From ANME-2 cluster archaeon (GTDB lineage Archaea; Halobacteriota; Methanosarcinia; Methanosarcinales; Methanocomedenaceae), in NCBI GenBank assembly GCA_014237145.1, contig JAAXOC010000081.1, forward strand, positions 1 to 57,687: 57,687 nucleotides of DNA. The letters are read 5' to 3'. Below, piece by piece: positions 1 through 57,687 of the stretch (its first letter is position 1; every line of letters starts with the position of its first letter). Under the pieces are notes generated by a model. It ran no database searches. It had not been told where the DNA came from and saw only the letters and a list, made by a program, of their open reading frames with translations. The position numbers and the translations under genes were made by a program.

Positions 1-158
1 GATAAATATCTTTGATCTTAACATCCCAGAAAATTGTTGTTTTCTTTACAACGATAGTCACGGGATGTTAAGACTGAGGGTACTTTCATGCTAAATAAGC
101 GGTATTATTGTTGGTTAGTACTGGATATTGGTGAAGGTATTGTAAGACAGGAGCCTAA

Positions 159-932
159 ATGAACACATACTCAAAAAAAGTGGCAGTGGAACAGTTTAGT
201 AAGCGTTCGAATGCCTATGCGGCATGCAGTGCCCTGATGGACCAGGCCGACCTGGATACTGTGGTGGGACTGCTGGACCTGACCGGCATGGAGCGGGTGC
301 TGGATGTGGCTACTGGTACGGGCTTTCTTGCCAGGGCCCTGTCGCCTCATGTGAAAGAGGTCATTGGCATTGATATCACGCCGGGGATGCTGGAGCTGGC
401 GGTACGGGCTACCCGGGAGAATGAGCTTAATAATATTACATGCCTGACCGGGGATGTAGAGCACCTGCCTTTCAGGGAGTCGGAGTTTGATGTGGTAACG
501 TGCAGGTTCTCTTTCCACCATTTCCCAGGACCCCGGATGTCCCTGTGTGAGATGGCCAGGGTGTTGCGACCGGGTGGCAGGTTGGTTATTGAGGATATGT
601 TATCTTCTGAGTATACTACAAAGAGCGAGTACCAGAACAAGATGGAGAACCTGAGGGACCCTTCACACATCAAACACTACAAGGCATCTGAGATTGAGCG
701 GATGCTGCACGAGGTTGGACTGGTGGTGCTTGACAGGGTTGATGGGAGTTCAGATTTTGACTTTGAGCACTGGATAGGGATGGCAGACCCGCCAGCCGGG
801 AATGTGGAGAGTATCCGGGAGATGATGAAGTTGTCGATGGATGGGGACCAGTCCAGGCTGGATGTGCGGGTGAAGGATGGGAGGATGGTGTTTAGTTATA
901 CGACAGGGATTGTGGTGGGGAGGAAGGGGTAA
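159..932 (+). CDS. Class I SAM-dependent methyltransferase (UbiE/Methyltransf_11 type)
   Basis: Predicted cytosolic methyltransferase using S-adenosylmethionine; the acceptor cannot be told from sequence. The Rossmann motif I VLDVATGTGFLARA lies at residues 47-60, the acidic end of strand 2 is in IGIDITPGM (about 69-77), and the post-motif RVLRPGGRLVIED is at about 134-146. The 257-residue length is normal for the family. AGGAG sits six bases before the ATG, which supports this start. It stands alone at the window edge. The following ~560 bases contain no intact gene, only relics of the serS 3' end and of an ATPase gene. Confident about fold and cofactor, not about substrate. Confidence 0.85.
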   Translation: MNTYSKKVAVEQFSKRSNAYAACSALMDQADLDTVVGLLDLTGMERVLDVATGTGFLARALSPHVKEVIGIDITPGMLELAVRATRENELNNITCLTGDVEHLPFRESEFDVVTCRFSFHHFPGPRMSLCEMARVLRPGGRLVIEDMLSSEYTTKSEYQNKMENLRDPSHIKHYKASEIERMLHEVGLVVLDRVDGSSDFDFEHWIGMADPPAGNVESIREMMKLSMDGDQSRLDVRVKDGRMVFSYTTGIVVGRKG

Positions 933-1095
933 GTGGTATCCATTTCAAATCTAAGGGTAATTTAAAAATTATTAGACAAGATTAACAGGATCGACAGGAT
1001 ATACCGCAATGTCAATATCCTGTAAATCCTGTCAAAATACCATCCTTTTTAAAGTGGATACGTTAAGCAGGTAGTCGATATTAGGGGGAAAAACG

Positions 1096-1232
1096 GGTAT
1101 AACCCGTTCGAAATGTAACGAGGTCTGTATAGCGATTCCACCTCTCCACTCAAAGGAACCATATCTCCCAAGGCAACTCCCCTACAATCTCCCTGAAAGC
1201 CTCAGGCCACTTATCAGGGTCCAGCCACTCAT
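1096..1232 (-). pseudogene. Relic of the serS 3' end (copy A, most diverged)
   Basis: Read on the minus strand, about 1150-1232 encodes a C-terminal piece ending in [14 protein letters not shown], close to the real SerRS C-terminus ([14 protein letters not shown]). The similarity continues past the stop: the stretch around ggtataaccc and atgtaacgagg at 1096-1131 matches the flank of the true gene near 9810-9850. It is one of three extra copies in the first 6.3 kb, all oriented like serS. It cannot encode a working enzyme. Confidence 0.75.
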
Positions 1233-1280
1233 GAAATTCTGAGGCATCTGCAGAGGGAGGTCGTGCGGGCGTTTGTGCGA

Positions 1281-1392
1281 GTGTGGATGGGGTATTGGTG
1301 GAATTCTGTGATAACTTATTCCAGGTAATTCAATATATATTATAGTAGACTATAACATATTTGTATATTTTGTTATAGTTGATTATAACATC
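1281..1392 (-). pseudogene. 5' fragment and promoter of a DUF4143-type ATPase gene
   Basis: The bases from about 1281 to 1330 closely match the first codons of the ATPase gene at 7535-7585. The similarity extends into its upstream region with the same TATAACA/TGTTATA half-sites (around 1341-1390 here, 7589-7629 there). The rest of the ATPase gene is missing. It lies beside serS relic copy A, just as the fuller ATPase lies beside serS relic copy C. This suggests an internally deleted copy of the same module. Confidence 0.6.
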
Positions 1393-1500
1393 ACGGCACC
1401 GCAAAAATCACATGTTTTTTCACATTAACAACAAATCGGTTCTTCGAGCTTATCAACCACAGTTTTTAGATATCTATGCGATATCCCTGTCTCATATGTT

Positions 1501-2082
1501 TCATACATTTTTCGCTATCCTTTTGATGAGCAGTTCAGCCGCTTCCACACATACTCCGCCCTCATTCATTAAGTCAATTATCAACTGGGGCCTCGAAACG
1601 ATCTTCAGGCCATCCTTTTCAAAGGAATTATAAAAAACATGCTCATCTGAGAGTATTAGCCGCACATTTCCTTTACCTACAAGTCCTTTTTTTGAGAGTA
1701 TATCATGCCACTGCTCCCAATCACTTTCATTTATATAAATATCGACCCTGCTTGGGAACAGGTAATTCTGGACGATATTTTCTGCCTGGTATGTGGTCAA
1801 TGCATAGGATAGGTGGGACTGCTTGAGGAACTCTAATGGATCTTTGAGCATGTATTCCCTGTGTTTGTGCTTGACACGAACAGACTGCCAGTAATGCAGC
1901 AGGGCAGGGTGATCTAAGACTTTGGTACCTTTTACCAGTCCCATTTCGGTAAGTTTTAAGAAAAATTCCCGCACCCATGGGTAAGAGCAGTCAGCCTGTC
2001 TGGCAATACTGTATTTGCTGATATTTCCAGAAGGATTGTTTGCGAGTATCCTGAGTATCCTGTCTCTTATTTTTCCGCGCAT
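1501..2082 (-). CDS. AbiEi-like antitoxin / winged-helix regulator
   Basis: 193-residue protein with an N-terminal winged-helix region (about 1-60; ARQADCSYPWVREFFLKL looks like the recognition helix) and a C-terminal domain of the AbiEi antitoxin type ending in GGVCVEAAELLIKRI. Family members are antitoxins of type IV toxin-antitoxin systems or stand-alone autorepressors. No AbiEii-type nucleotidyltransferase toxin lies next to it, so it is either solitary or has lost its partner. A perfect 16-bp palindrome lies about 35 bases before the start codon and is a likely operator. A decayed copy of its 3' end lies at about 3917-3998. Family assignment is by recalled similarity only. Confidence 0.6.
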   Translation of the reverse strand: MRGKIRDRILRILANNPSGNISKYSIARQADCSYPWVREFFLKLTEMGLVKGTKVLDHPALLHYWQSVRVKHKHREYMLKDPLEFLKQSHLSYALTTYQAENIVQNYLFPSRVDIYINESDWEQWHDILSKKGLVGKGNVRLILSDEHVFYNSFEKDGLKIVSRPQLIIDLMNEGGVCVEAAELLIKRIAKNV

Positions 2083-2115
2083 ATTTATGGTGGTAATGTG
2101 ATGTTTTTATATACT

Positions 2116-2155
2116 TTACCTATATAGGTAACTTGTATGGGTTATATATGTTACC
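2116..2155 (-). promoter_or_regulatory. Palindromic operator upstream of the AbiEi-like gene
   Basis: TTACCTATATAGGTAA at 2116-2131 is a perfect 16-base palindrome. A third half-site GTTACC lies at 2150-2155, giving GGTAAC/GTTACC spacing as well. It overlaps an A/T-rich stretch that could hold the TATA box. The position fits autoregulation by the winged-helix protein encoded immediately downstream (minus strand). Confidence 0.55.
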
Positions 2156-2245
2156 TTCATAATTGTCACAAACCTCGAAATAAATTCCGAAAGGCATTGA
2201 CGAGAATGCTCAGGCTTTGATATTTCTTATCGGCTTATTTTACTC

Positions 2246-3217
2246 CTATGCTTTGTTAAGGCGCATGTATCCTCGTACCACAAATACCACTATTTCTAAA
2301 ATAACTGGAATCCAGAAATACGAATAATTAATCGCAGCCAAGGAAAAGTTTGCTCCAGAAAGTATGCCTAATGATATTGATGTAACAATAACAATACCTA
2401 TGATTGAAATTATATAATCAAGATATCGAATATCGAAATGAATTATACCAAAGAACCACAATAAAAATAAATTTATGACACCTAATAACAAGAAAATATT
2501 TACATATTTAATGGTTTCAAAAAGTTTAGAATCACCTCTGGAAAATTTAATTTTCAATGGTTCTGATTTATAATCGGATATATTCTGAAATTCAAACCTT
2601 AATTTGTTTGCCCCTTCAAAAGACATCTTCAAATTAGATTCATAATTTGAATTGTCTATACTATATTCTTCTGGTATTTCAAAATTTAAAAATTCATTAA
2701 TTTTAGAAACGTGTATTGGGGTAGATATATTATACTCAAAAATATAATGAAACCCGTTTAATGTTGTTAAAATTCTATTTGAAGTATATTCAAATTCAAT
2801 ATCCACTTCAGTTTTTGTAGTATTGGAAATATATCCAACATATAATGTATTCTCGTTGGAATTGAGGCCTTTACCTAAATAATAAAAAGGTTCTGTAAAA
2901 TTTCCCGATTTTGCGATACTTTTCAATTCATGATATTCAATTCTAATTGGGACAAACTCATTTCCATTATTTTTAATATTTATTTTTGGATTTGCGGTTA
3001 CTTCAACGTATTCTGAAATTGGATATTGAAGTAAGTGCTTAGGGTTTTCTCCTTCTACTTTTCTTAATTCGTAATTATAAATTTCTTGAACTAGATTGTT
3101 TTTTGGGTCAACTACAATTTTTAATGTAGATACTTGAAGCCTACTTTCCGCAACTTTCAAATTGCTAAAATCTGAATTTATTTTGCACATTTTATTCATC
3201 CTGGTAGTATTTTTCAC
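2246..3217 (-). CDS. Hypothetical membrane protein with three C-terminal helices
   Basis: Not recognised. About 230 polar, beta-rich residues (many Asn, Glu and Thr) precede three hydrophobic segments at roughly 235-255, 263-288 and 295-315, so the N-terminal part probably faces one side of the membrane. The gene is markedly A+T-rich compared with the core genes nearby, which suggests transfer. The first ATG overlaps the end of the IS1634-type transposase relic. The true start may be the internal ATG at about 3199 (MNKMCKI), and the protein may have been truncated at its N-terminus when the IS sequence arrived. It lies in the module between serS relic copies A and B. Confidence 0.6.
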   Translation of the reverse strand: MKNTTRMNKMCKINSDFSNLKVAESRLQVSTLKIVVDPKNNLVQEIYNYELRKVEGENPKHLLQYPISEYVEVTANPKINIKNNGNEFVPIRIEYHELKSIAKSGNFTEPFYYLGKGLNSNENTLYVGYISNTTKTEVDIEFEYTSNRILTTLNGFHYIFEYNISTPIHVSKINEFLNFEIPEEYSIDNSNYESNLKMSFEGANKLRFEFQNISDYKSEPLKIKFSRGDSKLFETIKYVNIFLLLGVINLFLLWFFGIIHFDIRYLDYIISIIGIVIVTSISLGILSGANFSLAAINYSYFWIPVILEIVVFVVRGYMRLNKA

Positions 3218-3700
3218 GTGGCACTCCAGCTAATCTAATTACCTCAACCTGTTTAGCCATGATCTCGGTCCGGAAGGTTTGTAACAATGTACTCTTGGAC
3301 CATAACCGATGAAATTCGATGTTATCAAAGAGAGACAATAACCTGGAAGTGGTTGGTGATTCGCAGTCTCGGTCTTCAGGATAGATAGAAATGCTTCCCA
3401 ATCCATTTTTCTTCATTCCCATGCGAACCTCTCTTTCAATAAGGGCCTGTATAAGCATCGCGAGAAAAAATACGAAGAGCAAACCTTCGATCCGTGTAAC
3501 GCTTTTCAACAATACAGGAGCAACTTTATAGGCGGTCTTCAACTGTTCGTGCCTTTTTTCCAACCAGGGCTGATACTTGTACTTGTCCAGTATCTCAACC
3601 AACGAAAGATATCTATCATCTGCAGTTACGTATACCCCGTACAAATTGTAATGTGACCTATATAGCGTTTTCAAGGATTTATTCCTCATTATATCCATAT
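3192..3700 (-). pseudogene. C-terminal fragment of an IS1634-type transposase
   Basis: Only the C-terminal part of the transposase remains. It contains the stretch KYQPWLEKRHEQLKTAYKVA, followed by LLKSVTRIEGLLFVFFLAML, ALIEREVRM and a tail with RDCESPTTSRLLSLF, all typical of the end of IS1634/IS4-like enzymes. The open frame continues upstream to 3854, but there it runs antisense to a serS relic and has no transposase character. No terminal repeats could be recognised. The element is dead and probably old. Confidence 0.65.
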
Positions 3701-3727
3701 ATATTGTACACCAAGATATAAAAAAAG

Positions 3728-3917
3728 GGATTTGCCCCCCCTCACAAAAACCTAATCCCCTCAGGCAGCTCCCCAACAATCTTTCTAAACGCCGCAGGCC
3801 ACCCATCAGGGTCCAGCCCCTTCTGAGCATAAAAAGCACTCGCCCACCGCTCAAGCCCGATCCTGCTGCACCCCTACCACAACTCCTGGTTGCCCTGGCT
3901 CTTCACATTAAAGCCCT
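3728..3917 (-). pseudogene. Relic of the serS 3' end (copy B)
   Basis: About 165 bases are nearly identical to the last third of a kilobase of serS (9871-10050), plus ~15 bases past its stop. Read on the minus strand it gives [18 protein letters not shown] and then [15 protein letters not shown]. An in-frame TAG replaces the codon after ELW, so it is not functional. On its upstream side it ends abruptly at a fusion to a fragment of the AbiEi-like gene. Confidence 0.85.
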
Positions 3918-3998
3918 TTGATGAGCAGTTCAACCGCCTCCGCACATACTCTACCATCGTTCATCAAATCAATTATCAACTAGGGTATCGAAAACCGA
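3917..3998 (-). pseudogene. 3' fragment of an AbiEi-like gene fused to serS copy B
   Basis: About 75 bases from gatgagcagttcaacc onward match the 3' end of the intact AbiEi-like gene (1526-1600) at most positions, in the same orientation. The join to the serS fragment lies at a shared run of cctttt, which suggests a microhomology junction. It carries no start and encodes only part of the C-terminal EAVELLIK motif. Confidence 0.7.
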
Positions 3999-4084
3999 AA
4001 ACTTACTTAAATAATTGGGGTGAATAAGTAAATGAATGAGGCGCTAGCAGTATAAAAAAGAAAGAAAATCAGGCTTTATCTGAA

Positions 4085-4315
4085 TTAAAATTCTTCCCAA
4101 TCTTCCAGGGCAATTTTTCTTCCGATGAGTTTCTCCAATTCTTTAATCATCATTTTAAGCTGCGGGACTGAATACTCATCATTGCTGGGAATTGTTAAAA
4201 CTTTGGTGCCATATCGCATATAGAAATGTCGTCCGCCTGGTTCAGGCGCATTGAAACCCAATTTTACAAGTTTTTTGATAAAAACTCTGCGTTTACATGG
4301 CTTCCATTTAGGCAT
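4085..4315 (-). CDS. hicA: HicA-type mRNA interferase toxin
   Basis: Small basic protein of the HicA/YcfA fold. It starts MPKWKPCKRRVFIKKLVKLG and carries the central PGGRHFYMRYG stretch with the family's catalytic-type histidine, then IPSNDEYSVPQLKMMIKEL. HicA toxins cleave mRNA in the cytosol and are neutralised by HicB. The ATG at 4315 is chosen because it overlaps the hicB stop by a few bases and gives the usual family N-terminus; a longer frame to 4336 exists. It lies between serS relic copies B and C as a self-contained cargo module. Confidence 0.75.
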   Translation of the reverse strand: MPKWKPCKRRVFIKKLVKLGFNAPEPGGRHFYMRYGTKVLTIPSNDEYSVPQLKMMIKELEKLIGRKIALEDWEEF

Positions 4316-4571
4316 GAGCCCCAGCCTCAATGCCATGTGGAATACCTACATTGATATTCAGATGGTCTATCACAGGCAAAGTATCACCGTGCCGTATTTT
4401 GACTATGAGCCAACCTTCAAATACTGATTCAAGCTCTTTCTGACATTCAAAAAGCGTTTTTCCAAAAGCGAGAACACCCGGACATTCTGGTATTTTACCA
4501 GAAAAGGTATCATCTTCGAGCTTATCGTATTCAGCTTTGCTCAACGCTTTGTTAATATAATCTATTAGCAT
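4308..4571 (-). CDS. hicB: HicB-type antitoxin
   Basis: The domain has the partial RNase H-like fold of HicB: a short N-terminal strand, then DTFSGKIPECPGVLAFGKTL and the helix FECQKELESVFEGWLIVKI. It binds and blocks HicA and usually autoregulates. No C-terminal DNA-binding domain is present, so it is the short HicB form common in archaea. The ATG at 4571 is preferred because GGTGAT lies just upstream; an in-frame extension to 4583 would need a TTG start. It overlaps hicA, so the two are translated together. Confidence 0.75.
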   Translation of the reverse strand: MLIDYINKALSKAEYDKLEDDTFSGKIPECPGVLAFGKTLFECQKELESVFEGWLIVKIRHGDTLPVIDHLNINVGIPHGIEAGAHA

Positions 4572-4649
4572 CAGGATCACCAATTTTGCATTCTGTATTT
4601 TAACTTATCTTATTGTAGACCATTATGCACAAAAGAGTTGTACATAATT

Positions 4650-4880
4650 TTACATATTTTTTATACAATGTCTCCTGTCCTTATTTGTCATCTCAAGGAC
4701 AAGCGGGGCTGTTTTGGGCCATTTCGTTTCGAGCTTTTCTGCTTCAGTGAGCCACGCTTTAGCTGCTGATTTAGTCTCCACATCCTTTATACCACTGCCG
4801 CTTTCGAGAACCATCTTTCTTAAGTCATGTACTTGTTCGTCAATAGATGCTATTTTCTCGATAATCTCACCATCTGCCAT
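4650..4880 (-). CDS. Small helical hypothetical protein
   Basis: 76 residues, mostly predicted helix, with heptad-like spacing in IIEKIASIDEQVHDLRKMVL and a Trp-containing second helix (AWLTEAEKLETKWPKTA). Not recognised. It could be the remaining part of a larger protein or a small antitoxin-like coiled coil. It has no strong ribosome-binding site and lies upstream of hicBA on the same strand, inside the module between serS copies B and C. Confidence 0.4.
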   Translation of the reverse strand: MADGEIIEKIASIDEQVHDLRKMVLESGSGIKDVETKSAAKAWLTEAEKLETKWPKTAPLVLEMTNKDRRHCIKNM

Positions 4881-4937
4881 AAATCTTATTTTTATTTTTC
4901 GTGTTTAAATAGTTGTGTGAAGTTACTGGTATAACAC

Positions 4938-4958
4938 CCTCACAAAAACCTAATCCCC
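4938..4958 (-). pseudogene. Downstream end of serS relic copy C, split by an IS element
   Basis: The sequence ctcacaaaaacctaatcccc matches the last codons and stop of serS. It is cut off by the left end of the IS1-family element and resumes after the right end at about 6164. The bases just outside (actggtataac) also match the flank of native serS near 9808. Confidence 0.75.
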
Positions 4959-5033
4959 CTCTGGGGTCGTGTCCTTGATTAATTGACAATATTTAAATAG
5001 TTTAAATGTAATTCTCTCTTCAGAGGGGTATAA

Positions 5034-5450
5034 ATGGATTTAGAACTCGATTTATCAGAATTTTATTGTTTGAATGAAGATTGCCCAAATTACGGTAAGA
5101 AGGGTCAAGGAAATATAAGAGTCAAAGAGAGATACGGCCCGAAAAATCTGGCGCTATTGAGATGCAATACCTGCACACATTGCTTCAGTGAAACCAGAGG
5201 TACGATCTTTTTTGGACTTAAGACCCCAGATGAAGAAATACTTAGGACACTGGCAATGATACCTGAAAAAGGAAGCATACGTGGAACGGCAAGAGCCACA
5301 GAACATGATAAAGATACCATTTGCAGATGGCTTGACATTGCAGGAGCACATTGTCAGGAAGTTACAGATTACTTTTTTCAAGAGCTTGAGCTTGGCCAGG
5401 TGCAAATAGATGAGATCTGGTCATATATAAAAAAAAGGAAAAAAACGTGA
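5034..5450 (+). CDS. IS1-type transposase, upstream frame (InsA-like)
   Basis: 138 residues with a zinc-ribbon pair (C12, C17, C44, C47) and a helix-turn-helix region (about 80-105), followed by the first catalytic aspartate in QIDEIWSY (D126). The frame ends just after an 8-A and a 7-A run (5429-5445). As in IS1, the full transposase is expected from a -1 slip on this run into the downstream frame, giving one DDE protein. The short product alone would bind the ends and repress. Confidence 0.8.
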   Translation: MDLELDLSEFYCLNEDCPNYGKKGQGNIRVKERYGPKNLALLRCNTCTHCFSETRGTIFFGLKTPDEEILRTLAMIPEKGSIRGTARATEHDKDTICRWLDIAGAHCQEVTDYFFQELELGQVQIDEIWSYIKKRKKT

Positions 5451-6148
5451 TTGATGTCGATCCTGATGAATGTGGTGATGTTTATGCACTAACAGCAATG
5501 GAAAGCAATACAAAATTATTTATCAGTCATCATGAAGGAGGAAGAAGTACAGATGATGCTAAGAAATTGTTCAATGATTTAGAAAGTAAACGATCAAATA
5601 CTTCTCCAATCCCACTGTTTACCTCCGATGATTGGGATCCCTTTGAATTGGCACTACTAAATATCTACGGGAACCTGGAGCAGCCACCCTATTGTGGTAT
5701 TGGAAGAAAACCTCATCCTATTTTGGTGCCACCTGAAGATTTGAAGTATGCTCAGGTAAGCAAAAAAGTTGCGAATGGACATGTTGTTGAAGAGCTTCAG
5801 CGTGTTGTTTTCGGAGATGCCGACGAAATATTAAGGCTTTTTGGGGCAGATTCAGGTGGCTGTATTAACACAGCATATATAGAACGGATCAATCTTACTA
5901 TCAGAAATTCTCTAGCAAGATTTATACGCAAAGGAATGAATTTTAGTAAAAATGCTCTGATGCATTCAAGAGCAATAGACTTCTTCCAGGCATGGTATAA
6001 TTTTGTTAAGCCGCATAAATCACTACGATTAATGGTCAATTGTGGAAACAAAAGATGGTTGCAAAGGACACCAGCTGTGGCTCAGAAACTTACAGACCAT
6101 ATTTGGACATTGAAAGAATTATTAACGTTCAGAGTGCCTGTTCAGTAA
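5447..6148 (+). CDS. IS1-type transposase, downstream frame (InsB-like catalytic part)
   Basis: This frame carries the rest of the DDE domain: an aspartate in [10 protein letters not shown] and the glutamate in [20 protein letters not shown], followed by [10 protein letters not shown] and a tail ending in KPHKSLRL. These closely follow the IS1 InsB pattern. It opens upstream of its first possible start and lies in the -1 frame relative to the first ORF, so it is probably made mainly as a frameshift fusion. The GTG at 5447 is only a formal start. Confidence 0.8.
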
Positions 6149-6163
6149 ATCGGGGACACGACC

Positions 6164-6268
6164 CTCTGGCAGCTCCCCCACAATCTCCCTGAACGCCGCA
6201 GGCCACCCATCAGGGTCCAGCCCCTTCTGGGCATAAAAAGCACTCGTCCACCGCTCAACCCCGATCCC
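6164..6268 (-). pseudogene. Upstream part of serS relic copy C
   Basis: It continues the serS-like sequence interrupted by the IS element: minus-strand translation gives [18 protein letters not shown] and then FREIVGELP. The similarity to serS stops near 6268, about 25 bases before the 3' end of the broken ATPase gene. It is the third extra copy of this gene end in the island. Confidence 0.8.
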
Positions 6269-6292
6269 GATTCAGCCCGACCACTCCCATAC

Positions 6293-7585
6293 CTATCCCA
6301 GCAGCCACTTCCACATCGGCACAAACATTATCCTGTTGCCCCTGAAATCCTCTTCACCCTCATAATCCCAGGTGATGACCAGAAGATCAGTACATTCCAG
6401 TTCCTTTGACGCTTTAACCAGGGATTTTAACTCCCGCTCTCTTGTATTTATATTTTCAAGGTCATAGCATACCTGTATCAACTGCATAACCTCAGGTCCA
6501 CGGCCCAGGACAAAATCCACCTCAAGTCCTGATGTGTCTTTCCAATAATATATCTAAAGTATCGGGTCAAAGTAGTGCTTTTTTCTCAACAGCTCAATTG
6601 CAATAACATTTTCAATTCTTCGTCCCCTGTCTTTAACGCCGTGCAGTATCACGAACCCCAGGTCAACCAGATATATTTTTGGTATACTCCCCTCTACTTC
6701 CCTGACACCTTTTCCGTATTTCCTGATAAGGAATATGAAATTTATATCTTCCAGGTAAGAGAAATATTCATAGACTTTTACCGGGCTCAGTGATACCTTT
6801 GCCGAAAGCAGGTAATTTCGCAATTTCCTGACCGATAGCTCCCTTGCAAAGTTTCTTACAAGGGATTTTATCATAAATTTCAGGGCAGATATCTTTTCGA
6901 TACCATATCTTTCTACCAGGTCCCGGTAGACCATCAGGTCAATATATTCTTTCAGTGTCCGAATCCTGACCATCCTGTCATATTCCAGCAGTTCTGGAAA
7001 GCCGCCGTATTCAAGGTATTCATCGAGATGTCTTTTCAGCACTCCTCTTTCTGATTCTATTAACGGGAACTCGGATTTGAAACCTTTTGCGACAAGGAAT
7101 TCCCTGAAGGAAAGCGGGAACAGGTTATACGATAATGTCCGTCCCCTCAGGCTGGTGGCTATTTCTTGGGATAGCAGTTTTGAGGATGAGCCTGTCAGGA
7201 ATATCCTGGCATTTTTCTTTTCGGTGAGCCTTCTTACAAACCTCTCCCAGCCATCTATCTCCTGGATCTCATCAAGGAAAAGGTAAAGGATGTCAGCACC
7301 GGGATTTATTTTGTGGTACAGCTCGATGATGGTTGAGAGGTCGCTTGTTGTCAGTTCGCTGAGCCTTTCGTCTTCAAAGTTTATGTAAAATATTCGTTTT
7401 TTGTCCAGGCCCTCGTTCAGTAATTGCTGGATCACCTGGAACAGGTAGTATGTTTTACCGGTGCGTCTCAGGCCGATGAGTGTTATTACTTTGTCAGTCT
7501 CGGATGGGATGGATAGTTCTCTTTTGAATAGTGTGGGGATGGGGTATTTGTGGAATTCTGTGATGACTTCTTTCAGGTAGTTCAT
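6293..7585 (-). pseudogene. AAA ATPase with DUF4143 nuclease-like tail, interrupted by an in-frame TAG
   Basis: This is an ATPase of the AAA_14/DUF4143 class. Walker A GLRRTGKT lies at residues 38-45, Walker B YLFLDEIQEIDGWE near 101-114, and sensor-like IFLTGSSSKLLS near 130-141. The C-terminal resolvase-like domain begins YYWKDTSGLEVDFVLG. The reading frame stays open from 7585 down to 6293 except for one TAG at 6554-6556, between DPIL and IYYWKD. The break removes the PD-(D/E)XK-like tail. It may be a recent nonsense mutation, since no frame change is needed to restore the full ~430-residue protein. TAG is an ordinary stop elsewhere in the window, so pyrrolysine is unlikely. Inverted half-sites precede the gene. 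Confidence 0.75.
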
Positions 7586-7588
7586 GAC

Positions 7589-7629
7589 ATGTTATATTGG
7601 ACTATAACATATTTAGGTTTTTTGTTATA
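7589..7629 (-). promoter_or_regulatory. Inverted TGTTATA repeats upstream of the DUF4143 ATPase gene
   Basis: ATGTTATA (7589-7596) and TATAACAT (7603-7610) form a perfect 8-base inverted repeat, and a third half-site TGTTATA lies at 7623-7629. The same arrangement survives in the partial copy at 1341-1390. It could be a protein-binding operator or promoter-linked hairpin; the binding protein is unknown. Confidence 0.5.
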
Positions 7630-7816
7630 GTTGAGTATTAAGTAACGGACTCAGCGCTGAAGACGCGAAGCATCCCCACATGGATGCTCGATGGTTAGAG
7701 ATTCTGTTGCTGATAGGATTTTCCTTATTTTGCAGCGCCGAAACGATACGAAAAATCGGAAGAGACAGCGCTTTTTATAATCTGGAAGCTTATTGTTGGT
7801 AACTATAATTCAAATA
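7630..7816. other. Intergenic stretch with small hairpins
   Basis: No gene. A hairpin GCATCC/GGATGC with a short loop lies near 7669-7685. It is followed by A/T-rich sequence running into the convergent end of the next gene. A similar GCATC...GATGC hairpin occurs at 8471-8485. Confidence 0.35.
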
Positions 7817-8305
7817 TTAGGGAAGGTACGGAATGATTTCTCTTCTATGTTTATCTATATTGAAAACTGTCTGATGCGCATTAAGAGAGTGTCTAAATGA
7901 TTCAGAAAGCAATTCTCTCGGAACATCATTTAACCATTCAACCTTTCTTCTTGTTCTTTCATATGCCCCATCTTTTGGTATTTTTTCATAATACGCTCTT
8001 GTCTTTACTTTCCCTATTAAATAATATTCTCCAAGATTTTCTGGAAAAGTAGGTAGAATAACAAAATCCTCCCCTTCTATAATATCATTTACAAATCTTA
8101 ACATCGTACCAATTTCGTCTTTGTTTGGGGATTCCTTATATTTTCTTTTATATTCTTCTATTAATAGTTCCTTATCTTCTTTAGAATATTTAGTTGGATT
8201 TATTTTAGCCCAACCAATCCCAACAAAACCATTAGCTTCTCCGATATCCCAGCTTTCTTCATCTTCTATTTGCATCCTCACAACCCAAAATCTAGTCATA
8301 ATCAA
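7817..8305 (-). CDS. EVE/PUA-like protein (N-terminal half of a COG4127-type Mrr restriction protein)
   Basis: 162 residues. The pattern FWVVRMQIEDEESWDIG, then VGIGWAKINP, then DFVILPTF with GEYYLIGKV, and VEWLNDVPRELLS resembles the PUA/EVE-like N-terminal domain found in predicted Mrr-type modification-dependent restriction proteins. The Mrr catalytic domain is absent, so it is either a stand-alone modified-base reader or a truncated protein. It is A+T-rich and lies in the island module between serS copy C and serS, divergent from a PD-(D/E)XK nuclease gene. The start at 8305 could be either of two close ATG codons (MIM). Confidence 0.55.
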   Translation of the reverse strand: MIMTRFWVVRMQIEDEESWDIGEANGFVGIGWAKINPTKYSKEDKELLIEEYKRKYKESPNKDEIGTMLRFVNDIIEGEDFVILPTFPENLGEYYLIGKVKTRAYYEKIPKDGAYERTRRKVEWLNDVPRELLSESFRHSLNAHQTVFNIDKHRREIIPYLP

Positions 8306-8379
8306 TTATTATTTTTTACAAGTATTAAAGTTATGGATTTAATGATGTATAATATAAAGATGGTATCTGGCTTTCATTA

Positions 8380-8505
8380 TGTTATGAGTGTTTGGCCTAT
8401 CTATTGCCTCTTGGTGCATGAGGATTAGCCCTTCAGTCAGGGACACCGGACGGCGTTATTCTCTGTCCGGGCATCGGGATGATGCTCGTTTTTTTTATTT
8501 TTTTT
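8380..8505 (+). ncRNA. Possible structured RNA or terminator-like element
   Basis: In the 270-base gap between two divergent genes, CCGGAC (8446-8451) pairs with GTCCGG (8465-8470). A second hairpin GCATC/GATGC follows at 8471-8485, and then come two T runs (8489-8505). This is much more structured and G+C-rich than its A+T-rich surroundings. Two stacked hairpins plus oligo-T resemble the 3' end of a small transcript on the plus strand, but there is no known RNA family I can name. Confidence 0.3.
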
Positions 8506-8578
8506 GAATTGTTTTCAGATAAATAATCCATATATTAATTCATAAACTATTTATAGTGTCAATACTACTTAATAAATA

Positions 8579-9760
8579 ATGTCAAGAGTGGCGAAAAAAG
8601 AATTCAGACTTGTAATGTATGTAAATCCTACTGAATCTTCTGGCTTTTGGGGTGGAAGAGCAGCTGCAAGTCCACTGGCATATTATTACGCCACTAAAAA
8701 ACATAGTAATGTTGTTTTAGGTGGTAAAATATTCCTTAAAGGTTTTGGGAAATATCATCAATATATAAAGGATTTTTTTGATAAAAATGAAATCTTTAAT
8801 TTACCAAAGGAGATTGATTGTGATGGCGAAAAAATAGTTTTATCAAATTATGGTTATTTCTATCAAAGTAATGATCCTTTATTCAGACGATTTACAGAAA
8901 ATGGAATTTATTGGCGGTATACAATCAATAGGATTGGAAAAAGGAATTTATTTGATGAAGAGGAATATTCAAATTTTTTACTTCCTTCAACTAAGATTGG
9001 GTCTGAAAACGAAAAATATGACCCAGACAACTCCGAATGGAATGCTATAATTTCTGAATTAAAATTACTAAAAAATCCAATTAATTCCCAAGGAAGTAAC
9101 CAAACCACTTTCAAAATTTACAACGGTAAAAATAAAGAAATTAATTTTTTTAGAAACGGAAAGCCATATATTCCTCGAAATAACGTTTTTGCACATTTAA
9201 ATAAAAAAGATATGTGGAGAGAATTAGATAATAAGCTAAACTTTGAATCAGAAGATGTATTGAAACCAATTAATGTAATTGATAGTAATATTAAGAATTC
9301 TAGAATTAAAGAATCATTAGTTCATGAGGCTATTAAAGTTTTAGTTGCAGAAAAGGGATGGTTTATAAATTCTGAAAAGAAAGTAGGAGATGGCAGAGTA
9401 GATTTCATAATAAAGAAAAGTGAAAAAGATTCATTTTTAATTATTGAAGTAAAATTATTTGATAATCCTGATGCTGTGGAACAGTTGGAAGATTATATTG
9501 ATGCTATTACTTCTAATCTTGATGAAAATCAAAAAAATACTGAATTATTTTGGTTTTGGAATAACGAAAAAAATCGAATGAATAAATTAGAAGGAATAAT
9601 ACTTTGTGCTTATCCCCCAACTAAAACGATTAAAGAATGTAGAGGAAAAAAATTAAAAATTTGGACATATAAATTTAGCAAAGTTGGCAAATCAAATGAA
9701 TGCCTTTTAGGAATTACGATTCGTGATGAAAATGGTAATGAAGTTTTGCGAACCAAATAA
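8579..9760 (+). CDS. Putative PD-(D/E)XK nuclease of an accessory island
   Basis: 393 residues. The N-terminal two thirds are unrecognised (begins MSRVAKKEFRLVMYVNP). The C-terminal part has a restriction-endonuclease fold signature: E250 in the leading helix, D275 in DGRVDFIIKK, then E290-x-K292 in FLIIEVKL. This is similar in layout to the NucS/EndoMS-type core. A likely DNA-cleaving defence protein. The gene is A+T-rich unlike serS next door, which suggests transfer. It faces away from the EVE-like gene across a structured spacer, so the two may form a reader-plus-nuclease unit. Confidence 0.65.
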   Translation: MSRVAKKEFRLVMYVNPTESSGFWGGRAAASPLAYYYATKKHSNVVLGGKIFLKGFGKYHQYIKDFFDKNEIFNLPKEIDCDGEKIVLSNYGYFYQSNDPLFRRFTENGIYWRYTINRIGKRNLFDEEEYSNFLLPSTKIGSENEKYDPDNSEWNAIISELKLLKNPINSQGSNQTTFKIYNGKNKEINFFRNGKPYIPRNNVFAHLNKKDMWRELDNKLNFESEDVLKPINVIDSNIKNSRIKESLVHEAIKVLVAEKGWFINSEKKVGDGRVDFIIKKSEKDSFLIIEVKLFDNPDAVEQLEDYIDAITSNLDENQKNTELFWFWNNEKNRMNKLEGIILCAYPPTKTIKECRGKKLKIWTYKFSKVGKSNECLLGITIRDENGNEVLRTK

Positions 9761-9873
9761 TTTTTATCTCTACTAAACCGAGCATAAATCCCCCATCTCG
9801 CAGTCACTGGTATAACCCTTACAAGATGTAACGAGGCCTGTATAACGTTTTAGGGGGATTTACCCCTCCACCC

Positions 9874-11385
9874 TCACAAAAACCTAATCCCCTCAGGCAG
9901 CTCCCCAACAATCTCCCTGAATGCCGCAGGCCACCCATCAGGGTCCAGCCCCTTCTGAGCATAAAAAGCACTCGCCCACCGCTCAAGCCCGATCCCACTG
10001 CATCCAGACCACAACTCCTTATTGCTCTGGCTCTTCACATTAAAGCCCTTAGGATACTTATCCCCGTTCACGCTCATGTTCTGAAACTCCAGCCACTCAC
10101 CATCCTCACCCCGGTACGGCATCACAGCCTCATAATCAATCGTACCCACCCGGGTCTCAGTCGCCAGTCCGGCCAGCCCCTCCTGCGCCATGAACCATGG
10201 CGTAACCCATGCCGTCCTCCACTCCAGGTCCAGGATATCATTGAAAATATGCATATACCTCTTTTGCATATCCTCAGAATGCGCCACCACCTGCTCAGGC
10301 GTACCCATGAACACCAGTTCAATTCTGTGGAACTCATCCACTCGCTCCATGCCGTGTAGGCCGCCGCTCTCATAACGGTGCGATGTCCCACTGCGGTCGA
10401 ACACATATAGGGGCAGCCCGGCATCTGGCATAGTCTCACCCTGCAAAAACGGCCAGAACGGCGGACACTGGGCATAACACAGCCCGCCAATGGGTTTGTC
10501 TATCTTCTGTGCTATCATGTCAAGTGGAACCTCAAGGGTGACCTTGTAGTGGTCAGCAACTTCCTCCCAGAACTCAGGGTCACGGGTCTTGGGCGGGCAC
10601 ACATAATATATCTCAGGATACACACCCTTGGCATGACCAGAGCGCTGCCACACATCCCAGGTAACCAGTTTGGGGAATATCATTTCCCTGTAACCCAGGG
10701 GCTTGACTATCTCCTCCATAACAATACGCTCAAAAGCCCGAAACACTGCAACACTCTGGGGCCCGTGTATCCACTGCCCCCGGCTGGCACCCCGTTTTAT
10801 CCAGCCCCGCTTCATCAGTTCCTCTGTCGGGTCCTGGTCAAATACATGCTCTTTCTTCCCGCTTTCCCACATAAGGTTCCAGTGCTCGCCCTTACCTCCG
10901 TAGGACTGGGCTTTCACCTTATCCTCAACAAGCGATATAATGCGGTCAGGCACCCTATTTTCTATCTCGGACTGCCCCAACTCCAGCGACAGGGTGATGG
11001 CACCGTCAGCATATTCCACACTGTTCATATAGGGGAGTTTGAATTCTTTCAGGGGCTGCTCTGAGGGTATTCTGACCACATATTCGGATATCTCCAGTCC
11101 CCGCACACCGATCCTGTGGCCTTTACCCAGCAGTTCGGCCAGGGGTTTGCGAAGCCGCAGTATAGCATCATGGGCCCGCACATACCTGCCTGAAGTTATC
11201 TCCAGTTCGACCCCGTCCCCATCAACGTTCATTGAGGTGATACCGGCACCCATACCTTCCGGAGCACCCTTTGAAAGAATAGTGCCCTCTGCATCCTTTA
11301 ACATATCCAATATTTCTTGCCTGGCCGGTGCCGGGTCTGCGCTGGTCTTGAACTTTCCCTTGATCCTGAACTGGAGTTCCATCAA
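9874..11385 (-). CDS. serS: Type-2 (methanogen-type) seryl-tRNA synthetase
   Basis: Charges tRNA-Ser with serine in the cytosol. At 503 residues it has the length and layout of the rare methanogen-type SerRS: a distinct N-terminal tRNA-binding domain ([15 protein letters not shown]...), then a class II core with [20 protein letters not shown] and a C-terminal [14 protein letters not shown]. Cysteines in [10 protein letters not shown] and WSGCSGIG and a glutamate in the HRIE region correspond to the family's active-site zinc ligands. It is the last gene of the rps15 operon, and its ATG overlaps the pcc1 stop by four bases. Decayed copies of its 3' end occur at 1096, 3728 and 4938/6164, so this end is a recombination or integration hot spot. 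Confidence 0.95.
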
Positions 11386-11645
11386 TTATCATCCTCATAA
11401 TTTTCTTTATTATCTTTTTCAACTGTTTTTAGCATGTCGGCAGCTATTCTTGCATTCATGAGATAATCATCCACAGTTGCAATTAAACTTCCTATCTTTC
11501 CTGACTCGAAAAACGTGGTCACCGACCCCTCCCCATATTCAGTTGTAATGCTTTTCAGGTTGTCAGGTTCCAATGAGCGTGTGATCATAACAGCAATATC
11601 CGGTGCATTTTCGGCCTTTATTGAAATATTCCCCTTTATCTTCAT
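11382..11645 (-). CDS. pcc1: KEOPS complex subunit Pcc1
   Basis: 87 residues; a small alpha/beta protein of the CTAG/Pcc1 family. KEOPS makes the N6-threonylcarbamoyl adenosine (t6A) modification on tRNAs, and Pcc1 forms the dimer at the core of the complex. [19 protein letters not shown] followed by a strand-helix tail with [20 protein letters not shown] fits the family. It overlaps the upstream recJ-like stop and the downstream serS start by four bases each (ATGA-type), so the three are translationally coupled. Confidence 0.85.
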
Positions 11646-12949
11646 GCCAGCTGTCCCCCCACTATCTTGTCCACTGCAGCCAGGAAACCTTCTTCGGAAC
11701 CGACTGGTATTCCTGCACCTGAAGAAATATTATGGCCGCCGCCCTGTCCGCCTGCCGCCTGTGCAGCTTCCCGCATGGCAACGGCAAGGTCAAGCCCCCT
11801 GTCAACCAGTTTCCTGGTGCCTCTGGCAGATACTTTAACCAGGTCATCTACTTTGTTCAATGTGATGAACGGTTTGTCAGGGCAAACATACCTGATCAAC
11901 GTGCCTGCAATAATACCGGTACCCGAATTATCCTCAAGGGCCACGTACCTGATATTTCCCATCTCCCTGATCATGGCTTCGGCTTCTCTGATATGTTCCA
12001 CAATGGTCTTCTGGTACTTTACTGCCAGGGCTAGAGCTTCATCCACAACGCCCGCATCCCGCAGGCACAATGATAACCCCAGGTCCGATCTGTCCACCTT
12101 ACCACAGCAGTTAAGCATCCATTCCAGGGTGTAAATATTAGGCACTACTTCTTTTTCCAGTACCAACACATCGCCAACCATTGACCTGACAACTGTTGGG
12201 TCTGCCCTGCCTGCGATCTTCAATGCCATGGCCGAGGCTAACCTGCTCAGGTCTTCTACCCCCATATCCTGGATTGTGCCGCTCACACCAAGTTCACTGA
12301 GAAAAGCCTCGGTGGCCGACTTATCGCCTACCGTGTCCAGATAGGGTTCTGTCAGTGTCAGTAATACGTCTTCCACAGGGCCGTCCGGCACCTTCAGGCC
12401 TGTTTTCACTGATATCACGCCTGCTTCCAGGGCCTCTTCCATTATTTCGCCATTGGGGCCATCCATACTCTGTTTATCCCCTACAGCCCCGGTCAGTGCC
12501 AGACCGGCCAGGTCTGTGTTATCGCCCATACCACGGGCCACATAATAGGCCATGCCTGATGCAGAGAGCAGGCTTGAACCATCAATACCCAACATCTGGG
12601 GATTGGCATGGACATGATCACTGTGGTCACCCACTACCTGGTGGTGGTCGATAATGACCACATCGTCCTTTACCATACCCAGAAGTTCAGGCTGGCCGCT
12701 GCCCATATCACAAAATACCACAGCTCCGTCTTTCCCGTATACCTGTGCATTGACCATGTCAATTACTCCCTTATCCAGAGAGCTTACAATTGAGGTGTGG
12801 AAAACTTTATTTGCCCTTAGCAGGGCAGTAGACATAATTCCGGCAGCGCTCAGGCCGTCTGCGTCGTTATGGGATATTACCCTTAAAAAATGATAGTTCT
12901 CAAGTGCCTTTGCTGCTTCCCGGCCCAGAGAAAATAACGTTTCGGTCAT
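11642..12949 (-). CDS. Archaeal RecJ-like DHH phosphoesterase/exonuclease
   Basis: 435 residues. DHH-family motif I is in VISHNDADGLSAAG (about 23-36), motif III in VVIIDHHQVVGDHSDH, and the C-terminal DHHA1 glycine-rich motif in GGGHNISSGAGI. Archaeal members are single-strand exonucleases linked to the replisome (GAN-type) or RNA-processing nucleases. The place between rps15 and pcc1 is the conserved archaeal arrangement. The start is set by the ATG at 12949; the upstream Shine-Dalgarno is weak (ccaggg). Which of the several archaeal RecJ paralogues it is cannot be decided here. Confidence 0.85.
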   Translation of the reverse strand: MTETLFSLGREAAKALENYHFLRVISHNDADGLSAAGIMSTALLRANKVFHTSIVSSLDKGVIDMVNAQVYGKDGAVVFCDMGSGQPELLGMVKDDVVIIDHHQVVGDHSDHVHANPQMLGIDGSSLLSASGMAYYVARGMGDNTDLAGLALTGAVGDKQSMDGPNGEIMEEALEAGVISVKTGLKVPDGPVEDVLLTLTEPYLDTVGDKSATEAFLSELGVSGTIQDMGVEDLSRLASAMALKIAGRADPTVVRSMVGDVLVLEKEVVPNIYTLEWMLNCCGKVDRSDLGLSLCLRDAGVVDEALALAVKYQKTIVEHIREAEAMIREMGNIRYVALEDNSGTGIIAGTLIRYVCPDKPFITLNKVDDLVKVSARGTRKLVDRGLDLAVAMREAAQAAGGQGGGHNISSGAGIPVGSEEGFLAAVDKIVGGQLA

Positions 12950-13006
12950 CCCTGGAATAATGGTAAAAATAGATGAAATAGTTGATGGAATGAACCATCA
13001 ACTGAT

Positions 13007-13465
13007 TTACTGGACTACTAATCGTTCAGCAGTGTCCGGACTGTATTTCCAGTTTGTCGGCATAACACCGTTCCTGCTATAGTATTTGCCCAGGCGCCGT
13101 ACCTTTGCCTCTGTAAGGTTCAGTGCCCTTTTGTTGTGCTGGTCCTTGTGGTTGTTTACTATGTGTTTCCTGAGTCTCAAAGACTTGATGATCAGGTTTG
13201 AGATATCCTCAGGCAGGCTTGGGGCCAAATCATTGCCTTTCAATATGCTTGTGACCTTTTTACCTGTAGATAATTTGATATCCGGCACACCATAAGTGTC
13301 CCGCATGATTATGCCTATCTGACTGGTAGTTTTGTCCTGTTTGGCAAGTTCCACTACTTTTTTCTCTATATCTTCTGACGAAAGGGTAACCCATTGCGGG
13401 GCTTCATTTCTCAAGGGTTTTGTGGACCTTGATACTCCCTTTCTCCTGGTATGCATTCTAGCCAA
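13007..13465 (-). CDS. rps15: 30S ribosomal protein S15
   Basis: 152 residues, the normal archaeal/eukaryotic length, with the extended N-terminus MARMHTRRKGVSRSTKP and the S15 core (RLRKHIVNNHKDQHNKRALN, then RRLGKYY). It binds 16S rRNA in the central domain. The start is a TTG at 13465, with GGAGGAAC about eight bases upstream. An ATG three codons in would leave the Shine-Dalgarno too far away. First gene of the rps15-recJ-pcc1-serS operon. Confidence 0.95.
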   Translation of the reverse strand: MARMHTRRKGVSRSTKPLRNEAPQWVTLSSEDIEKKVVELAKQDKTTSQIGIIMRDTYGVPDIKLSTGKKVTSILKGNDLAPSLPEDISNLIIKSLRLRKHIVNNHKDQHNKRALNLTEAKVRRLGKYYSRNGVMPTNWKYSPDTAERLVVQ

Positions 13466-13796
13466 ATATGTTCCTCCGGTTATGATAATCCTGAATATTA
13501 TTACGATTCTGTTATATATTATTGTGGCAAGGCGAAGTGGTCAGATTACCACACCATAAGATAAATAAGTTGCGTAAGCAACACACAAAAAAAGAAAAGA
13601 AAGATGTGTGCACCGATTATCTGGTCTATCATATCCTGTGGAACGAATGGTTATCGTATGAGGTCCCCTGGTACTGTGTAATGGCATATCTCCTTCAAGG
13701 GTAGAGGTATGCTTCTTGATATGCCTCAACAAAAGGGAAATGGTAAATAGTAGAATTTACATTAGTATAATTGTGGTTATACAAAAATACAAATCC
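13466..13796. promoter_or_regulatory. Divergent promoter region of the rps15 operon and the DUF234 ATPase
   Basis: Read towards rps15 (minus strand), a TATA-like aatatataac lies around 13512-13522, followed by GGAGG near 13474. On the other side are a TTGCGTAAGCAA hairpin (near 13569-13580) and a ggcatatc...gatatgcc inverted repeat (about 13682-13725), ahead of the ATPase start. No RNA gene could be recognised. Confidence 0.4.
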
Positions 13797-15125
13797 ATGT
13801 TTAAGGACAGGGAGGATGATCTGGTAAATATCAATAAACTGCTGGAGAGCAATACATTTGAGTTTATTATCATCTATGGCAGAAGAAGGGTGGGGAAAAC
13901 AGAACTGATACTCCAGGCAACAAGAAACACCAACAGAATCTACTATCTGGCAGTGGGTGCAAGAAATCTGGAACGTTTCTATGACCTGTGTACCCGGCAG
14001 TACCCGGAAGTTTCAAAGTTAAGAATGGACTGGGAGGTGCTCTTCGAATACCTCAGGGACAGGGTAGATGTGATTGTCATTGATGAATTCCAGAACATGA
14101 TTAAAGAAGATGCAAATATACTCAATATCTTCCAGTCCGTCACAGACACCGTACTTACTGATTCCAGATTGAAATTATTCATACTTGGGTCATCTGTCTC
14201 AATAATCACTTCCAAAGTACTTGATTACCAAAGTCCGCTTTACGGCCGGAGGACCGGGTCTATTGACCTGAAAGCCGTATCCTTTTTTGACCTTCAGAAG
14301 TTTTATCCGGACCTTAATATCAGAGAGCTTATTGAGATATACGGTTTTGCTGATGGAATTCCTTTCTACCTCATAAAGCTCGATGACCGTCTATGGCCGT
14401 GGCTTGGAAAGGAAACAGGGGATAAGAACAGCTTCTTAAAAGACGAAGTGGATTTTATAATGAGGTATGAATTTGAGGATGTAAGTACCTACAAATTGAT
14501 ACTGGAAGCCATTGCCTACGGGAAAACAAAACTGGGGGACATCAAGGATTTCATGGGAGTTAAGAGGACAGATATCAGTCCTTACCTTAGAAACCTGATA
14601 GAAGTGGGGATGATAAAAAGGGAGGTCCCTATCACTGAAAAAGCCAAATCAAGGCTAGGGAGATACTATATATCTGATAATTTCCTGAAATTCTGGTTCA
14701 GGTATATTTATCCGAATGTCAGTGCCATCGAAGAAGGGATATTTGATATTGACCTGATAAAACATGACTACAATAGGTATCTGGGTGGTATTTTTGAGCA
14801 TGTGGCAAAACAATTCCTGATAAGGAACAAGGATGAAATATTCAATTTTACAAGAATTGGTAAATGGTGGCACAGGGAGCGGGAGATAGATGTGGTAGCT
14901 ATGAACGAATTAAATGGCGAGATTCTTTTTTTGGAGTGTAACTGGCAGGACTTGAAGCATGGTGAGGCGGGGAAGATACTGGCAGAGCTGGCTGATAAAT
15001 CAGGATATGTTCAGTGGAACAATGATACGAGGAAGGAGTATTATGGAATACTGGGGAGGAAAATCGAGAACAAGGAGGAATTGCGAAGCAGAGGGTTTTT
15101 GGCCTTTGACCTTGAGGATTTCTGA
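13797..15125 (+). CDS. AAA ATPase with DUF234 C-terminal domain
   Basis: 442 residues from the preferred ATG at 13797 (MFKDREDDLVNI, the usual family start; a longer frame opens at 13716). Walker A GRRRVGKT is at 28-35, Walker B DVIVIDEFQNM at 91-101, sensor region FILGSS follows, then a winged-helix region and the DUF234 domain (GRYYISDNFLKFWFRYIYP). The C-terminal resolvase-like motif reads REIDVVAMN...LFLECNWQD: the usual lysine of the E-x-K motif is Asn here, so nuclease activity may be lost. Such archaeal ATPases are common in mobile regions; the role is unknown. It is unrelated in detail to the DUF4143 ATPase at 6293-7585. Confidence 0.75.
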   Translation: MFKDREDDLVNINKLLESNTFEFIIIYGRRRVGKTELILQATRNTNRIYYLAVGARNLERFYDLCTRQYPEVSKLRMDWEVLFEYLRDRVDVIVIDEFQNMIKEDANILNIFQSVTDTVLTDSRLKLFILGSSVSIITSKVLDYQSPLYGRRTGSIDLKAVSFFDLQKFYPDLNIRELIEIYGFADGIPFYLIKLDDRLWPWLGKETGDKNSFLKDEVDFIMRYEFEDVSTYKLILEAIAYGKTKLGDIKDFMGVKRTDISPYLRNLIEVGMIKREVPITEKAKSRLGRYYISDNFLKFWFRYIYPNVSAIEEGIFDIDLIKHDYNRYLGGIFEHVAKQFLIRNKDEIFNFTRIGKWWHREREIDVVAMNELNGEILFLECNWQDLKHGEAGKILAELADKSGYVQWNNDTRKEYYGILGRKIENKEELRSRGFLAFDLEDF

Positions 15126-15188
15126 ATTGACTGCTTGTTCTATTCTCTATGGTCGCTAAAGTGAAATGCCCCGCCTTATATGCATGTT

Positions 15189-15788
15189 CTACTCAAATGC
15201 CATTTCCAGTCGTTTTTTTGGATCATCAAAACAAACATCTTTCACGTCAAAATATTCAGGGTCAAAATCTCCACCTATCCACCCCAACATTTCTTCATGA
15301 CCCTCATAATTGGGATCTGCTATGATCTTTACTAGATCTTCATATCCCCATACCCCTCCGCAATCTTCAGGAGGGGACGCTCTTTTTCCTTTGACGCATA
15401 TGGGGTATGTTACACCATCTTCCCTGGCAATGATATTTTCCAGTTCGATATTATGTATCCATTTGTCGCCAAAATCGTAGATGTAATCGACTTTCCTGTT
15501 CTCCATTGTGAAATAATCAGACATCTTTTCTTTCCACCCAGGGGGTGTCTCCCCATACTCTCCAAATACTTCTTCCGGAATACCGATATTCATTTTCATC
15601 CCGGTGGAGGGATCGATCACCTCAAACCTATGAAGATGGTAATCCAGCCAGTCCATTGCGTCTTGTATGGCGACATGGAGATCCCATAATGTATAGGTTT
15701 CAGGGACCTGTATTCGCCGCCAGATCGGCGGTTTAATGTCCTTTAGGGTAATCTTTAACTGGTACACCAGATCGAATTTCTTTTTCAT
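15189..15788 (-). CDS. Plasmid pRiA4b ORF-3-like protein
   Basis: 199 residues with the family hallmarks: LKDIKPPIWRRIQVPETYTL at the N-terminus, then LHVAIQDAMDWLDYHLHRFE, YIYDFGDKWIHNIELE, and a C-terminal PPEDCGGVWGYEDL followed by GWIGGDFDPEYFD. The family is widespread on plasmids and mobile DNA; its function is not established. It is a single-gene unit, convergent with the ATPase gene. Confidence 0.85.
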   Translation of the reverse strand: MKKKFDLVYQLKITLKDIKPPIWRRIQVPETYTLWDLHVAIQDAMDWLDYHLHRFEVIDPSTGMKMNIGIPEEVFGEYGETPPGWKEKMSDYFTMENRKVDYIYDFGDKWIHNIELENIIAREDGVTYPICVKGKRASPPEDCGGVWGYEDLVKIIADPNYEGHEEMLGWIGGDFDPEYFDVKDVCFDDPKKRLEMAFE

Positions 15789-15946
15789 CCTGATTCCTCC
15801 AAATCTAGATTATGAATATCTTTATCCCATATACATATTTTTGGGGATGGATGGGGCCCATGTAACGTTAGGCTGAATTGGTGTATGTTATTTTGATTTA
15901 ATGTGCAGGGAAATGTTTAATTACATATGGTTACAATGTAATTATC

Positions 15947-16273
15947 ATGGTAAATGTGCAAATCAGGATCGGCGATGAATATATCAATATTTTGAAGGAA
16001 TTATCTGAAACACTTCACTCATCCAGGTCAGAGGTCATAAGAAGAGTAATGGAAGAAGGGATAAAAGATATGCGCATGAAAATAGCTATGGAAAAATATC
16101 TGGATGAAGAATTTTCTTTGTGCAGAGCTGCTGAATTCGCTGATGTTTCAATCCAGCAAATGGCTAAATACCTTGCACAAAAGGGTATTCCTTTTTTCAA
16201 GCAGAGTGTTGAAGAGACAATGAGAGATGCAAAAGAAGCTGAAGGCTGGCTTAGCGATGCGGATATTAATTGA
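15947..16273 (+). CDS. Ribbon-helix-helix antitoxin with UPF0175-type C-terminus
   Basis: 108 residues. The N-terminal ribbon-helix-helix (about 1-45) includes VQIRIGDEYINILKELSETL and SSRSEVIRRVMEEGI. A UPF0175-like helical part follows (CRAAEFADVSIQQMAKYLAQ). It is the probable antitoxin of the overlapping PIN-type toxin gene and likely autorepressor. The ATG at 15947 lies shortly after an A/T-rich TATA-like stretch. Confidence 0.75.
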   Translation: MVNVQIRIGDEYINILKELSETLHSSRSEVIRRVMEEGIKDMRMKIAMEKYLDEEFSLCRAAEFADVSIQQMAKYLAQKGIPFFKQSVEETMRDAKEAEGWLSDADIN

Positions 16274-16745
16274 TTCATCTACTCTCATTGCCCTGGCTAA
16301 GATCGGCGAACTTGGCATACTTAAGCAAATCTTCGGGACTATACATATAACCACTAAAATCAAGGATGAAATCCTGAAAGCCGACAGTCCTGAAGAAGAA
16401 ATTATAAAGGAAGCACTCGATACATGGATTCAGGTGCTTGATTTTAAAGGGGATCCAGTTGTACTCAGGAAATATGGACTTGACCTTGGGGAGGCGAGTT
16501 TGTTCCTGGTTGCAAGCTCGAATGATAGACTTATTCTTGATGAATCTAACGCAAGAAGATTTGCAGAATCAAAGGCTTTGAGATATACAGGTCTTATAGG
16601 ACTACTCGTTGCATCTGTAAAAACGGATAAGATACCAAACGAGAGGGCAATTGAAATACTCGATAAGCTGACAAAGGGAGATTTCCGGGTTAGTTCTGAC
16701 CTTTATGTTTGGGCACGCGCTGAGATAACTAAATTCCAAATATAA
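16257..16745 (+). CDS. PIN-like (DUF3368) toxin
   Basis: About 162 residues from the ATG at 16257 (MRILIDSSTLIALAKIGEL). The PIN-fold acidic residues are visible at D6, in LGEASLFLVAS and in LILDESNARRFAE; TGLIGLLVASVKTDKI is the typical DUF3368 helix. Predicted ribonuclease toxin. It overlaps the antitoxin gene by 17 bases, so the pair is translated together. A longer frame begins at 16227 but would add residues the family lacks. Confidence 0.75.
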   Translation: MRILIDSSTLIALAKIGELGILKQIFGTIHITTKIKDEILKADSPEEEIIKEALDTWIQVLDFKGDPVVLRKYGLDLGEASLFLVASSNDRLILDESNARRFAESKALRYTGLIGLLVASVKTDKIPNERAIEILDKLTKGDFRVSSDLYVWARAEITKFQI

Positions 16746-17088
16746 ATTCTTATATTTTGAGCCATGGCGGCACGCCCCGCACCTGCACCTTAGCATACCA
16801 GGTCCGGCGGCGTGCGGCAGCACCAGGGATTAGCGGACGGATGAGGACTGGAGGGCGGTGGGAGAGCGTTGGAAGGAATGGGGGCGGGAATTCGTTAATT
16901 ATATTTCAACAGCCATGGTAATCATCGGCAGCAATCACCAACATCCGAGGCCACCGCCCGCACACTCCACTCCCAACCCACGCTCAGCGCATCAGCACAC
17001 GCACCCGGTCAACAACGCTGGGGACAGATAACAGGAGTAGGGGCAGTAGAGACAGTAGGAAAACGATGACAAAGGAGGAAAAAAGATA
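16746..17088. repeat. Gene-free, G+C-rich stretch with a dispersed repeat
   Basis: No gene. The part from about 16897 to 17000 (ttcaacagccatgg..., then gaggccaccgcc and cactcccaacccacgctcag) is a copy of a sequence also found at about 46345-46440 and, more diverged, 52275-52370. It follows the PIN toxin gene and precedes a string of gene relics. Confidence 0.55.
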
Positions 17089-17280
17089 CTATTCTTCTTC
17101 TATTTGATCATCCAACCCTAGCACCCGAAGGGCAATTTCAGTTTCTTCAACCTTCTGATTTGAAATTCCATCTTCTGAATCAACTTCCACTTTAAGGATT
17201 AATTTTAAATTATTTTCATTCGCGAACTTAGATAGAACTTTCGTATAGAAATTCATCCATTTTTGTGACGAAAGTTAAAG
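17089..17280 (-). pseudogene. C-terminal fragment of a DUF499-type ATPase
   Basis: A minus-strand frame too short for usual gene calling. It encodes about 62 residues including SSQKWMNFYTKVLSKFA, then LKVEVDSEDGISNQKVEET and IALRVLGL. This is the characteristic C-terminal end of large DUF499/COG1483 ATPases associated with mobile defence loci. The frame is closed by TAA upstream (17275-17277), so the rest of the gene (roughly a thousand residues in the family) has been lost. Confidence 0.6.
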
Positions 17281-17308
17281 ATTATTCCCTCATAGCAGGT
17301 AGATAATT

Positions 17309-17460
17309 ATGAAATTAACCAACAAACATATACTAATAACCGGCGGCGCAGGCTTCATCGGCAGCCACGTTGTAGATTCTCTCAAAAAAAAACAGGGTCA
17401 CCGTACTTGATAACCTGAGTTTCAGCAGGATGGAATTCATACATCACCACATAGCATCTA
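17309..17460 (+). pseudogene. N-terminal fragment of an NAD-dependent epimerase/dehydratase
   Basis: ATG at 17309 begins MKLTNKHILITGGAGFIGSH, the Rossmann GxxGxxG start of GalE-type sugar-nucleotide epimerases. After VVDSLKKK the frame breaks at a 9-A run. The following frame continues with VTVLDNLSFSRMEFI and then the similarity stops. It is a truncated and frameshifted relic, about 45 residues out of ~310. Confidence 0.65.
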
Positions 17461-18423
17461 CATTTGATTGGAAAACAAAGATTTTAAACAATCGCGGATT
17501 TCAATAGGTATAAACGCGACTTTGAATTGTCTTTCACCAAAGACCATTTTTCCAACGATCATTAGTCCTTTCTGCCTCAGCAATCCGATTGTGGACGGAG
17601 TGTTTTTATCATTCCAGAAGAAATCCATATCATCATCGTAGTTTTTAAGCTGACCATATTTCACAACGCCGCCCTGCTTAATACAAAAGACCAGCACTTC
17701 CTTAGACTTTTCTGGTAAATTTGAGACGATTTGGGGCAGCTCATTTACAATTTTATGTTTAATTTCCCGGACTTTTTCTTTTTTAAGTCTCTCATTCAAA
17801 CCATAATCCTTACACATCCAATCTATCCAGTGATGCGGATATTTGTTTAGTATTGTCTGTAGTGAAGAACTCCGGCGTAATAGAATGCTTTCGAACCGCT
17901 TAAGTTCGTTTTTCTCATGGGCACCAAAAAGCACGTCCGGATCCAGTATAAGTGGCGATATAGACATCTGAAAAACACCTGCAAAACGGTAATACTTTCC
18001 AAATGGGTGGATTCTGCCCGTTATCAATGTGTTTGGAGACACAGGGTGTGGACCGCATAATTTTACGTTATAGACATCTTTTGTTTTCATATCCTTGATC
18101 TTTAAAATCAAACCATTTTTTGAAATAACAATAAACTTGGAGCGGATAATATATTTTATTTGCAGAACTTTCTCTTTCATCTCAGGACTCAAATCAGTTG
18201 TGTTTTCCACAAATTCTTCTGCAATGGTCATGCCTGTTTCCGGAAGCACTTTTTCAAACAAAAGCCATGCAAGAAAATTGTTATGCCATGTTTCATTGGG
18301 CATTTCCACATCTTTTTCAGGAAACTCATCAATGTACTTCTGGAACAATATCTTCGACTGTTTGCCATATTTTTTATCCGCGTATTCATAAATTGTTTGG
18401 TTTAGGTTTTCTTCATCAATCAT
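17458..18423 (-). CDS. Hypothetical protein
   Basis: 321 residues, not recognised; soluble, with no signal or membrane segment. Notable stretches are WHNNFLAWLLFEKVLPETG near the N-terminus, a central beta-rich part with VKLCGPHPVSPNTLITGRIH, and a C-terminal winged-helix-like part (CIKQGGVVKYGQLKNYDDD, then TPSTIGLLRQKGLMIVG). The middle resembles small beta-barrel or OB-like RNA/DNA-binding parts, but that is a guess. It stands alone between relics. Confidence 0.6.
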   Translation of the reverse strand: MIDEENLNQTIYEYADKKYGKQSKILFQKYIDEFPEKDVEMPNETWHNNFLAWLLFEKVLPETGMTIAEEFVENTTDLSPEMKEKVLQIKYIIRSKFIVISKNGLILKIKDMKTKDVYNVKLCGPHPVSPNTLITGRIHPFGKYYRFAGVFQMSISPLILDPDVLFGAHEKNELKRFESILLRRSSSLQTILNKYPHHWIDWMCKDYGLNERLKKEKVREIKHKIVNELPQIVSNLPEKSKEVLVFCIKQGGVVKYGQLKNYDDDMDFFWNDKNTPSTIGLLRQKGLMIVGKMVFGERQFKVAFIPIEIRDCLKSLFSNQM

Positions 18424-18609
18424 TTCTCAACCACAACATTAACTATTTGCTCAGATTTTACTTAAAGTTTTCAGCATAAAACAAGTTTTTATGAACCAAA
18501 GGTTTGGGTGAGTTCCATAAGGTACGAACCTTTTATGCTGTGTTATGTAATCGCTTTGGGGCGATTTTATGCACCTGTACAGGACTAAAAGTTCCGATCT
18601 TATTAACTG

Positions 18610-18738
18610 TTAACGCAATTCATCCTTTTTATCTTCCTTCCAGTCAGGATTGTCAATTACTGATTTTATTATATATCTGGAAAAATTTCTTTCAAGTAAC
18701 ATCTCTTCAGCATGCTTTGTGAAAATGACTTTTACCAT
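18610..18738 (-). pseudogene. Fragment resembling a DUF4258-type protein
   Basis: A short minus-strand frame of 42 residues: MVKVIFTKHAEEMLLERNFS followed by IIKSVIDNPDWKEDKKDELR. The TKHAEEML...RN pattern is that of DUF4258-like small toxin-type proteins, which are usually 80-100 residues. The frame ends early at TAA, so this is a truncated relic or a very small protein. It precedes the pilin-like cluster. Confidence 0.4.
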
Positions 18739-18763
18739 CAATTATAGTCTACTGTGTCAACAA

Positions 18764-19936
18764 TCATCTGTTCCTATCCCACAGCGCCAGCGTTATCCGT
18801 GCCCTGCTGATGTCGATCCTCGAAAACACATAATCCAGCACTTCACCCTTTGCCTCCTCAACCGTAGCAGCATTGCTCACAATCTGGTCGGTAACATCAG
18901 ACGCCAGTGCATCCACATCCCCGGCAATAACAGCATGCACCTCCTCCCTGGCCACTTCCTGCATGTACTCCGTGATCTGTTCGCTTAGCTCCAGGCTGGC
19001 ATTTTCAATAAATGCCGGGTCATTCCTCAACTCAGCCAGTACCTCATCTATGATAATGTCACTAATACCCGAATTATTGCCAGGTACCACATTATCGACC
19101 TGCTGGTTTATGGCAGTCTGCGCCCTCTCTATGGTCTGTTCAATAGTTATCTTAACGATCGTCCCTACTGCATCATCCACGGTCCTGTTTATTGCATCAT
19201 TGATATGCCCGACGATCAGCTTTTCAGTCTCTTCCCTTGGCACCACAGTGGCATTCGCAAGGTCAAGACCAATAACCTCCAGTTCCCCATTGATCAAATT
19301 CTCCACATAATACCTGGTATATTCAGTATGATACGGCATAGTGATCCAGCTACTCTCCACATAAGCAGTATCTGGCACCGGCCGCCCTATATGCGTCTCA
19401 CCCCCGATAGGCACATCCCGAAACGGCCGCCATACGACAGAGACATTGTAATTATATCTGTCACCTATTTGCATGTCAAGGTAATCCTGTATCTGTTCAT
19501 CCAGGTTTGCCCTGTACTCGTCGGTCAGCAGGTTCAGCCTCATAGAACTGTCATTGTGGTATATAGTAAACTGGGACGCCACTGACTCGCTTGCCAGATC
19601 TGCAAATGTCTTATGATTTATTTCCCGTCCCGCAACCAGTTTCTTGCAAGCCAGATAGATACCCGAATCCACAGCATCGAGACCCAGGGTCTCGTTCATC
19701 AGGTAGTCCATCTGGGCACCACCCACAGTATAGGAAAAAACATCAACCCTTCCATTTTGCAGGGACAGCAGCACCTGTGAATTGTGCTCGGCCGCACTGG
19801 TATCGTGCAGTGCCATTAACTGGGTGTTGCCAACCATTGCAGGTGCCAGCAGCACCGCACTGACCGATACCAGCACCAGGAATAGCAAAACATCGATGGA
19901 ACTGGAAAAACCCCTTGTATCTTTGATCATCTGCAT
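18764..19936 (-). CDS. Secreted pilin-like protein with long coiled C-terminal part (DUF7284-like)
   Basis: 390 residues. The N-terminus RGFSSSIDVLLFLVLVSVSA is a single hydrophobic helix after a short basic start, as in archaeal type IV pilin-like proteins. A large extracellular domain follows, then a helical, possibly coiled-coil C-terminal region (about 225-375). It is the last gene of a four-gene minus-strand cluster whose members all have one N-terminal helix and an outer domain. Similar sets accompany archaeal pilus or secretion systems, but no ATPase or TadC-like gene is in this window. The family name is from memory and uncertain. Confidence 0.6.
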   Translation of the reverse strand: MQMIKDTRGFSSSIDVLLFLVLVSVSAVLLAPAMVGNTQLMALHDTSAAEHNSQVLLSLQNGRVDVFSYTVGGAQMDYLMNETLGLDAVDSGIYLACKKLVAGREINHKTFADLASESVASQFTIYHNDSSMRLNLLTDEYRANLDEQIQDYLDMQIGDRYNYNVSVVWRPFRDVPIGGETHIGRPVPDTAYVESSWITMPYHTEYTRYYVENLINGELEVIGLDLANATVVPREETEKLIVGHINDAINRTVDDAVGTIVKITIEQTIERAQTAINQQVDNVVPGNNSGISDIIIDEVLAELRNDPAFIENASLELSEQITEYMQEVAREEVHAVIAGDVDALASDVTDQIVSNAATVEEAKGEVLDYVFSRIDISRARITLALWDRNR

Positions 19937-19937
19937 A

Positions 19938-20414
19938 CTATCTCTCCCAGATCTTTACCGTCAGTGTGCCTGGCATCTCTTCGGCCTCGTTCAACCTGAT
20001 AGTCACAGGAATGGATGCCGATACGCCCAGATCTTCAGAAGTTCCCACGACCTTGCTGTAAGTTGGCGGCACTTCGACCTTAAATGAAAAATCATAACGT
20101 GTTCCGTACCTGTCCTTCAATTCTCTGATGTCTCCCGTACCCATCGACTCTACCCTGGATGCATCTATCAGGTCAGGACGGTCGGGGGCCGTCAGCACAG
20201 GGTCATTCCTGAGCAGTCCGGCCAGGGATATTGCATCATCATAATGCTGTGCAATGAATGTCTTCTCCTGGTATACCTGGTACGTATGTGCCATAACCGA
20301 GATAAATATTACAAAACCGATAACTGCAAGGGCCATGGCGATCAGGTCGGAGTTGGGTTCAACCACGGCTTGCTCATCACTGGTAAACAATGGTGACCCC
20401 CCTTCTCTCCACAC
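19938..20414 (-). CDS. Pilin-like secreted protein
   Basis: 158 residues with a hydrophobic helix at about 25-45 (DLIAMALAVIGFVIFISVMA) and an outer domain ending in LTVKIWER. A TTG at 20390, preceded by AGGGGGT, would give a shorter and perhaps better start; the longer ATG frame overlaps the preceding gene by 38 bases. It ends one base before the next gene of the cluster, so the genes are clearly co-transcribed. Confidence 0.6.
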   Translation of the reverse strand: MWREGGSPLFTSDEQAVVEPNSDLIAMALAVIGFVIFISVMAHTYQVYQEKTFIAQHYDDAISLAGLLRNDPVLTAPDRPDLIDASRVESMGTGDIRELKDRYGTRYDFSFKVEVPPTYSKVVGTSEDLGVSASIPVTIRLNEAEEMPGTLTVKIWER

Positions 20415-21072
20415 CTTCGGCGGTCCGTATGTTCAGCATCACTTTTTCTACGAGAAGCGGCTGCATGGTATCGACAACGAACGGCTCCTGCGCTAATTCG
20501 ATCCCGGTCTGGTCCAGCATTTCAATGATACTCTGCCAATCACCCTCTTCCAGTACATCCTCACCCAGGCCGGTCCTGCCCCCGCACCTGCCAGCAATCG
20601 CTTCAAGAAGTCCAGGCCTGCTGTCCCATAGACTGTTCGGGGGATAAAAAGTTGTCATCAATGCCCTGGCCCTGGTGACCCTGCCGGTCTTTGTGTCAGA
20701 ATAAGCGGACACATACTTACTTGAGATATCAATAGTGACATCCTGATCAATATCGAACATGTAATAATGGGCCCCCTGGATACTTGTGCTGTCAACATCC
20801 TCAATATATGAAGCAAGGGATGATAGACTTGCATCCATCATCCCGGCAGCGTCCTGCTGAATGAACACCGGATGGATATTGAAAGCAGAAATGAACAGTA
20901 TTGTGCAGAATAATAGCAGTCCCACTCTGGTGATCAGAAAATCGGCCCATGCCCTTTCATCGTCCTTCAATCCCTCGTCCTTTAGTCTATCGTCCTTCAC
21001 TCTCCCACCCTTCAATCCCTCAGACTTCAATCCCTCAGACTTCAGTCTCTCGTTTTTCAGTCTCGCTGCCAT
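20377..21072 (-). CDS. Pilin-like secreted protein with N-terminal pentapeptide repeats
   Basis: 231 residues. Residues 4-38 are seven charged 5-residue units of the form [RG]-[LV]-K-x-x (for example RLKSE, GLKDD), encoded by 15-bp DNA repeats. After them comes a hydrophobic helix (TRVGLLLFCTILFISAF) and an outer domain of about 150 residues ending in GVTIVYQ. The repeats would lie in the cytoplasm ahead of the membrane helix and are unusual for this kind of protein; they may vary in number between strains. Confidence 0.6.
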   Translation of the reverse strand: MAARLKNERLKSEGLKSEGLKGGRVKDDRLKDEGLKDDERAWADFLITRVGLLLFCTILFISAFNIHPVFIQQDAAGMMDASLSSLASYIEDVDSTSIQGAHYYMFDIDQDVTIDISSKYVSAYSDTKTGRVTRARALMTTFYPPNSLWDSRPGLLEAIAGRCGGRTGLGEDVLEEGDWQSIIEMLDQTGIELAQEPFVVDTMQPLLVEKVMLNIRTAEGVERRGVTIVYQ

Positions 21073-21081
21073 GCATTCTCC

Positions 21082-21627
21082 TCAATATAATGTAATATAT
21101 GTACCGTTGCCGTTTTTTACCAGTTCAATGGTAAATTCATAGGAACCAGGGACCAGTACTACCGGCCCGTCCAGGTCAGGGACTGCGGCATACTTTGCCT
21201 TTGACGGCACGGTTTTGGTAACTCCCTGGTACGTGGTATAATAGATGATATTTCTCTCGTCGGGGCTGGTCAACATAGGAATAGTCCCATCCTGCGGCGG
21301 CATAGCACCGAATACAATCAGTTCTATCCCTTCCGGTACTTTGAACCGGATTATTTCCATGGTGCCGGTATTATCGGCCGGATCTGAAATATCCCTGGCA
21401 CCGCCCTGCTGGTATATGGCAGATGCCCTGGCCTCAAGTGCAGACAGGTCTGCAGAAAACCGCTTAACCTGGGCATCCTTCGTAAGGTCTGCCAGTGCAG
21501 TTGCAGATAATGCCACTATGATTCCCATAAGCACAGCTGCTGCTGTAAATCGCATAGGGAGCGCATCAGCTCCATCTTCACTATTAATCCACACACGAGT
21601 GTAAAATCTCGTTATCTTATATGACAA
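21082..21627 (-). CDS. Pilin-like secreted protein, first gene of the cluster
   Basis: 181 residues. After a ~24-residue polar N-terminus comes the helix LPMRFTAAAVLMGIIVALSA, then an outer beta-rich domain that ends with GSYEFTIELVKNGNGTYITL. It starts the four-gene cluster; the upstream region has TATA-like ttaatatatta. It probably forms part of a surface filament or export pseudopilus with its neighbours, by analogy only. Confidence 0.55.
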   Translation of the reverse strand: MSYKITRFYTRVWINSEDGADALPMRFTAAAVLMGIIVALSATALADLTKDAQVKRFSADLSALEARASAIYQQGGARDISDPADNTGTMEIIRFKVPEGIELIVFGAMPPQDGTIPMLTSPDERNIIYYTTYQGVTKTVPSKAKYAAVPDLDGPVVLVPGSYEFTIELVKNGNGTYITLY

Positions 21628-21734
21628 TTGCTAATATATGTTAATATATTAATCTGAATATAAATATCAGGGGCAGATCTGGTCAGATACACAAGATTGC
21701 ACCCGGTGTGTGGTTGTATTACATGGATCTATCT
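21628..21734. promoter_or_regulatory. Divergent promoter region
   Basis: A/T-rich sequence with ttaatatattaatctgaatataaatatc between the pilin-like cluster (minus) and the repeat/fbp region (plus). It probably holds the TATA box of the pilin cluster. No exact transcription start can be given. Confidence 0.35.
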
Positions 21735-21869
21735 ACATGCTTTACACTTTTAACCGATAATACCTGCTTTACACTTTCAACCGATGAGACCTGCTTTACA
21801 CTTTTAACCGATGAGACCTGCTTTACACTTTCAACTGATGATACCGGTTTTGCACTTTCAACTGATTAT
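21735..21869 (+). repeat. Five tandem copies of a 27-bp repeat
   Basis: Five direct 27-base units without spacers (21735, 21762, 21789, 21816, 21843), differing at a few positions. Each contains gctttacacttt followed by aac(c/t)gat. The unit is a multiple of three and stays open in one frame (TCFTLLTDE-like), so a short peptide is possible, but no good start signal is present. It ends about 100 bases before the fbp start and may act as a regulatory array or be a neutral minisatellite. Confidence 0.8.
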
Positions 21870-21966
21870 GTTTATTTACCGAAATGGCTATAATCAATTA
21901 TGCCCAATATCTTCCTTAGTTTTATTAAAAGTAAAACAGACAATGGAGCAGGGAGGTTATAGAAAT

Positions 21967-22866
21967 ATGGAACTTAATAATTTTTTAAAAGAAAAAGGAA
22001 CAGATGAGAAACTATCGCAGCTGATCATGCTGTTCAGTGAGCAGGCCGGGGTTATCAAAGAAGGCTTTCTAAGCGCAAGAGGGGCAGCCGATACAAAGAA
22101 CGTCTACGGTGAAACACAGATGGCCCTTGATAAATGGGCTGATGAGGTATTGATAGATGCCCTCAGGGAATCAAGACTTGTCAGGTGGATCGCCACAGAA
22201 GAACAGCCCGATATCATTGAGGTGGATGGTGCGATTAACCAGTTCGGGGTGACCATTGACCCACTGGACGGTTCATCCCTCATAGACGTGAACCTGGCAG
22301 TTGGCACGATCGTGGGCCTTTACCCGGGCCATGTGCTGGAGCCGGGCAATACCATGGTGGGTGCCCTGTACATCCTGTACGGACCGCTTACTACACTGAC
22401 CTATACCACGGGCAGCGGAGTGCATGAGTTCGTCATGGGTGAGGACGGCCGCTTCACATTGATGCAGGAGAACCTGACCATCCCTGATGGCAAGATATAC
22501 GCTCCCGGAGCTTTACGCAAGGATTACCTGCCCTACCATAAGCAGTTCATCGAGCAGCTTGAATCCGAAGGTTACAAACTGAGGTTCTCAGGGTCATTTG
22601 TAGCAGATGTACACCTAATACTGCACAAAGGGGGTTTGTTTACCTACCCCGCATTTGCAGGCAAGGATTCGGGAAAACTCAGGCTGCTGTTTGAGGGAAC
22701 GCCCATGGGTAAAATGGTGAGCGAAGCAGGAGGTGCCATATCCAATGGAAGGGGTAACCTGCTGGATGTAAAACCCTCCTCTGTCTCGGACCGCACACCT
22801 ATATATGTAGGCGGGAAACGGGAGATCGCTTTGATCGAATCACTTGTAAAAGGGTCTGGAACATAG
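21967..22866 (+). CDS. fbp: Class I fructose-1,6-bisphosphatase
   Basis: Hydrolyses fructose 1,6-bisphosphate to fructose 6-phosphate in gluconeogenesis. 300 residues with the metal-binding motif [12 protein letters not shown], the upstream EEQPD, the substrate part [11 protein letters not shown], and the C-terminal [14 protein letters not shown] with [14 protein letters not shown]. The ATG at 21967 is chosen because GGGAGG lies about ten bases before it; the frame stays open upstream through the 27-bp repeats. Most archaea use a different (type V aldolase/phosphatase) enzyme, so a class I enzyme here is notable, although Methanosarcinales are known to have it. Confidence 0.9.
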
Positions 22867-22867
22867 C

Positions 22868-23350
22868 ATGAATCTCCTGGCAGAGGACATTGAACAGATC
22901 GGGCATATAATGGCACAGAGGTATTTTACTGAACAGGGCTGGAAATTTACTGACCTCAGGTTATCAGGAAGCAAGATCATAGGTGCGGTAGAAGTCATAA
23001 ACGAACAGTATTCCAGGTATCCGTATATGAGCCGTGACTGGTATGTTGAAAATTCGGCAGAAAAGAGCTTCCACCTGTCCAGCAGGTGGGATAAACTGAC
23101 CGTTCTGGCCAGCCTGCTGCAGACCTGCCCGGATATGTTCGATTTCCTGCTTAAGATCAATGACCAGAGGTCCCTATGCATTGTAAAAACCCTGCAGTCC
23201 GACCTGAACAGGCAGCAGCAAAATGCTATTGCTGATGCCAGGAGATCGGGATTTAATGTGTATATATTCAGGGCAAGTGTCCCGGAAAGTCCGGACTTTG
23301 AACTTGAAGAGATTGTAGGCGGCATATCCGGCCGCGGGACTTTCAGATAA
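22868..23350 (+). CDS. Hypothetical protein, fbp-linked, nuclease-like fold possible
   Basis: 160 residues, not recognised. The start codon follows the fbp stop by one base, so it is co-transcribed. The second half (LCIVKTLQSDLNRQQQNAIA, then GFNVYIFRASVPES) resembles the core of PD-(D/E)XK-type proteins, but the catalytic E-x-K is not present (IVK with no acidic residue), so it may be an inactive relative. The link to fructose-bisphosphatase is not explained. Confidence 0.55.
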   Translation: MNLLAEDIEQIGHIMAQRYFTEQGWKFTDLRLSGSKIIGAVEVINEQYSRYPYMSRDWYVENSAEKSFHLSSRWDKLTVLASLLQTCPDMFDFLLKINDQRSLCIVKTLQSDLNRQQQNAIADARRSGFNVYIFRASVPESPDFELEEIVGGISGRGTFR

Positions 23351-23449
23351 TGGGAAGATATATAGAGAAATACGGAGAATATCAGGAGAAAATATAACAG
23401 CATCGGATGCATCAATGCATGTGAAATGGTCTTTCCTGCACCAGCCCAA

Positions 23450-24229
23450 CTACCAAGTTAATGTGCGATTAATTAACTTGTCCACATCATAACCCATAAC
23501 TTCAAAGAATGTATAGTCCGTTATCAAGTAATTGTTCGGGACAAGGGTATCAAGAAAACCATACCAGTAAACCACCATTCCCGGGCCGTACAGGTCCTCA
23601 TAGAAACTGAACTGTTTTAACTGGTACCTGTTATGCTCTTTCTCATCAGCGAACACAGCCTTGCTTTCAATCCACATTACATCGATCCCATCAACCTTAT
23701 AAGGCTCAGAAAGCAGGAAATCAGGAGTCTTGGTGTTAGGTTCCTTGCTCATATCAGATTCTGTGATAAATTCCAGGTCACAGTGCTCAAGCCATTCATG
23801 TATCAGATCCTCACCCATCCTGCCCTGGCCACTCTGCACTGAATGGGCCCGGGGCGAGAAACAGAAATCCACTTCAATTGCCTTTATCAGTTCGTATCTT
23901 AACCGTTTATCTTCAAGCACGTCAGGGTTTTTTACCACCGTTTTGCTCTTATAACCCATTTCTTTAAGCATGATAGATGCCAGGAGCACTGGCGGGAAAT
24001 TATTTTTGCTGGCAAGTTTTAGTATGGTGTCTCCCCGTTTCCATGACCTGGCCAGGGCGGGAGCTTTATTAACTATACGGCTGTGGTATTTCCTCACATT
24101 CCTTACAGTCTTCTGGTGAAGTATATTAGCGACCGCACCCGGATTTAAGGAGTACTTCTTTGATATCCTGCCAATATCCTCTTGGGATTCCACTTCCTCA
24201 AAGAGCCTCTGGTATGTTTTTTTAATCAT
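23450..24229 (-). CDS. CDIN1-like (C15orf41/TPD-motif) nuclease homologue
   Basis: 259 residues. The N-terminal helical half contains a helix-turn-helix-like region (GRISKKYSLNPGAVANIL). The C-terminal half has the family's TPD motif in NTKTPDFLLSEP followed by VMWIESKAVFADE, matching a PD-(D/E)XK site (D, then E-x-K). Archaeal homologues of the human CDAN1-interacting nuclease are known; their role is unclear. It is single, convergent with the fbp-linked gene. Confidence 0.75.
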   Translation of the reverse strand: MIKKTYQRLFEEVESQEDIGRISKKYSLNPGAVANILHQKTVRNVRKYHSRIVNKAPALARSWKRGDTILKLASKNNFPPVLLASIMLKEMGYKSKTVVKNPDVLEDKRLRYELIKAIEVDFCFSPRAHSVQSGQGRMGEDLIHEWLEHCDLEFITESDMSKEPNTKTPDFLLSEPYKVDGIDVMWIESKAVFADEKEHNRYQLKQFSFYEDLYGPGMVVYWYGFLDTLVPNNYLITDYTFFEVMGYDVDKLINRTLTW

Positions 24230-24565
24230 TTTATTCGACTTGGTAGATTTATAGGTATTATGTATGTTATCTGATTAAGGTTATTGTTGTAAATAATCCT
24301 ATTTTGTATCTTTGTTTATTTTCAAAACGGTTTATTTCAACCGACTAGACCGGCAGTGGGTAATAATTGCTGGTATAATGAATACTAAGAATTGTATATA
24401 TAAGATGTGATAAACAACACCAAATATTTATTGTCACTTCAAAAAAATTAAAAACATAAACTTTTTATAATATGTATTCCATATCCACTGTTTGAAAAAT
24501 TATATGGATATTTATAATATATTTACAATATATCATAATTAATAAGTAAAACTGGTGGGAGATTT
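24230..24565. promoter_or_regulatory. A/T-rich intergenic region upstream of the large surface protein
   Basis: About 335 bases between divergent genes with no open frame. A/T-rich runs at 24480-24545 (tttataatatatttacaat) can hold the archaeal TATA box, and GGTGGGAG precedes the ATG at 24566. Nothing else was recognised. Confidence 0.4.
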
Positions 24566-27500
24566 ATGGTTCATAAAAGCAGGCTTCTGTTATATGCAGT
24601 AATGGCTCTGGTTATTCAGACTGGAATCGCAAGTGCAACGACTATCACTGTTAATGATAACGGGGAAGAGGATTATACGAGCATACAGGAGGCTATTGAT
24701 GTTGCCAATAGCGGAGATACCATCCTTGTACAAAATGGAACTTATTATGAGCATTTATTATTAATTCGGGAATATAATTTAACCCTGCTTGGTGAAAATA
24801 AAGAAACCACAATCATAGACGGCAGTGGGATGGGTGGGATAATAAAATTGATTTCTGTTAATAACAGCACTATTCAAGGATTTACTGTCCAGAATGGAAC
24901 GAAACCTCCATTCACCGAGGGCTTTCCGGCAATCATAGGCTACACCCAGGAATTTCTCAAAGAGAATTACAGTTTAACATTGCTGGAAGTGGATGTAGAT
25001 GGAAAAAAAGCATGGATATCATTATCCAAAAATGGAAATGAAGTAGACAACGAAGTTATACAAATCGGTGAGATATATAACTATGGAGCATTATTGAGTT
25101 TTAAATTGGATGAAATATTATTGGGCAACTCAAAAAATTTCATCGAAATAAGCAATGTAAACCAGTTTTCTGAAATTGATAATAGTACGAAAATTGTTGA
25201 TAATGAGTCTGCATTACTCGTACCAGGACCAAGTGGTAGATTCATGCCTACTGGTGGGGGTATTAGCAGAGAACTTAAAGAGAATTATTCTTTAAATGTG
25301 ATTGATATTCAGACGGTTGGCGATCAGCGCAAGACAATGCTGTTTCTTTTAAAAAATAATTCTGTTATAGATTACGATATAATAAATGTTAGTGAGAATT
25401 ATACATATTACAAAAATGGAAATTTATTATTAAAAGCAGATATTGAGGCTGTTTTTAGTGGCGAAGGTGGAATCTATCTTGTCAAGCTGTCTCATGTGCA
25501 TCAATATTCAGAGAACAATCCCGCTGATATATTATTGAGTGATGCTGTTTATCTTTACTTCGTTGGAAATGCAAGGGAGACAGAATGGATTCTTGAACAG
25601 AATTACATATTAACTGCCATGGATATCGATATCGAAGATAAATACCGCATGGCACCACCTCCTATAACACCTGGTTCACAGCAGTTTATAGAGGCCACAA
25701 TGGACATTAAAACAAATAATTATATTCCCCAGCTTTGGCTCAGGTTAATGAAAGATGGGGCCACTATTGAAGATCAATTTGTATGTTCTGGAGATAATAT
25801 TACCTTTTATAACGGCTCGAAAATATTAGATTTGACTGTGGGAATAATATTCGACGGACGAGATGCAGACCTTGCTACTATTTTAAATATATCTCAATAT
25901 AATGAAACAGATGAAAATGACAGACTAATTCAAAATGAGTCCCATATGTACATATTCGAGTATCTGGAAAGAGATACCAGGGAGTTAGATGAGAACTACT
26001 CAATTACCTTTATGGATATTGATTCAAGCACTTATTCCAATCCGCTTGTATGGGTGAGGATGGAAAAGAACGGCATACTGGTTGATGACCAAATAATTGC
26101 TCAAAATGAGGTATACCAATTTTATAACAACAGTATCAAGATTTTCAATGCATATATAGATACCATTTTTAGCGGGAGATATCTTGACCTATTAATTCTT
26201 ACTAATATCACCCAGTACTGTGAGGAGAACGGGACACAGTTACTTGTGAACGCCAACTGGAGCATATATTCTGATAATACCGAACTGATTGAAAATCTTA
26301 ATGAGAACTCAATACTTTATGGAAACTATACTATAATTCCAGTTGATATAGATGTAGATGGAACGAAAGTCTGGATGCGATTATATAAAAATAATACAAT
26401 GGTAGATGAAATAATTCTTCAACAAGGGGAGGATTATTCATACTATCTGGACAGCGAGGAGATCATCTCCACAACGCTTGAAACTGTTTTTTTTGGTAAG
26501 TACTCTGAACTTATTAAATTAGTAGATATTTATCAATATTCAGAAGAAAATGGAACATTAATATTGTACAAGAATACTGAATTATTAGAATTACAACATT
26601 TCAGGTTTAACAATGATGAAGGGATCCATATAGGTACTTCATCATCAAATATCATTTGTAATAATAACCTTCAGGACGTTGGGCGGGGCATATCATTGGT
26701 TTTTTCAATTAATAATACGCTTATAAATAATAATATTACAGACAACAATTATGGTATACACCTAGAAGATTACAGTAATTATAACTCAATTACAGATAAC
26801 AATGTCATAAACAACTCCGAGGGTATCAAGCTTCAAAATTCTAATTACAATCATATCTATATTAACAATTTCATAAATAATAGCGATAATGGTTATTCTT
26901 ATGTATCAACTAATTTATGGAATTCAAGTGACCCTATATACTATCAATATAACGATTCTACTTTTATTAATTACATGGGCAATTACTGGAGTGATTATAC
27001 AGGTTCAGATGCAGACTATGACGGTATCGGTGACACTCCTTACAATATTAGTGCAGGAGTATGGGATATATATCCACTAATAGAGCCATGGGCTCAACCA
27101 GTTGATACCACTCCACCTACTTACTACTCAGGCAACCGCATCTGGGATGAAGACGCTGACATGTCTGATACCTACACCTGGACTCCCAAAAGTTTCAGCG
27201 GCTTCTACTATGACCTTGACAATGACATAGGAGGAGAGACCCTTACCATTGAAGACATTGACAGGTCGCTTGGCAGGGGCGACATCATATACGAGACATC
27301 CCCCATATCTATAGATTTCGAGCAGGACATCTGGAAGACCTACGAAGTCATCGGCTTCATGGCAGACCGCTACTTTGCAGGCTACACCGACGATACCAAT
27401 TTCGCTTCATCCAGCGACAGCCTGCTGGACGAGAGACAACTCAGCAAGGTCCTGATGGATACGGATAAGAAATACAATCTAAGTTCGGGTACATCCCTGG

Positions 27501-30500
27501 AACTGGAAGAAGGGTATAATTTCAGGATCGCTGAATTCAGTTCAGGCGCTGAATTCAGTTCAGGCGGCGATGCTGTGATGGTGGCATTGTTCAAGAACGA
27601 CGAAAAGGTGGTTGAAGATATAGTCGAAGAAGATGACACCTTTGTCTATGAAAAAGACATGGGAGGTGTCAGGGATATGCCTATCATTGCTATCTACTTC
27701 GATAGTGTATATGTAGGAACAGAGACCAGCACCGTTGTGATCGAGGGTATCTTCCAGATTTCTGATAAATATATCGATGTCAGTACTGGGGATGAGTTCG
27801 GCTTGATGGAGATCAAGAGCGCAGACTCAACCGGCATTGAAATGGAAAATGACAATACCGTAAGTCTGGGCAAAGGAGATGATTTCAACCTCATGGGCAA
27901 GATCAATATCATAGTAGCTGATTCAAATACACTACGTTTTGCACCCTATGTTGATATGTCAAAACCCGGCACTTATGAACTAAGGGGTATGGTAACAGAA
28001 GAAATCGAATTTGAGTGGACACCCTTCAACTTTGAGGGGCTGCTCTATGATATCGACACCGGAGAAGGTGATGAGATATTACACATCAAAAGAGATAGCT
28101 CTGGTGACCGATCAATAGGGGAAAATAACCTGTCATATATGACAAGCCCCATCTCAAAGAACTTCGAACATAACGGTGACGGATGGAATACATTCCAGTC
28201 CATCGGGTTTATGGGGTATACATATTTTGCAGGCTACGAGTCCAATTCATTTGTCTCCAGCGATAGGAGCCTCATCAAGGAAGGCAAGCTATCCAAAATA
28301 CTTATCGACGAGGATAAAAACCACACCATATATGTCGGTAACTCCCTTACGTTAGAGGAAGGATATAGTCTCAGGATCGATGAGATCAGCCGCGACGGTG
28401 GTGCGTTAATGCTTGCCCTACTGAAGGACGGGGAAGAAATTACCACTGATATCGCCGGTGAAGGAGACACCTACATCTATGAGGTAGATGTGAATGGGAC
28501 TGATATACCTATTATAGTAGCTCATATTGACAAAGTATCCGGTAGCAATGAAACGAATTCCTCACTCATATACGGTATATTCCAGATATCTGATAATTTT
28601 ACCACAGTAAAAAAAGGGGATACCCACGGTATCATGGAAGTAACATCATTTTCTTCATCTTCAATTATATTGAAAAACAAGGATAGTTTCAATCTTTCCC
28701 ATGGTGATACCATAAACATAATGGGTGATATCAAGTTCAAGGTCGCCGACGACGGCAGTGCCGTTCGTTTCTACCCATTCCGGGAGATTATAGAAGTACT
28801 GGCAATTATAACACAACCAGAAGATGGAGCATATATCAGTGGGACAATCAATATTATCGGAACGGCGAATGATACGAATTTCAAGAATTATACATTAGAA
28901 AGGAAGAACACATCAAGTGCCTGGATAGAGATAAAAAACTCAACCCAGCCTGTATCTGATGGAACACTTGCTATATGGAATACAACTAATCTGGAAGACG
29001 ATGACTACATGATCAGGTTGACTGTTGCAGATAACACATTCAATTCAAATATAACCTTAATTAATGTCACAATCGACAACACACAACCTGAAGTAAACAT
29101 TGCAGAGCCTGGAAATGGTTCAAACTTAAAATTCTTTGAGAATATGGTCCGAGTAGAAGTCAGAGATAATAACCTAAATTCTGCCCAATTGAAAGTAAAA
29201 AATGAAAAAGGTGAAACTGTAAACTCCTATAATCTAAACATCACAGATGGTGAGTTTAGTAAACGTGTAGAATTTGCACCTGATCAGTTTAACACATTAG
29301 AACTTGTTGCAGTTGACAAGGCAGAAAAGTCAAATAGTACAAATATAACAGTATTTGTCAGGAACAATTCACTGATTAACCAGACGGATGTCACAAAAGG
29401 TGTACCAGTAACAATTGACGCTCAAAATGAAATAAATACAACAATAGAATTTGTTTCAAATGTTAATACATCTAATGTAACTTTCACAGTAACCGCTATA
29501 ACAAATGAGACCCAGATAAATAATCTCAGTAATTCAGTTTTTGCTGTATATGGTGAGATGGCATTAGGAAAAATCGTTGAAATAAACGTGACCGGGCTTA
29601 ATGTCACTAATAAGTCAGAAGTTCTAAGTGTTACACTAAACCTATATTATACAACAAGCGACCTGGACCTTGATGGCGATGGCATCATAGAGACCGGAGA
29701 ACTGGATGAGAATAACTTGTACATATACTGGTATAATGATACCAGTCAAAATTGGACAAAGTTATTAAAAGACAATCCTGATTGGGTTATTGACAACGGT
29801 CAATTGAAAATATCAGGAGCGAATCCTGGTTATGTATGGGCAAAAGTAAATCATCTCAGTATGTTCGCTCTGGTAGCACTTCCAATATCTGAACCCACTG
29901 AAGATGGCAACGGCGATGGTAGCGGAGGCGGTAGCAGTGGCGGAGGAGGCGGTTCCTCTGGAGAAGATTTCTATAACATTATCCTATCAGAAACCGACAG
30001 GCAGAGCGTATTCAAGAACTCCAGCGTCTCATTTATTTTCGATCTGGAAGGCAACATAGTCAAGTATATCAATTTCACAGCCCTGAATAGCGCTGGAACA
30101 GTAGCTGCTAAAGTTGAGATACTTAACCATACCTCTTCTTTGGTGAGTGCCCCACCACCGGATGAAGTATTTAAAAACCTAAACATATGGGTCGGGAACT
30201 ACGGCTGGGCAACAGAGAAGAATGTGTTCGGTACTACTGTCAGTTTCATTATCGAGAAGTCATGGGTCACTGACAACGATATTGATGAGACCACAATCGC
30301 ACTCTATCATTACAGCGATAATAACTGGAACAAGCTAGTGACCAGAAAGATTGCTGAGGATGCCAATAGCTTGCTATTTGAAGCTGAAACGCCAGGATTC
30401 TCGCCATTTGCTGTAACAGGTAAGAAGACTATGGAAGAAACCGGAGATGAAGTTATTATTGCAGAACCTACAATAACAGCAGATAAAACCTCAGCCCCAA

Positions 30501-30595
30501 CACCAACTGAGAAGACAGGGATTCCTGGTTTCAGTCTATTTGTTGGCTTGTCGGTCTTGTTGATTGCAATGAGACTATTGCACAAAAAGAACTAA
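24566..30595 (+). CDS. Large surface protein: beta-helix, S-layer-like domains, PGF-CTERM anchor
   Basis: 2009 residues, exported and probably attached to the cell surface. Signal peptide about 1-25. A NosD-like beta-helix begins (27-112) but is split by five ~110-residue repeats (starting near 130, 236, 341, 472 and 590) of the form [LE]-x-E-N-Y-x-[LI]-x-x-x-D-I-D with KNG in the middle. The helix resumes at about 677-847 (NN-rich turns, ending in GNYWSDYTG). Two S-layer (DUF1608-like) units follow at about 853-1408, then Ig-like and threonine-rich parts. A PGF-pre-PGF domain sits at about 1799-1952 after a Gly/Ser linker. The tail GIPGFSLFVGLSVLLIAM plus basic end is the archaeosortase signal. 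Many N-x-S/T sites suggest N-glycosylation. Confidence 0.9.
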   Translation: MVHKSRLLLYAVMALVIQTGIASATTITVNDNGEEDYTSIQEAIDVANSGDTILVQNGTYYEHLLLIREYNLTLLGENKETTIIDGSGMGGIIKLISVNNSTIQGFTVQNGTKPPFTEGFPAIIGYTQEFLKENYSLTLLEVDVDGKKAWISLSKNGNEVDNEVIQIGEIYNYGALLSFKLDEILLGNSKNFIEISNVNQFSEIDNSTKIVDNESALLVPGPSGRFMPTGGGISRELKENYSLNVIDIQTVGDQRKTMLFLLKNNSVIDYDIINVSENYTYYKNGNLLLKADIEAVFSGEGGIYLVKLSHVHQYSENNPADILLSDAVYLYFVGNARETEWILEQNYILTAMDIDIEDKYRMAPPPITPGSQQFIEATMDIKTNNYIPQLWLRLMKDGATIEDQFVCSGDNITFYNGSKILDLTVGIIFDGRDADLATILNISQYNETDENDRLIQNESHMYIFEYLERDTRELDENYSITFMDIDSSTYSNPLVWVRMEKNGILVDDQIIAQNEVYQFYNNSIKIFNAYIDTIFSGRYLDLLILTNITQYCEENGTQLLVNANWSIYSDNTELIENLNENSILYGNYTIIPVDIDVDGTKVWMRLYKNNTMVDEIILQQGEDYSYYLDSEEIISTTLETVFFGKYSELIKLVDIYQYSEENGTLILYKNTELLELQHFRFNNDEGIHIGTSSSNIICNNNLQDVGRGISLVFSINNTLINNNITDNNYGIHLEDYSNYNSITDNNVINNSEGIKLQNSNYNHIYINNFINNSDNGYSYVSTNLWNSSDPIYYQYNDSTFINYMGNYWSDYTGSDADYDGIGDTPYNISAGVWDIYPLIEPWAQPVDTTPPTYYSGNRIWDEDADMSDTYTWTPKSFSGFYYDLDNDIGGETLTIEDIDRSLGRGDIIYETSPISIDFEQDIWKTYEVIGFMADRYFAGYTDDTNFASSSDSLLDERQLSKVLMDTDKKYNLSSGTSLELEEGYNFRIAEFSSGAEFSSGGDAVMVALFKNDEKVVEDIVEEDDTFVYEKDMGGVRDMPIIAIYFDSVYVGTETSTVVIEGIFQISDKYIDVSTGDEFGLMEIKSADSTGIEMENDNTVSLGKGDDFNLMGKINIIVADSNTLRFAPYVDMSKPGTYELRGMVTEEIEFEWTPFNFEGLLYDIDTGEGDEILHIKRDSSGDRSIGENNLSYMTSPISKNFEHNGDGWNTFQSIGFMGYTYFAGYESNSFVSSDRSLIKEGKLSKILIDEDKNHTIYVGNSLTLEEGYSLRIDEISRDGGALMLALLKDGEEITTDIAGEGDTYIYEVDVNGTDIPIIVAHIDKVSGSNETNSSLIYGIFQISDNFTTVKKGDTHGIMEVTSFSSSSIILKNKDSFNLSHGDTINIMGDIKFKVADDGSAVRFYPFREIIEVLAIITQPEDGAYISGTINIIGTANDTNFKNYTLERKNTSSAWIEIKNSTQPVSDGTLAIWNTTNLEDDDYMIRLTVADNTFNSNITLINVTIDNTQPEVNIAEPGNGSNLKFFENMVRVEVRDNNLNSAQLKVKNEKGETVNSYNLNITDGEFSKRVEFAPDQFNTLELVAVDKAEKSNSTNITVFVRNNSLINQTDVTKGVPVTIDAQNEINTTIEFVSNVNTSNVTFTVTAITNETQINNLSNSVFAVYGEMALGKIVEINVTGLNVTNKSEVLSVTLNLYYTTSDLDLDGDGIIETGELDENNLYIYWYNDTSQNWTKLLKDNPDWVIDNGQLKISGANPGYVWAKVNHLSMFALVALPISEPTEDGNGDGSGGGSSGGGGGSSGEDFYNIILSETDRQSVFKNSSVSFIFDLEGNIVKYINFTALNSAGTVAAKVEILNHTSSLVSAPPPDEVFKNLNIWVGNYGWATEKNVFGTTVSFIIEKSWVTDNDIDETTIALYHYSDNNWNKLVTRKIAEDANSLLFEAETPGFSPFAVTGKKTMEETGDEVIIAEPTITADKTSAPTPTEKTGIPGFSLFVGLSVLLIAMRLLHKKN

Positions 30596-30617
30596 ATAGG
30601 GCTGCATCAGCCCTATT
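30595..30617 (+). terminator. Hairpin terminator after the surface protein
   Basis: AATAGGGCTG, a 3-base loop CAT, then CAGCCCTATT form a perfect 10-bp stem overlapping the stop codon's last base and followed by TTTTG. A strong candidate transcription terminator for the 6-kb gene. Confidence 0.65.
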
Positions 30618-30776
30618 TTGAATTTATTGGATGTATATCCTAACCTTTGCTTTTTTAAGCGCATAAGTCAAGTGTCTTCAGAATCTCATTTTGTTTTTCA
30701 TAACCTTTGTAACAACAATATCTCTATTTGCTATACTTTCTATCTAATTTCACTCTGTGAATGAAATAACTGGTAC

Positions 30777-32024
30777 TTAAACACTTGTCTTGTACCTCAA
30801 AATAGCTGCCATTCCCCCGAAGGCATTCATTAACTGGGCACCCTCTTCAAAATCAGTGGAAATAAACACTATCTGCGTACTCATCTGGTCCGCAAGCGTA
30901 GAGAGTTCATCTACCACATCCACAGAACCAGTGGCCTTGGCCGCTGCACCGCATTTCTTGCATCGAGCCAGTTCAGGCAAATCTTCACCAGCTCTTCGGG
31001 TCATGGTCACAGCATCCACATCACCACACTGGGTGCACTGGGTATTAATCCGCTCCCTTCGCAGGTCCTCAGACATCAGCAGCACTTCCACAGACCCCAT
31101 CCGGAGGTTTTGCCTGACCTCTTCCTCGCCATATGCTGCCAGTCCTTTATCCCCTACAAGTTCCTTAAGGAAGCGTTCCATGTACTTCTTTTCCTTGATA
31201 ACATCCAGGTTTATCAGGGCATCAGCAGCATTGTCCACCAGTTCAAACAAACCGCTCTCGTCAGTATAAGAAACATCAAACAGGCCCAGTATTTTCTTTT
31301 CCAGTTCATGGTGCAGGAATTCACCGTCGTTGAACTCCTCCTTGGTAGGCGAAGGACCACCTATCAGCACAGCCTCCAGGTTCTTATGGTCAACTGTCAT
31401 GAATACTTTGCTGGCAGCATCACCTATCCGTTTGTAGAAATCATGGATAGCGATAAGGCGTAACTGCTGGAACCTGTGGGCACTTTGACCGCCCTTTCGC
31501 TGTTTACCCGGAACTGATGAGGTCATGTGGTCCCTGGTCTCTATATGCTTGCCCTTAAGCAGCCCGACAGTAGCCTCACGTCGGTCCAGCACCAGCAGGC
31601 CATAGGTCATTTTATCTGTCAGCATATCTTCAAGAGGTTCAAGGTAGAAAGCCGAATCGCAATGATATTTGTATGAGATAAGGGGTTCGGGCGGCTCCAC
31701 ACTAAAACTCTGCAGGTCGGTCTTGTTGCCCCCTATATCTACAGCTCCGGTGAACAGGATCACACCCCTCACGGGAGAGCGGGGGAAGTACCTTAACCTT
31801 GACATCAGGCTCTCAAGTGCACTCTGGACATTGGTCTTGGTGATTTTTGACTTGATGTTGGCTGCCTGGCCGTGTTCATCCCTGAGCTGGGCTACTACGT
31901 CAGATATTTGCTTATCCTGCGGGATGTACAGGGAAATAAGTTCTGTACCCCTGCCTTTCTTTGACCGCAGTTCTTCAAGCTGACGTTTGAATTCATATCG
32001 TTTATGAGCATCTGATTCTGCCAT
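30777..32024 (-). CDS. prf1: Peptide chain release factor aRF1
   Basis: Recognises all three stop codons in the ribosomal A site and triggers peptide release. 415 residues with the stop-reading NIKS motif (56-59) and YHCDSAF (120-126), the peptidyl-hydrolysis motif GGQ (178-180) and a C-terminal zinc-ribbon-like part (CTQCGDVD..., then CKKCGAAAK). Length and motifs are normal. GGAGAT precedes the ATG. Reading TAG as an ordinary stop is consistent with the TAG-ended genes here. Confidence 0.95.
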   Translation of the reverse strand: MAESDAHKRYEFKRQLEELRSKKGRGTELISLYIPQDKQISDVVAQLRDEHGQAANIKSKITKTNVQSALESLMSRLRYFPRSPVRGVILFTGAVDIGGNKTDLQSFSVEPPEPLISYKYHCDSAFYLEPLEDMLTDKMTYGLLVLDRREATVGLLKGKHIETRDHMTSSVPGKQRKGGQSAHRFQQLRLIAIHDFYKRIGDAASKVFMTVDHKNLEAVLIGGPSPTKEEFNDGEFLHHELEKKILGLFDVSYTDESGLFELVDNAADALINLDVIKEKKYMERFLKELVGDKGLAAYGEEEVRQNLRMGSVEVLLMSEDLRRERINTQCTQCGDVDAVTMTRRAGEDLPELARCKKCGAAAKATGSVDVVDELSTLADQMSTQIVFISTDFEEGAQLMNAFGGMAAILRYKTSV

Positions 32025-32178
32025 ATATGTTAATATCTCCTGCTAAGACAATTGTAGATACAGTGCATCGTCTATATATTTTCTTGTAAACAGGCTGTCT
32101 AAAAACTTTACAGAAAAATGTTCCCCTTACACATTATGGAGGGAAACTGATATTTGCAATAAAAACCCAGACCACTGT

Positions 32179-32508
32179 ATGGCAAGGGAATTCACACAAG
32201 AAGATATCGATATATTCAACAAGCTGGCCCCTGAACTGCAGGGTAACATCACTTCCCCGCAGGGACACCAGTACCTATTTCTTTTGCGCCCGGTATCCCA
32301 CAGGTTGGCCCGATCAGAGGAGGATTTCAAGGAGCGATTGCTGCGGCTCACAGACGACGAACTGGAATACCTGGTAGACCTGGCACTCAAGGCACAGGAG
32401 GATATCAGGGGACTGGATGAGGATATGTATACCTTTTTTGAGGTAATTGATGAAAGGGTACCCCACAGGTTAGCAGCCCTTAAGGATTTCCTTGGAATAA
32501 TGGGTTAG
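32179..32508 (+). CDS. Small conserved-type hypothetical protein
   Basis: 109 residues, charged and mostly helical (EFTQEDIDIFNKLAPELQ, then RLLRLTDDELEYLVDLALKA). Codon use resembles the surrounding core genes. It is divergent from prf1 and convergent with the YHS-FrhB gene. Function unknown; no motif was recognised. Confidence 0.6.
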   Translation: MAREFTQEDIDIFNKLAPELQGNITSPQGHQYLFLLRPVSHRLARSEEDFKERLLRLTDDELEYLVDLALKAQEDIRGLDEDMYTFFEVIDERVPHRLAALKDFLGIMG

Positions 32509-32512
32509 TTGT

Positions 32513-33670
32513 TCATTTTTCCCTGCGTATAAGACCGTATTTCTGTACCTTCTTCATTCTGGCAAGGTTCAACACCCTTACCATCTCCTTTTCTTCCAGG
32601 TCCCTGGATTCGATATAACCCATCTCCACTGCCTCATTGAATATCTCATACCCGCGTCCTGACCTTGTAAATACCGTGGTCCATCCATCAGGAGTACCTA
32701 CACCACCAAAACTGATCGCTGCATGCCTGCCGGTGAGGTCTGTGCAGTATTTACATGAAGAACTCCTGTATGGGTCCAGTTCACTAAGATCGTAAACAAA
32801 GGTCTCACCCCCTTTCCCCAGTTCGATCTTCCCACGCCATATCTTCATACTTTCAATGTCTTTCAGTTCCAAGTGCCTGGATGCCACAAACTCTTCAATA
32901 CCCTCGTGTGAGAACGTATCCATGCAGAATAGTCCCAGGGGAAGGATATTGGCACGCATGAACATATGCAGCAAACCGTAAGGGCTCTTGTCTATCTTAT
33001 AGACCGCATCAATATTGCATGGTGGTCCTACAAAAGCGATACTTCGCATACCCTGCTGTACAGCATTCATCAGGGCCTGTATGGTCATGCTGTGGGCGTA
33101 GATACTGCCTGCAGACTCCATTAATTCGTCGTGGGTGGTGGCAATAACAGGTACAGGTCTCCAGGGGTCATCTTCGGATTTTACTGTGACTATTGCACAA
33201 TCGATCAATCCCTCCTCCAGTAGATAAGCCAGCAGTGATGTGACTACTCCCCCATCCTGTCCCCTGACCCCTTTCAAGGCTGACCGGGCCGCATAAGGAT
33301 GCCTCATACTGCCAACTAGTCCCTCCTCAGTAGTAATGGTACGGGGGCACTGGTTATAGCAGATACCGCATGCCGTACAGGGACCGATCAGCTTGGGTTT
33401 CTCGCCCTCCATGATAATTGACGGGCAGCTTGCTGCACAGGCACCGCAGGCAGCACAGATTCCGGGTTTAATTATATCCTTGCGCAGCCGGCCGAAAGAT
33501 ATCTTGTGTTTATCCTTCAGACTGCGTTTGACCCTGACGATGTTCTTTCTCATGTCATCGAATTTTTTCTTGCATTCAGGGTCATGGAAATAGTAGGTTC
33601 TTCCTTCGTGACCAGAGGTATATGGAGTATCCAAAGGTACTTCCCGCTTACATATTGGATCAATGGGCAT
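32513..33670 (-). CDS. YHS-domain / F420 hydrogenase beta-subunit (FrhB-like) fusion
   Basis: 385 residues from the ATG at 33670 (MPIDPICKREVPLDTPYTSG), preceded by AAGGAAG; a longer open frame reaches 33739. A YHS metal-binding domain (CKREV...YYFHDPECKKKF) is followed by two 4Fe-4S clusters (CAACGACAASCP and CTACGICYNQCP). Then come FrhB/FdhB N- and C-terminal domains (VGPPCNIDAVYKIDKS, then SCKYCTDLTGRHAAISFGG). FrhB-type proteins exchange electrons between F420 and iron-sulfur partners. No hydrogenase or other partner gene is adjacent, so the redox partner is unknown. The added YHS domain is unusual. Confidence 0.85.
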   Translation of the reverse strand: MPIDPICKREVPLDTPYTSGHEGRTYYFHDPECKKKFDDMRKNIVRVKRSLKDKHKISFGRLRKDIIKPGICAACGACAASCPSIIMEGEKPKLIGPCTACGICYNQCPRTITTEEGLVGSMRHPYAARSALKGVRGQDGGVVTSLLAYLLEEGLIDCAIVTVKSEDDPWRPVPVIATTHDELMESAGSIYAHSMTIQALMNAVQQGMRSIAFVGPPCNIDAVYKIDKSPYGLLHMFMRANILPLGLFCMDTFSHEGIEEFVASRHLELKDIESMKIWRGKIELGKGGETFVYDLSELDPYRSSSCKYCTDLTGRHAAISFGGVGTPDGWTTVFTRSGRGYEIFNEAVEMGYIESRDLEEKEMVRVLNLARMKKVQKYGLIRREK

Positions 33671-33814
33671 ATTTGTTTCTTCCTTGATTAAATCTGCGGC
33701 AATAGGTAATATTATTAACGGTGTGGAGAGAGGGGGCATAAGTTATCATTCCACCAAGTCCCGGAGTAGCCATAGAGTAGGTATTTATCCGAATCTATTG
33801 TTTATTGAATTCCA

Positions 33815-36352
33815 ATGAAGCACACTATTCCTGAACTGTTATCCCCTGCAGGTAGTCCTGAGTCCTTAAAAGCGGCAGTAGAGAATGGAGCCGATGCTGT
33901 TTACCTTGGTTCAAATGAATTCAGTGCCAGGGGACATGCTGATAATTTTAACCGGGACAAGCTATTGGAAGCTATCGATTTTGCACACAAGCGGGATGTT
34001 TTGGCATATATCACAGTGAACACACTGGTGAAAGAGCAGGAAATTGAAGATGTCGTCCAATATCTGGAACAACTGTGCAACCACGGGGCTGATGCAGTAA
34101 TAATCCAGGATCCGGGAATCCTGAATATATTAAATGAACACCTGCCAAAGCTGCCGATTCATGTAAGTACCCAGATGAGTATCCACAATAGTGCAGGCAC
34201 AAAACTGCTGGGATCAATGGGTGTAAAACGGGCAGTACTTGCCAGGGAACTGGATATTGAAGAGATAAACACCATACGCTCGGCCACCGATATCCAGCTT
34301 GAGGTGTTCGTACATGGTGCAATGTGTATATGCTATTCAGGCAGGTGCCTTATGAGCAGTTTTATTGGTGGGAGGAGTGGAAACAGGGGATACTGCGCCC
34401 AGCCATGCAGGAAGGAATATTCACTTGAAGGGAACAGGATAAGGAGTACAATGAGTAGTAAATACCTGCTAAGCCCGAGGGACCTGAACCTATCATCCCG
34501 CCTCCCGGACCTTATAAATGCCGGAGTGGATTCCATCAAGATCGAAGGTCGCATGAAGCGTCCCGAATATGTGGCAGTGGTTACCAGGACCTATCGTGAC
34601 ATCCTGGACCGGTTTTCCACTGATCCAACGGCCGGGGCCACGCCGGATGAGATGAGGCGACTTGAGGTCATATTCAACAGGGATTTTACTGAAGGCTATC
34701 TCAACGGCGACCCAGGAAGAAAGCTTATGAGTATGGATACTCCAGGTAACAGGGGTATCCTGCTGGGGCACGTTACCGGTAGCAATCCGGGACGGAGGAC
34801 AATCAGCGTGAAACTGGATGCCACCATCAATGTGGGTGATGGCATAATGGCTGGTGACAAAGGCACTTCAATACGCTTGCTGTGGATGGGATGGCATAAG
34901 GTTCAGAGTGCAAAGGCTGGGGAAGTTGTTACTTTTCCCTACGGTTCTGCCATTGCCTCAGGCACACCCGTGTTCAAGACATTTGATTCGACACTGGTCG
35001 CCTCAGCAAGAAAGACATACCGATCAGTTCAACGAAAGGTTCCTGTCACTGTTCAGGTTGAAGCAATAAAAGGTCATCCACTATTGGTCCGGATGAGTGA
35101 CTATCATGGGAACACTGGGATATCAATGTCAGAGAATCTGATCTCTTCTGCAAGGCAGCAGCCGCTGGGTGAGCTGGCACTTGAGAAACAGGTCAGTAAA
35201 CTGGGAGATACAAATTTCCAGGCAGAAGCAATCAATATACGGATGGATGATGATATTTTCATTCCACTATCCATGATCAATTCGGCAAGGCGCGAGGCGA
35301 TCGAAGAAATCAGCCGGCTGCGACTTGCAGGGTACCGCCGGGTATGTGGTTCGATTGGGCTTATAACACCTCATCCACCTGATGTTAAGGACCACAGGCC
35401 GGTATTATCAGTCCGGGTGGCAGGCCCGGACGGGGTTTATGCTGCAGTTTTAGGCGGGGCTGCCAGGGTGTACGTTGATATTGAGGGCATTACAGGAAAC
35501 GAGCCTGCGACCAATACTGCCATTGAAGAGGCGCACCGGGCAGGTATAGCTGTATTCATCCGCTTGCCTGATATTGTGAAGAATAAAGAAATGACTCTAA
35601 TCACACGAACATTGGACAAACTCCATGGTGTTGACGGCATACTGGCAGCCGGGCCTGACCAGATATCCTGGTTAAAGGAGATGTATGACCTACCGCTGGC
35701 GGTAGATTACCCTGCTAATGTATTCAATACACAGGGACTGGACTTTTTAACCGGGCTGGGAGCGTGCAGCATTACCGTATCTCCTGAACTGACCCTGGAT
35801 GAGATTGCCAGAATCTCTGTTGGTTATGATATTGAATGCCTGGTCCAGGGAAGTGTGCAGTTGATGGTATCCGAACACTGCCTGATCGGCGGAATCAAGA
35901 GGTGCAATATTCCAATCGGAAAGGGGTGCGATAGTCAAATTGAAGTTAATGGTGAAGTTAAGGGGAGCATGACAACTGAACAGGTCACCAGACCATGCCA
36001 GCCTGGGAGTACTGCGGGTGGGGTTACTGGGTGTAGTATCAGGGATAAAAAAGGATTTGTATTCCCTGTGAGACATGACAACCAGTGCAGGACACATATA
36101 TACAATTCAAAGGAACTGGGTCTGATAGACAGTATACCTGGTATTATAAAAGCTGGAGTGAGATCTTTGAGGATAGAAGGAATGTTCTATGATGCAAAAC
36201 AGGTGGGAGAGGTCACAATGTTATACTCCCAGGCTATTGACACGTACTTGAAAAATCCGGCACAGTATGATGAAAGTGTCTATCTGTCCAGGCTGAAGAT
36301 GATGTTCCCGGGTAACCTGACCACTGGCCATTATTTCAGGGGTGTGCAGTAA
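33815..36352 (+). CDS. Peptidase U32-family protein with collagenase-like C-terminal domain
   Basis: 845 residues. The N-terminal U32 barrel is PELLSPAGSPESLKAAVENG through the signature EVFVHGAMCICYSGRCLMSS with conserved cysteines (also GYCAQPCRKEY). A DUF3656-like middle and a second U32-like repeat (about 530-840, ending with IIKAGVRSLRIEGM) follow. Family members RlhA and TrhP hydroxylate rRNA or tRNA bases using an iron-sulfur cluster rather than acting as peptidases. That role is likelier here than proteolysis, but it is inferred. Its stop overlaps the ATG of the next gene (taATG). Confidence 0.85.
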   Translation: MKHTIPELLSPAGSPESLKAAVENGADAVYLGSNEFSARGHADNFNRDKLLEAIDFAHKRDVLAYITVNTLVKEQEIEDVVQYLEQLCNHGADAVIIQDPGILNILNEHLPKLPIHVSTQMSIHNSAGTKLLGSMGVKRAVLARELDIEEINTIRSATDIQLEVFVHGAMCICYSGRCLMSSFIGGRSGNRGYCAQPCRKEYSLEGNRIRSTMSSKYLLSPRDLNLSSRLPDLINAGVDSIKIEGRMKRPEYVAVVTRTYRDILDRFSTDPTAGATPDEMRRLEVIFNRDFTEGYLNGDPGRKLMSMDTPGNRGILLGHVTGSNPGRRTISVKLDATINVGDGIMAGDKGTSIRLLWMGWHKVQSAKAGEVVTFPYGSAIASGTPVFKTFDSTLVASARKTYRSVQRKVPVTVQVEAIKGHPLLVRMSDYHGNTGISMSENLISSARQQPLGELALEKQVSKLGDTNFQAEAINIRMDDDIFIPLSMINSARREAIEEISRLRLAGYRRVCGSIGLITPHPPDVKDHRPVLSVRVAGPDGVYAAVLGGAARVYVDIEGITGNEPATNTAIEEAHRAGIAVFIRLPDIVKNKEMTLITRTLDKLHGVDGILAAGPDQISWLKEMYDLPLAVDYPANVFNTQGLDFLTGLGACSITVSPELTLDEIARISVGYDIECLVQGSVQLMVSEHCLIGGIKRCNIPIGKGCDSQIEVNGEVKGSMTTEQVTRPCQPGSTAGGVTGCSIRDKKGFVFPVRHDNQCRTHIYNSKELGLIDSIPGIIKAGVRSLRIEGMFYDAKQVGEVTMLYSQAIDTYLKNPAQYDESVYLSRLKMMFPGNLTTGHYFRGVQ

Positions 36353-36807
36353 TGAACCGGGTATTCCTGTCAGGTTCAATACGGGGTGGGCGCAGATTGG
36401 TAGAAACCTACAGGTTAATGGCAGATGTGATGCTATCGGCTGGTGTGGAGGTGCTGAGTGAACATGTGGCCAGGGAGACGGTGTTTGATGATGAGAGGGA
36501 GATGAGCGAGCAAGAGATATTTATGAGGGATGTGGGGGGCATACAGCAGTGCGACTGCCTGGTGGCAGAGGTGAGCGTACATTCTATCGGTGTCGGATAC
36601 GAGATATGCTATGCTGTGGGCCTGGAAAAGCCTGTTTTGTGTGTGTATGAACGGGACTCAAATGTATCTGCAATGGTGCTGGGGAATAAGGGGGTAGTGG
36701 TGCAGAGTTATACTGATCCGGATGAACTGCGTCAGATTGTGCAGGGGTTTGTGGGGTCGGTGGAGTCAGGTGGGCATGTATCGAAAAAAGTGGAAAACAC
36801 TGGATAA
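36352..36807 (+). CDS. Nucleoside 2-deoxyribosyltransferase-like hydrolase
   Basis: 151 residues. The N-terminal VFLSGSIRGGRRLVETYRLM and the central QQCDCLVAEVSVHSIGVGYE (with the acidic catalytic-type residues D and E) are typical of the NDT/DNPH1 family. These act on deoxynucleosides or their monophosphates, for example to clean damaged nucleotides. It overlaps the U32-family gene by one base and is therefore co-translated. Confidence 0.8.
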   Translation: MNRVFLSGSIRGGRRLVETYRLMADVMLSAGVEVLSEHVARETVFDDEREMSEQEIFMRDVGGIQQCDCLVAEVSVHSIGVGYEICYAVGLEKPVLCVYERDSNVSAMVLGNKGVVVQSYTDPDELRQIVQGFVGSVESGGHVSKKVENTG

Positions 36808-36825
36808 TGGGATTGTACCATGAAC

Positions 36826-37560
36826 TGTCATTAAATATTCAGACTTGTCCATGATTTCAAGTAGAAATGTATATTAATATATTAATTTGCATCATCATGA
36901 CATTTTTTATCTTTGAAAATGGAATCCTTGTTTGATGATAATAGCTTAATAGTTATCGTTTTTTTGACTTGTGATCTCTTCGTTACAAGTATAATTATTT
37001 AGTTACAGGTTTCATCATGAACTTACATTAATAATTGAGACAGGCCCTTTATTTCCATTGGAAATATATATTCAACTTTATACTAATTTTCATCGCAATG
37101 GTGAAATTTTCATCATTGGAAATAAAATCATGTTGTGATAATGGCTTAATCGTTATCGTTTGTGGACTTATGGTCACTGGATTGCAGGTATAATTATTTG
37201 AGACATGATTTGTCATGAACTTACATTAATAATTGCGGCTGCCCCTCTATTTCCGATGGAGATATATATTGTGTTTTATAATTATTTCCATCATAATGAT
37301 GATATTTCCATCTTTGAAAATGAAATCCTTATTTGGTGGTAATAGTTTAGTAGTTATTGTTTTTGGCCTTATGGTCACTGGATTGCAGGTATAATTGTTT
37401 GAGAAACGGTTTATCCTGGACTTACATCAAAAATTGAGACATGCCCTGTATTTCCGATGGAAATATATATCAACCTTCATAATAATTTTCATCGTGGTGA
37501 TGACATCCCTATCTTTGAAAATAAAAATCTTTTTGTGATAATTGGTTTGCAGTTTTCCTT
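36826..37560. repeat. About four tandem copies of a ~200-bp noncoding repeat
   Basis: Direct repeats with period 197-201 bases, starting near 36826, 37016, 37213 and 37414 (last copy truncated). Marker blocks recur in each: catgaacttacattaataattg, then tttcc(g/a)atggaaatatatat, tttcatc...tgatga, atctttgaaaat, gtgataatagcttaat-like and cactggattgcaggtataa. No open frame is shared. The copies are clearly diverged (roughly 75-85% alike by eye). The array sits between a convergent pair of genes and has no spacers, so it is not a CRISPR. It could be an origin, repeated small-RNA genes or a structural element. Confidence 0.85.
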
Positions 37561-37645
37561 TTTAAAATAATGATCCCTTTATTGTATTCCATTAAACATG
37601 CGTTATACAAGACTCGCTCTTTACGGCGCCAAACACTTGCTCGAT

Positions 37646-38308
37646 TTATCCCATTAACGAACTTGATAACAATGTCATTACAATCCCGAATAACAAGGAC
37701 AACAATGGTAAAGCCACAGCGATCAAAGCCTTGTTGCCACTTAGATCATGGATGTGCCTGACCCCTAAAAATACCAGGCCGATGCTCCACAATTTCAATA
37801 AAGTACCAGAAACCAGGGAAGCCTGGTATAATGGGTCGGACATAAAATCAGCCATATAATTGTTAGAAGCCCCGGTAGATGAAATAGTAATAGTGATCGG
37901 GTCAACAAAGTTCATTAATATAATTCCTACAACCGTACTGATTATATAAGGAATATAAGCATAGCCATACACCACCAGCATCTGGATGAACTTACCTTCC
38001 CCACCCAGTGCCACCGATATCAAATGGACGATACCTGCAGCAATAACCCACATAACAAATACGCCTATCAATGCAAAAATAATAGGCGTCACCGTGGTTA
38101 TCAATTTCAATGTTTCCATACCACCGACATCCATATCACCATAATCATAGATAATCTTGCTTTGCATCAGGTATGCAGAAATTGCATAAAATACCGCAGT
38201 TATTCCAACAATAAGGACCGCTTCTTCTATGTAAGGATTTTCAGATATATCGTCTATCGTTTCTTTGGGACGTGTGATCATCCCGGTAATTCTTTCCATC
38301 AGGTTCAT
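37646..38308 (-). CDS. Yip1-family membrane protein
   Basis: About 220 residues from the ATG at 38308 (MNLMERITGMITRPKETIDD), with GGAGGG just upstream. Five to six transmembrane helices follow, among them IEEAVLIVGITAVFYAIS and VAGIVHLISVALGG-type segments. Yip1-domain proteins in archaea have no proven role. It is a paralogue of the next gene upstream, probably from a tandem duplication. Confidence 0.8.
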   Translation of the reverse strand: MNLMERITGMITRPKETIDDISENPYIEEAVLIVGITAVFYAISAYLMQSKIIYDYGDMDVGGMETLKLITTVTPIIFALIGVFVMWVIAAGIVHLISVALGGEGKFIQMLVVYGYAYIPYIISTVVGIILMNFVDPITITISSTGASNNYMADFMSDPLYQASLVSGTLLKLWSIGLVFLGVRHIHDLSGNKALIAVALPLLSLLFGIVMTLLSSSLMG

Positions 38309-38382
38309 TCTTTTCCCTCCTAAATTCATTGTCTACAATATACCAATAAACATGCATTGTTTTGGGCATCAGGATTTATTTT

Positions 38383-39081
38383 CTAGCTAAACATAAAATA
38401 CAATGTAGGTCCATTCCCCACAATGAAGAGCAATATTAGTATTGATACTGCAATCAGAGCTCTGTTTATACTTAAATCATGTATGAATTTAATACCCAGA
38501 ATTACCAGACCGATGGTCCACAAATTCGCCACGATAGTGATGACATAAATAACCTGATAATATGGATCAGACATAAGTGCTCTCGTGCTTATTTCCACCA
38601 TGTCGAACATTATACTGAAAGGTGAACTTACTGTTGAAAAGTCAAAGACAAGGTTTTTCGGACTCATTAATGAAATCAGTATCAAATTGACAACTGTACC
38701 TAACAACAAAGGAATATTTGCATAACTATTGATCATAAGCACCTTTTTGAACGAACCTTCCCCGCCTAATGCAATTGAAAAAAGATGCACTATCCCCGAT
38801 ACAATTATCCATCCTATAATTACACTAATAAATCCAATAATAATAGTGAACACCGAAGAACCGGAAGCTGCCGAATAACTAGAAGCTCCCGGATCACCCT
38901 GGTCCATACCAATAAATTCATAAATAATTATGTTCTGACTCATATATCCAAAAATTGCAGATAATATTGCAAATATTCCTATGATTAGTACTGCATCTTC
39001 AATATGTGAATTTTCAGATATGTCTTGAACTGTTTCCCTGGGATTTGTTATTATCCCGGTAATCCTACCTATCAGGTTCAT
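38383..39081 (-). CDS. Yip1-family membrane protein (paralogue)
   Basis: About 232 residues from the ATG at 39081 (MNLIGRITGIITNPRETVQD); the frame also opens at 39096. It has the same helical pattern as the neighbour at 37646, including IVHLFSIALGGEGSFKKVL and a C-terminal FIHDLSINRALIAVS. Downstream of the ABC permease gene on the same strand by ~40 bases, so it could share that transcript. Confidence 0.8.
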   Translation of the reverse strand: MNLIGRITGIITNPRETVQDISENSHIEDAVLIIGIFAILSAIFGYMSQNIIIYEFIGMDQGDPGASSYSAASGSSVFTIIIGFISVIIGWIIVSGIVHLFSIALGGEGSFKKVLMINSYANIPLLLGTVVNLILISLMSPKNLVFDFSTVSSPFSIMFDMVEISTRALMSDPYYQVIYVITIVANLWTIGLVILGIKFIHDLSINRALIAVSILILLFIVGNGPTLYFMFS

Positions 39082-39121
39082 TCTTTTCACTCCCATAATA
39101 CGCTATTTATGATCATATTCA

Positions 39122-40330
39122 TCATTCAGCCCTCAGTGCTTCCACAGGGTCCAGCCGTGCCGCCCTTGATGCAGGGTACACACCTGCTACCACGGATGTG
39201 ATCACCCCGAAGGCCAGACCTATCAATATCGATGTCAGGGTCACAGTGCTGGGGAAGTTGCCCAGTACAGATATCAGGTATGCCAGGCCCCCTCCTAGGG
39301 AAACCCCGATAAGGCCGCTGACCAGACCCAGTATGCCGGATTCGATCAGGAACAATGTCCTGATATCACCTTTATTAGCACCCACTGCTTTCATGACACC
39401 TATCTCCTTGATCCGTTCAGTAACAGTAAGCATCATCACATTTATAATACCTATGCCACCCACTGCAAGGGCCACAGCACCTATGCCGCCCAGTCCGTAT
39501 TTTATTTGGGTGAGCAATTCTGTTAGACTTTCCAGAAACCCGCTCTGGTCAAAGATAGTATATTTTTCATTCCTGTGGGTCCTCTGGAGACTTTTGTCCA
39601 TCCGTTCAATAGTTTCAGCAATCATATCCTGGTCTTTTACCCAGACATTGATCGATGAAAATGAATACTCTTGAATGTCGAGTAGATTCTTCATGCTCGG
39701 GTGGGTAATATATATCTGGGAATTGCTACTGCCTCCAAGCAAGGACATCTGTTCCACATCCTCAAGGATACCCACCACCTTATAATCAATACTGGTATTG
39801 GTCAGGCTGTTCGTAAGTATAATATGTGACCCGGGGTTGATCTTCATATCAAACATCTTATTGGCAATATCATATCCCAGCACCATACTGCTGCGGTCCG
39901 AATCACTTAGGAACCTTCCAGCCTCGATAGTATCGGATATCTTTGATTCTTTTGATGGTGTTATGGCAACGACACCCACACTTCGTTCATCACTACGAAA
40001 CTCCATAAGGGCCCCGGTAGAACGGCGCGGAGAGACACTCTCAACACCTATTACACCTTCCAGCAAGGAAACATCCCTGTCATCCAGTACTGCATTCTTC
40101 ATGGGTCTGCCAGTGCCGGCAGGCTCGAAACCTCCAGGTATGACCTGCACCATGTTCAGGTCCATATCACCAAAAGCAGAGGAAACCCCGGTTACCAATC
40201 CTTCGCCCACAGAGAGCATGACCACGATAGCTGCCACTCCTATGATAATGCCAAGACTTGACATTACGGTCTTGAACTTCTCACCACTAAAGCTCAGGAA
40301 TACAAATTCCAGGGCATCGTAGAATTTCAT
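39122..40330 (-). CDS. MacB/FtsX-type ABC transporter permease
   Basis: 402 residues. An N-terminal transmembrane helix (FKTVMSSLGIIIGVAAIVVM) is followed by a large periplasm-side MacB_PCD domain (~45-270) and three C-terminal helices (IGAVALAVGGIGIINVMMLT onward), which is the FtsX pattern. It works with the ATPase at 41211-41879 and probably the secreted protein between them, moving lipoprotein, peptide or signal substrates. Overlaps the 308-aa gene by four bases. Confidence 0.9.
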   Translation of the reverse strand: MKFYDALEFVFLSFSGEKFKTVMSSLGIIIGVAAIVVMLSVGEGLVTGVSSAFGDMDLNMVQVIPGGFEPAGTGRPMKNAVLDDRDVSLLEGVIGVESVSPRRSTGALMEFRSDERSVGVVAITPSKESKISDTIEAGRFLSDSDRSSMVLGYDIANKMFDMKINPGSHIILTNSLTNTSIDYKVVGILEDVEQMSLLGGSSNSQIYITHPSMKNLLDIQEYSFSSINVWVKDQDMIAETIERMDKSLQRTHRNEKYTIFDQSGFLESLTELLTQIKYGLGGIGAVALAVGGIGIINVMMLTVTERIKEIGVMKAVGANKGDIRTLFLIESGILGLVSGLIGVSLGGGLAYLISVLGNFPSTVTLTSILIGLAFGVITSVVAGVYPASRAARLDPVEALRAE

Positions 40331-41214
40331 ATTTCTTCTCTGGAACTTCTTCGCTTTCGCATCACGACAAAGAAAATTATTATTACCGCAATCATGCTGC
40401 CCACTATTCCGAACACCAGCCAGGGATTTGAATCCTTATCCACAATGATCAGGGGCTTTGAGTTGTTCACATTAATGGTCTGGATATCAGATTCGTGCCA
40501 ATTGTTGCCGTTCTTGAATACTGCCTTGACCCCCATCTGTTCAACACCGTCTTCAGGCTCGATATCGAACTGGATAGTGAACATCTCATCAGAATCCATT
40601 GTGCCTATGAAATACTGGGCAGGCCGGAACTCTACATTATCTGTTACAGGAACAATGGTCACTGCTTTTACTGTGTTTGGTCTTACATTTGCAATATCCA
40701 GGACAATAAAATCCGAGTTCCTGCCGACCTCAGAATTTATTAATTTTATCCCTGAAGTATCGATGGTTACAGGAATCTTCCATTTAACATCATACATATC
40801 CCCTCCTCCAATGAAAACAAAATCTAAAAAACGGATACTATCGGGGGCATCCTCGCTTACCTTGATCGAATATGCAAATTCTATAGTGTCACCCGGTCCG
40901 AGCAGTCCCACATCATAATAGGAATTGCTTGTAACCTGGATATGACTATCTCCTGATAACGAAGCGTCTAGTACCTGGGCTGAAAGGTCGAAGACTTCTT
41001 TGGTCCTGTTATCCACAAATACAGAATAGGAATAATCCTTTGCTGCATTATTCAGTGTGACCGTCACTGTACCCTCATCCCCTGGCATAAGATATGCCGG
41101 GTCCACTGAGTAATCCACCATTACAGATGGCCGGACAGTGATGTCAGTATCGGCAACTGAGACCTGTACCATTATCAATATTAATAAACATCCGATTATC
41201 CTTGTTATTTTCAT
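40327..41214 (-). CDS. Secreted COG1361-like accessory protein of the MacB-type transporter
   Basis: About 295 residues from the ATG at 41214 (MKITRIIGCLLILIMVQVSV is a signal peptide). Two or three Ig-like beta domains of the S-layer/COG1361 type follow (YLMPGDEGTVTVTLNNAAKD, then GPGDTIEFAYSIKV), and a C-terminal transmembrane helix with basic tail (VFGIVGSMIAVIIIFFVVMR). It overlaps the genes on both sides by four bases, so it is part of the transporter. It plays the role of an external adaptor, by position. Confidence 0.75.
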   Translation of the reverse strand: MKITRIIGCLLILIMVQVSVADTDITVRPSVMVDYSVDPAYLMPGDEGTVTVTLNNAAKDYSYSVFVDNRTKEVFDLSAQVLDASLSGDSHIQVTSNSYYDVGLLGPGDTIEFAYSIKVSEDAPDSIRFLDFVFIGGGDMYDVKWKIPVTIDTSGIKLINSEVGRNSDFIVLDIANVRPNTVKAVTIVPVTDNVEFRPAQYFIGTMDSDEMFTIQFDIEPEDGVEQMGVKAVFKNGNNWHESDIQTINVNNSKPLIIVDKDSNPWLVFGIVGSMIAVIIIFFVVMRKRRSSREEI

Positions 41215-41879
41215 ACTATCGTACCGTCCCTTATCCTTATTATCCGGTGGCATGTATCTGCAATATCCTGTTCATGAGTGACCATTACAATTGTTATACC
41301 ATTTAAATTAAGTTTTTTAAAAATATCCATGATCTCTTCACCTGTCCTGGAATCAAGATTGCCTGTGGGTTCATCTGCCAGGATGATGTCGGGCCTGTTG
41401 ACCATTGCCCTGGCTATGGCGATCCTCTGCCGCTGTCCTCCTGAGAGTTCGGGAGGCTTGTGTTTCATGCGGTCCTCCAGTTTTAGTTGTTCCAGGAGTT
41501 CTATGGCCCTGGCCTTTCGCTTTGCCTTTGGTATATCCTGGTATATCATAGGCAGTTCCACGTTTTTCAGGGCATCGAACCTGGCTATGAGGTTGAAGGT
41601 CTGGAACACAAAACCGATCTTTTTGCCTCGTATCCTGGCAAGTTCCATGTCAGAAAGGGCTGAGGTATCCACGCCGTCAATGAAGAACTTGCCATGGGTG
41701 GGCCTGTCAAGCAGACCGATCAGGTTCATTAGTGTGGTCTTGCCGCTGCCGGATGGACCCATTATGGCAACGAACTCGCCGCGCTTAATAGAGATGTTTA
41801 TATCTTTAAGTACCGGGACTGCAAGTTTACCAAGGTGATAGGTTTTATCGACGTCTTGTGTGGATAGTACATCTTCCAT
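41211..41879 (-). CDS. MacB/LolD-type ABC transporter ATPase
   Basis: 222 residues; a single nucleotide-binding domain with Walker A GPSGSGKTT, signature LSGGQRQRIAIARA and Walker B IILADEPTGNLD, plus the LolD/MacB-type NLIARFDALKNVELPM insert. First gene of the three-gene set with the COG1361-like protein and the permease. Confidence 0.92.
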   Translation of the reverse strand: MEDVLSTQDVDKTYHLGKLAVPVLKDINISIKRGEFVAIMGPSGSGKTTLMNLIGLLDRPTHGKFFIDGVDTSALSDMELARIRGKKIGFVFQTFNLIARFDALKNVELPMIYQDIPKAKRKARAIELLEQLKLEDRMKHKPPELSGGQRQRIAIARAMVNRPDIILADEPTGNLDSRTGEEIMDIFKKLNLNGITIVMVTHEQDIADTCHRIIRIRDGTIV

Positions 41880-41900
41880 TTTTTACCTCGATTATTACCT

Positions 41901-43169
41901 CTAACCTGTTTTCATGTACCGGACTATTTCGCCTATAGCAGGCCGTTTTCCATACATCAGCAGTCCTACCCTGAACAACCTGGCAGAGATTATTATTACG
42001 AAATAGACAGACACTATTAAAATAATTAAGCTTACTGCTATCTGGTAGAGCGGTACATCAGAAACGCCCATACGTATAAGCATGGCAACAGGAGATGTCA
42101 GCGGGAACATGGAAAAGAACATTGATAACGTACCCTCTGGTTCGGTGATCAATACCTGCATGAAAAATATGGGTGCTATAGCCGGGAAAGTGAAAATTGG
42201 AATGAGCTGCTGGCTTTCACGCATAGAACCGCTTATTGCTCCCACAGCACCCATCATACTGGCAAATAACAAAAATCCGAGTATGAAATATGCCAAAGAC
42301 AGGATCAATAAAAAGGGATTGATAGATAAGGCAAAAACATATATCAATCCGGCAAAACCCACTGACAGCCAGATCGCTATCTGCAACAGTCCTACCGATC
42401 CCAGTCCGATGATCTTTCCTGTGAGCATTTCAATTGGAGTTACTGAGGATAACAGTATCTCGATTATCCGGCTCTCTTTTTCCTCTGCTACACTTTGCAG
42501 TAAATATCCGGAAGAAGTAAAAATTGAAATTAACAGTAGTATACCGGTTAAATATGGAAGTGCAAAATCTTCCAGCAGATCGGATAGTCCTTTTTCACTG
42601 ACTTCACCTGTGGTTTCAATAGAAAATCGTTTAAATGTTATAGGATCCTTGACCCGCTGCAAGGTTTCTTCATCCACCTTATCCTTAAGCAAGTTGTTTA
42701 CCATCAATTCAGAAAGTTCTTTTTGAGGAATGTCTGTTAATTTTCCTATCACATAAGATTCGACAATTCCGGTCTTAATGTAATCTTCAGGGATGATCAG
42801 GTATCCTGATAATGTTCCTGATCCAAGGTCCTGTTTGGCAGATGCAACATCTGAGTATTGTGTGAATTTTATAATTGGATATTTTTCATTATTCGTGCCA
42901 TCTAATTCCTTGTTATTTGTTACTCCCGGTATTTCATTTGAAAAGATCATTGATCCTCTTACTGTGATCTCATCAGGAAATTCAAATGAATTTGTTTTGT
43001 CAATGTAACCCAGGTTCAGATCTTCAGGTGATGATGTGCCTGCCAGTAGTAAGGGAACTAACATAATGAGGATAAAAAAAAGCGGGAAGCCTAATGTCAT
43101 CAGTATGAATTCTTTTCGTTTTACTGTTTTCAGGAACTCGTATTTTGCTATCATTATGGATTTATTCAA
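41901..43169 (-). CDS. NatB-type ABC-2 permease
   Basis: 422 residues. One N-terminal helix (FILMTLGFPLFFILIMLVPL), a large outer domain (~45-190), then five or six helices with GKIIGLGSVGLLQIAIWLSV. The NatB/ABC2_membrane_3 layout is typical of sodium or antibiotic exporters. A TTG start at 43169 overlaps the ATPase stop and has GGGGGT ahead of it; an internal ATG at 43154 is an alternative. Confidence 0.88.
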   Translation of the reverse strand: MNKSIMIAKYEFLKTVKRKEFILMTLGFPLFFILIMLVPLLLAGTSSPEDLNLGYIDKTNSFEFPDEITVRGSMIFSNEIPGVTNNKELDGTNNEKYPIIKFTQYSDVASAKQDLGSGTLSGYLIIPEDYIKTGIVESYVIGKLTDIPQKELSELMVNNLLKDKVDEETLQRVKDPITFKRFSIETTGEVSEKGLSDLLEDFALPYLTGILLLISIFTSSGYLLQSVAEEKESRIIEILLSSVTPIEMLTGKIIGLGSVGLLQIAIWLSVGFAGLIYVFALSINPFLLILSLAYFILGFLLFASMMGAVGAISGSMRESQQLIPIFTFPAIAPIFFMQVLITEPEGTLSMFFSMFPLTSPVAMLIRMGVSDVPLYQIAVSLIILIVSVYFVIIISARLFRVGLLMYGKRPAIGEIVRYMKTG

Positions 43170-44068
43170 CTGGATACCCCCTTGACAATTTTAATGAAGA
43201 TCTCGTTCAAGGACGGGGTCGATTGTTCAAGGCGCAGGATCCTGACCCTTGTTACAATATCTTCAATAAGGGACTGGACATCATGTCCATCTTTTAAGAA
43301 TATCTCAATATAAGTCCCATGCCGGATGATATTTTCAACCTGGTCGAGTCCTTCAAGTGAGCTTAGGTTCCCCTCAAATTCCAGGAAAATGGAATTATTG
43401 CGGTGTTCATTTTTGATATCCCCGACCTTACCATTAAGGACGACCATGCCGTTATTGATCATAAGTATGCGATCGCACATGGCTTCTGCCTGTTCCATCA
43501 TGTGGGTGGAGAGTATGATCGTCTTACCACTTTTTTTTTGTTCGAGAAGAATGTTCTTGATGATCTGGGTATTTACAGGATCAAGACCGGAAAATGGTTC
43601 ATCTACGACTATAAGGTCAGGACCATGAATAATAGTGGCAATGAACTGTATCTTTTGCTGCATTCCTTTGGAGAGCTCTTCGATCTTTTTGTCCTTATGC
43701 TCCAGCATTTCTACTGATTGCAGTAGATTAACAGTATTTTCCATTGCCCGGGTTTTTGTCATTCCTTTAAGTTGGGCCAGGTAAACCAGAAGTTCAATGA
43801 CCTTGGACTTTTTATAAAGACCGCGCTCTTCTGGTAAATAGCCGATCCTGTCTTTCGAATTTGGATCAAGATCTTTCCCGAATACCTTGATATTTCCTGA
43901 TTCAGGTTTTATAATGTCAAGCATCATTCGAAGGGTTGTAGTCTTACCTGCGCCATTGGGACCGAGAAGTCCGAATATTTCTCCTTGATCTACTGAAAAA
44001 GATATATTGTCAATAATCTTTTTATTACTGTATGATTTTGATACGTTTTCGAGTTCTAATATTATCAT
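43166..44068 (-). CDS. NatA-type ABC transporter ATPase
   Basis: 300 residues. Walker A GPNGAGKTT, signature LSKGMQQKIQFIATI and Walker B LIVVDEPFSGLDP; the C-terminal ~80 residues are the accessory domain of this exporter class. It overlaps the permease gene, with which it forms an exporter. Confidence 0.92.
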   Translation of the reverse strand: MIILELENVSKSYSNKKIIDNISFSVDQGEIFGLLGPNGAGKTTTLRMMLDIIKPESGNIKVFGKDLDPNSKDRIGYLPEERGLYKKSKVIELLVYLAQLKGMTKTRAMENTVNLLQSVEMLEHKDKKIEELSKGMQQKIQFIATIIHGPDLIVVDEPFSGLDPVNTQIIKNILLEQKKSGKTIILSTHMMEQAEAMCDRILMINNGMVVLNGKVGDIKNEHRNNSIFLEFEGNLSSLEGLDQVENIIRHGTYIEIFLKDGHDVQSLIEDIVTRVRILRLEQSTPSLNEIFIKIVKGVSS

Positions 44069-44176
44069 TGAGGTCAGTCCATTTACATTATAGATGTGTT
44101 TTTTAAATAAAAGGTTTGCGCAAATAAAATTATAATTAGATTTATATTCACCAACCAGTAAACTGTGAAATAAAAC

Positions 44177-44380
44177 TTAATCCTCGAAAATAAAAACCTC
44201 TTCGATTTTTGATTCCAAAACTTTAGCTACATCATATGCAAGTTTTAATGAGGGATTATACTTTCCTCTTTCTAAAAACACAATGGTTTCTCTTCTTACA
44301 CCTACTTTATTGGCAAGTTCTTCCTGGGTCAGATCATACTTTGCCCTTAGTTCTTTCATTCTTGTTCTCAGCTTACTCAC
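44177..44380 (-). CDS. XRE-family helix-turn-helix regulator
   Basis: About 68 residues. The HTH reads [20 protein letters not shown], then [20 protein letters not shown], the archaeal/bacterial small XRE type (YozG-like). Two starts are possible: GTG at 44380 (overlapping the stop of the preceding gene) or ATG at 44359; an open frame reaches 44452 but would overlap the membrane gene in full. Last gene of a DUF2178 cluster and the likely regulator of it. Confidence 0.8.
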
Positions 44381-44780
44381 CTGTCTTATTGTAGTACCAC
44401 CTGAAGGTAATGAAAATCCATACTCCGATAATCCATATATTCCGGACTCCATCAGTTAATTCTATCGAAGGGGTTAATGATGGAGATAATTTCAGCATTC
44501 TGAGAAGCACGATTATTGTTGCAATCAACAGCATTGCAATAAACGCAGAATATCCGGCTTTTTCCCTGACTTTCACAGACCTTTCATCTTCTATTAAATC
44601 GCATTTGGGTTTCGTAGCTACGCTCAAACCAATTACAAGTCCAATCAATCCACCTAAAATTAGAATAAATCCGAAAACACTAACAGGTTCGATAAACAAG
44701 ATAATAATAATTCCAGCCAGAATAGTGCACAGGCTGATTCCAATAAATTTTGTTATATCCTTGTCTGTTCTGAATTTCAT
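44373..44780 (-). CDS. DUF2178-type membrane protein
   Basis: 135 residues, four predicted helices in two pairs, with the conserved cytoplasmic motif [17 protein letters not shown] between them. DUF2178 proteins are common in Methanosarcina next to XRE regulators; their role is unknown (envelope stress is a guess). The first residues MKFRTDKDI match those of the neighbour at 44777 (MKFRTDKYI), so the two are recent paralogues. Overlaps that gene by four bases. Confidence 0.8.
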
Positions 44781-45175
44781 TCAACCTCACCTTTTTTGTT
44801 ATAAAACCATTGAAGAAAATAAAGTGAAAAGATACCTATAAAGATAATCAAAGTACCTGCATGCTTATATTCAATAGATACTGAAGTAAATCTGTCAATC
44901 AGACCAAGGATAATAACAACACTTGCCATTATCCAAAACGCATGATGGCCTGACCTGTCCGTATTTTTGTTAGTCCTCTCATCAGGCATAAAATATTCTA
45001 CTGGTTTTGTTGCTACATAAACACCCGTAACACTCAATATTGTGCCAGCTATAATTAGGCAAAATCCTACAAAAAACAAAGACGGCATAAGAAAACTCAA
45101 AAGTATGCCAGCAATTACCATCCCTATACTCATTGACATGGGTCTCAAAATGTATTTATCTGTCCTGAATTTCAT
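44777..45175 (-). CDS. DUF2178-type membrane protein
   Basis: 132 residues, four helices, with the loop motif PDERTNKNTDRSGHHAF. It overlaps the genes on both sides by four bases (ATGA), giving a tightly coupled operon with the regulator at its end. Confidence 0.8.
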   Translation of the reverse strand: MKFRTDKYILRPMSMSIGMVIAGILLSFLMPSLFFVGFCLIIAGTILSVTGVYVATKPVEYFMPDERTNKNTDRSGHHAFWIMASVVIILGLIDRFTSVSIEYKHAGTLIIFIGIFSLYFLQWFYNKKGEVE

Positions 45176-45594
45176 TCCAGACTGCTAAGCTTATCAAAAT
45201 AATATGTCAAAATGCCCCATGAAAATATTCCAATATATAAAAGTACAAATACTGCTAAGCTGAAGTTTATGTTTAGCTGTAAGATGCCAGCAACTGAAGC
45301 AGAAGCAATCAATAATCCCGAAAGTATTAAAAATGCGTATAGTCCCGCTTTTTCAACACCTCTTTTAGTCCGTTCATCTCCCACAACTCCTGTTCTTGGT
45401 TTTATTATCCTGAAAAAGGAAGACATGGCGACGCCCAGCCCGATAAGAACAGGGAAGATTACCTGGAGGACTGATTCCGGATCTACTTCGGAGATGTTTT
45501 GGAATATTCTAATTATCCCACCTGTTGCTAGCGCAAGTCCCAGGACAAGGATGCACAAATTCAACAAAATTTGTGTATTGTTTTTAATTTTCAT
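45172..45594 (-). CDS. DUF2178-type membrane protein
   Basis: 140 residues, four helices, with the loop motif GDERTKRGVEKAGLYAF. The N-terminus MKIKNNTQILLNLCILVLGL is more hydrophobic than in its paralogues. Part of the same coupled operon. Confidence 0.8.
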   Translation of the reverse strand: MKIKNNTQILLNLCILVLGLALATGGIIRIFQNISEVDPESVLQVIFPVLIGLGVAMSSFFRIIKPRTGVVGDERTKRGVEKAGLYAFLILSGLLIASASVAGILQLNINFSLAVFVLLYIGIFSWGILTYYFDKLSSLE

Positions 45595-45612
45595 TCCAGA
45601 TTACCTTTTTAG

Positions 45613-45999
45613 TTAGAAACCAATTTCGCATTTCACTTTTGAATAATATAACTGAAGTGAAAACTTTGATACTAATATCACAGTTAGAATAATTGCTAAT
45701 ACTTCAAATGCATCAAAAAGTGTTGGAAGAAAATGTAACACTATTGTCAATAATCCAATTGATATGATCGATAGATAGAATGCAATATCTGATGACTGTC
45801 CTGAAATTCTTTTAACCATCTCGTCTTTTTTCAATTCATTTTTGAATATTACTCTTCGTATGATATAACTTATGAATAGTCCAATTGAAACACAAGCCAT
45901 CATATTTCCCAAAACCATATCGCCGTAAGAGTATAGGACAATTGCAACAATTCCAAAAAACGTAGTCAATGTCAAGTGTGTTATTTTATATTTCTCCAT
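45613..45999 (-). CDS. Small membrane protein, first gene of the DUF2178 operon
   Basis: 128 residues with four helices and the central cytoplasmic ELKKDEMVKRISGQSSDIAF. The layout is that of DUF2178 but the loop motif is diverged, so it may be a distant member. It precedes the other three by 18 bases and probably carries the promoter of the operon; A/T-rich DNA lies just upstream. Confidence 0.7.
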   Translation of the reverse strand: MEKYKITHLTLTTFFGIVAIVLYSYGDMVLGNMMACVSIGLFISYIIRRVIFKNELKKDEMVKRISGQSSDIAFYLSIISIGLLTIVLHFLPTLFDAFEVLAIILTVILVSKFSLQLYYSKVKCEIGF

Positions 46000-46193
46000 T
46001 CTGTTAATCTCCTTATGCTCGTTATTTTAATAATATGTTAACTATATCTAACATCAAACTATTTAAATTAATCGTTTTTGTTAGAAATATATCATATAAA
46101 AAACATTATGATATGGCTGATGAGCTGGGCAAGTAGGGGCACGCTGCTACGGGTATGATGGCGGGCGGCGAGAGGTTGTGAGAATGTAGTGGG
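46000..46193. promoter_or_regulatory. Upstream region of the DUF2178 operon
   Basis: A/T-rich sequence around 46025-46110 (taatatgttaactatatct; aaattaatcg) likely includes the TATA box of the DUF2178 operon on the minus strand. Beyond 46115 the sequence becomes G+C-rich and repetitive, with no gene. Confidence 0.35.
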
Positions 46194-46440
46194 GGCTGGA
46201 CAGCAATTCAATGTGAACTGCAGAGGTACGCAGATACACGCAAATTGACGGCTGACGTTAAGTGTTTCACCGCAAAGAGCGCAAAGTTCGCAAAGACATT
46301 GTAACCTTAACTTTGCGTCCTTTGCTGTGCAGTATTTCATAAATTTTATATTTTAACAGCCATGCCCACCACCGGCAGCACCAACAAACAACCGAGGCCA
46401 CCGCCAGCACACATCACTCCCAACCCACGCTCAGCGCATG
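46194..46440. repeat. Dispersed intergenic repeat, copy 1
   Basis: A ~245-base unit also found at 52131-52375: ggctggacagcaattcaatg at one end, a strong hairpin inside (46268-46288 pairing with 46309-46329, 21-base arms CACCGCAAAGAGCGCAAAG-like), then ttcaacagccatgcccacc-type sequence shared also with 16897-17000. Frames across it are meaningless by-products of the palindrome. Probably a MITE-like or REP-like element. Confidence 0.75.
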
Positions 46441-46482
46441 TGCAGAAATGAAGCAGGCTGGAATTATTCCTATTTCATTATT

Positions 46483-46612
46483 AACCACAGATGAACACAG
46501 ATGAACGTAGATAGCGGTTAGTATGAGTTTTAATTTTTATTATATGGTTGATATCCATGTATAATTAAATTTTAGCTGCAATATCTGCGTTCATCCGCGT
46601 TAATCTGCGGTT
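46483..46612. repeat. Large palindromic intergenic repeat
   Basis: AACCACAGATGAACACAGAT at the left end is mirrored by atccgcgttaatctgcggtt at the right, giving ~30-base arms around a ~70-base A/T-rich centre. This palindrome type is widespread in archaeal and bacterial genomes as an intergenic element. A shortened relative (gaaccgtagatggacgcaga) lies in the copy at 52148. Confidence 0.65.
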
Positions 46613-46677
46613 CGAAACTCGCACGAATCCACAAGGCTGGCTGCCACCCTGCCGCCCTGACGGGCTGCGGTGGCAGG
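46613..46677. repeat. Direct repeat with internal hairpin, copy 1
   Basis: cgaaactcgcacgaatccac, then the hairpin CTGCCACC...GGTGGCAG. A second copy lies at 47910-47974 with only a few differences. The two copies bracket the COG4741-type and 71-residue genes. Confidence 0.7.
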
Positions 46678-46721
46678 GAAAGTGCAGATGCCGAAGCGGC
46701 GGGTAATTGAAGACGCATTTC

Positions 46722-46811
46722 ATTTAACGTTTTGCAGGTATGTAAAACCCTGGGTGTAAGGTAAGGGGCAAGCTCCGAAGAGGTGCAGAGTCGAGCAGAA
46801 CGATGTTATCA
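46722..46811 (-). other. attC-like site on the minus strand (moderate support)
   Basis: Read on the minus strand: TGATAAC, three bases, GTTCTGC, a ~55-base loop, GCAAAAC and then GTTAAAT, which fits the integron core consensus GTTRRRY exactly. GTTCTGC pairs with GCAAAAC at six of seven positions and TAAC with GTTA. The bases after the core (aacgttaaatgaaatgc) are very like those after attC2 (aacgttagctgaaatgc). It begins 12 bases beyond the stop of the COG4741-type gene, as expected for a cassette end. Confidence 0.5.
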
Positions 46812-46822
46812 TCTACTTTAAC

Positions 46823-47320
46823 TCAATCTTCATTACCTTTATGATGAATTATCTCCCAAATCACATTTTTATTTTGAACACAATTTCTGACTTGTCTTTC
46901 TCTAGTTGATAAGTTTGCTGTTTTTCCCGTTTTTACTTCAACGAAAACTATATTCTTAACTTCACCTTCACTCAACCCGTCAAAAATAACAAGATCCACT
47001 GGGGTTCCTAAAAATCTTACATTTTTTGGATTATATTTAAAATCTTTGAAAAAAGGTATTAAATGCTCCGTCACTTTGCCGGTTACAACTGCTTCGCTCC
47101 TCTTAATGGCATCTTCTCGAATCCTTTTCTCTTCTTGCTGCATCCAATCTCGAAATAATAACTCTGCTTTTTCTTTCGCTTGAGTTTCTAATTCTGTGGA
47201 TCTCCACCCTTCAAAGAGTTCACGCCCACGGTTTTCAATTTCACCTTTTTGCTCTGCGTATTTCCAAAACAAAATAATTAAGAATATCACCAACAATATT
47301 ACAAAAATCCACTCAATCAT
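46823..47320 (-). CDS. COG4741-type membrane-anchored endonuclease (Holliday-junction-resolvase-like)
   Basis: 165 residues. One N-terminal helix (MIEWIFVILLVIFLIILFW), a charged helical linker, then a resolvase-like PD-(D/E)XK domain: PKNVRFLGTPVDLVIFDGLS with the Asp, then NIVFVEVKTGKTA with E-x-K, and a final RERQVRNCV. The family is described as distantly related to archaeal Holliday-junction resolvases. It is followed on its strand by an attC-like site, so it may be a gene cassette. Confidence 0.8.
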   Translation of the reverse strand: MIEWIFVILLVIFLIILFWKYAEQKGEIENRGRELFEGWRSTELETQAKEKAELLFRDWMQQEEKRIREDAIKRSEAVVTGKVTEHLIPFFKDFKYNPKNVRFLGTPVDLVIFDGLSEGEVKNIVFVEVKTGKTANLSTRERQVRNCVQNKNVIWEIIHHKGNED

Positions 47321-47380
47321 AGCATCACCTCATCCTATATCCTTATCAAGTTATTTTTTTATCCCTTGTTAAATGCCCTA

Positions 47381-47495
47381 AACAACGCGAGAGCGCAGTG
47401 TGGCACGAAGCAAAGCGAAGTGAGTTTTTCGTCTCCGAAAGTCAAATGTTGCGACGGCACACCCAAGCACAGCAGAGCTGCGGAGTATAGTTATT
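47381..47495 (-). other. Weak attC-like palindrome
   Basis: On the minus strand AATAAC and GTTGTT bound a 115-base segment, with CGCAG/CTGCG pairing inside after a symmetric internal loop. It follows the 71-residue gene on the same strand. Only the outer ends and one short stem agree with an attC site, so this is tentative. Confidence 0.25.
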
Positions 47496-47529
47496 AAGAT
47501 ATAATTTTGATTTTTTAACAAAGTATGCA

Positions 47530-47745
47530 TCAATCAAACACCATATTTTCTTTTGTGAGATACTCGCCGGAGTTGATCCTGCTAAGAGCTTGTTTGACCG
47601 CTGTTATAATACTTCTATCGGAAAGAACGTTTATAATTTCTGTCAATCGATCGATGTATTCAAGCATGTCATCATATTCGTCTTTGTAGAGCCAGACCCT
47701 GTTCGATTCAACATTAGTTTCCATACGACTTAATTTTGTTTTCAA
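47530..47745 (-). CDS. Small hypothetical protein, antitoxin-like
   Basis: 71 residues (or 64 from the second ATG at 47724). Charged and helical, with YKDEYDDMLEYIDRLTEIIN and the tail ALSRINSGEYLTKENMVFD, which resembles the GE-x-[IL]-x-x-E-D/N-M end of small antitoxin-type proteins. No toxin gene is adjacent. Possibly cassette-borne. Confidence 0.45.
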   Translation of the reverse strand: MKTKLSRMETNVESNRVWLYKDEYDDMLEYIDRLTEIINVLSDRSIITAVKQALSRINSGEYLTKENMVFD

Positions 47746-48398
47746 CTGTTAAATACTTCAGGCCATGTTCAACAAATACAAATGTGTGACCTGCGCGCCG
47801 TCCATGCATAGCTCCCCCCAACTCCATACGGGACAGGCTGCGCTGAACACTGAACCAAAACCCCGGGCAACAACCACGTAGATGGCGGTGCGTTCCTCCA
47901 CCATGTACTCGAAACTCGCTTGAATCCACAAGGCTGGCTGCCACACTGCCGCCCTGACGGGCTGCGGTGGGAGAGTGTGAGATCGGGGAGATGAAATCGG
48001 CATTCATGCTATCAGTGGCGGCGATGTGGTCGGGGATCATACGGTGATGCTCTTTGGCTATGGTGAGTGTATCAAAGTACGGCACCAAGCAGGCGTTTGC
48101 TGGCGGGGCTGTGAGGGCTGCATAGTGGGTGATGGAGTGGGGGCCGGGGTGTACGGTATGGCTGATGTGCTGGGGCTGGGTAAGTAGGGTGTGAGTGTGG
48201 GGTATGTACGGGGTCGGTATATTGTGCGTGGTGTACGAGTGACTTCATGAATCTATCACGACGTACGTGGAGGTCGGGTTGGTTGTGTGGCTGGTGTGTT
48301 TTTGTGGGGTGGGTTGGATAGCTTAATACAGGAGAATGATGAAGAGTGTAGGTGATGATTGAAGTTAGTCCGGATGGATGTAGATGGACCATGTTTGG
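47746..48398. other. Gene-free G+C-rich stretch with repeats
   Basis: No intact gene. It holds the second copy of the direct repeat with hairpin (47910-47974) and the left copy of an 80-bp direct repeat (48243-48322). A minus-strand piece at about 47990-48085 (YFDTLTIAKEHHRMIPDHIA-like) faintly resembles the end of a PIN domain and may be a relic. Long open frames here reflect base composition only. Confidence 0.5.
48243..48322. repeat. 80-bp direct repeat, left copy
   Basis: cttcatgaatctatcacgac through ggtgtgtttttgtggggtgg matches 52061-52140 at all but about six of 80 positions, same orientation. The two copies flank the cassette array and lie 77 bases before the first and 124 bases after the last attC-like site. 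Confidence 0.85.
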
Positions 48399-48454
48399 GT
48401 ATAACACCAAATATGCGTGATATGCGAAGTCGGTTCGGATATACAACGTTGTGC
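48399..48454 (+). other. attC/attI-like site at the head of the cassette array
   Basis: GTATAAC and GTTGTGC bound a 56-base segment. ATAAC pairs with GTTGT (one wobble), and inside ATATGCG pairs with CGGATAT at six of seven positions. It precedes cassette 1 and would be the upstream recombination point. Weaker than the three downstream sites. Confidence 0.45.
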
Positions 48455-48549
48455 GACATTGCCTGGCTAATTATTTCTGCATAATTACAGGTTGGGTAGC
48501 AGTTTGTGATCCAATTCGCATTGAAAATTGATTCAAGGAGGGGATTATA

Positions 48550-49293
48550 ATGAAAAACGTTATTTCAAAACTCTTTCGGTGGCAACCGTCTCAGGAGACT
48601 CTGGTCACCGTTATCGCTGGTATTGTTATGATTGGCTTATCAATAGCACTGGGAGCCACTGAGAGTATCCCATGGATAAGCATCATCATTCGTGATATTG
48701 GGCAAATATCCTTGGGAATTCTCTTTCCCCTGCTATACATCCGACAACATGGCAATGACTTTATTAGCTTTGGCTTTAGCTTTAAGAAGTGGTATCTCTT
48801 TCTTCCAATCAATCTTGTTCTTGGGATACTCCTCCTCTTGCTGTTCTTGTCAGATGTTCCCCCTCCTGATGATTTTCGTTTGGACACGCCAATTTTGGGG
48901 GTAAGTGCCTTCGTTATGTTAGCTGTGATCTTTGAGATGGTGTTCTTTTACGGTTTTCTAAGGACCATGTTTGAACGAGCGTTCGGCATTGTTCCCGGAG
49001 TTGTTCTCTGTGCCGTATTTTACTCCTTGCATCATGTGGGATTTCAGCCAGAGTTTGGCAAACTGTTTGTTGTAGGGTTGATATTTGCTGTTGTCTATCG
49101 AATAGGTAACAGTGTCCTTTTACTATATCCCTTCTTTTTGGGAGTTGGTGCTACTTATGATGTTCTCATTCAGTCGGAGGAGGTTACACCTGTTTTATAT
49201 CCTGAGATACGTACCTTGTATCTAACAGTGCTCATTCTGGGAATAATAATTTGGCTGTGGGTCAAGAGCCGACCAACAAAAAATAATATATAG
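48550..49293 (+). CDS. CPBP-family intramembrane protease (cassette 1)
   Basis: 247 residues, about seven to eight helices. The CPBP (CAAX-type, glutamic) motifs are present in altered form: FEMVFFYGFLRTMFERAFG replaces the usual EExxxR with one leading Glu plus an Arg, and FYSLHHVG carries the second-motif histidines. Predicted membrane protease, or inactive relative. GGAGGGGATTATA lies before the ATG. It is the only gene between two attC-like sites and shares their orientation. Confidence 0.75.
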   Translation: MKNVISKLFRWQPSQETLVTVIAGIVMIGLSIALGATESIPWISIIIRDIGQISLGILFPLLYIRQHGNDFISFGFSFKKWYLFLPINLVLGILLLLLFLSDVPPPDDFRLDTPILGVSAFVMLAVIFEMVFFYGFLRTMFERAFGIVPGVVLCAVFYSLHHVGFQPEFGKLFVVGLIFAVVYRIGNSVLLLYPFFLGVGATYDVLIQSEEVTPVLYPEIRTLYLTVLILGIIIWLWVKSRPTKNNI

Positions 49294-49311
49294 AAACGCC
49301 AAGTAACGGTC

Positions 49312-49399
49312 GCATAACAGCGAGTATCTGGCTCCCCTTCGCTACGCAAAAATTGGTTCCAGTTGGTCGCCAACTTCAGGTACTTGCGAAACGTTATAA
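49312..49399 (+). other. attC-like recombination site 1
   Basis: 88 bases. Outer cores GCATAAC (49312-49318) and GTTATAA (49393-49399) pair over ATAAC/GTTAT. Inner arms GCGAGTATCTG and CAGGTACTTGC pair over 11 positions with two wobbles. The spacer is 1 base on the left and 5 on the right. An internal hairpin GTTGG-TCG-CCAAC sits in the loop. The layout is that of an integron attC site and is shared by sites 2 and 3. Confidence 0.75.
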
Positions 49400-49428
49400 G
49401 CCATTTCGGCTATGCTTGATAAAGGTGA

Positions 49429-50073
49429 AGACTTATTAATAGCATTGAAATCTTTGAAAAGTATGCTCAAGAATATGATGAGTGGTTTGATGTAAATAGA
49501 TTTGCCTATGAGTCCGAAGTTCAAGCCTTAAAGAAGTGCGTTCCAAAAAATAGTAAGGGTTTAGAGGTTGGAGTGGGTACGGGAAGATTTGCAGTTCCTC
49601 TTGGTATCAGGATTGGAGTGGAGCCAGCAAAAGCAATGGCAGATATAGCACAAAAACGTGGGATAGAGGTCTATAAAGCAAAAGCGGAAAAACTTCCTTT
49701 TGATGATTCTTCTTTTGACTTTGTATTGATAGTGGTAACAATATGTTTTGTGCAAGACCCTATTCAAGCACTCAGGGAAGCAAGAAGAGTTCTTAAACCG
49801 GGAGGATATATCATTATAGGTATCATTGACAAGGAGAGTTTTCTTGGCAAACTGTATGAATCAAAGAAGAATGAGAGTAAATTCTATAGTCATGCCAACT
49901 TTTATTCTACCAGACAAGTTTTGGATTGGCTTAAAAATTTTGAGTCTGAACATATCAAAACCTGTCAGACAATCTTCAAAAACCCCAAAAAAATAACTGC
50001 TATTGAACCTGTTAAAGAAGGTCACGGAGAAGGAGGCTTTGTTGTAATCACGGCACAGAAAAAGGAGGTATAA
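49429..50073 (+). CDS. SAM-dependent methyltransferase, start uncertain or lost (cassette 2)
   Basis: The reading frame is open from 49429 and encodes IEIFEKYAQEYDEWFDVNRF, motif I GLEVGVGTGRFAVPL, the acidic IGVEPAKAM, DFVLIVVTICFVQDP and RRVLKPGGYIIIGII; it ends at 50073. No ATG precedes the family's N-terminal helix. An ATT at 49444 or a mutated start is possible. The GTG at 49573 would cut motif I and is unlikely to be used. Class I methyltransferase of unknown substrate; its start may have been damaged in cassette capture. Confidence 0.65.
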   Translation, partial: RLINSIEIFEKYAQEYDEWFDVNRFAYESEVQALKKCVPKNSKGLEVGVGTGRFAVPLGIRIGVEPAKAMADIAQKRGIEVYKAKAEKLPFDDSSFDFVLIVVTICFVQDPIQALREARRVLKPGGYIIIGIIDKESFLGKLYESKKNESKFYSHANFYSTRQVLDWLKNFESEHIKTCQTIFKNPKKITAIEPVKEGHGEGGFVVITAQKKEV

Positions 50074-50299
50074 ACATGAAAATAGGAATCGTAGTAATAA
50101 TAATCAACATATTCAGGATAAGGGGAAGTGGCTCAGGAAAATAGAGAATATGGGGCTTACAGAGGCTGCTCACGAATTAAAATAGACTATTAGAATTTTA
50201 AAAGAAGCGAATAGACATATTGAATTAGCAAATAAGAAGATGGAAGAACATAGTGTCTCAAGACCGGGAGAGATATTCAAAACACAGGAGATACATAAA
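50074..50299 (+). pseudogene. Possible relic of a small coiled protein ahead of trmO
   Basis: One frame reads KGKWLRKIENMGLTEAAHEL, then an in-frame TAG, then TIRILKEANRHIELANKKME, continuing into the trmO frame. The helical, charged character suggests a broken coding region. It cannot be assigned. No attC-like site is seen here, so the methyltransferase and trmO appear to share one cassette. Confidence 0.35.
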
Positions 50300-50821
50300 A
50301 TGTCAAATAAAAATAAACAAACAGAAAGAATCATGAACTTTGAGCCAAAGCAGATCGGAGTTATTCGAACTCCATATACTGATAATGCACCGTATCAGCC
50401 AGTGAAAGAGGACGATGGGGATTTCCGTATAGTAGTTGAGCCACAATATACCGATGGACTCTATAAACTTGCCAAATTTAGTTACATCTATGTTATTTAC
50501 CATATAGATCGTGTAAAGCAAGAGCAGTCAATGATTGTATCTCCTCCATGGGCTGGTGGTGTAAAGGTAGGCGTGTTTGCAAGCAGGTCCCCTGTTCGCC
50601 CAAATCAGATAGGGCTTAGCATTGTTCAGATAAAACACATCATAAATAACGAGATTTTTACATCGGGCCTGGATGCGTTCGATGGGACCCCTGTGCTTGA
50701 TATCAAGCCATACATAAAAGACCTGGATGCAAAATCCGATGCTAATAATGGTTGGATCGAAGAAATGGATGACCATGAACATCTCCATTTACATATTAAA
50801 GGTATTCCCCACGATTATTAG
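50300..50821 (+). CDS. trmO: tRNA (t6A37) N6-methyltransferase TrmO/TsaA family (cassette 2)
   Basis: About 173 residues from the ATG at 50300, with AGGAGA nine bases upstream; the frame is open further upstream. The UPF0066/TrmO beta-barrel domain shows IGVIRTPYTDNAPYQPV, FASRSPVRPNQIGLSIVQI and LDAFDGTPVLDIKPYI. TrmO methylates the t6A base next to the anticodon with S-adenosylmethionine. It closes the second cassette, directly before attC-like site 2. Confidence 0.85.
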   Translation: MSNKNKQTERIMNFEPKQIGVIRTPYTDNAPYQPVKEDDGDFRIVVEPQYTDGLYKLAKFSYIYVIYHIDRVKQEQSMIVSPPWAGGVKVGVFASRSPVRPNQIGLSIVQIKHIINNEIFTSGLDAFDGTPVLDIKPYIKDLDAKSDANNGWIEEMDDHEHLHLHIKGIPHDY

Positions 50822-50846
50822 ACAAAATGCAGATGAATGCAATTGT

Positions 50847-50931
50847 ATATAACTGAGCGTATCTGGCCCCGCTCCTCTTTGCGTAAATCCAGCTTGGTAG
50901 ATGGACTTCAGATACGCCCGAAACGTTAGCT
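50847..50931 (+). other. attC-like recombination site 2
   Basis: 85 bases. Cores ATATAAC (50847-50853) and GTTAGCT (50925-50931) pair over TAAC/GTTA. The arms GCGTATCTG (50857-50865) and CAGATACGC (50909-50917) are perfectly complementary over nine bases. Spacers are 3 and 7 bases, the same left-short, right-long asymmetry as site 1. The strongest of the sites. Confidence 0.8.
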
Positions 50932-50956
50932 GAAATGCCTGATGGAGGAAAGCACA

Positions 50957-51844
50957 ATGAGAAAATGCCCCTTTTACATAGTGGATGTGTTTGCTGAGGA
51001 AAAATATGCAGGTAACCAACTCGCAGTTGTCAGAGATGCAAAAGCTCTTTCTGATATTGAGATGCAACAAATCGCTAAAGAAATGAACTTTTCAGAAACA
51101 ACTTTTATTTTGTCTGATCAGAAGTGCAATGGCGGATATGATGTCCGTATTTTCACGCCAAAGGAAGAGGTGCCGTTTGCCGGTCATCCGACACTGGGAA
51201 CCGCTTATGTTATACAACACGAGATTATCAGAGAGCCTGTTGAGACAATAATCCTGAACCTGAAGATCGGGCAGATTCCTGTTACGCTCAATTACAGCAG
51301 TGAACAAATAGATATTTTATGGATGAAGCAAATGGCCGCGACTTTTGGTCGAGTTTTTGAGCCTGAGCAAATTTCGCAGGTTTTGAGCCTCAATAAAAGA
51401 GAGATGGACGATAGATTCCCTATTCAAGAGGTTTCTACGGGATTACCTTTCATTATAATTCCATTAAAGACTTTGGATACCTTGAAGCAGGCTAAGGTAA
51501 TTAGAGATAAATACTTCGAGTTGATTAAAGATACGCAAGCCAAAGCGATGCTTATCTTTTGTCCCCAGACTTATGATAAGGAAAATGACTTGAATATACG
51601 GGTTTTTGCTGACTACTACGGAGTGCCGGAGGACCCAGCTACGGGAAGTGCAAATGGTTGCTTAGCCGGGTATTTAGTGAAATACCGTTATTTTGGAAAT
51701 GATCAAATCGACATTCGAGTTGAACAGGGTTACGAAATAGGAAGGTCTTCGCTGCTTTACTTAAGAGCAAAAGACAAAGGAGAGAAAATAGATGTATCTG
51801 TCGGTGGAAAGGTTGAAATGATTGCCAAAGGAGAATTTATTTAG
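50957..51844 (+). CDS. PhzF-family isomerase (cassette 3)
   Basis: 295 residues from the ATG at 50957 (MRKCPFYIVDVFAEEKYAGN), with GGAGGAAAG just upstream; an ATG at 50942 also opens the frame. The family marks are MNFSETTFIL (catalytic-type Glu), VPFAGHPTLGTAYVI, and EDPATGSANGCLAGYLVKY. PhzF-like enzymes isomerise small acids by proton transfer; the substrate here is unknown. It is the sole gene of the third cassette, between attC-like sites 2 and 3. Confidence 0.9.
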   Translation: MRKCPFYIVDVFAEEKYAGNQLAVVRDAKALSDIEMQQIAKEMNFSETTFILSDQKCNGGYDVRIFTPKEEVPFAGHPTLGTAYVIQHEIIREPVETIILNLKIGQIPVTLNYSSEQIDILWMKQMAATFGRVFEPEQISQVLSLNKREMDDRFPIQEVSTGLPFIIIPLKTLDTLKQAKVIRDKYFELIKDTQAKAMLIFCPQTYDKENDLNIRVFADYYGVPEDPATGSANGCLAGYLVKYRYFGNDQIDIRVEQGYEIGRSSLLYLRAKDKGEKIDVSVGGKVEMIAKGEFI

Positions 51845-51854
51845 AGAGCACTTC

Positions 51855-51937
51855 AGCAAACAGTGTGCATCTGGTTCAGGCTGGGGGCCTTACTCAAATC
51901 ACATTCGGCGATTTCAGCTACACGCAAATCGTTAGTA
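51855..51937 (+). other. attC-like recombination site 3
   Basis: 83 bases. Cores AGCAAAC (51855-51861) and GTTAGTA (51931-51937) pair over AAC/GTT. The inner arms GTGTGCATCTG and CAGCTACACGC pair over 11 positions with one wobble and two mismatches; spacers are 1 and 5 bases. It follows the phzF-like stop and ends the array. Confidence 0.65.
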
Positions 51938-52515
51938 GAAATCCATATTGCCTTCGGTGAACACACACTTACCCACCCCACATCTTCTCGCGCTCACTCA
52001 AGTACACGACCTCTATCTTGCGGATGCAGTCGACTTCAGTCAGGGGTGGAAAGGCTGGGGCTTCATGAATCTATCACGACGTATGCGGAGGTCGGGTTGG
52101 CTGTGTGGCTGGTGTGTTTTTGTGGGGTGGGCTGGACAGCAATTCAATGTGAACCGTAGATGGACGCAGATACACGCTGATTGACGGCTGCCGTTAAGTG
52201 TTTCACCGCAAAGAGCGCAAAGTTCGCAAAGACGTTGTAACCTTAACTTTGCGTTCTTTGCGGTGCAGTATTTCATAAATTATATATTTCAACAGCCATG
52301 CCCACCGCCGGCAGCACCCACAAACACCCGTGGCCGCCGCACACATTCGGTCCGCAGCACCAGGGCCGGGCAGTTGTTCAAGTGCTTCAAAGGAGGGGCA
52401 TGGGGCAGACTCTTGTTAAAGAATACATAAACATATTAAGCAAGGTGGGAGATTCGTGAGTGATGAAAATTACGACAATAGAAGGAAACTATCGGTCATT
52501 TGGGAGTTTAGTAAT
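51938..52515. repeat. Gene-free stretch with dispersed repeats downstream of the array
   Basis: A short minus-strand coding-like piece (EVDCIRKIEVVYLSEREKMW at about 51970-52050) precedes the right copy of the 80-bp direct repeat (52061-52140). The second copy of the hairpin repeat follows (52131-52375; stem arms 52204-52224 and 52245-52265 with one mismatch in 21). No intact gene. Confidence 0.65.
52061..52140. repeat. 80-bp direct repeat, right copy
   Basis: Matches 48243-48322 in the same orientation. Here it runs straight into the hairpin repeat family (gcaattcaatgtgaac), whereas the left copy does not. Confidence 0.85.
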
Positions 52516-53151
52516 TCATTTTAGTTCCACATTTATCCAACCATTTGGATGCGTCCTAATTCGAGAATTTTTTTTCCCTTCAATATTATTGCACTCGACT
52601 AAAGCCATTTTCAAATTTCCGTTAATTTTACAAGCTTCAAAGTAGGCCCATAATATGTCTAAATTTTTCTTATGATGCTTAATTTTGCGTTCTAGTAACG
52701 GTTTAGTGGCCCTACTTTCAATTATACTCCAAATAAAATATATCATGTAACCATTCATCACCTGGTTTTTTGGATTAGTAATTTTCTCATAATCGTTTCT
52801 GGTATGTTTGCTAAAAAAATCTGTGTCAATTTTTTTTTCCCCATTGTCAACATCAAGTTTGAATTCAAAAGCAAACGATATCGATTCTTCAAGTTCATCG
52901 ATAAGCGCAATATCAAATTTGCCATTATATTTAGATGTTCTGTCAACTTTGGGAATTCCATCCTTTTTAGTATAGAATTCCCTTGTGGGATATTCCCACC
53001 TAATGTTAAATTGTGTTTTATTACAAAGAAAATCATGAAATTTGTAATGTAGTAATTTTTCGTTGTTAAAATACAACGGATTTTCAATGAATTTATTGAT
53101 CAGGGCTACAATTGTATTTTCAACAACATATTCAGTATACTCCAAATTCAA
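52516..53151 (-). CDS. PD-(D/E)XK-like protein downstream of the NERD-STAND gene
   Basis: 211 residues, A+T-rich. A nuclease-type core is visible: NGKFDIALIDELEESISFAF continuing to E96-F-K98, i.e. D80, E96, K98. The rest is unrecognised; a tail NGNLKMALVECNN adds a strand. It starts four bases after the stop of the 1017-residue gene, so it is in one operon with it and probably its effector or partner. Confidence 0.6.
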   Translation of the reverse strand: MNLEYTEYVVENTIVALINKFIENPLYFNNEKLLHYKFHDFLCNKTQFNIRWEYPTREFYTKKDGIPKVDRTSKYNGKFDIALIDELEESISFAFEFKLDVDNGEKKIDTDFFSKHTRNDYEKITNPKNQVMNGYMIYFIWSIIESRATKPLLERKIKHHKKNLDILWAYFEACKINGNLKMALVECNNIEGKKNSRIRTHPNGWINVELK

Positions 53152-53155
53152 TCAC

Positions 53156-56100
53156 CTATTTGTATACCCCACAATCAATAAGTTTATCAATATAATCCAA
53201 ACTTTCTTTAGCTTTATTTTTAATCTCCAACGAATTATGAATTGAAAGCTCTTCAAGGATTTTGATTTGTGAGTCCTTAATTTTAAGGGGGTATTTTTTA
53301 GTTTGCACATCATGAAAATGAAATAAACAAGTTTCTAAAAACAATTGAATAATTTCCTTTTTCTCATATACAATATCACTAATTTTTTCAATTAATTCTT
53401 TATTCTCACTCCATGAATAAAACATAAAACCTGTACTATAGAGATATGCTTTTGATTCTTCTGGTGGGAATGAATCTAAAAAAATAATCAAGTTTTTTTC
53501 AATAGCATCTTTTAAATTTGAAAATGAAGATTCAGTCCATTTAGGTACTTTTAAATTCATTCTATCAAAATCTAAAATTGAACTTTCTAAGTACCCAATC
53601 AAATCAAACCCATAATAAAACCCTACTAATTCTTTGTAAGGATAGTATGATTTTTCATTTGTGAGCCATTTGCAATATAGATCCAAAACCTTGTTATCGA
53701 CAATTTTGTATTTAGGATCATAATTTACTTCTGAAAAAGTAGCAGCAAACCATGAGTCAAAAGCTTTTCCAACTTGAAAATTAATGATTTTATCATTCAA
53801 ATTAAACATAAAATCATATTTCATTTTAATTTCGGGTGGGAGGAAACTATAATTAATTAAGAAACATACCCCAGTTTCAATTAACTCGCTGTCATCTGCA
53901 ACTTCAATTTGTTGCATAAGTATTTTTTTAAGATATGTGGATAATTTTTCATAATTATATATTAGACATTTAATCAGTGGAATATTAATTTCAATTCCAC
54001 ATAATAATTTTCTATTAATTTTGTTAAGATATTCATATTTTTTTATTATACATTTAGCAACGAGAAATTGTACCTCGTCGTCAGAAATAGAAAGTTCTTT
54101 TAATTTGTCTTGAAATCTTTGAACGGTTTCAGCATTAAGACTGTATGCAAAACAGTAAGCAATTACCTTGCATGAATTAGGATTTTTAAATAATCTGTTT
54201 ACATATTCTTTCATATAAATATCTAATTTATCGTACATATAGAATAATTTTGAAACAAAACTAACACTTGAATTATCCGCTACCCAGGAACTATAATCAA
54301 AATCTACTTCCAATTTAGGACTATAAATATCTATTTCAGGTATATCAAATGATAAACTAAGCAAAATTTCAATCACCAAATCTTTGGTACATTGATTAAA
54401 AAAATCATAATGTTTTAAAATCAAACCAAATAAATTATACCTAAGATGATTATATTTATTGCTGCCAGTAATGCTATCAAATTCCCAGTTTTTAATACTT
54501 GAAATTCGAGTTGATTGAAATAACTTTTCTACAATTTTTTCAAGAACACTCCGTTCGTCTCCATCCGCCTCAATTAATTTTCCAATGGCTTCAATATATA
54601 TAGGATGAATGAATTCTAATTTTTCTTTCTCTTCAGTAAATTCAAAAGTATCATCATTATTTAGTTTAATGTAAAAACCCTTTTCAATTTTGATTCTAAT
54701 AAACCGATGTCTAAATTTGTCCACACACTTTTCGAAATAATGTAGGTTGCTTGCCCCTAAAGGTAAACAATGTGAATAAATCTCTTCCAAGTCATCAACT
54801 TCAAAATCTTGATTAATGTATAATATGTGCAAAAACAATTTCTCATATTCATCTAAATACTTGATTTCTTCTTTGATAAAAATCACTTGTCTTTTAGCCT
54901 TAACAATTGATTTGTTTATACTATCTTCTTGAAATTCATCATATTTTGCATTTTCAAGAAAGTGCCAAATCTCACCAGGCAATACAAGTTCGTTTATAAT
55001 CTTTTCAGTATTATCAATAACAATAAACTTTTTATCTTCGTTTAATTGGATATATTCTAAGTTTTCACTTAAAATTCCCTTTAGTAACCCTCTATCATAA
55101 TTTGAAAAATTCAATTTCACAATGCATTCATTGAACTCATCTTTCAGTCCTTCATAGCTTAATTCATTGTTTGATCTTTGGAATTTATCAAATATATCAG
55201 TCCGAGAAGAAAATATAAATTTTGAATTAACATCTGGATATTTTAGAATTTTAATTATCAAAGGAACCCATTTATTCACAAGAGCAGGTTCATATTCAAT
55301 AGCTCCAAAAACATCATCAATTATGAAAACATTTCTATCGTTTATTAATTTAAAGAATAACTTGCTTTTTTTATCATCTCTTGAATTGAAAAGTTCTATT
55401 AAAGATTTCTTATCATCTTGAATTTTATATCCGTCATTTTTTAATTTATTTGCAACATTTATGATGCTAGTTGATTTTCCAACTCTTGGTTCACCCACAA
55501 TAGTAATAATATTTGATTCAGAAATTTTTCTTAAAATTTCATCCCAGTTATTAGGTTGAATGAAAACACTTAATTCTTTTTCATAATTTGATTCAAATGC
55601 ACTTTTAACTGGAGATTTTTTTCCGATTTGATACTCTTTTAAATTCAATCCCTTGACAATAGCATCCATATCTTTCATTCTTAACTTATAACGGGCATTA
55701 ATCCGTTTCATTTTATCAATAAGATAGTCAGCGGTAACAACATCAAACCATGTACGTGCACGCTCACCAATTTGTGTGATGTTGTAATTGCTCCCCTTTT
55801 CAAAATAGCCCCAACATTTAATTCGACCAAGCTTTTCTTCTTCAATATGCTCAAAATTTACTATTCGAATTTGATTTAATTTTTCCAATAAATCGAATTT
55901 TTGCTCTTTTAATTGTCCAAATAAATTCTTAGGTAATGATATTTCCTCCTCGTTTTTTATAACTACCCAGTTCCCATTTTCATTTCCAATTACCTTTCCT
56001 TTGTATGATTTTAAATCAATAATAGCTATTCCCTTTTCAGTTAAAATTAAAACATCAATTTGAACTTTTGCTAGACGAAAATTTGAAAGAATGTATATAT

Positions 56101-56209
56101 TTTCATCTGTGTTAGCATATTTTTCATAAATGACATCATATAGTTCTTTAAATTGATTCCATTCATGCTCATTTTCGAATTCCTCAATGCAAAAGACCTT
56201 CACTACCAT
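53156..56209 (-). CDS. NERD-domain STAND NTPase, probable defence protein
   Basis: 1017 residues, A+T-rich. The N-terminal NERD-like nuclease domain is at about 20-120: D52 in AKVQIDVLILTEKGIAIIDL, with D65-x-K67 in place of the usual E-x-K. The NTPase has Walker A GEPRVGKST (236-244) and Walker B VFIIDDVFGA (291-300), sensor FIFSSRTD and a winged-helix region (about 430-560). The long C-terminal half is helical, probably repeat-type sensing. Such nuclease-STAND proteins detect phage components and then cut nucleic acids. The exact family is not recognised. Paired with the following PD-(D/E)XK-like gene. Confidence 0.7.
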   Translation of the reverse strand: MVVKVFCIEEFENEHEWNQFKELYDVIYEKYANTDENIYILSNFRLAKVQIDVLILTEKGIAIIDLKSYKGKVIGNENGNWVVIKNEEEISLPKNLFGQLKEQKFDLLEKLNQIRIVNFEHIEEEKLGRIKCWGYFEKGSNYNITQIGERARTWFDVVTADYLIDKMKRINARYKLRMKDMDAIVKGLNLKEYQIGKKSPVKSAFESNYEKELSVFIQPNNWDEILRKISESNIITIVGEPRVGKSTSIINVANKLKNDGYKIQDDKKSLIELFNSRDDKKSKLFFKLINDRNVFIIDDVFGAIEYEPALVNKWVPLIIKILKYPDVNSKFIFSSRTDIFDKFQRSNNELSYEGLKDEFNECIVKLNFSNYDRGLLKGILSENLEYIQLNEDKKFIVIDNTEKIINELVLPGEIWHFLENAKYDEFQEDSINKSIVKAKRQVIFIKEEIKYLDEYEKLFLHILYINQDFEVDDLEEIYSHCLPLGASNLHYFEKCVDKFRHRFIRIKIEKGFYIKLNNDDTFEFTEEKEKLEFIHPIYIEAIGKLIEADGDERSVLEKIVEKLFQSTRISSIKNWEFDSITGSNKYNHLRYNLFGLILKHYDFFNQCTKDLVIEILLSLSFDIPEIDIYSPKLEVDFDYSSWVADNSSVSFVSKLFYMYDKLDIYMKEYVNRLFKNPNSCKVIAYCFAYSLNAETVQRFQDKLKELSISDDEVQFLVAKCIIKKYEYLNKINRKLLCGIEINIPLIKCLIYNYEKLSTYLKKILMQQIEVADDSELIETGVCFLINYSFLPPEIKMKYDFMFNLNDKIINFQVGKAFDSWFAATFSEVNYDPKYKIVDNKVLDLYCKWLTNEKSYYPYKELVGFYYGFDLIGYLESSILDFDRMNLKVPKWTESSFSNLKDAIEKNLIIFLDSFPPEESKAYLYSTGFMFYSWSENKELIEKISDIVYEKKEIIQLFLETCLFHFHDVQTKKYPLKIKDSQIKILEELSIHNSLEIKNKAKESLDYIDKLIDCGVYK

Positions 56210-56314
56210 ATCGTTTAATTACATAATTCTTAAATTATTTAATACTAGTGTTTATACTTTCGTTGTTTTTGAAATAGTGTAATTTGTGTTTCTATTTCTC
56301 AAGATTGCATTTAT

Positions 56315-57049
56315 CTACCCCCTGAACCACCGCCCAAACCACTCCCTTCCCTCATCATAATACTCCACAACAACCCCATCAAGATACTCTGTACCCACAC
56401 CCTTTACAACCCCCTTGACCTCCTCCAGCGAAACCCTGGTCTGCCTGTCATACAAAAATATAATCCTCGGCAGCACACCCCCACTCTGCGCCCCATCCTC
56501 TATCATCCGCTTTGAGGACTCATTGAACCTCTCAACCTTATTGGCAATAGAGGCAGCAGATGTCTCACTCTCAAACTCGATCACATTCGTAATAGAATGC
56601 CCGAACTTCATTGACCTGTCGGGCTTGCAGTAGATCAAATCAGGCATTAACAACCGGTTTTTCTGGGTACACGGCCACGGAAGACTACTTGTATTTACCA
56701 CCTTTATCCAGTCCACAGCATCAGAATTCTCACCCACATATTCCCTGATCTGCGGCAGCACGTCTTCATGAGATAACTGTTTTGTCGGATTATTATTACT
56801 CCCGCCCTTTCCGTTAAAGGTTATCTGCGCCCTGTACTTCAGGCACCCTCGCTTAAAATCATGCGGACACCTGTGAAAAGTACACCAGAAATACTTCGGC
56901 CTGTCAGAATTGGTCTCATCAAGGTCAATATATTCCTTATGCTCATACCATATCTTAGTCCCAGGCCTGTGCCACTGTACCTTTGAATCCGTACTGCACA
57001 ACCCGCAGGCATAGTACATTTTTTCATTCAATTCCATTGTTACCATCAT
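56315..57049 (-). CDS. Hypothetical protein with zinc-like cysteines and a nuclease-like core
   Basis: About 244 residues. The N-terminal part carries a Cys/His set (YACGLCSTDSKVQWH, then YFWCTFHRCPHDFKRGC) that could hold one or two metal ions. The middle LLMPDLIYCKPDRS followed by TNVIEFESETSAASIANKVE resembles a PD-(D/E)XK core with E-x-E. No family could be named. Three ATG codons are close together at the start. Follows the 117-residue gene by about 35 bases on the same strand, so they may be co-transcribed. Confidence 0.55.
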   Translation of the reverse strand: MMVTMELNEKMYYACGLCSTDSKVQWHRPGTKIWYEHKEYIDLDETNSDRPKYFWCTFHRCPHDFKRGCLKYRAQITFNGKGGSNNNPTKQLSHEDVLPQIREYVGENSDAVDWIKVVNTSSLPWPCTQKNRLLMPDLIYCKPDRSMKFGHSITNVIEFESETSAASIANKVERFNESSKRMIEDGAQSGGVLPRIIFLYDRQTRVSLEEVKGVVKGVGTEYLDGVVVEYYDEGREWFGRWFRG

Positions 57050-57083
57050 TTACCACCCTGATTTTTTCATTTTCACTCAATAT

Positions 57084-57374
57084 TCAATCTGCAAGCCAGT
57101 CTTCGGTCTTCTTTTTATCCACTTCAGTAGGGCTTAGGAACACCACATTCCCGTCTTTCGTCTTTCGTGCATACCGTATGGCATTCTCCCTGTTGTGAAA
57201 ACGGGTAGGCGTAGACGCACACGATACCGGCATCTCAACATCCTCGTCATTCTCCAGGGCCTCAAGGTAGCCGGGTTTATATTTCGGTATGCGGTAGCCG
57301 AATTTCTTAACCTTTTTGCATTCCACTATACTGCCGTCTTGCAGTTCAACTGGTACAAGCTCTTTCTCTGGCAT
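57084..57374 (-). CDS. Small hypothetical protein
   Basis: 96 residues from the ATG at 57374 (MPEKELVPVELQDGSIVECK), with GGAGGGATACG before it. The frame reaches 57437 but the extra part lies over a repeated ggtaccatgg element. Beta-rich start, then KVKKFGYRIPKYKPGYLEAL and a C-terminal basic helix (NRENAIRYARKTKD). Not recognised. Confidence 0.55.
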   Translation of the reverse strand: MPEKELVPVELQDGSIVECKKVKKFGYRIPKYKPGYLEALENDEDVEMPVSCASTPTRFHNRENAIRYARKTKDGNVVFLSPTEVDKKKTEDWLAD

Positions 57375-57513
57375 CGTATCCCTCCAATTTATTGTGCCAC
57401 GGTACCATGGCGCCATAGTGCCACAGTACCATGGCAAAAGATATATACTTTACTGTACTAATATGTGAATGATGGGTGGCGTAGAATAAAAAAATCAACG
57501 AAAAGGTGGGTAA

Positions 57514-57687
57514 ATGGCCTCAATAGAAAATTACACGTTAGAGGATCTGGTAGCCGATATTATATACTGGACCTATTTGATCATTAAAAAAACACTCGAA
57601 TTTATCATTGATGCGATTATTTCAATAATTGCCATTATCATCGGCGTTATCATCGGATTGATCCTTGGTTGGATCTTGTTTGATGAT
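57514..57687 (+). CDS. Small membrane protein, cut by the window end
   Basis: ATG at 57514 (MASIENYTLEDLVADIIYWT), with aaaaggtggg as a ribosome-binding site. A very hydrophobic helix (IIAIIIGVIIGLILGWILF) follows, and the frame is still open at the last base. At least 58 residues. A short single-helix membrane protein or the start of a longer one. Confidence 0.5.
   Translation, partial: MASIENYTLEDLVADIIYWTYLIIKKTLEFIIDAIISIIAIIIGVIIGLILGWILFDD

Follow-up and report, generated by a model that had tools for sequence, protein, structure and literature searches.

Three genes or gene pairs that lie on one strand of an archaeal chromosome, each ending in a similar imperfect palindrome and without an adjacent integrase, raise the question of which kind of system assembled them. 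Archaeal integrons have already been described, mostly as CALINs, with the integron integrase IntI recognised by a specific domain (PMC9668308), and IntegronFinder requires this IntI-specific domain. The sequence-only reading of the locus had placed it in the same category, as a cluster of attC sites lacking an integrase. Our analysis indicates that the locus is very probably a cassette array that belongs to an integron-like system with a XerA-type integrase devoid of the IntI-specific I2/patch III insertion. The window, i.e. the whole stretch of 57,687 nt analysed here, is the entire contig C81 of a 2.97-Mb genome that is 99.95% complete with 1.92% contamination. Its assignment to an archaeal chromosome was borne out, as the contig bears archaeal S15, aRF1, an archaeal RecJ and a methanogen-type SerRS. 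GB37 (GoM-Arc1) and ex4572_44 fall in the same order as this genome, which places the host in Methanosarcinales taken broadly; its family may be ANME-2-like.

Reading and alignment of the sequence showed that three imperfect palindromes are indeed present, all on the plus strand and each located 3′ of a plus-strand gene or gene pair, and that they share the common plan proposed for them, with RYATAAC and GTTA cores, atctgg and cttcag arms and a constant spacer. These attC-like sites (49310-49401, 50845-50933 and 51853-51939, all +) scored 89.8, 84.6 and 79.7 bits with a first covariance model, R1, for which they were training sites, and 77.7, 66.2 and 59.6 bits with a second model, R2. The first cassette (48449-49393, +), whose edges are the G|TT cores of an attI-like site and of the first attC-like site, encodes a CPBP/Rce1-like membrane protein (ORF 48550-49293). 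The second (49394-50925, +) comprises, according to Pfam and NCBIfam, a methyltransferase (ORF 49573-50073, +), the remnant of the start of a DsrE-like gene (50076-50096) and TrmO (ORF 50240-50821, +); the homology of the methyltransferase reaches upstream to an ATT where relatives have ATG. The third (50926-51931, +) encodes a PhzF family isomerase (ORF 50942-51844; TIGR00654, 229 bits), and the right end of the array is the GTT core of the third site (51931-51933). With three attC-like sites, at least two of them within 4 kb, and no IntI match on the window contig, the locus has the composition of a CALIN. An Rfam search of the window gave no match, and GTATCTGG, which occurs about 100 times on each strand, proved uninformative as a search motif. 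Two further elements were absent from the earlier account: the attI-like element at 48355-48450 and a fourth, lone site at 18458-18550 (−). The latter is a degenerate attC-like relic in which the GTT core has become TTT (R2, 43.1 bits, with a rough E-value of 1.1e-6 for the genome).

With regard to the left edge, the attI-like site (48355-48450, +) opens the array, its core lying between G48448 and T48449. It consists of a left element (48355-48382, ATGATTGAAG..TCCGGATGGATGTA), a degenerate first palindrome (about 48380-48404) and a second palindrome (48420-48444, ATATGCGAAGTCGGTTCGGATATAC). This 25-nt imperfect palindrome is shared with a locus on contig C9, where it lies 3′ of a tyrosine-recombinase relic, and it was found in 16 of 40 relatives, as opposed to none for a reversed control pattern. 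Its context adjoins the 3′ ends of tyrosine recombinase genes, on their downstream side. Across loci, the same plan is observed, namely recombinase gene, palindrome, about 40 bp, palindrome, 5-6 nt and GTTRNNYG, the distance from palindrome to GTT being fixed; the palindrome arms differ between systems (CGAA, CGAC, CGCA) yet stay complementary. As in an integron, the attI is located just 3′ of the recombinase gene, at 30-120 bp, and has a G|TT core. In the window, the first palindrome has degenerated and the integrase is gone, and in a relative of the same genus, G002, a 40-bp repeat unit of attI is deleted. A residue of the 3′ tail of the integrase gene might persist to the left of the window attI (48313-48333, +, TTGGATAGCTTA...), given its likeness to intact integrase ends such as CCACTGGATAGTTTACAGATAA; this reading is weak, because the segment overlaps the end of a dispersed repeat.

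The attC-like sites were found to belong to a widespread structural family. Model R1, built from the three window sites and one homologous site from contig C9 and comprising 5 core pairs and an 11-bp stem, matched in 23 of 40 relatives; a single closed chromosome accounted for 32 sites, and the searched genomes of family f4 had none. An alignment of 65 sites from this search, in which 88.5% of cells are paired against 73.6% after shuffling and 25-39% after sliding, was the source of R2. This second model, the E-values of which are rough like those of R1, matched in 87 of 295 genomes of the phylum; the window's own genome contains ten sites, on contigs C81, C9, C18, C10 and C75. In total, about 205 related archaeal and bacterial sites share the 11-bp stem, with strong compensatory change. 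In these sites, which are 70-105-nt hairpins in direct orientation, the stem is uninterrupted, the spacer is of the 1-nt/5-nt type, and a conserved AACTT forms a bulge on the 3′ side. For sites near integrases that had been chosen by protein alone, and hence away from the training sites, covariation was 0.528, compared with 0.154 for shuffled and 0.05-0.11 for slid alignments, 91.6% of stem cells were paired, and compensatory change was seen at all 11 stem pairs. When single sites were folded by minimum free energy, competition from the long loop kept the consensus structure from appearing; this structure rests on covariation.

The orientation of the sites is equally consistent. When all loci are pooled, 95 pairs of neighbouring sites less than 4 kb apart agree in strand and 3 do not, with a median gap of 899 bp, and a site directly follows a same-strand ORF in 173 of 190 cases, against 69 of 190 in a mirrored control. 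In the top-strand stems of the 205 sites, A.C mismatches (133) outnumber G.T pairs (94) even though the model was trained on this strand, an excess that is suggestive of the bottom strand being the folded one, as in bacterial integrons.

The association between sites and recombinase was assessed at loci selected by the recombinase protein alone. A scan of GTDB genomes yielded 80 loci with named hosts, to which R2 was applied, a model whose training sites had been supplied solely by the window's own order; a locus was counted if at least 600 bp follow the gene, and it was considered close at 54% identity or more. A site was found downstream and on the same strand at 35 of 41 close loci (24 of 27 in bacteria and 11 of 14 in archaea), R2 detecting none downstream of the other six, and at 0 of 15 more distant bacterial loci, e.g. 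in Patescibacteria and Bacteroidota. A Thermococci locus at 42% identity, below the cut-off, also has sites. Archaeal hosts of the recombinase include Methanophagales (ANME-1), GoM-Arc1, Methanocellales, Archaeoglobus, Altiarchaeota and Micrarchaeota, and further hosts include Nitrospirota, Nitrospinota, WOR-3, Caldiserica and Acetothermia. Most hosts are MAGs or metagenome bins. Contamination of a bin could distort the assignment of an individual host, while the linkage as a whole would be unaffected. In the closed GoM-Arc1 chromosome LR991653.1, an intact recombinase, two palindromes, a cassette and a site follow one another in this order.

The linked recombinases, which are 271-380 residues long, are closer to XerA than to IntI. 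For three intact members, the best curated model was NF040815 (archaeal XerA), with 242-247 bits against a cut-off of 220, whereas TIGR02249 (IntI) gave 215-230 bits, below its cut-off of 265. The alignment to XerA (4A8E) forms one block and that to IntI4 (2A3V) two; between the aligned blocks, IntI4 has 60 residues and the linked recombinase 17, i.e. about 42 fewer, and the same gap appears in the alignment against a true IntI. The I2/patch III insertion specific to IntI is hence absent from the members of the clade. In a tree of 65 proteins, the linked recombinases form a single clade of 44, in which archaea and bacteria are mixed (support 98/94), and IntI forms a separate clade (support 100/100, branch 1.22). 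The XerA-like protein that is common in family f5, of the same order, also falls in a separate clade, at about 40% identity. R120, K145, H210, R213, H236 and Y245 are invariant in 20 members, and we take them to be the candidate catalytic residues from what is generally known of tyrosine recombinases. The AlphaFold model is of moderate quality only (pLDDT 78.6, with a poor C-terminus), and XerA and IntI4 are not told apart by the Foldseek ranking, so the model carries no weight in our argument. No member of the clade was found on viral contigs at 54% identity or more (best 44%), and all phage matches were below 60% identity to the recombinase (best 43.9%).

The genome of the window contains no intact copy of this recombinase, only relics on contigs C9 and C96. 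Its role in this genome is consequently argued from relatives. Matches obtained there in the IntI family search proved to be C-terminal Xer-like relics and a different recombinase, and were discarded as IntI candidates.

Comparison with relatives revealed that the content of the array changes at the site cores. G002 has an orthologous locus, with flanks that match those of the window array at 94% (left) and 88% (right); there, the methyltransferase cassette comes directly after attI, and the CPBP and PhzF cassettes are absent. The right flank of G002 resumes at the GTT of the last site, CGTTAGTA(G/A)AAATCC. The methyltransferase cassette is 94% identical in G002 and 95% identical in G010, a member of another genus, in which it sits within a nine-site array. 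In both relatives, homology starts at window position 49390, 3 bases from the crossover predicted between 49393 and 49394. Cassettes on the same strand are thus gained or lost at site cores, as in integrons, and since the cassette content of G002 differs despite its matching flanks, with joins at the G|TT cores, a conserved operon can be excluded. The locus is a real, dynamic cassette array without a local integrase. The pairing of methyltransferase and TrmO, which had been taken as one unit, requires a qualification: both ORFs are there, but in G002 the methyltransferase is followed by a DsrE-like gene. Homology of the window to that cassette stops at 50096, 20 bp into the DsrE-like gene and within its first codons, and TrmO comes next; the unit in the window is best read as a later fusion.

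A complete copy consists of the recombinase gene, an interval of about 30-120 bp, attI and then cassettes on the same strand, attI being formed by two imperfect palindromes of 22-25 bp about 40 bp apart, followed by G|TTRNNYG. Each cassette contains one or two genes, with an attC-like hairpin site at its end. Given this anatomy, the following mechanism can be envisaged. The recombinase would cut at G|TT and recombine attI with the folded attC carried by a circular cassette; cassettes would thereby be placed beside attI, from where they could later be lost or excised. The window has no integrase any more and its attI is partly decayed, which leaves attI and three cassettes; since the genome contains only integrase relics, the array would have been filled by an integrase that has since disappeared or that acts in trans.

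Compared with the attC sites of IntI integrons, the window-type sites are distinct. The five IntI1/IntI2 attC sites used for this comparison form a small panel, drawn from two arrays, the Pseudoalteromonas and Kovacikia plasmid IntI loci having been left out as their annotation shows no evident cassette array. In these five, the R-L gap is bordered on each side by a spacer of about 5 nt, and the extrahelical bulges are single bases; they scored at most 12.7 bits with R2 without filters, whereas family members mostly score 40-90; relative to this panel, the window-type sites, with their asymmetric spacer, unbroken stem and AACTT bulge, do not have the canonical attC fold. We therefore regard it as unlikely that the locus is an ordinary CALIN, that is, standard bacterial-type attC cassettes transferred into an archaeon and moved, if at all, by IntI in trans. 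Archaeal CALINs have been published (Ghaly et al. 2022, PMC9668308), the cores resemble RYYYAAC/GTTRRRY, and one relative, G022, possesses a true IntI gene (contig 41), so that IntI may act in trans in some genomes. Nevertheless, the array starts at an attI of the XerA-linked type, the linked recombinase is XerA-like and without the insertion in both domains of life, and the sites are a structural family of their own. The earlier description of an integron-like array without adjacent integrase in an archaeal chromosome stands, but for these three reasons its attribution to the known IntI/attC kind does not. The IntI gene of G022 was itself rejected as a driver, as no convincing site of the attC-like family lies beside it.

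Mobile genes are also known from pdif modules and from IMEX, elements that exploit Xer, in which host XerCD and short dif sites are used. An equivalent of the Acinetobacter modules, with genes between dif-like double-strand sites moved by the host chromosome-resolution recombinase, would agree with the Xer family of our recombinase, but appears highly improbable: every complete array starts with its own dedicated recombinase gene, and the sites are of a single type, directly oriented, predicted to fold into 70-105-nt hairpins with covarying stems, and are not pairs of short dif-like sites enclosing a gene. Almost no credence is left for dispersed palindromic repeats of the REP/MITE type lying after genes by chance. 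Dispersed repeats abound in the genome, the array itself lying between two of them, and in some genomes many matches are scattered singly; this explanation was rejected in view of the strict strand agreement of sites with genes and with neighbouring sites, their position downstream of a specific recombinase, and the presence or absence of cassettes bounded by cores in one relative.

The XerA-linked cassette system resembles IntI integrons in its attI, its same-strand cassettes of one or two genes, its crossover at G|TT and its structured sites with RYYYAAC/GTTRRRY cores, and its attI comes right after the integrase gene, as reported for archaeal integrons (Ghaly et al. 2022, PMC9668308), but its recombinase lacks the IntI-specific domain. 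Conversely, the recombinase agrees with archaeal XerA (PDB 4A8E, 5HXY; NF040815) in sequence family, length and model score above the cut-off, but is tied to cassette arrays and to an attI with paired palindromes. We lean towards the view that these loci represent a second, I2-less integron class in Archaea and Bacteria, in which a XerA-type recombinase would act on attI and a differently structured folded attC. Because the domain that they lack is the one by which IntegronFinder recognises IntI, it would report such systems as CALINs, and integron counts would change accordingly; the class may account for the apparent lack of an integrase in most archaeal cassette arrays. A review of archaeal tyrosine recombinases mentions integrons in passing only, and the system was not described in the open-licence papers on integrons with these lineages or with Xer, so its novelty is provisional.

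The gain of the I2 helix is considered to be what took integron integrases from double-strand to single-strand recombination (PMC7790495). Natural structured attC-like sites together with an I2-less recombinase make this claim directly testable; the class may resemble a stage before IntI gained the helix, or an independent solution to single-strand recombination. The findings also point to a gene-capture platform common to anaerobic methane- and alkane-oxidising archaea, Archaeoglobi, Nitrospirota, WOR-3 and others.

Besides the array in the window, the same genome carries a second and a third array with attC-like hairpin sites of the same structural family. The second array, located on the minus strand of contig 9 (4932-6518), comprises, in order, a recombinase relic with a TAG stop, a single attI palindrome, an HNH-nuclease cassette, a site, a small membrane-protein cassette and a further site. 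The third array, on contig 18 (locus 5311-6892), consists of an attI palindrome, a GDPD-like cassette, a site, a second TrmO gene and another site. TrmO genes were repeatedly found close to sites of the family, both in this third array and at loci L116, L094 and L098.

Among the genes carried by the cassettes are HicAB-like, nucleotidyltransferase/HEPN, TIR-like and STAND ATPase types as well as methyltransferases (L103, L171, L176, L170 and other loci), which resembles bacterial cassettes rich in defence and toxin-antitoxin functions. In the GoM-Arc1 closed genome LR991653.1 (GB37), a cluster of type III CRISPR-like effector genes, identified by eye from protein starts (L109, 9588-16955), has a site of the family at its end and on its own strand, as if the cluster lay within, or adjoined, a cassette. 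In the related genome G038, a two-palindrome attI lies immediately 5' of a type I restriction-modification-like gene cluster, also identified by eye (L058, contig 7, 3619-7640); no site of the family was detected 3' of this cluster.

In many relatives the recombinase survives only as a C-terminal stretch of about 95 residues (contigs C33 of G022, C33 of G038, C96 of G026 and others). These remnants often start near residue 174, a recurrent truncation point. A true IntI gene (326 bits, cut-off 265) is present on the minus strand of contig 41 of G022 (3446-4360), a binned genome of the window's order. No obvious array stands beside this gene, and the contig bearing it could be a contaminant.

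Within the window (49420-49573), the methyltransferase gene of cassette 2 appears to start with ATT; a relative at locus L112 has ATG at the same place. The ATT may serve as an uncommon start codon, or the gene may have begun to decay. The array is flanked by two dispersed repeat pairs, one of 220 bp at 91% identity (46185-46404 and 52121-52340) and one of 80 bp at 94% (48243-48322 and 52061-52140), both of which occur in numerous copies across the window's genome and its genus.
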